From an uncultured Anaerolineaceae bacterium (GTDB lineage: Bacteria; Chloroflexota; Anaerolineae; Promineifilales; Promineifilaceae): DNA of 23,129 nt. The notes under the pieces are model-generated. The model saw only the letters and a program-made list of their open reading frames with translations, was not told the DNA's origin and ran no database searches. The stretch spans positions 1 to 23,129 of the forward strand of contig CALBTC010000380.1 of assembly GCA_937967805.1 (NCBI GenBank). The letters are read 5' to 3'. Position numbers and translations under genes: made by a program. Shown in pieces: positions 1 to 23,129 of this stretch (the stretch's first letter is position 1; each line of letters starts with the position of its first letter).

Positions 1-3000
1 ATGGGTGTTTATGCGGGCCAGCACTTTTTTTTTTTTTTTTTTTTTTGTAATGTAATCGACAGCGCCTACTTCTAGTCCTTTCACCTCGTCAACCACATCG
101 TTTAAAGCCGTCATAAAAATAACGGGAATATCTTTGACTTGCTCAATCTCTTTAAGACGACGCAAGGTTTCAAATCCATCCATGCCCGGCATCATCACAT
201 CCAGCAGGATAAGATCGGGCACAATGTGTTGAACCCGCTCAAGCGCGCTCGGCCCATCTTGAGCCACCACAATCTTTAAATCTTTGCGATTGAGATATTC
301 GAACAGAACATTTAAGTTCGTGGGATTGTCATCAACAATTAGGATGGTTGCTTGGGATTCGCCTGTCATGATTGCATGTATAACGAACGCTTCATCTGTT
401 TCTGCCAAAACAGACGCGCGCTGGCGGAGTGCAGCAACATCCCCTTGTAAAGCCATTTCGTTTAGTCGCTCTAATTCGGCACGGGGTGGTAGTTGGTAGT
501 CAGTTACCAGCTCAATGTGCGGCTCGTTATTGGGCAGGGATTGATAACACCAGTCGATCTTTAAATGCTGTTGCAGCAAAGACAACAAGCGGTCTACCTG
601 GATTGGTTTGGCAATAAAGGCATGACTGCCTACCGAGGCACACTGGTCCAAACTATCCTGCTGCGGATCGGCCGAAGCGACAATGATGACCATATCCTTT
701 ATCTCAGGTATGTTACGGATGCAGGTGGTCAACTCAAGGTCATCCGTTTGCAGCATAACAAGATCGACAATAATAGCGTGCGGTTGTTCCGTTTTGGCAA
801 TGGTCAAAGCCTCAGGCCCATTGCTGGCTTCCAAAACCGTAAAGCCTATGGGCGACAGCAAATCAACAATGAGCAAACGGTTTTCAGCGTTGTCATCAGC
901 AATGAGTATGGTAGGCGCCGGTCCGTTGACGCCGATGATGTTGGGGGCGACAGCGGCCGTTTTTGCTTGCCAATCACGAGAAGTTACCAGGGGAATATCA
1001 AACCAGAAGGTGCTGCCTTCTCCTGGCCGGCTCTGAACGTGTAATTTGCCACCCATGAGTTCGATGAGCGTCTGGCTTATGGCCAGACCGAGCCCACTGC
1101 CTTCGGCGCGATCCTTTTTGCTGCCAACCTGCTGGAAAGGTTCAAAGATAGCCTGTAAATCATCGGGCGAGATGCCCCGACCGGTATCTTCTACAAGGAA
1201 GCGAAAACGAGACGTTGTGGACGATGTCTCAGATTCTAACGGCCGTATGCAAAAAGCAACACTGCCCTGGCCGGTGAATTTTATGGCATTGCCCAACAGA
1301 TTGATTAATACCTGCCGCAAACGTTTTGAATCGCCGTAAACGGCCGTTGGCAGGGACGCACTCTCAAAATGAAAGGCCAGCCCTTTCTCCTCGGCCCGAA
1401 AACGCATAAATTCCGCAATATTGTACAAAAAGGTTGGCAGATAAAATTCTGCTTCATGCAGCTCAATTTTGCCGGCCTCAATTTTGGCCAGGTCCAAAAT
1501 ATCGTTGATGAGCATGAGCAAATGTTTGCCGCTTTGCTCAATGATGTTCAATTTGCGACGCTGAGCGGGTGGAACAGCCTGATCTCGCTGCAAAATCTGA
1601 GCATAGCCTAAAATACCGTTCAGCGGCGTCCGCAGTTCATGGCTCATCGTCGCCAGGAATTGGCTTTTGGCCTGGTTGGCCAGCTCGGCCGCTTCTTTGG
1701 CCTGCTGCAATGCCGCTTCTGCCTGTTTCCGCTCGCTAATGTCGCGCACAATGCTAAGGATGTGCTGTGGCTTACCCTCATCATCGTACACTTGCAACGG
1801 GTTAACCTCTACCCAGATCGGGGTGCCATCTTTTTTGATCATCACCCGTTCATAAACGGGCACGGTGCCTTCTTCGTTTAATGTTTGGGCCACTTGTAAG
1901 GATGCCTCCCATGTTCCGAGGGCAACAATATTTTTGATGGGCATATTCAGCAATTCTTCAACCTGATACCCCAAGAGGTCGGCTGCTTGCTGGTTCGCGG
2001 CATGATGAATGAGATCCGTTCCCAATGTTAAATCTGGCCCAATAATAAATACGGCATCGTTGGTCTGCTCAAAAAGCGCCTGGTAACGCTGCTGATGCTC
2101 GCGCAGCGCCTTCTCTGTTTTTTTGCGTTCGGCTATCTCTTGTTCCAGCTGAAAGGCGTGCTGCTGCGCCTGTTGGTACAAACGAGCATTTTGTAGGGCA
2201 ACGGCCGCTTGCGTGGCAAACATGCTCAATAATTGAATATCATCCTGGGTAAACTTATAGTTTTGCCTGGCTGAAGAGAGGGTAATGACCCCTTGAACCT
2301 GACCATCCCAATAGATAGGAACGCCGGCCCCGGCCGTGTGGCCAATTCGCGCGGCCAATGATTGAATCTTACCTTCCCACGCCCGGTAATCCTCTATTAC
2401 CATTGGCGCGCCAGTTTGCCAAATTTTGCCCGCTAACCCTTCTCCCCGTTGAAAGGTTCGGCCAAGCAGCGGCATATCGGCGTCATTGGTCGCCACAATT
2501 TTCAAAATATCTTCGTCGGGATCGTAAAGAGATAGCGCCCCCAAGTCTGTGTCTATTAATTCCGTCAGGCGCATCATGATGGAGTTCAACAAAACATCTA
2601 ATTCTAACTGTGATACAAGGTCCAGTCCTATTTGATGCAGGGCCTCTAGTTGGGCCGCCTGTTGGCTCAATCGTGCTTCGGCCTGTTTGTGCCCGGTAAT
2701 GTCTCGGTAATACCAGACACGGCCGTAATGAACGCCCTCTTCATCTCGTACCGGGCTGCTGTATTGTTCGAAGATACGGCCGTCTTTCATCTGAATTTCA
2801 TCATGGGCCTGTTCATCTGGAAGGCCATATAGCTGTTCGATTCGGGCCAAAAACTGTTCGGGATTTGCCACCTGATCCTTGACAGTTTGCAAAGCTAATT
2901 GACTCTCTCCCCTGGCAGCCACCTGCTCGGGAAGTTGCCACATTTCAATAAAGCGCCGGTTGCACGAGAGCCACTTTCGCTCATTGGAAACCACCAGAAT

Positions 3001-3183
3001 GCCATCCGGCGATGCTTCACTTTGGGAGGCAAACAACATTTTTTGAAAAGCCAGGCTTTCCTTTTGCTCAGATGTCTCCGTTGGCTTCCGTTTAACGGCG
3101 TCAGCAGTGCTTGCTTGCTGGTTTCTTTGCTTGGCAACGGCTTCACGCTGCCCCAGTTTATTGGTATTGGTTTGGTCTGTCAT
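1..3183 (-). CDS. Hybrid sensor histidine kinase with two receiver domains (3' end outside window)
   Basis: Two-component phosphorelay kinase, open in one frame for 1061 codons from ATG 3183 to the window edge. Domain order: PAS about residues 53-165, GAF 183-335 (preceding the coiled coil QLEQEIAERKKTEKALREHQ), PAS 370-485, HisKA with phospho-acceptor His515 in MSHELRTPLNG, and a HATPase_c domain (N box LINLLGNAIKF, G1 VEDTGRGI, G2 GSGLGLAI). Receiver 1 follows at about 756-875 (ADDN, phospho-Asp in IIVDLVM, AKP Lys), then receiver 2 from about 946 (VDDN, LLDVMMPG). No transmembrane helix is seen, so it is probably a cytoplasmic sensor. Receiver 2 starts MTGESQATILIVDDN after a shortened linker, as if a separate response regulator had fused on. 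A run of 22 T at 25-46 encodes seven lysines where K-P-F and the next residues are expected. The ligand is unknown. Confidence 0.95.
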   Translation of the reverse strand, partial: MTDQTNTNKLGQREAVAKQRNQQASTADAVKRKPTETSEQKESLAFQKMLFASQSEASPDGILVVSNERKWLSCNRRFIEMWQLPEQVAARGESQLALQTVKDQVANPEQFLARIEQLYGLPDEQAHDEIQMKDGRIFEQYSSPVRDEEGVHYGRVWYYRDITGHKQAEARLSQQAAQLEALHQIGLDLVSQLELDVLLNSIMMRLTELIDTDLGALSLYDPDEDILKIVATNDADMPLLGRTFQRGEGLAGKIWQTGAPMVIEDYRAWEGKIQSLAARIGHTAGAGVPIYWDGQVQGVITLSSARQNYKFTQDDIQLLSMFATQAAVALQNARLYQQAQQHAFQLEQEIAERKKTEKALREHQQRYQALFEQTNDAVFIIGPDLTLGTDLIHHAANQQAADLLGYQVEELLNMPIKNIVALGTWEASLQVAQTLNEEGTVPVYERVMIKKDGTPIWVEVNPLQVYDDEGKPQHILSIVRDISERKQAEAALQQAKEAAELANQAKSQFLATMSHELRTPLNGILGYAQILQRDQAVPPAQRRKLNIIEQSGKHLLMLINDILDLAKIEAGKIELHEAEFYLPTFLYNIAEFMRFRAEEKGLAFHFESASLPTAVYGDSKRLRQVLINLLGNAIKFTGQGSVAFCIRPLESETSSTTSRFRFLVEDTGRGISPDDLQAIFEPFQQVGSKKDRAEGSGLGLAISQTLIELMGGKLHVQSRPGEGSTFWFDIPLVTSRDWQAKTAAVAPNIIGVNGPAPTILIADDNAENRLLIVDLLSPIGFTVLEASNGPEALTIAKTEQPHAIIVDLVMLQTDDLELTTCIRNIPEIKDMVIIVASADPQQDSLDQCASVGSHAFIAKPIQVDRLLSLLQQHLKIDWCYQSLPNNEPHIELVTDYQLPPRAELERLNEMALQGDVAALRQRASVLAETDEAFVIHAIMTGESQATILIVDDNPTNLNVLFEYLNRKDLKIVVAQDGPSALERVQHIVPDLILLDVMMPGMDGFETLRRLKEIEQVKDIPVIFMTALNDVVDEVKGLEVGAVDYITKKKKKKKVLARINTH
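25..46. repeat. 22-nt poly(T)/poly(A) homopolymer inside receiver domain 2
   Basis: An uninterrupted run of 22 T on the plus strand reads on the coding strand as the last base of an ACA codon plus seven AAA codons. The flanks GAVDYIT and VLARINTH are normal receiver-domain sequence, and the frame is kept. The natural counterpart of this stretch is K-P-F plus four variable residues, so the run replaces about seven codons without changing length. Either a real expansion or a sequencing/assembly fill is possible. Confidence 0.97.
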
Positions 3184-3395
3184 GATCTTGTTGCGAAGGG
3201 TATTTTCATCCTGGCAATTTGCCCATAAGTTTCTCGTCCTATTAGTATACTCGTTTAGACCTGGACAAGAACATGCCGCTTAAGACCCAATTTGCCTTTA
3301 GCTTTCCCACCAACGGAGAATCCGCAAAGCACGCAGCGTGTTCCACCGGCTTGGACCACCCGTTTTTTTCATCTGGAAAAAGTCCCACCCCGAAA

Positions 3396-3439
3396 GAGCG
3401 CAGAAAACGCATAGGAAAAACTCAGCGTTCTCCGCGCTC
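3396..3439. repeat. Intergenic hairpin element (15-bp stem)
   Basis: Arms 3396-3410 and 3425-3439 surround a 14-nt loop. Read on the minus strand, GAGCGCGGAGAACGC pairs with GCGTTTTCTGCGCTC over 15 positions, with two G-U wobbles and no mismatch. The 292-bp gap 3184-3475 between the hydrolase stop and the kinase start holds this element and no gene that I can support. A related hairpin lies at 14235-14280. It may act as an intercistronic RNA structure or be a dispersed palindromic repeat. Confidence 0.6.
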
Positions 3440-3475
3440 TCCGCGGTCAGTTAAATTTTATGAAACCGGCTCACG

Positions 3476-4822
3476 TTACGGACAAGGTGCCGGCAGCAGG
3501 TGGCCACCCGGCGTAGCCAGGTCTGTAAACTGGCAGCCGTACGGTGCACCGGCCACCACCGCCGGATCGGTAACAATATCACCGGCAGGTTTTACGCCGT
3601 CTTCCACCCAGCTAACTAGGTCGGCAAAAGCAGTCTCGTACTCCATCGTGGTGAAGCCGCAGTGGCCCACGCCGCGAATGGCCCGCTGCACCAGCAGATG
3701 GCTGTTGCCCCGACGGGCTACTTCTTCGGCATAAACAATCTCGTTGTGGAAAGGCACAAAGAGGTCGCCCAGATTGTGCATGGTGAGCACCGGCACCGAA
3801 ATGTTGCCGGTGACGGCCGGGTTGGCATGGCTCCTGCGGGCGAACGGATCGGCATGAACGCGAGCGATGTTGGCGTTTAATGCTTGTTCAGCGGCACTCA
3901 AAGCCGGGTCCAGGTCTGTCTGGTAGACGATGTCGGTATTGTCCACCGCCATACCGGGGTGCCCTGGCAGTGTACCGTTCAGACTCCCCAAATCGAAGAG
4001 GAAGTTGCCGGGGATGCCGGAACCGAATTCGGGGAAGCTGTTCCAGAAGAACCACGCTTCATCAAAGTTGGGCCGGTCCCCGCCGGAGCGCAGCTCAACA
4101 AGCTGCTTGAACCCTTGACCCTCGGCATTGAGCACCAGCGGCCAGCCGCCGGGAACGGCTTCCAGGTTGGCTTTAATTTGGGGAGCAGTCAGCACCGGGT
4201 AGGCTGGATCAACGGGGAACTGGGAGGTTCCCAGGCCAATTTGCTGGGCAGCAACGTTGAAGTCCAGAAAGAAGTCAAACAGTTCAAAGTCACCCACGAC
4301 GCCACAGACCGGCAGCGCACCGTCGTAAAACGTGTGGTATTTTTCAATGGAGACGGCCGTAATATGCCCACCCATCGACGCCCCCGTCATGTAAATGCGG
4401 TTGGGGTTCCAGCGCCGTTGGAAAAAGGTCGCCAGGCGGTGGGTGTCGCGCACCCCCTGGCCCACGTTGTAATCATTCTTGGCGTAGGTGGAAGCGGCCC
4501 AGGCATACCCATTTTCAAGCAGATATTGGCGGAACGGCACTTCTTCGGGATTAAAAAAGAGCCGGGTGCCGGTGCCCCGGTAGCCGTGGGCCCACATCAC
4601 CAGGTCGCCGTTCCAGTTGGCCGGAATTTCAATGCGATACCCGGCTCCCCTAAGCGCACCCCACAATCGGGTAGAATCTTCGAAGCCGGGCACAGGGTCA
4701 AAGGGCAGGGTTGTTTCGTCCAGCCAATAATCCGGTTCGTCGTCGGCAACGGCCGTACCCGTCACGGTAACCAGGATCACAAATAACAAAAGCAATGGGA
4801 GCAAAAGCACACGCTTCTTCAT
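3476..4822 (-). CDS. Secreted alpha/beta-hydrolase (prolyl-oligopeptidase/esterase type)
   Basis: A 448-residue exported serine hydrolase. The N-terminus MKKRVLLLPLLLLFVILV followed by TGTAVADDEPDYW is a Sec signal peptide with a likely AxA-type cleavage near residue 26. The fold carries the nucleophile elbow G-A-S-M-G-G with Ser149, an acid candidate Asp353 (HNLGDLFVPFHNE) and His387 in GVGHCGFT. An oxyanion-side motif MWAHGYRGTG lies at about 76-85. The substrate cannot be read from sequence; family members include esterases and S9-like peptidases. ATG 4822 has a good ribosome site, AAGGAG at 4835-4830 with 7-nt spacing. It is divergent from the LuxR-type regulator at 4989, which makes that regulator a candidate controller. 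It lies upstream of the kinase on the same strand but is separated from it by 292 bp. Confidence 0.88.
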   Translation of the reverse strand: MKKRVLLLPLLLLFVILVTVTGTAVADDEPDYWLDETTLPFDPVPGFEDSTRLWGALRGAGYRIEIPANWNGDLVMWAHGYRGTGTRLFFNPEEVPFRQYLLENGYAWAASTYAKNDYNVGQGVRDTHRLATFFQRRWNPNRIYMTGASMGGHITAVSIEKYHTFYDGALPVCGVVGDFELFDFFLDFNVAAQQIGLGTSQFPVDPAYPVLTAPQIKANLEAVPGGWPLVLNAEGQGFKQLVELRSGGDRPNFDEAWFFWNSFPEFGSGIPGNFLFDLGSLNGTLPGHPGMAVDNTDIVYQTDLDPALSAAEQALNANIARVHADPFARRSHANPAVTGNISVPVLTMHNLGDLFVPFHNEIVYAEEVARRGNSHLLVQRAIRGVGHCGFTTMEYETAFADLVSWVEDGVKPAGDIVTDPAVVAGAPYGCQFTDLATPGGHLLPAPCP

Positions 4823-4988
4823 GGGGTATCTCCTTGTTGGACTCGTTTGAATAACACAGCTTGTGGAATACAGGTGGTTATACTACCTCAGAAATAGATG
4901 ACAACCAAAACCCTTGCCTGATTACCCTAAACCACCTGATAATAGGCGCGGGTTTGAAGCAAACTCTGGCTTTTCTTTAGGAATTGGG

Positions 4989-7970
4989 ATGAACGCACTG
5001 CCGGCACCCGGATTTGTTGGGCGACAAAAAGAAATGAGTCAGCTCACCGCTGCCTTAACGATTGTGCAAGGCGGCGTTGGTCGATGTATCCTGGTCAGCG
5101 GTGAAGCGGGTATCGGCAAGAGCCGCCTTTTGGCAGAAGTGCAAACCCAGGCTGAACAATCGGGTTTTAAGCCGCTGCTGGGCCGCTGCTTTGAGCAGGA
5201 CCGAACGTTTCCCTATGCTCCCCTGGTGGATATGCTCCGCACCTTTTTTGCGCAAGATGTGGCGTCTGGCCAGGACGATGGTCCAGGGCCGCTTGCGCCG
5301 GAACTGGCCCGGCTGCTACCTGAACGCAGCCCTTCGCTCGCCACCTCTCACGCTGCCTCCCCACTCGATCCTGAACTTGAAAAGCGACGCCTCTTTGCCG
5401 CGCTAACCAACCTGTTTTGGCAACAGGCCAAAGGCAGCCCGCTCTTGCTCATTGTGGAAGACCTGCACTGGAGCGATGAAGCCAGCCTTGAGTTCCTGCT
5501 TTATCTGGTCCGGCGTATGGCAAACATACCGGTTCTCCTTCTGCTCACCTGTCGCACCGCAGAGCCTCAGCCCGGGCTGACGGACTTGCTGGCCGGTTTG
5601 GATCGGGAGCCAACCGCAGAGGAAATCAAACTCAATCCGCTGTCCCGCGCCGAAGTCGCGCAGCTGCTGCAAGCGATTCTTGACCAGCCGCAAACACCCT
5701 CGCCGGAATTCGTGGCGGCAATCCATAACCTTACCGAGGGCAACCCCTTCTTCGCCGAGGAAATATGCAGCTCCCTGATCGCCAGCGGCGACATTTATTA
5801 CGCCGATAATCAATGGCAAAGAAAACCTTTAGCGCAGATTGATATCCCCGACAGCATACAGCGCCTGGTTCAGCAACGTGTGAGCCAGCTCAGTTGGCCG
5901 GCCAGACAACTGCTTGATCTGGCCGCGGTCAGCGGGCGCAGCTTCGATTTTGCGGTCTTGCCGGACTTAACCGGCCACAGCGACAATGAACTGTTGGCCC
6001 TGGTGAGAGAATTGACGGCTGCCAGGCTGGTTGTTGAAGAAAGCGCCGATCGATTTGCGTTCCGCCATGCTCTGACGCGTGAGACTTTGTACGGCCGTCT
6101 TCTGGCGCGCGAACGGCACGCTTTACATGAACAACTGGTGCAGACTATCGAACAAGTTCACGTCGGCGCGCTCGAGTCCCATCTGGAGGCCCTGGCTTAC
6201 CACGCTTACCAGGCAGCCCTGTGGCCCAAGACGGCTGCCTATGCCCGGCAGGCCGGTGAGAAAGCCCTGGCGCTTTTTGCGCCCCATGCGGCCGTCGAGC
6301 AATTTTCCAGAGCGATCAAGGCGGCAGAGCAGCTATCTCAAGCGCCGGACCCCGCCGTGTACCGGCACCGTGGCCAGGCGCTTGATACCCTGGGAAAGTT
6401 TGCCCAAGCCAGAGCCGACTTCGAGGCCGCCCTACAGGCGGCCCAGGCTGCCGGCGATGAGACGACGATGTGGCAGATTTTGCTGGACCTGGCGCTGCTG
6501 TGGGCGGCGCGGGATTATGAAAAATCCGGCGACTATTGCCGGCAGGGCCTGGACCTGGCGCGCCAGATGGAGGATGAAGCGGCGATTGCCCATTCGCTGA
6601 ACCGGCTGGGGAACTGGTTGATGAACAGGGGACGGCCGTTTGAGGCATTGGATCACCATCGAGAAGCGTTGGCCCTCTTTGAGGCGCTCAATGACCGCGC
6701 CGGCATCGCTGCCACACTGGACTTGCTGGCAATGGCCAGCAATCAATGCGGCGATTCCGCCGGAACGGTCACTTACTACGAGCGGGCCATCCCCATCCTG
6801 CAAGCGCTGCAAAACTGGCAGACGCTTTCTTCCAGCCTGGCCAACCTGGCGCTCTATACGCTGCGCCGGGAACAGGCAGAGGAAGCGGTAAAACGAGCCC
6901 GAGAAATTGGCTGGCTGTCTGGCGAAGCGTATGCGTTAAACTGTCTGGCGGTTGTGCTTTTTCACCAAGGTTTTTATGGTGAGAGTTTGAAGGTTAGAGG
7001 TCAAAGTCTTGACCTGGCCCAGGCCATTGAGCATCCGCAATGGGCGGCCAGCAACCATGTTTATTTGGGACTGAGTTATAAAGAACTGCTTGTCCTGGAC
7101 AGGGCTGAAGCGCATCTGGCAAAGGGGCTGGCCCTGGCCACACAGGTTGGCTCCACCTTTTTTACCTGGATGGGCGGCGGCGGTCTGGCCTCAGTCTATA
7201 CATTGCAAAACCGGCTGGACGAAGCACAGGCGCTGTTGGCCGACCTGCCTCGGGACTGGATCCCATCACTATTTGGCGTCCGGCTGGCCCGGATTGAGCT
7301 GGCCCTGGCCCAACGAGACGGGGACCGAATGCTCGAGCTGTTGGCCGATTTGCTCAGCGTGCCGATCGTCACTGAAGAGGCCATTGGCATGATCCCTTTC
7401 TTCCAGGGCCCGGCTCTACTATCAAAAGCGGACGCTTTTCTGCTACTTGGCCGGCTGGATGAGGCTGAACAAACGCTGCGCCAGGCAGTTGACCTGTACA
7501 CAAAACATGACCTCGTGCACGGGCTGTGGCGAATTCAGCTTGCCCTCGGCAAAACGGTCCTGGCAGCTTCACGGACGGCAGAGGCCCGGGAAATATTTAC
7601 GCAGGTTCAGGAGCAGATCAACGCGCTGGCGGCAACCATTGAGGAAGTGGAACTACGCGAAAGTTTCGTGCGCCGGGCAGTGGCCCTCATCCCGAAACTG
7701 CCGACATTGACAACCCGGCAGGCAGCCAGGCAAGCGTTCGGCGGCCTGACACGGCGCGAGCGCGAGGTGGCAGCCATCATCGCCCGCGGCTTGACCAACC
7801 AAGAAATTGCCGATGAACTGGTGGTAAGTATTAAAACCGTAGAAGCCCACGTCACCCGCATCTTATCCAGACTCGGTTTTTCCTCCCGCGCCCAAATTGC
7901 AGCCTGGGCGGTAGACAAAGGTTTGGCGGCGGCCCCCCAGGATTTAGATTCCCTCACCCGCGACAGCTAA
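4989..7970 (+). CDS. MalT/LuxR-like transcriptional regulator (AAA ATPase-TPR-HTH)
   Basis: A 993-residue signal-integrating regulator. It begins with an ORC/AAA_16-type module (PGFVGRQKEMSQL). Walker A G-E-A-G-I-G-K-S is at 38-45, and Walker B LLLIVED followed by LHWSDEAS is at 152-166. A long alpha-helical TPR-like region runs from about 400 to 880, with repeated A-x-x-L-x-x-A patterns. A LuxR/GerE helix-turn-helix is at 918-980 (LTRREREV, GLTNQEIADEL, SIKTVEAHV). ATP-dependent STAND activation by an unknown inducer is expected for this family. An upstream TTG at 4914 would add 25 residues. ATG 4989 is preferred because an AGGA lies 8 nt upstream and the protein then starts directly before the conserved ATPase motif. 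It is divergent from the secreted hydrolase and 157 bp upstream of the SnoaL-like gene, both plausible targets. Confidence 0.93.
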   Translation: MNALPAPGFVGRQKEMSQLTAALTIVQGGVGRCILVSGEAGIGKSRLLAEVQTQAEQSGFKPLLGRCFEQDRTFPYAPLVDMLRTFFAQDVASGQDDGPGPLAPELARLLPERSPSLATSHAASPLDPELEKRRLFAALTNLFWQQAKGSPLLLIVEDLHWSDEASLEFLLYLVRRMANIPVLLLLTCRTAEPQPGLTDLLAGLDREPTAEEIKLNPLSRAEVAQLLQAILDQPQTPSPEFVAAIHNLTEGNPFFAEEICSSLIASGDIYYADNQWQRKPLAQIDIPDSIQRLVQQRVSQLSWPARQLLDLAAVSGRSFDFAVLPDLTGHSDNELLALVRELTAARLVVEESADRFAFRHALTRETLYGRLLARERHALHEQLVQTIEQVHVGALESHLEALAYHAYQAALWPKTAAYARQAGEKALALFAPHAAVEQFSRAIKAAEQLSQAPDPAVYRHRGQALDTLGKFAQARADFEAALQAAQAAGDETTMWQILLDLALLWAARDYEKSGDYCRQGLDLARQMEDEAAIAHSLNRLGNWLMNRGRPFEALDHHREALALFEALNDRAGIAATLDLLAMASNQCGDSAGTVTYYERAIPILQALQNWQTLSSSLANLALYTLRREQAEEAVKRAREIGWLSGEAYALNCLAVVLFHQGFYGESLKVRGQSLDLAQAIEHPQWAASNHVYLGLSYKELLVLDRAEAHLAKGLALATQVGSTFFTWMGGGGLASVYTLQNRLDEAQALLADLPRDWIPSLFGVRLARIELALAQRDGDRMLELLADLLSVPIVTEEAIGMIPFFQGPALLSKADAFLLLGRLDEAEQTLRQAVDLYTKHDLVHGLWRIQLALGKTVLAASRTAEAREIFTQVQEQINALAATIEEVELRESFVRRAVALIPKLPTLTTRQAARQAFGGLTRREREVAAIIARGLTNQEIADELVVSIKTVEAHVTRILSRLGFSSRAQIAAWAVDKGLAAAPQDLDSLTRDS

Positions 7971-8019
7971 GCCCACCTGTCTTCTTCAATTTTTCCACAT
8001 TTTATGACCCAAACCTAAA

Positions 8020-8057
8020 AATGTAGGGTTGCCCCACCCCACAATGTAGGGTTATCC
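8020..8057. promoter_or_regulatory. Direct repeat AATGTAGGGTT upstream of SnoaL-like gene
   Basis: Two copies of AATGTAGGGTT followed by a C-rich tail (GCCCC, ATCCCC) start at 8020 and 8043, a period of 23 bp or about two helical turns. They lie roughly 70-105 bp upstream of the SnoaL-like start. Paired, in-phase direct repeats suit a regulator operator, for example the LuxR protein encoded just upstream. This is inference from position only. Confidence 0.4.
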
Positions 8058-8127
8058 CCGACGACACCCGCTGCGTTTCGCCTTATGATGCAGGCAATTA
8101 AACAAATCCATCCATAAGGAGAAAATG

Positions 8128-8559
8128 ATGAACACAAACAAAACATTGCAGGCAGATGTATTAAATGTCATTAACAAATTGACGGACACGTATCAAAAAC
8201 GGGATATTGACGGGATGATGAGCCTCCTGCCCAACGATGATGATCTGTTTATGTTTGGCACCAACATCGACGAGAAGCGGCAGGGGCGGGAAGAATTCAG
8301 AGCCCAGGCCGAACGAGATTGGGCGCAGATGGATGCGCTGGCCTTCAATTTTTCCTGGCACCGGGTGTCGGCCGCCGGGCCTGTGGCCTGGGTCGCGTCC
8401 GAAGGAGTAGGCCAGGGTCAAGTAGGCGGCCAGGAAATCGAGTTTCCGGTGCGCATGACAACCGTCCTGGAAAACCAAAACAACAAATGGTTCATCCGCC
8501 AGGCAAACTTCTCTTTACCCGTCATTGCCCAGGAAGAAGGTAGCTCTGTGCCCGTATAG
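8128..8559 (+). CDS. SnoaL-like / NTF2-fold protein
   Basis: A small cytoplasmic protein of 143 residues with the SnoaL_3/NTF2-like pattern. A helix QADVLNVINKLTDTYQKRD is followed by GMMSLLPNDDDLFMFGT, the helix GREEFRAQAERDWAQMD, and strands ending in WFIRQANFSLP. Such proteins form open alpha-beta cones that bind or isomerise small molecules, and no catalytic function can be read here. Two ATGs lie at 8125 and 8128. AAGGAG at 8116-8121 is 3 nt from the first and 6 nt from the second, so 8128 is preferred. No signal peptide is seen. It is followed by two acetyltransferase reading frames on the same strand. The ligand is unknown. Confidence 0.85.
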   Translation: MNTNKTLQADVLNVINKLTDTYQKRDIDGMMSLLPNDDDLFMFGTNIDEKRQGREEFRAQAERDWAQMDALAFNFSWHRVSAAGPVAWVASEGVGQGQVGGQEIEFPVRMTTVLENQNNKWFIRQANFSLPVIAQEEGSSVPV

Positions 8560-8694
8560 GCAAAGCAGGCAGTCCGCCGGTCTCCAGCCCAGGCTGGCCA
8601 GGTGGCTCGGTTGCGCAATATGCGCCGACGCCGGCCACAGCTTGAAAAGGTATATTGTTGCTGCAAATGTTCTTGCCATACGGGGAGCATAAAC

Positions 8695-9086
8695 ATGTTT
8701 GCCACCCACGTTATTCCGTTCAACTTAACTTATAATAAAACGGCCGTACCTTCCTCGCCCTGCTGCCCGACGGCAAAAGCCGGCTTGTGGGCATCGCTTC
8801 TTTCGTCACAAACCCGGCGCTGCCCATCGCTGCCGAAATCGCCCTGCTGATGGTGGATGCATATCAAGGGCAAGGCATTGGCCGAAAATTGATGAACTGT
8901 CTTGTTGCGGAAGCACAAAAACAGAACATTCGCTTTTTCGACGGCTATATCAAAAGCTCAAACCGGGTTATGATCCATCTGCTGCGCAGCAGCGGCAAGC
9001 TGATTGAAAACCATATTGATTACGGCTGTATCGAAATGCGGATTGAGCTGGGCGCAGAGCAGACAAACCCGCTGCTGCCCGTATGA
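8695..9086 (+). pseudogene. Decayed GNAT acetyltransferase (N-terminal loss and frameshift)
   Basis: A GNAT core is readable from 8739 to the stop at 9086: FLALLPDGKSRLVGIASF, then acetyl-CoA-binding motif A with AYQGQGIGRKLM, then NRVMIHLLRSSGKLIENH. This is the C-terminal half of an acetyltransferase like that fused to Pat-type protein acetylases. The frame is closed upstream by two adjacent TAA codons at 8733-8738 and has no good start. A strong ribosome site (GGGGAG 8682-8687) precedes ATG 8695 by 7 nt, but this ATG is in another frame and gives only MFATHVIPFNLTYN before the coding pattern shifts. The usual 50-60 N-terminal residues are missing. A short product from GTG 8787 is conceivable, but decay is the simpler reading. 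Confidence 0.65.
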
Positions 9087-9107
9087 TGGCATTCAGGAGA
9101 AAATCTA

Positions 9108-9953
9108 GTGACCGAAATAGTGACCAATTTTTCACAACGCTCTCTGGCAACGGCCGTAAAAGCCAACCTGTACCAATTTTTTCACTTCATGCGCCATTCT
9201 GAACAGGCCATCGTCCGCGAAAGCCAGCACGGGTTCAACTGGCTTACCCGCATCCCCCATCCCTGGTTCAACGGTGTGATCGCAACCCGGCCGCCAGACT
9301 CCGAGGCAAGCCGGATGGTGCAGGAGACCGTCGATTACTTTCAGGCCAACGATGTTGCCGGCTTTACCTGGTGGCCGGCTCCCGAACTGGAAACGGCCGT
9401 CTGGCGCCAGCAGCTACAGGCTCACGGATTCAGTTTCGACAGCAACACGCCGGGCATGGCCATGGATCTGACCCGTTTACCCGATTCTGCGCCAAACCCG
9501 GTCTCAATCCGCCGCGTGGAAGATTTACAGACGCTCACCGAGTGGAGCCGTATCTTTGTTCGCGGTTTTGCGATGCCGGAAGCGATGGCTCCTTCTTTCC
9601 TGGCTTTCTTTGCCGGCCTGGGCACCAGTCTCCCCCTGCGCCATTACCTCGGCTACGTGGACGGCCGGCCGGTGGCTACCTCAACGCTGTATCTGGCCGC
9701 GGGCGTCGCCGGCATCTACAACATCGCCACGGTGCCGGCAGCTCGTGGGCAAGGAGTTGGCTCGGCCATGACGTTACTGCCCCTGCATGAAGCACGGGAA
9801 ATGGGCTATCGGGCCGGCATTCTGCAATCATCAGAAATGGGCTACCCGGTGTACAAGCGGCTGGGATTTGCGGAAGTATGCCGCATGGATCACTTTTATT
9901 GGCAGGCTGCCAACGCTGTTGGGGGGAACGGCCGTAACCATAAAGCGCCGTAA
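9108..9953 (+). CDS. GNAT family N-acetyltransferase
   Basis: A 281-residue protein with a C-terminal GNAT domain at about 130-265. The acetyl-CoA pyrophosphate-binding loop is ARGQGVGSAM, preceded by strand GIYNIATVPA and followed by the helix LLPLHEAREMGYRAGILQSS and YPVYKRLGFAEV, the typical C-terminal motif. The N-terminal half (helical, HFMRHSEQAIVRESQHGFNW) resembles the leader domain of the family that acetylates small molecules. The acceptor is unknown. The start is GTG 9108, supported by AGGAG at 9095-9099 with 8-nt spacing. It begins 21 bp after the stop of the decayed GNAT, so the two may once have been co-transcribed. Confidence 0.88.
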   Translation: MTEIVTNFSQRSLATAVKANLYQFFHFMRHSEQAIVRESQHGFNWLTRIPHPWFNGVIATRPPDSEASRMVQETVDYFQANDVAGFTWWPAPELETAVWRQQLQAHGFSFDSNTPGMAMDLTRLPDSAPNPVSIRRVEDLQTLTEWSRIFVRGFAMPEAMAPSFLAFFAGLGTSLPLRHYLGYVDGRPVATSTLYLAAGVAGIYNIATVPAARGQGVGSAMTLLPLHEAREMGYRAGILQSSEMGYPVYKRLGFAEVCRMDHFYWQAANAVGGNGRNHKAP

Positions 9954-10071
9954 AACGTCCCATATCCCGTTGGTCGTCGATGCAAATGCCAAACGTTGCG
10001 CAAAAACCTGCCGGCGAGTAGAGTAACAGGCAGCGATCATTTGTCATACGATAACTGGGACAGGGATAAAC

Positions 10072-11103
10072 ATGAAAGCAATGTTGCTGCACGAAATCGG
10101 CACTCTGAAAGAGAATCCAACACCGCTTGCCCTGGCCGATTTGCCCATGCCCACGCTTGAGGCAGGTGACATCCTGGTCAAAGTCTCAGCTTGCGGCGTT
10201 TGCCACACCGAGCTGGATGAAATTGAAGGCCGCACCCCGCCGCCCCGTTTACCAGTTGTGCTTGGGCACCAGGTGGTGGGCACCGTGGCGGAATGCGGCG
10301 CAGATGCGCAGCGCTTCAAACCAGGCGACCGGATCGGTATCGGCTGGATTTACTCTGCCTGCGGTGAATGTTCTTACTGTTTGTCCGGCAATGAAAATCT
10401 CTGCCCTGACTTTAAAGCAACGGGGCGAGACGTAAACGGTGGTTATGCGCAATACATGGCGGTGCCTCAGGATTATGCCTACCCCATTCCCGCCACCTTT
10501 TCTGATGTGGAAGCCGCACCTTTGCTGTGTGCCGGGGCCGTCGGCTACCGTTCGCTCCGGTTAACCCAGTTAAGCGATGGCCAGAATCTAGGGCTGACCG
10601 GCTTTGGCGCTTCGGGTCATCTGGTGCTGCAAATGGTCCGCCACAAATTCCCCAATGCCGACGTTTTTGTGTTTGCCCGCAATCCCAAAGAGCGTGCATT
10701 TGCCGAAGAATTAGGCGCAGTCTGGACGGGCGACACCGTAGACAAAGCTCCAGAAAAGCTGAACAGCATCATCGACACGACGCCGGTTTGGAAACCGGTG
10801 GTGGAAGCGTTGAAAAATCTGGCACCAGGCGGCCGTTTGGTCATTAACGCCATTCGTAAAGAAGGCGGGGATCAAGAGTACTTGCTCAAGCTGCAATATC
10901 ATGAGCATCTGTGGCAAGAGAAGGAAATTAAAAGCGTGGCCAATGTCACACGCCAGGACATTAGCGAGTTTTTGGAGCTGGCGGCCGAAATCCCCATCAA
11001 GCCGGAAACAGAAGAGTTTGCCTTAGAAGAGGCAAATGACGCCTTACTGTCTATGAGAACAAAGGAAATCAGAGGCGGAAAAGTGCTTCGCCTGGAGCCT
11101 TAA
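10072..11103 (+). CDS. Zinc-dependent alcohol dehydrogenase family protein (AdhA-like)
   Basis: A 343-residue medium-chain dehydrogenase/reductase. The GroES-like N-terminal half carries catalytic zinc ligands Cys44 (CGVCHTELDE) and His66 in LGHQVVG. The usual GHE glutamate is Gln, as in the AdhA-like group. The structural zinc lobe is C97-x2-C100-x2-C103-x7-C111. The nucleotide-binding loop is GFGASGHLVLQ, so NAD(P) is the expected cofactor. It oxidises an alcohol or reduces an aldehyde, with the substrate not readable. The start ATG 10072 follows a GGGA-containing leader. It ends 29 bp before the convergent GntR gene, so co-regulation with the pca operon is not implied by position. Confidence 0.93.
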   Translation: MKAMLLHEIGTLKENPTPLALADLPMPTLEAGDILVKVSACGVCHTELDEIEGRTPPPRLPVVLGHQVVGTVAECGADAQRFKPGDRIGIGWIYSACGECSYCLSGNENLCPDFKATGRDVNGGYAQYMAVPQDYAYPIPATFSDVEAAPLLCAGAVGYRSLRLTQLSDGQNLGLTGFGASGHLVLQMVRHKFPNADVFVFARNPKERAFAEELGAVWTGDTVDKAPEKLNSIIDTTPVWKPVVEALKNLAPGGRLVINAIRKEGGDQEYLLKLQYHEHLWQEKEIKSVANVTRQDISEFLELAAEIPIKPETEEFALEEANDALLSMRTKEIRGGKVLRLEP

Positions 11104-11132
11104 ACGCAAACAAATACAGATCGCGCCCCCCG

Positions 11133-11855
11133 TCAGGCAGGTGTATAAACCAGCTTCAGGCCCGGAACTTGCTCCAGGGCGGCTTTACTCTTCAAGGCGG
11201 TTTTGAGGGTGCTTAATGAGAGACGAGCGTGTTCGCGCGTTAACGATTCGGCTCTGGCTCCTTCCCGGTTTTCAATTGCTTCCACAATGCCTTTATGCTG
11301 TTCCTGAGCCACAAAAAAGACCTTCCAGGCATTACCCAGCTCCGATTGCGCCATGACAAATGCGTTGGCTGAAGCAAAGGGCAGGGCGTTAATGCGGCGC
11401 AGCGCGTGTTCAATCACAAAACTTTCTGTTAACATAACGAGCTGATTATGAAACAGCTCATTCAGATCAAAGTAGCGTTCAATATCTTCGCTTTCCAGCT
11501 CCGTCTTTTCTAGCAAACTATCAAACTGTTCCAGCGATTCCTTGATTTTTCTTAAAGCCAGCGGGCTAACGCCGCGCTCTGCGGCCAGGCGGGCCGCCAT
11601 GCCCTCCAGGCTGCCGCGCGCCTCAATAGCGTCTTCAATATCGCGCACGGTGAACGCGCGTACGGCGTACCCGCCGCCGTTCACCTCCTCCAGCAAACCT
11701 TCTTCGGCCAGCCGGGTAAGGGCGGAACGTATCGGCGTGCGGGAAACGCCCAAACGCTCCACCAGGGCCAGTTCCAACAGACGCTCCCCAGGAGCCAGTT
11801 CACCATTTAAAATCTGTTCTCTTAAAGTGATGAGTGCGTTTATGGTTTGAGACAT
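11133..11855 (-). CDS. GntR-family repressor with FCD domain, probable pca regulator
   Basis: A 240-residue FadR/VanR-type regulator. The winged helix at 1-70 contains the recognition helix pattern LALVERLGVSRTPIRSALTRL and the wing GGGYAVRAF. The FCD ligand-binding domain at 75-220 includes FDLNELFHNQLVML and QEQHKGIVEAIENRE, with the His residues that often bind a metal. Members respond to carboxylate metabolites, so protocatechuate or a muconate/ketoadipate intermediate is a plausible inducer. The ribosome site GAGG lies just before ATG 11855. It is divergent from pcaD, and the shared region carries five TGTATAC boxes. Two of these sit on its own promoter, suggesting autoregulation. The assignment as pca regulator rests on context. 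Confidence 0.9.
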   Translation of the reverse strand: MSQTINALITLREQILNGELAPGERLLELALVERLGVSRTPIRSALTRLAEEGLLEEVNGGGYAVRAFTVRDIEDAIEARGSLEGMAARLAAERGVSPLALRKIKESLEQFDSLLEKTELESEDIERYFDLNELFHNQLVMLTESFVIEHALRRINALPFASANAFVMAQSELGNAWKVFFVAQEQHKGIVEAIENREGARAESLTREHARLSLSTLKTALKSKAALEQVPGLKLVYTPA

Positions 11856-11891
11856 TATTTCCTCGCTAAGGTTAACTCAGGGTATGCCACC

Positions 11892-11920
11892 TGTATACTC
11901 CATGTATACAACAATCGCAA
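11892..11920 (-). promoter_or_regulatory. gntR promoter overlapped by two operator boxes
   Basis: On the minus strand, a -35 TTGCGA (11920-11915) and a -10 TATACA (11897-11892) are separated by exactly 17 bp, giving a leader of about 30 nt before ATG 11855. One TGTATACA box (11903-11910) fills the spacer, and a TGTATAC box (11892-11898) covers the -10. A bound repressor would block RNA polymerase. Confidence 0.65.
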
Positions 11921-12154
11921 ATAATGTGGATTATTAGCCGATATTAACTGCATTTCGCCGAATTTCAGCGATAAATGTATACAGGGCATTTCTCATTTTG
12001 CAGAGCATGTTCCATTCACACGCCTTAAGCCCGCCAAATTTAAGATTGCGATGTATACAAAGGTATCTGGTTTTTGTTCTGTTCACTCACAAATTGCCCA
12101 TCTTTAGCCAGTTTTCTGGCGAAAGCTTGCCAGTTCCGTCGATTCATGTATACA
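11892..12154. promoter_or_regulatory. Five TGTATAC(A) operator boxes in the gntR-pcaD control region
   Basis: Palindromic boxes lie at 11892-11898 (TGTATAC then T), 11903-11910, 11976-11983, 12052-12059 and 12147-12154 (all TGTATACA). Centre spacings are 11, 73, 76 and 95 bp, each near whole helical turns. FadR/VanR-type GntR proteins bind short palindromes of the GT-N-AC kind, so these fit the adjacent regulator. The 434-bp region 11856-12289 contains these boxes and the two promoters, and no gene that I can support. Confidence 0.65.
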
Positions 12155-12156
12155 AT
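12127..12156 (+). promoter_or_regulatory. Candidate pca operon promoter
   Basis: TTGCCA (12127-12132) is followed after 16 bp by TATACA (12149-12154), or after 18 bp by TACAAT (12151-12156). The -10 coincides with the last TGTATACA box, so repression by the GntR protein would be direct. The leader to pcaD ATG 12290 would be about 130 nt. Confidence 0.45.
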
Positions 12157-12289
12157 ACAGCAGAGGCAGCCGATTTTACCTCGACAACAACTTTTTACTG
12201 GCGCTACGCAAGCGATGCCAGCCAAATCGGGATAACGTTGCATTGCGTACGGCCGTGCGCCACGCTAACCAGACAAAGATGACTGTAAA

Positions 12290-13066
12290 ATGGAATTTAC
12301 CACTGTCAATAACGTGACGTTACATTACGCCGGCGAAGGTGCTCCAGAAGGTCCGTCCCTGGTTTTTGTTAACTCGCTGGGGACAGATTTGCGCATCTGG
12401 GACGAGTTAGTGCCCCATTTCAGCGACAGCCACCGCATCATCCGCTACGACAAGCGCGGGCACGGCCTGTCGGACTGCCCGCCGGCGCCGTACACCATTC
12501 GCGATCACGCAACAGACCTGGCCGGATTGTTGGATCAGCTAGAGGTGCGCCAGGCTATTCTGGTAGGCATTTCTGTGGGTGGGATGATTGCCCTGGATTT
12601 TGCCGCCACCTGGCCGGAGCGGGTGCAGGCGTTACTGTTGTGTGATACGGCGCCCAAAATTGGCACGGCCGTTCTCTGGAACGAGCGTATCAACAATCTG
12701 CGCCAGCACGGCATGGACGCCATGCGCGATGCCATTTTGTCCCGCTGGTTTACCAACACCTTCCCCAGGCGAGAACCGGCGGCGTTTAACGGGTATGGCA
12801 ACATGCTCACCCGCATGCCCGTGGAAGGATACACCGCCACCTGTGCCGCTATCCGCGATGTGGACCTGACCAAAGCGGCTCAAACCATCACGACATCTAC
12901 CCTTGTACTGTGTGGGGCAGAAGATTTGGCCACACCGCCCGCTTTAGCCCAAGGTCTGTGTGACCTCATTCCTCACGCCCAATTTCAGAAAATTCCTGAT
13001 GCAGCGCATCTGCCCTGCATCGAACAACCGGACATCATGGCGCACTATATCGCCCAGTTCATATGA
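12290..13066 (+). CDS. pcaD: 3-oxoadipate enol-lactonase
   Basis: A 258-residue alpha/beta hydrolase that opens beta-ketoadipate enol-lactone to beta-ketoadipate. Family-typical segments are FVNSLGTDLRIWDELVPHF (oxyanion region) and RYDKRGHGLSD. The nucleophile elbow GISVGGM has Ser95, and Asp212 (LCGAEDLATPP) and His240 (PDAAHLPCIEQP) complete the triad. Length and motifs match stand-alone PcaD rather than a PcaD-PcaC fusion. It is the first gene of pcaDCHGB. Its TGA overlaps the next start (ATGA at 13063), indicating translational coupling. Its own ribosome site is weak. Confidence 0.95.
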   Translation: MEFTTVNNVTLHYAGEGAPEGPSLVFVNSLGTDLRIWDELVPHFSDSHRIIRYDKRGHGLSDCPPAPYTIRDHATDLAGLLDQLEVRQAILVGISVGGMIALDFAATWPERVQALLLCDTAPKIGTAVLWNERINNLRQHGMDAMRDAILSRWFTNTFPRREPAAFNGYGNMLTRMPVEGYTATCAAIRDVDLTKAAQTITTSTLVLCGAEDLATPPALAQGLCDLIPHAQFQKIPDAAHLPCIEQPDIMAHYIAQFI

Positions 13067-13482
13067 TCGTTATCCGAAAGGCCCAAAACGTTATGAAAGA
13101 CAAGTTCGAACAAGGTATGAAGATACGACGGTCCGTGTTGGGCAATGCCCATGTGGATCGGGCCGAAGCCAACAAAACGCCGTTTGACGCTGATTTTCAG
13201 CAGTTCATCACCGAAACGGCCTGGGGCACCGTCTGGTCTCGGCCGGGGCTGGACCGCAAAACGCGTCATCTGCTCACCATCGCCATGATGGCTGCGTTGG
13301 GTAAAGAACACGAACTGGCCCTGCACATCCGCGCCACGCAAAATACGGGCGTAACGCCCGATGAAGTGAAAGAAGTGCTGCTGCAAGTGGCTATTTACGC
13401 CGGCGTGCCGGCCGCAAATACAGCAATGGCCATTGCCAAACGCATCTACCAAGAGCTTGACGAGGAGGCAGCAAAACCATGA
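13063..13482 (+). CDS. pcaC: 4-carboxymuconolactone decarboxylase
   Basis: A 139-residue CMD/AhpD-like protein that decarboxylates gamma-carboxymuconolactone to beta-ketoadipate enol-lactone. The diagnostic run MKDKFEQGMKIRRSVLG, AHVDRAEANKTPFDADFQ, TWGTVWSR-like ETAWGTVWSRPGLDRKTR and ALHIRATQNTGVTPDEVKEV is complete. The first ATG at 13063 overlaps the pcaD stop by 4 nt. An internal ATG at 13093 begins exactly at the conserved MKDKFEQGM and has an AAAGG 11 nt upstream, so the mature start may be 13093 (129 residues). The 3' end again overlaps the next gene by ATGA. Confidence 0.95.
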   Translation: MIVIRKAQNVMKDKFEQGMKIRRSVLGNAHVDRAEANKTPFDADFQQFITETAWGTVWSRPGLDRKTRHLLTIAMMAALGKEHELALHIRATQNTGVTPDEVKEVLLQVAIYAGVPAANTAMAIAKRIYQELDEEAAKP

Positions 13483-14186
13483 CCAAATTGGTAACATTCA
13501 ATCCGCTGGATCGGGCGATACACCCTCCATATCTGCACCCGCCCTACAAATCAACGGTGACACGTGCGCCCAGCCGCCCCCTGATTCCACTGGCGCAAAC
13601 GCTGTCGGAATTAACCGGCCCGGTTTATGGCGAGGATGAGATTCACCCGTTAGACAACGACCTCACTAAAAACGCGGTGAAAACGGCCGAACCCATTGGC
13701 GAACGCATTATCGTAACAGGCCGATTACTGGATGATCGGGGCAAGCCGATTCCCAACGCGTTAATCGAAATTTGGCAGGCGAATGCGTGCGGCCGTTACA
13801 TGCACAAAGTAGACCAGCACGACGCACCCCTCGATCCCAACTTTCACGGCTCCGGCCGCACCCTCACCGACAAAAACGGCGTTTACCGCTTCACCACCAT
13901 CCGCCCCGGAGCCTATCCCTGGGGCAACCATCCCAACGCCTGGCGGCCGGCCCACATCCATTTTTCTGTCTTTGGCAGCAACTTTTTGCAGCGACTGGTA
14001 ACACAAATGTACTTTCCTGGCGATCCGCTGCTGCCGCTGGACCCCATTTACAACGGCATTCCCGACGAGGATGCCCGCAAGCAGCTCATTTCAGTCTACG
14101 ATCATGACGTCACCCAACCAGAATGGGCCTTGGGGTTCCGTTTTGACATCGTCGTATGCGGTCCGCGCCAGACACCCTTTGAGTAA
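13479..14186 (+). CDS. pcaH: Protocatechuate 3,4-dioxygenase beta subunit
   Basis: A 235-residue catalytic subunit of the intradiol dioxygenase that cleaves protocatechuate to 3-carboxy-cis,cis-muconate with O2 and Fe(III). All four iron ligands are present: Tyr107 (GRYMHKVDQHDAPLDPNF), Tyr146 (GAYPWGNH), and His159 and His161 (RPAHIHFSVFG). The conserved GERIIVTGRLLDDRGKPIP and IEIWQANACGRY mark the beta-sandwich core. It overlaps pcaC by 4 nt. It works as a heteromer with PcaG encoded 119 bp downstream, a gap that holds a stable hairpin. Confidence 0.97.
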   Translation: MTKLVTFNPLDRAIHPPYLHPPYKSTVTRAPSRPLIPLAQTLSELTGPVYGEDEIHPLDNDLTKNAVKTAEPIGERIIVTGRLLDDRGKPIPNALIEIWQANACGRYMHKVDQHDAPLDPNFHGSGRTLTDKNGVYRFTTIRPGAYPWGNHPNAWRPAHIHFSVFGSNFLQRLVTQMYFPGDPLLPLDPIYNGIPDEDARKQLISVYDHDVTQPEWALGFRFDIVVCGPRQTPFE

Positions 14187-14234
14187 CTTTAGAGAAATCA
14201 ACATCCTATGTACGCACCCTCAAATAAAATTCAA

Positions 14235-14280
14235 CGTGAAGACGCAGAAACATCAGGACTTTTTTCTCTGCGCCTCCACG
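14235..14280. repeat. Intercistronic hairpin between pcaH and pcaG
   Basis: Arms CGTGAAGACGCAGA (14235-14248) and TCTGCGCCTCCACG (14267-14280) pair over 14 positions with two A-C mismatches on the plus strand, which become G-T pairs on the minus strand. It resembles the element at 3396-3439 (shared GCGCAGA arms, T-rich loop), pointing to a dispersed palindromic repeat. In the pca mRNA it could tune the PcaH/PcaG ratio or transcript stability. Confidence 0.55.
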
Positions 14281-14305
14281 CTAAATTATTTTCAGAGGAG
14301 GGCAA

Positions 14306-14863
14306 ATGAAGCAAACAGCCAGTCAAACAGTCGGTCCTTATCTGCGAATTGGGTTGATTTATGGCGAGCCACAAAACGACCTGGTGCAAGAACAGACAAC
14401 CGGTGAGCGCATTAAAATTGCGGGCGTGGTGCGAGATGGAAACGGCCAACCCATTACCGATGCGCTGGTGGAAATCTGGCAGCCGGACGCCAACAGCATC
14501 TACAACCACCCAACTGATCCTAAGCATGAACTGGCCGATCCCCATTTTCGCGGCTTTGGCCGGGCGGAAACGCGCAATGAAGGCACGTTTGAATTCAGAA
14601 CGATCAAACCGGGTGGCCGGGATGGACAGGCGCCTTACATCAACGCCAACGTCTTTGCCCGGGGCATGTTAATTCACGCCCTCACCCGGATCTATTTTGA
14701 GGACGAACCGGCCAATGCCAATGATCCCGTCCTGAATGCAGTGGACAGCAGCCGGCGGCACACGCTCATCGCCGTTCCTGAGCAATCGACTGAGTTACCC
14801 ACTTACCGTTTTGACATTCACGTACAAGGGGATGAGGAAACCGTATTTTTTGAGCCCGAGTAA
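14306..14863 (+). CDS. pcaG: Protocatechuate 3,4-dioxygenase alpha subunit
   Basis: A 185-residue structural subunit of the dioxygenase that completes the active-site wall. It opens KQTASQTVGPYLRIGL, typical of PcaG, and continues GERIKIAGVVRDGNGQPITDALVEIWQPDANSIYNHP. It then has the alpha-specific FGRAETRNEGTFEFRTIKPG and a C-terminal YRFDIHVQGDEETVFFEPE. As expected for the alpha subunit, it lacks the full Tyr/His iron-ligand set. The RBS is GAGGAGG just upstream of ATG 14306. It lies 119 bp after pcaH and 6 bp before pcaB, inside the operon. Confidence 0.96.
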   Translation: MKQTASQTVGPYLRIGLIYGEPQNDLVQEQTTGERIKIAGVVRDGNGQPITDALVEIWQPDANSIYNHPTDPKHELADPHFRGFGRAETRNEGTFEFRTIKPGGRDGQAPYINANVFARGMLIHALTRIYFEDEPANANDPVLNAVDSSRRHTLIAVPEQSTELPTYRFDIHVQGDEETVFFEPE

Positions 14864-14869
14864 AGCGAA

Positions 14870-16210
14870 ATGGCATTTTCACTTCTTGATTCGCAACTAT
14901 TTTCTACCCTGTTCAACCATGCCGAAGTGGCCGAGCAGTTTTCCGATGCGCACTTTGTGCAATACATGGTAGACGTGGAGGCGGCCCTGGCCATCGTGCA
15001 GGGCGAGTTGGGCATCATTCCTCAGGAGGCTGCGGCACAGATTGTGGCAGGCACGGCCGTTTTCACCCCAGATTTCGATCAGCTGCGCCGCGGATTGGAA
15101 AAAGCGGGCGTGCCGGTGAGTGAATTGGTGCGCCAGCTGCGGGCACAGGTTGGGCAAGACGCAGCCGACTACGTCCATTGGGGTGCCACGACGCAAGATA
15201 TCGTGGACACGGCACGGGTTTTGCAAATTCGGGCGGTGTTGGCCCTGTTGGAACCAGCGCTTGAAGACGTGATAGACAACCTGGCCCGGCTGGCTGACCA
15301 GCACCGGCATACGTTGATGGCCGGCCGCACCCATTCGCAGCAGGCACTGCCGATCACGTTTGGACTCAAGGTGGCCAACTGGCTGGCTCCACTGCTGCGC
15401 CACCGGCAGCGACTATCTGAAATGAAGCCGCGCCTGCTGGTGGTGCAGTTTGGCGGGGCAGCGGGGACGCTGGCAACGTTGGGGGAGAAGGATACGGCCG
15501 TGCAAACCGCCCTGGCCCAAGAACTTAACCTCAACGTGCCACCCACCCCCTGGCACACTCACCGCGACACCCTGGCCGATCTGGCCAGCTGGCTCTCTCT
15601 GGTGAGCGGCAGCCTGGCTAAAATGGCGCCAGACATCATCCTGCTGGCCAAGTCAGAGGTGGCTCAACTGCGCGAGACGCCCCACCCCCACCGAGGCGGC
15701 TCCAGCACCATGCCACAGAAGCACAATCCCATCATCAGCGAATTGATCATCGCCGCCGCCCGCACCAACGCTTCACTGCTCTCAGGCATGCACCAGGCAC
15801 TGGTGCAGGAGCATGAACGGGCCACACACGGCTGGCAAATGGAGTGGTTAACGCTGCCGCAGATGGTGGGGTTGACGGCCGTATCCCTCAAAAAAGCCCG
15901 CTTCCTCAGCCAAAACCTGGTCGTGGATGAAGCCCGAATGCGGCAAAACGTGGCCGCATCCAACGGCCTGATGCTGGCCGAAGCCCTCACCTTTGCCCTG
16001 GCCCCCACCCACATGAGCCACGCCGAGGCTAAGCGGTTGGTGCGCGCCGCCTGCCAGGTGGTACTGGCAGAAAATCGGCATTTAGTTGATGTCGTTCAAG
16101 AGAAAGTAGATGCGCCGCTTGATTGGCAGGCTCTACGCGATGAATCTGCCTATTTGGGCGCGTCAAATGAGTTGATTGATCGGGTACTGGCCGATTGTAA
16201 AATGGATTAA
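14870..16210 (+). CDS. pcaB: 3-carboxy-cis,cis-muconate cycloisomerase
   Basis: A 446-residue member of the fumarase/aspartase superfamily that cyclises 3-carboxy-cis,cis-muconate to gamma-carboxymuconolactone. The superfamily signature G-S-S-T-M-P-Q-K-H-N-P is at 277-287. DYVHWGATTQDIVDTA (100-115) and AGRTHSQQALPITFG (151-165) are the other conserved active-site regions. The length is normal for bacterial PcaB. It is the last gene of the operon. It ends 5 bp from the convergent decayed stress-protein gene, and no terminator is visible between them. pcaI/pcaJ/pcaF for the final thiolytic steps are not in the window. Confidence 0.96.
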   Translation: MAFSLLDSQLFSTLFNHAEVAEQFSDAHFVQYMVDVEAALAIVQGELGIIPQEAAAQIVAGTAVFTPDFDQLRRGLEKAGVPVSELVRQLRAQVGQDAADYVHWGATTQDIVDTARVLQIRAVLALLEPALEDVIDNLARLADQHRHTLMAGRTHSQQALPITFGLKVANWLAPLLRHRQRLSEMKPRLLVVQFGGAAGTLATLGEKDTAVQTALAQELNLNVPPTPWHTHRDTLADLASWLSLVSGSLAKMAPDIILLAKSEVAQLRETPHPHRGGSSTMPQKHNPIISELIIAAARTNASLLSGMHQALVQEHERATHGWQMEWLTLPQMVGLTAVSLKKARFLSQNLVVDEARMRQNVAASNGLMLAEALTFALAPTHMSHAEAKRLVRAACQVVLAENRHLVDVVQEKVDAPLDWQALRDESAYLGASNELIDRVLADCKMD

Positions 16211-16215
16211 CTGAT

Positions 16216-16661
16216 TTAGGCAGGCAGGTCCGTATCGCCATCGTTAACCGTGTAGCGGCGCACCAATTTACCCGCCTCAACCACCAGCATCTCAACCCCT
16301 TTTTCCCGCACCGTGTTGGCCAGGATTGTCAGGTAGCCCTCGGTAGTGATGCCTTCTCCCTCGCTCGACTTGCCAATGACCAACGACTCCACCTCTTTTT
16401 CGCTGATCACGTCGGCCAGCGCCTCGCGGAAGCTGCCTTGCCGCACCATGATGTCTGCTTCCACACCGGCCTGATGCTTCCGGTCCTGGGCCATGCCCAG
16501 CAAAAACTCGCCCATTTCATCCAGTTCGTGAGCCACGTCTACCAGCAGCGGGCTGGAGTGTGAGATGGGTGACCGGCAGGCCGACCTTCATAAATTCAAT
16601 GGGAGACGGCAACCAGCAGCAGCAGCAGCGACCGCCGCCAATGGTGTCAGAATGTGATCAT
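16216..16661 (-). pseudogene. Decayed universal-stress-protein-like gene
   Basis: The original start survives: AAGGAG at 16675-16670, 8 nt before ATG 16661, but that frame stops after four codons (M-I-T-F). One frame over, H-I-L-T-P-L, the usual Usp beginning, reads on and meets a TGA. The same frame then runs open from about 16600 through DVAHELDEMGEFLLGM, EADIMVRQGSFREALADVI and ESLVIGKSSEGEG to the stop at 16216. The last 106 codons would be an intact Usp C-terminal half with the adenine-site pattern partly present. A (CAG)5 run at 16614-16628 sits in the decayed part. The Usp assignment is moderate. Confidence 0.6.
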
Positions 16662-16831
16662 AGGCTAAGCTCCTTGTTTTGCCCTGCCCCGATTAAAGGT
16701 TGATGATGTTTACGGCCGTCGACACCACGCTATTTTACCAGTGATCTTTGCCGAAATGTAGGCAAAGCGGTTACAACTTGAACTCAACTGTAATCATCTG
16801 CTTCACAGCATCCACCTGGGACTGAGAATTA

Positions 16832-17917
16832 ATGTTTTCCCAATTGACCAGCTGGGACAATTTATTGCGCGCCTACCGCCGCGCCAGCAAAGGCAAGCGA
16901 AGCAAACCGGACGTGGCTGCTTTTGAACACCGTTTGGAAGATAACCTTTGGCAGTTGGCCCAAGAATTGCAGCAGAACACGTACCAGCCTGGGCCGTACA
17001 AAAGCTTCCTTATCCACGATCCGAAGCGACGCTTAATCAGCGCTGCGCCGTTTAGAGACAGAGTTGTTCATCACGCGCTCTGCAATTTGATCGAGCCCAT
17101 TTTTGATCGTAGTTTTGTTGAAGACAGCTTCGCCAACCGCCGGGGCAAAGGGACACACGCTGCACGCGCACGCTGCCAGCAGTTTGCGCGTAGCTTTCAA
17201 TTTGCACTGCAATGTGACGTGCGCCAATTCTTCCCCAGCGTCGATCATGCCATTTTGCGAAACCAGCTGGCGCAGAAGATTGACGACGCGCGGGTATTGT
17301 GGCTTATTGACCTGATTTTAGACAGCGGCAAGGAGGTGCTGAAGGCGGAATATGAGATGGTCTACTTTGCCGGAGACGATCTCTTTGCCATTAACCGGCC
17401 ACGCGGCCTGCCCATTGGCAACCTGACCAGCCAGTTTTCGGCCAACGTCTATTTGAATTCGCTAGACCAGTTCGTGAAGCGACGGCTGCGCTGTAAAGGG
17501 TATGTGCGGTATGTGGACGATCTCTTGTTGTTCGCCGACGAGAAGGAGACACTTTGGGCATGGAAAGCCGCAATTGTGGCCCGCATGGCCGAGTTGCGCT
17601 TGACGCTCCATCCTGGCGCTCAGCCGCGGCCGGTGACCGAAGGAATTCCCTTTTTAGGGTTTCACATTTTTCCCAAGCGGATACGGCTGAAACGACGAAA
17701 GGGGATTCAATACCGGCGTAAATTTCATAGATTATTGGAAGAGTATGCAGCCGGAGAGATTGGCTTGGACCAGGTGACAGCCTCGGTGAAAGGGTGGGTG
17801 AACCACGCGCGCTGGGGAAACACCGTTGGCTTACGCAAGGCGATTTTGAGCACAACCAAGATTGGTCCAATTTCCAAAATTGGACCAATCTCGAAGATGA
17901 CCGCGCCACAGGGATAA
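16832..17917 (+). CDS. Diversity-generating retroelement reverse transcriptase
   Basis: A 361-residue RT that copies the template-repeat RNA with adenine-directed infidelity. RT motifs in order: KRRLISAAPFRDRVVHHAL (66-83), SFANRRGKGTHAAR, catalytic Asp129 in QCDVRQFFPSVD, and RGLPIGNLTSQFSANVYLN (191-209). The last has the G-x3-S-Q form characteristic of DGR RTs. YVRYVDDLLLFA follows with YVDD at 227-230, then GIPFLGFHIFP (271-281) and a thumb ending VKGWVNHARWGNT. There is no maturase X or HNH domain, which argues against a group II intron. It is on the plus strand, convergent with TR, Avd and target. The C-terminal tail has a repeated KIGPIS unit made by a palindromic insertion. ATG 16832 is the first start after an in-frame stop. 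Confidence 0.95.
   Translation: MFSQLTSWDNLLRAYRRASKGKRSKPDVAAFEHRLEDNLWQLAQELQQNTYQPGPYKSFLIHDPKRRLISAAPFRDRVVHHALCNLIEPIFDRSFVEDSFANRRGKGTHAARARCQQFARSFQFALQCDVRQFFPSVDHAILRNQLAQKIDDARVLWLIDLILDSGKEVLKAEYEMVYFAGDDLFAINRPRGLPIGNLTSQFSANVYLNSLDQFVKRRLRCKGYVRYVDDLLLFADEKETLWAWKAAIVARMAELRLTLHPGAQPRPVTEGIPFLGFHIFPKRIRLKRRKGIQYRRKFHRLLEEYAAGEIGLDQVTASVKGWVNHARWGNTVGLRKAILSTTKIGPISKIGPISKMTAPQG
17860..17890. repeat. Perfect 14-bp inverted repeat at the RT 3' end
   Basis: GATTGGTCCAATTT (17860-17873) and AAATTGGACCAATC (17877-17890) are exact inverted copies around a 3-nt loop. Each arm also contains its own 11-bp near-palindrome ATTGG-N-CCAAT. It lies inside the RT reading frame and creates the duplicated tail KIGPIS-KIGPIS. 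No T-tract follows on either strand, so it is not a classical intrinsic terminator. Confidence 0.85.
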
Positions 17918-18229
17918 ACCGAGGCGGCGCGACCGTTGTTATTTGCCCGGCTCTAAGCGCAGAGACGCCACGAGCGCGGCCAGGACAAAACCCCGCCATT
18001 TCTCGCCTCGGCGCGGCAGGCGTACCCGCCGCGCATTTCTGGCCGGGACACCGCCCAATGAGAAGTGTGGACACCACCACCCGCACGCCGTTGTTGTCGT
18101 TGAAGTTGTTGTCGGGATTGTTCCTGTTGCGCGCCGAACATGGGTGTCTGGGTCTTGCCCCACTGCCGATTGGCAGTTCTCGACCATCAAAACACCACAT
18201 GGCTTTGATGACTAAAAACTACCCACCGA
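17918..18229 (-). ncRNA. Predicted DGR template RNA region (TR plus flanks)
   Basis: The 312 bp between the Avd stop and the RT stop have no credible gene of their own; the long ORFs here are by-products. Read on the minus strand, the region holds a hairpin ACTGCC/GGCAGT with a 4-nt loop (18162-18177), then the TR (18145-18069), then a strong GC hairpin (18011-18034; 10-bp stem with one mismatch, 4-nt loop). In studied DGRs the RNA 3' of TR binds RT and Avd and primes cDNA synthesis. The exact RNA ends are unknown. Confidence 0.6.
18069..18145 (-). repeat. Template repeat (TR) of the DGR
   Basis: A 77-bp element nearly identical to the C-terminal codons of the target gene. Read in the target frame it encodes PCSARNRNNPDNNFNDNN and then GVRVVVS, an Asn-rich run of eight AAY codons plus two GAC. 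This is the composition that lets A-to-N changes sample many residues without making stops. The match ends at ACCCATGT on the 5' side. On the 3' side it ends after GTGGTGTCC, with a further 9 bp at two mismatches (to 18060). It is not preceded by a start or ribosome site. Confidence 0.95.
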
Positions 18230-18583
18230 TTATTGAACACCACCAACTGTCTTTAGCCAGCCACCAAGCAATCGGCCGATTTCCGCCAGCATGGCAGCGG
18301 CATGTTGGTATTGACCCGGCGTCAGCCAGCGCCAGCGTTCGGCCAGGCGCAGGTAGAGGCGCAGCCGGGCCAGGGCTTCGTCCGCCTCTTGCAGCCGGGC
18401 GCGGCGAGCTGCACCACGTTGCAGGTTCGCTTCTTCCAGGCGCTCGCGCAAATCGAAGGCGGCGTCGAGCAGGCGTTGAGTTGCCGTGTGGCGATGGGCG
18501 CGGGGAAAGTTGTTGGTGATGGGCAAAAGCCAGGTGAGCAGGTCGAAGGTTTTGCTAAAGATGGGCATCTCTTGTCGTGACAT
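18230..18583 (-). CDS. avd: Avd-like DGR accessory protein (four-helix bundle)
   Basis: A 117-residue all-helical basic protein matching the bAvd pattern. It has an N-terminal FDLLTWLLPITNNFPRAHR, then TATQRLLDAAFDLRERLEEAN, then ALARLRLYLRLAERWRWL and finally QYQHAAAMLAEIGRLLGGWL, the conserved closing helix. Avd forms a pentameric barrel that binds the RT and template RNA and is needed for mutagenic homing. It lies 102 bp downstream of the target gene and 85 bp upstream of TR on the same strand, the usual target-avd-TR order. ATG 18583 is taken as the start, although its ribosome site is poor. ATG 18568 is the alternative. The symbol is given by family resemblance. Confidence 0.9.
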   Translation of the reverse strand: MSRQEMPIFSKTFDLLTWLLPITNNFPRAHRHTATQRLLDAAFDLRERLEEANLQRGAARRARLQEADEALARLRLYLRLAERWRWLTPGQYQHAAAMLAEIGRLLGGWLKTVGGVQ

Positions 18584-18603
18584 GGTTCAGTGAATTATTA
18601 AAG

Positions 18604-18632
18604 CGTCGTGCGATTTGGAAAATCGCACAACG
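18604..18632. repeat. Hairpin between target gene and avd
   Basis: GTGCGATTT (18608-18616) and AAATCGCAC (18620-18628) pair perfectly around GGA. Three more pairs extend the stem beyond one mismatch to 18604/18632. It lies 3' of the VR in target orientation, 20 bp before the avd start. Confidence 0.7.
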
Positions 18633-18643
18633 AAAGAACAGAG

Positions 18644-18663
18644 GGCGGCTGCGCCGCCTTTTT
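18644..18663. repeat. GC-rich hairpin downstream of the VR
   Basis: GGCGGC (18644-18649) and GCCGCC (18653-18658) form a 6-bp stem with a 3-nt loop, followed on the plus strand by T5. In target orientation it starts about 50 nt past the VR. A GC hairpin or cruciform downstream of VR is a known target-recognition element in the Bordetella phage DGR. It could instead act as a terminator for plus-strand transcripts. Confidence 0.5.
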
Positions 18664-18664
18664 C

Positions 18665-18698
18665 AGAGATTCAGAGGCCAGAGATTCAGCGGCCAGAG
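18665..18698. repeat. Tandem 15-mer spanning the target stop codon
   Basis: Two copies of AGAGATTCAGMGGCC (18665-18679 and 18680-18694) plus a partial third lie directly 3' of the VR in target orientation. The target's TGA (18688-18686) is inside the second copy, so a frame slip past it would meet a second TGA 15 nt on. Confidence 0.8.
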
Positions 18699-21670
18699 GC
18701 GAGAAATGGGGACACCACCACCCGCACGCCGCTGACGCCGAGGAAGACGTCGGGAGCGCCCCTGCCGCGCGCCGAACATGGGTTCTGATCTGAATAGTAT
18801 GAGCCGCCACGCAAAACGATATCATTATTGTTTCGGGAATCGGCCGTTTCAAATTCCGGCGTTAGCTCAGGTGGAAACGGTTTGCCGTGCAGGCTGCGGG
18901 TCCATTCCCACACCTGGCCGCTCATATCCAGGCAGCCAACCGGGCTCTGGCCGGCGGGGAAGCTGCCCACGGCGCAGCGTTCACCAATGCCGGCGCTCCC
19001 GTTGTTGGTGCGATAAATGGCGTCTCCATCGGTTTCCTCTTCCTGCTCTGGCGCGTTGCCCCACGGATAAATACGCTGTGGCAATGGGTTTTCTTGCCAG
19101 GGTAGTTCGCCAACTGCCTGGGCGGCAAGCTGCTCTGGCGTCACAATCTGCGGCCGGGCCAGGATTTGCCGTCCGCCGCGGGCCGCCTTTTCCCACTCTA
19201 GTTCGCTGGGCAGCGTCACCCGGTAGCCATCTGGCAGCCAGCCCTTTTGCCGCCAGCGTGTCTCCAGCCATTCACAAAACGCCAGGGCATCGTACCAGTT
19301 CACCCAGGCCACCGGCCAGTTATCGGGTCCATCCAGACTACCCCGTGGAAAGCTGGGGTTAAAGTGACTCTCTTGTACAAACTCGCGGAATTGGGCTACC
19401 GTCACCGGGTGTTGGGCCAACCAGTACGGCCGGTCCAGGCCGTCGTACCAGTCGTCCCGTTTTCCTTTTTCCCAGCTCTCCAGCCAAAATGAGCCTGGCG
19501 GCACCAGGCAGAGCGGCATCTCGTCGCAGCGCAGGACGCCAGGGCGGTGGTCGCCCAGCGCGGCCAGCGCAGCGCCGGCCAGGGCCCGGTCACGCGGCGG
19601 CAACAGCCCGCGTTGCAAAATCGCCTGGTGCCACGCCTGCACCCGCGCCCGGGTGGCGCGCTCCATCTCGTTTTGCGCCGCTTCCGGTCCTGTTAGTTCC
19701 GCTTCGGCCAACACCTGTCCGGCCAGGAACGCGCCCCACAGGTCCGGGTCGTTGGCGTCACTGCCGGCAGCAGGCGGCTGCTGGCACAGGCTGGTCACCA
19801 ACGACCAGACAGTGTAGGGCACTTTGCGCTGGCTGGCGGCGGCCAGCAGCAGCGCCTCGCGCCAGCGGCCGGGGTCCTCTTTGGCCAGCCGGGCCAGGTC
19901 GTAAGGAAAGTTTTGCTTGAGCAAATGCAGCCCGGCCAGGTATTCCTGGAAGGTGCGGTGCGGGAAGCGGTATACGTCGTCGCTGTCGTCGTCGTTACGG
20001 CCGTGGTCCTCCAGCAGGCCGGCCCGGTCACGCACGTATTCGATGATGTCGTCGGTGCTGACGGCCGTCTCTTTTCCCCTGTATTTATGCAGCTTGCCCG
20101 CCAGCAGTTCGCCGGGAATATCGGCCGTTTGCTCCTGCTCAGCCTGGTCACGATGGGCTACAAACGCCACCTCAGCCAGCGCCTCCATCAGCCGCTCCGT
20201 ATCCACACCCAGCACCTCAGACAGCGTTTTTGTTTCCTGGCCGGGAATCGACTTAGAGCGCCGCCAATGGTCCAGCAGCAAAATCACGCTAAGACGGTAC
20301 AGCTCTTCCCGCCGCTGCGGCAGCGCACCCCCTTCCCGCCCGCGATGAATGAGGACCATCATCGTCAGCAGCAAGGGATGGCGGGCCAGCTCGCGCAGAT
20401 TGCGGTTTTGCTGCACCTGCTGGATCAATCCCTTGCCGTACTGCTCCGCCTTTTCCGGGCCCAGCGTGCCGTCCTTTTGCCCCATCACCGCGTACCACTG
20501 GGTGACAAACGCTTCGATTTGCTCATCGCTAAAAGGCAGCAGCCACGTTACCTGGAACGCTTTAAGCTCCCAGCCACTGCCATAAGCATAAGGGCGGCTG
20601 GTGACAACAATGCGTACCTTTTCAAAGTCGCGGGCAAAAAGCTCAATATTATCTTTTAGCGACTTGCGTAATTCACTGGCCTTATCGACCTCGTCTAACC
20701 CGTCCAGCAGGAGGATGCCGCCTTCATTTTCCAGCCGCCGCTTCAGATGGGGCACGTAGCCCGCTAACTTTATCGTAGGACGGCTGAGGTCAGCGGCGAT
20801 GAACTGCCACACGTCCTGCCCCTTAGACAGGCCGCGGGCCGCATATTCACGTAGAATCACGCGCACCGGCCAGAGCCGCTTGTGGCCCAACTCCCAGCCG
20901 TGTTCGCGCAAATCGTCCTGCGTGACGTCAACCTCGTCGTCATAATCCCCGGCCAGCCGGTCGCCGGCCAGGCAAAGCGTGAGGTAGTTCACCAGGGTAG
21001 ATTTGCCGGAGCCCGGCGCGCCAAGCAGCACCAACCGATCGTTTGCCGCCCGGCCAATGGCGGACAGGGCCGGTTCGCGCTGGAGCCGCTCCGTTTGCTC
21101 TAGCTGAGCCAGGTCGGCCGTCGCCATATCGCGCAGATGCTCGGCGTGCGGCACATCGAGCGAGGTGAAGATGTGGTCCAGGGCCAGCTTTTCGGCATGA
21201 AAGCCCGCCTCTTTGATGTCCACCAGGGCCATCGACGGTGGATACAGGCAAAGATGCATCAGGTGTAGCAGGTAGCGTCGCTCCCACTCGGCTACACTCA
21301 CCGCTTCCTGCTCACGACCGGGCGTATCTGCTGGCTTGTTGTCGTCCCCCGTTTTATCTGCCGGAGGCTCAACCGAGGGAGGAGAGTCTGGTGTTTCAGT
21401 TGGACCAGTGCCTTTCTCCCGTCTTTCCAGCAGGTCGAAATAGCGATTGCCAAACGTGAAAACCAGATAGGCAATGACAGCGACCAGAAAGATGGCAATC
21501 AGCAGGGTCCAATCCGGCAGGCCACCGGTGATCCAGCCAAAGAAAAGCAGGAGCGCGGTAAACAGGCCGGCGAAAGCAAGTACGGCCTGGAGCCTGCCAA
21601 AGCCCTCGATGAAAGCCTTGATCGTATCTAAATAACCACCAGATTGGGGATCGGGATCAGGCTGGGTCAT
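18686..21670 (-). CDS. DGR target: membrane-anchored NACHT NTPase with FGE/C-type-lectin-like variable domain
   Basis: A 994-residue STAND-type protein. Two hydrophobic helices (about 28-48 and 53-74) near the N-terminus predict membrane anchoring, followed by a Pro/Asp-rich linker (86-120). The NACHT core has Walker A G-A-P-G-S-G-K-S-T at 217-225, Walker B ILLLDGLDEVD at 319-329 and sensor RIVVTSRPYAY. Helical segments FPHRTFQEYLAGLHLL and a short HEAT-like region follow. The FGE-sulfatase domain is 718-994: PPGSFWL, PVTVAQFREF, PVAWVNWYDALAFCEWL, LPSELEWEKAARGG, GQVWEW, LRGGSYYS. The last 24 or so residues (964-987) are encoded by the VR. Translation from TTG 21718 is possible, but ATG 21670 has GGAG 7 nt upstream. 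A signalling or defence sensor with a hypervariable binding tip is inferred. Confidence 0.93.
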   Translation of the reverse strand: MTQPDPDPQSGGYLDTIKAFIEGFGRLQAVLAFAGLFTALLLFFGWITGGLPDWTLLIAIFLVAVIAYLVFTFGNRYFDLLERREKGTGPTETPDSPPSVEPPADKTGDDNKPADTPGREQEAVSVAEWERRYLLHLMHLCLYPPSMALVDIKEAGFHAEKLALDHIFTSLDVPHAEHLRDMATADLAQLEQTERLQREPALSAIGRAANDRLVLLGAPGSGKSTLVNYLTLCLAGDRLAGDYDDEVDVTQDDLREHGWELGHKRLWPVRVILREYAARGLSKGQDVWQFIAADLSRPTIKLAGYVPHLKRRLENEGGILLLDGLDEVDKASELRKSLKDNIELFARDFEKVRIVVTSRPYAYGSGWELKAFQVTWLLPFSDEQIEAFVTQWYAVMGQKDGTLGPEKAEQYGKGLIQQVQQNRNLRELARHPLLLTMMVLIHRGREGGALPQRREELYRLSVILLLDHWRRSKSIPGQETKTLSEVLGVDTERLMEALAEVAFVAHRDQAEQEQTADIPGELLAGKLHKYRGKETAVSTDDIIEYVRDRAGLLEDHGRNDDDSDDVYRFPHRTFQEYLAGLHLLKQNFPYDLARLAKEDPGRWREALLLAAASQRKVPYTVWSLVTSLCQQPPAAGSDANDPDLWGAFLAGQVLAEAELTGPEAAQNEMERATRARVQAWHQAILQRGLLPPRDRALAGAALAALGDHRPGVLRCDEMPLCLVPPGSFWLESWEKGKRDDWYDGLDRPYWLAQHPVTVAQFREFVQESHFNPSFPRGSLDGPDNWPVAWVNWYDALAFCEWLETRWRQKGWLPDGYRVTLPSELEWEKAARGGRQILARPQIVTPEQLAAQAVGELPWQENPLPQRIYPWGNAPEQEEETDGDAIYRTNNGSAGIGERCAVGSFPAGQSPVGCLDMSGQVWEWTRSLHGKPFPPELTPEFETADSRNNNDIVLRGGSYYSDQNPCSARGRGAPDVFLGVSGVRVVVSPFLASGR
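18710..18783 (-). repeat. Variable repeat (VR) of the DGR
   Basis: A 74-bp segment ending 22 bp before the target stop codon's last base, aligning to TR 18069-18145. On the coding strand, codons change AAC-GGC, AAC-GGC, AAT-GCT, AAC-GTC, AAC-deleted, AAC-CTC, GAC-GGC, AAC-GTC and AAC-AGC. Fourteen substitutions are counted, all at TR adenines, with no other change in the core. The shared 21-bp tail ending GTGGTGTCC is the presumed initiation-of-mutagenic-homing site. The protein reads CSARGRGAPDV-FLGVSG where TR gives CSARNRNNPDNNFNDNNG. Confidence 0.95.
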
Positions 21671-21813
21671 AGGTTTTCTCCAAAATTGAGTTTTGTGGCA
21701 AGTACTGTTTGTTGGCAAAAGATAGCACAGGAGAATGAAGATTGCCAGCCGCGAACGAGTGGGTCAGTAAAATCCGAGGATGCTTGGTATCAGTGATTGT
21801 TGTTTAGCTGGGT

Positions 21814-21868
21814 CATGATAGAAGCAACGGCCGTAACCGCCAGCAAATGTTTGTTTAGCTCGATTAAC
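21814..21868 (-). pseudogene. Orphan C-terminal end of a CooC/MinD-like gene
   Basis: On the minus strand, just after the APH-fold kinase stop, the frame LIELNKHLLAVTAVASIMTQL then NNNH and stop (ending near 21794) matches the end of the ATPase at 22870-23129, FIELNNESLAVTAVAEIMGQL. The 55-bp segments 21814-21868 and 22897-22951 align without gaps at about 80% identity, in the same orientation, on either side of the kinase gene. This looks like the leftover tail of a second copy after duplication and replacement. It has no start of its own. Confidence 0.7.
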
Positions 21869-22870
21869 TCAGGAAGTTGTCGTTTGCGCCCAATCCCGGA
21901 ACCAGTTCATGTGCCAGTCGATAAACTGCTCGTTGGCCCAGTGATCGCCCTGCTGCACGGCCGTATAGCGCAGCACCAGGCCCATCAGGAAAATGTGACG
22001 AATGGGAGGTGTGTTTTGGATGGCTGTTATCTCATCGGATGCTAGGGGGCGGATACGGCCGTATCCCGACAAAAAAGCGTCTAGCTGGCGCTGTCGTCTC
22101 TCTTCTGCCTCGGCGCTGATATCCATCCAATCGACAGAAGCCAGAAAAACACCAATGTCCAGCGCCCGCCAACCGCATCCGGAGCTGTCAAAATCAAAAA
22201 GCGTCGGTCTGCCATCCGCATCGAAACAGACATCACCACCATGCAGATCGCCATGACAAACGCCAAAAGCCGGTTTTTCTTTACCCTTGAGCAGAGCAAG
22301 GTCCCGGCACTGTTCTGCAATGCCGGCAATCAGGGCCAGATCGTTTGGACGGTGCGCCATAAAAGGTGTGATAACCACCATGTTTTCGCCGATAAGATGG
22401 TTCATGTCCAGAGGCGTCCGGCGATATGGCCGCGGAAAAGCATCCAGGCTTTTATGCATCCGGGCAACCAGGGTACCAAACGCGCTGATTTTCTCTTCGT
22501 CACCATCGTGGCCGGCCGCACCTGGGGCAGATTCAAAAAGAACAGCGTACCGCGTGCCTTCGGGGGCGGCCAGGCAGTTCACGTACTGGCCGTCGCTGCA
22601 TTTCAATGGCCTGGCTACCGAGATGCCGTCTGCCGCTAAGTAGTTCAGCAAATGAACTTCTTCGGCTACGGCCGTTTGGTCACGCCGACCCTGTTTATAA
22701 ACCTTCAGGTAGTATGTTTGATCGCCGGCAAATACCCGATAGGTGTCACAAATCCCTTTTCTGAAGAAGCGGCACTGTACTGTTCCCGGCAGCGCGTAAT
22801 TTAGCCGGACCATCTCTGCCAGCGCGTTTGCTGCCAACGTTGAATCTTGCACAGGGAACAGATGATTCAT
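21869..22870 (-). CDS. APH-fold (aminoglycoside phosphotransferase/homoserine kinase II-like) kinase
   Basis: A 333-residue small-molecule kinase of the APH/ChoK superfamily. An N-lobe beta sheet contains YYLKVYK with the ATP-binding Lys56. The catalytic loop is CHGDLHGGD (205-213), with Asp208 as base and Asp213 where Asn is usual. The metal-binding DFD is at 226-228 (LFDFDSSGCGW), followed by the typical ALDIGVFLA. The length and the HGDLH form are as in phosphotransferases acting on amino alcohols or homoserine, and resistance to aminoglycosides is not implied. Its ATG overlaps the stop of the upstream CooC-like gene by one base (TAATG), indicating coupled translation. The substrate is not readable. 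Confidence 0.85.
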   Translation of the reverse strand: MNHLFPVQDSTLAANALAEMVRLNYALPGTVQCRFFRKGICDTYRVFAGDQTYYLKVYKQGRRDQTAVAEEVHLLNYLAADGISVARPLKCSDGQYVNCLAAPEGTRYAVLFESAPGAAGHDGDEEKISAFGTLVARMHKSLDAFPRPYRRTPLDMNHLIGENMVVITPFMAHRPNDLALIAGIAEQCRDLALLKGKEKPAFGVCHGDLHGGDVCFDADGRPTLFDFDSSGCGWRALDIGVFLASVDWMDISAEAEERRQRQLDAFLSGYGRIRPLASDEITAIQNTPPIRHIFLMGLVLRYTAVQQGDHWANEQFIDWHMNWFRDWAQTTTS

Positions 22871-23129
22871 TAATGCTTACGCGAACCAAGTTGACCCATG
22901 ATTTCGGCAACGGCCGTAACCGCCAAAGACTCATTGTTTAGCTCGATGAACGGCCGTCCGGCCAGCTCCAAAGCCGCCAGCTCTTCGTCCGGCGGCACGA
23001 CCCCCAGCAGCGGAATTCCCATCTTGTTGATGTGGTCTTGCAGCACGTCGGGCACAGGGCCGCTCAGCCGGTTCAGGATCAGGCCGGTGTGCTCAATCTC
23101 AATGTCCAGCTCGTGGCGGAAGGCGGCAA
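22870..23129 (-). CDS. CooC/MinD-like P-loop ATPase, C-terminal part (5' end outside window)
   Basis: The frame read from 23127 downwards is AAFRHELDIEIEHTGLILNR, LSGPVPDVLQDHINKMGIPL, LGVVPPDEELAALELAGRPF and IELNNESLAVTAVAEIMGQL to the stop. The pattern L-I-L-N-R with GIPLLGVVPPDEELA and GRPxIEL is that of CooC-type deviant-Walker ATPases of the SIMIBI class, which insert nickel or act with metallo-enzymes, and of related MinD/ParA proteins. The P-loop is beyond the window edge, so the exact subfamily is open. It is translationally coupled to the APH-fold kinase downstream. Confidence 0.75.
   Translation of the reverse strand, partial: AAFRHELDIEIEHTGLILNRLSGPVPDVLQDHINKMGIPLLGVVPPDEELAALELAGRPFIELNNESLAVTAVAEIMGQLGSRKH

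Follow-up and report, generated by a model that had tools for sequence, protein, structure and literature searches.

The diversity-generating retroelement (DGR) of Bordetella phage BPP-1 (AY029185) combines a reverse transcriptase (RT), Avd, a template repeat (TR) and a variable repeat (VR) at the 3′ end of the gene for a lectin-fold target, which is a phage tail protein, and is annotated in the order target-Avd-TR. In the parts of the literature considered here, a hairpin is placed 3′ of the BPP-1 VR (PMC3240598), and the RNA after the TR is known or predicted to be structured and to work with RT-Avd (PMC12875486, PMC8867640). The available text of Dore et al. 2024 (PMC10907252) describes DGRs of multicellular bacteria, filamentous Chloroflexi among them, whose targets are STAND/NACHT and FGE proteins: NACHT or another STAND NTPase is fused to a DGR-varied lectin-fold domain, in some cases with transmembrane segments. 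RT-inverted cassettes appear in a catalogue as the G5 pattern, given in the portion consulted as more than 20 times rarer than the prototype (PMC6642488), and targets remote from the RT are, in the passages available, held to be diversified in trans (PMC10907252, PMC7517822).

The window, that is, the whole 23,129-nt stretch of DNA analysed here, contains a complete DGR with RT, Avd, TR, VR and a NACHT-FGE target, and its host is probably a member of the Chloroflexota. The initial annotation had placed all these parts within 5 kb, and each was confirmed there; that list was silent on two features, the opposite strand of the RT and an RNA-like element between the TR and the RT. The features are as follows.

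16832..17917, plus strand: DGR reverse transcriptase, 361 aa (RVT_1, PHROG 1423, PDB 8ub7)
17899..18044, minus strand: three-hairpin conserved element (putative spacer RNA) 3′ of the TR (123.8 bits with covariance model R1; covariation)
18069..18144, minus strand: TR, 76-nt core (TR-VR alignment)
18230..18583, minus strand: Avd, 117 aa (NCBIfam DivGenRetAVD, Pfam bAvd, PDB Bbp7/Avd)
18608..18628, minus strand: inverted repeat with a 9-bp stem, a possible target hairpin, 72 nt past the detected VR segment
18710..18782, minus strand: VR, 73-nt core lacking one AAC codon of the TR (TR-VR alignment)
18686..21670, minus strand: target gene with two hydrophobic segments, NACHT and a C-terminal FGE (lectin-like) domain, with the VR at its end
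16676..21786, no strand assigned: stretch missing from the same neighbourhood in the relative L218 (alignment to L218)

In transcription order, the minus strand carries the target with the VR at its 3′ end, Avd, the TR and the conserved element, and the plus-strand RT (16832-17917) sits tail to tail with the element, so that within the window the RT is encoded on one strand and the TR, Avd, target and element on the other. The locus resembles the BPP-1 DGR in its parts, in having the VR at the 3′ end of the gene for a lectin-fold protein, in the order target-Avd-TR, in the hairpin 3′ of the VR and in the structured stretch that the available text describes 3′ of the BPP-1 TR (PMC12875486), but differs from it in the strand of the RT and in the target, which is a NACHT-FGE protein rather than a phage tail protein.

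The IGNLTSQ and YVDD motifs are marks of DGR RTs, and both are present, as had been noticed, in the translation of 16832-17917 (+). The protein matches RVT_1 (E 5.3e-17) and the PHROG 1423 reverse transcriptase (396 bits), and among solved structures the nearest in sequence is the RT of the BPP-1 complex with Avd (8ub7; E 1.4e-61, 211.9 bits), followed in the PDB by a group II intron RT (104.3 bits). PADLOC lists it under its RT models and reports nothing for Avd or the target. The Avd-like protein scores 99.6 bits against the NCBIfam DivGenRetAVD equivalog (cut-off 80), and matches Pfam bAvd (E 1.4e-21) and the PDB entry Bbp7/Avd. A 31-nt inverted repeat with 14-bp arms (17860-17890) lies within the RT 3′ end and codes a doubled KIGPIS; a different palindrome occupies the same RT-element junction in the related locus L001, and a similar one is found near the element of L061.

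The VR differs from the TR at 14 of 18 aligned TR adenines and at none of the 55 other aligned sites (hypergeometric P 8e-12). The claim that TR-VR differences fall on TR adenines only therefore holds for every substitution, but not for a 3-nt deletion in the VR, which removes one AAC codon of the TR in frame. The eight AAY and two GAC codons described earlier are indeed found in the TR, which would code PCSAR-NRNNPDNNFNDNN-GVRVVVS; the VR codes GRGAPDV-FLGVS where the TR would code NRNNPDNNFNDNN. The matching VR was correctly placed at the 3′ end of the target gene, where it covers residues 979-1003 of the 1010-aa open reading frame (ORF), and the 3′ constant stretch (IMH/IMH*), GGCGTGCGGGTGGTGGTGTCC, is the same in TR and VR. 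The 9-bp stem at 18608-18628 lies 3′ of this VR; across loci, stems of at least 6 bp occur within 130 nt 3′ of 61 of 88 VRs, compared with 13 of 88 on the upstream side and 8.7 in shuffled sequences.

The window holds other imperfect two-copy repeats, and the TR and VR might in principle be one more such pair, diverged in the ordinary way with no mutagenesis by a retroelement. The probability of this is negligible, given that all 14 substitutions fall on adenines of one copy (P 8e-12) and that the adenine bias was found again across 88 TR-VR pairs from 83 loci, a set in which the non-adenine counts are inflated where alignments extended past the repeats; we rejected ordinary repeat divergence because the adenine-only counts contradict it. 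The DGR interpretation is supported since every DGR hallmark testable here was found, including the hairpin 3′ of the VR: the BPP-1 RT is the closest structure, Avd matches its equivalog model, the TR-VR substitutions are adenine-only, and the VR lies at the FGE end.

Loss of codons recurs, given that the VR of the relative L112 carries a 6-nt deletion. A hand count puts indels within the adenine-rich core in about 13 of the 88 pairs, in nine of which they are multiples of three; this by-eye count replaces an automatic tally of 42 of 88 pairs, in which many rows ran past the repeat ends. In-frame gains or losses of VR codons in the adenine-rich core were seen by eye in the window, L112, L024, L038, L056, L072, L157, L172 and L185. 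Such gain and loss of codons is a possible second mode of variation.

The target ORF (21718..18686, minus strand) comprises 1010 aa, and its start is probably the ATG at 21670, the end coordinate of the initial annotation. It carries a NACHT domain (E 4e-9) and an FGE-sulfatase domain (E 6.5e-32), and hydropathy points to two hydrophobic segments, one around residues 45-63 and one around residues 72-90 in the numbering of the full ORF. An AlphaFold model built from a 30-row alignment (A5) has a mean pLDDT of 79.7, lower around the VR, and a pTM of 0.70; its NTPase part matches NOD2 and NLRC4, and its C-terminal domain matches ToxD and formylglycine-generating enzymes, with low whole-chain TM-scores (0.15-0.31 among the 50 matches listed). 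The target has a NACHT domain and a lectin-like sensor part, and neither the domain search nor PADLOC identified an effector domain in it; no neighbouring effector gene was recognised at the window locus. The protein is probably an NLR-like sensor with a varied lectin-fold tip. Kaur et al. are said to have linked such targets to ternary conflict systems in 2020.

The window pcaB shares 86% identity with its counterpart in G030, a genome in the family of L001, in which the same neighbourhood (L218) occurs without the DGR. Position 16675 of the window aligns to 12744 of L218, and position 21788 to 12777. Beside the DGR, at 16549-16675, lie two scraps of a transporter-like gene (named by eye) that is whole in L218 (11021-12730), and no target-site duplication was seen at the window/L218 junctions. 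Judged from this alignment, the cassette would have been either gained in the window or lost in L218, next to a decayed gene. A clean empty site was sought and not found: relatives have the transporter gene where the window has its scraps and the DGR. Elsewhere in the window, a 55-nt repeat (21814-21868 and 22897-22951, 80% identical) echoes the end of a CbiA/MinD-like gene downstream of an APH-type kinase gene, and at the contig edge (1-40) a hybrid histidine kinase reads KKKKKKK in its response-regulator domain, which resembles an assembly or edge artefact.

A search of genome contigs with 23 RTs (alignment A1) returned at least 579 relatives, of which the best 80 (L001-L080) together with the window make up 81 sources. 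An adenine-biased near-repeat was found in 61 of them by a detector (A ≥ 5, score ≥ 35) whose output includes simple-repeat-like hits (L052 and the first hit of L051). A placement of the RT in a DGR-RT tree had been proposed as a check; the 61 sources with such a near-repeat pair speak for it, and the tree itself comprises relatives only, with no outgroup.

Loci of differing gene order share a conserved stretch 3′ of the TR. RNAalifold, applied to a MAFFT alignment of 23 such stretches with ends chosen by eye (A2), gave 27 pairs, 23 of them with compensatory changes; with three outer-stem pairs added, 26 of 30 pairs are changed on both sides. In this alignment 93.5% of the cells are paired, against 72.1% when shuffled and 45-48% with the partners slid by one column. 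The resulting covariance model R1 (149 positions, the window being one seed) matches 70 of the 81 sources at E < 0.05, including 47 of the 58 non-seeds; the weakest are L041 and L067 (E 0.01 and 0.04), and three further secondary matches (E < 0.05) fall in loci already counted. When 36 non-seed matches, including L112, a close relative of the seed L001, were aligned with MAFFT and folded de novo, the same three helices were recovered, with 24 of 28 pairs compensated. Unpaired letters are conserved between the helices, among them a GGGCAAATA-like stretch. R1 did not find the element in 11 of the 81 sources (L015, L026, L037, L039, L044, L050, L059, L063, L064, L076 and L077), and the sequence of L015 stops just after the TR. 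We used covariation as the evidence for an RNA because single-sequence stability was unsupportive, with single sequences folding little better than shuffles (z -0.58, -1.19 and -1.16).

Of the 56 loci in which TR and element were both found, 55 have the element on the TR strand directly 3′ of the TR, with a median gap of 19 nt; the sole exception is L052, where the TR call is doubtful. An Rfam identity was rejected: at the gathering score the window gave no match, and neither did the element in 20 further loci, where the one match, a group II intron in L007, lies outside the element. Below threshold, the best window matches are unrelated miRNA families, and RT-15 RNA reaches 12.1 and 10.1 bits (cut-off 82). 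Homology to the BPP-1 spacer was likewise rejected: it occupies the same position but has no detectable similarity to R1 (best -0.3 bits, filters off), so the role of the element rests on position and analogy. In the window, the element and the RT stop region share 19 nt at the 3′ end of the element; such an antisense overlap was discarded as a conserved feature, being confined, among the four loci compared, to the window, whereas the RT stops short of the element by 31, 27 and 18 nt in L001, L112 and L114, respectively.

The element is likely folded as RNA and, by analogy with BPP-1, probably serves to recruit the enzyme. The hairpins could instead be a transcription terminator or processing signal common to DGR loci and not a site of RT-Avd binding or priming; the last hairpin would suit that role, being rich in G+C, placed where the TR unit ends and, in the window, located between convergent genes. 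We consider this unlikely: three helices with conserved unpaired letters exceed the needs of a terminator, visual inspection of the window shows no T-run following the last hairpin, and the BPP-1 stretch at the same place is described, in the text available, as folding and recruiting bRT-Avd (PMC12875486).

The element is opposite to the RT in four of the 70 sources, namely the window, L001, L022 and L049. In the 81-row RT tree, from which nine rows with a stop in the aligned stretch were left out and two identical rows dropped, the window, L001 and L112, all RT-inverted, group together with support of 100/98, and the inverted state requires at least three changes (the window lineage, L022 and L049). 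Five close relatives share the inverted RT: L001, L112, L113, L114 and L115, the last with a broken RT. L113 and L114 have open RT frames with 77% and 74% RT identity and were left out of the tree; these two and L115 were assigned to the window lineage by identity. In a second RT lineage (L036, L046, L047, L049, L056, L058, L061, L065, L068-L071, L073 and L078), Avd runs antisense to the RT, and in several of these loci it is surrounded by VRs on both strands.

Inversion could also be the mark of a dying DGR, in which a rearrangement flipped the RT out of a shared transcript and the target is no longer mutated. The rarity of RT-inverted cassettes (4 of 70 RT-first sources with the element), the broken RT of L115, a locus of the same kind, and two non-adenine changes in the VR of L112 would fit such decay, which we nevertheless regard as improbable. 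The RT frame is intact in the window and in four RT-inverted relatives, and the window VR has no non-adenine substitution relative to its TR. Moreover, TR and VR co-vary between loci: in the 15 pairwise comparisons of six RT-inverted loci, the TRs differ at 95 non-adenine sites, 93 of these differences recur in the VR of the same locus, and both unmirrored ones involve L112. VRs also differ between two close genomes, with L001 and L112, 93.1% identical over 4,999 nt, differing in the VR at 11 of 17 adenine sites and 4 of 53 others.

Used as bait, R1 had matches in 17 of 52 genomes of the family of L001 and, under strict filters, in 71 of 396 genomes of its class. We examined 69 matches (60 from the class survey and 9 from the family survey) with flanks of up to 7-10 kb where the contig allowed; this RNA-first set overlaps the RT-first set, and some contigs are shared (for example, L158 and L009). 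A TR lies directly 5′ of the element in 48 of the 69. The nearest RT, sought by tblastn with nine RTs (E 1e-8), is on the same strand in 39 and on the opposite strand in five (L112-L115 and L207, the latter with the RT 2 kb away), and 25 have none in the examined stretch. A TR-VR pair was found in 15 of these 25 RT-less stretches, and 12 of the 15 are flanked by 3.5 kb or more of sequence on either side: L157, L169, L177, L183, L184, L185, L197, L200, L205, L210, L108 and L109.

Avd, searched with one query, is still present in L157 and L177; L108 (G007:C31), L109 (G031:C12), L169, L183, L184, L185, L197, L200, L205 and L210 have neither RT nor Avd within at least 3.5 kb on each side. L157, on a 4.67-Mb contig (G270:C1), has VR, Avd, TR and element, with 24 adenine substitutions and zero others, and no RT of this kind was found in its whole genome (E 1e-20). 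Among the 12 whole genomes checked, six have a sizeable RT match elsewhere (G022, G178, G211, G261, G329 and G335), two have short matches only (G007 and G066) and four have none at E 1e-20 (G031, G270, G319 and G344), draft genomes being ones in which an RT may be missed. With an RT elsewhere in some genomes and none in others, the RT-less cassettes would be either served in trans or recently orphaned. From their sequence, the target-TR-RNA cassettes that have neither RT nor Avd are candidate satellite DGRs.

Taken together, our main reading, to which we assign a probability of roughly 85%, is that RT-Avd copies the template RNA with random adenine changes and overwrites the end of the NACHT-FGE gene, with the covarying element recruiting the enzyme. 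If the locus works like the BPP-1 DGR, its minus-strand transcript would carry the TR and the element; the element would bind RT-Avd and supply the priming site; RT and Avd would copy the template RNA, placing random bases at adenines; and the cDNA with changed adenines would replace the VR at the last codons of the target. Since the element keeps to the TR strand directly 3′ of the TR regardless of RT orientation, in all but one of the loci with both, the RT of the window would likely come from its own plus-strand transcript and act on the RNA as a separately made protein. More tentatively, at somewhat less than even odds, the TR and its structured RNA may form the unit of a DGR, a handle seen in trans that leaves the RT free to flip or to leave. 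The flip would then have been freed in the window lineage and at least two others, and satellite DGRs would be RT-less target-TR-RNA cassettes diversified by an RT elsewhere in the genome.

NACHT/FGE-target DGRs with Chloroflexi hosts (PMC10907252) and RT-inverted cassettes (PMC6642488) are already in print, in the portions of those accounts available. The window resembles the former in its NACHT fusion and hydrophobic segments, and adds an inverted RT and a conserved RNA element, absent from that account as far as its available text goes. It shares with the G5 pattern an RT inverted relative to TR and VR, but where G5, as excerpted, is a catalogue entry (PMC6642488), the window belongs to one conserved lineage that keeps the RNA element on the TR strand. 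The RT-less cassettes resemble the remote or trans-served targets in lying away from an RT, but differ from them, as described in the text available (PMC10907252, PMC7517822), in carrying their own TR and RNA element. The RNA family and the RT-less cassettes are the less familiar part. Among titles and abstract openings of the open-access literature, we found no covariance model of the TR-adjacent stretch for this RT lineage, no report of the constancy of the element across RT inversions and no use of it to find RT-less cassettes; part of the TR-adjacent RNA may already have been described in earlier comparative RNA work.

A known handle would make it possible to test how a DGR RT picks its own template among the RNAs of the cell, and whether it serves distant templates. 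The covariance model finds DGR templates independently of the RT and reveals RT-less cassettes that RT-based surveys would miss, and the handle might be put to use in targeted mutagenesis as a portable element. The locus itself would add to the NLR-like receptors of bacteria that carry a hypervariable tip.
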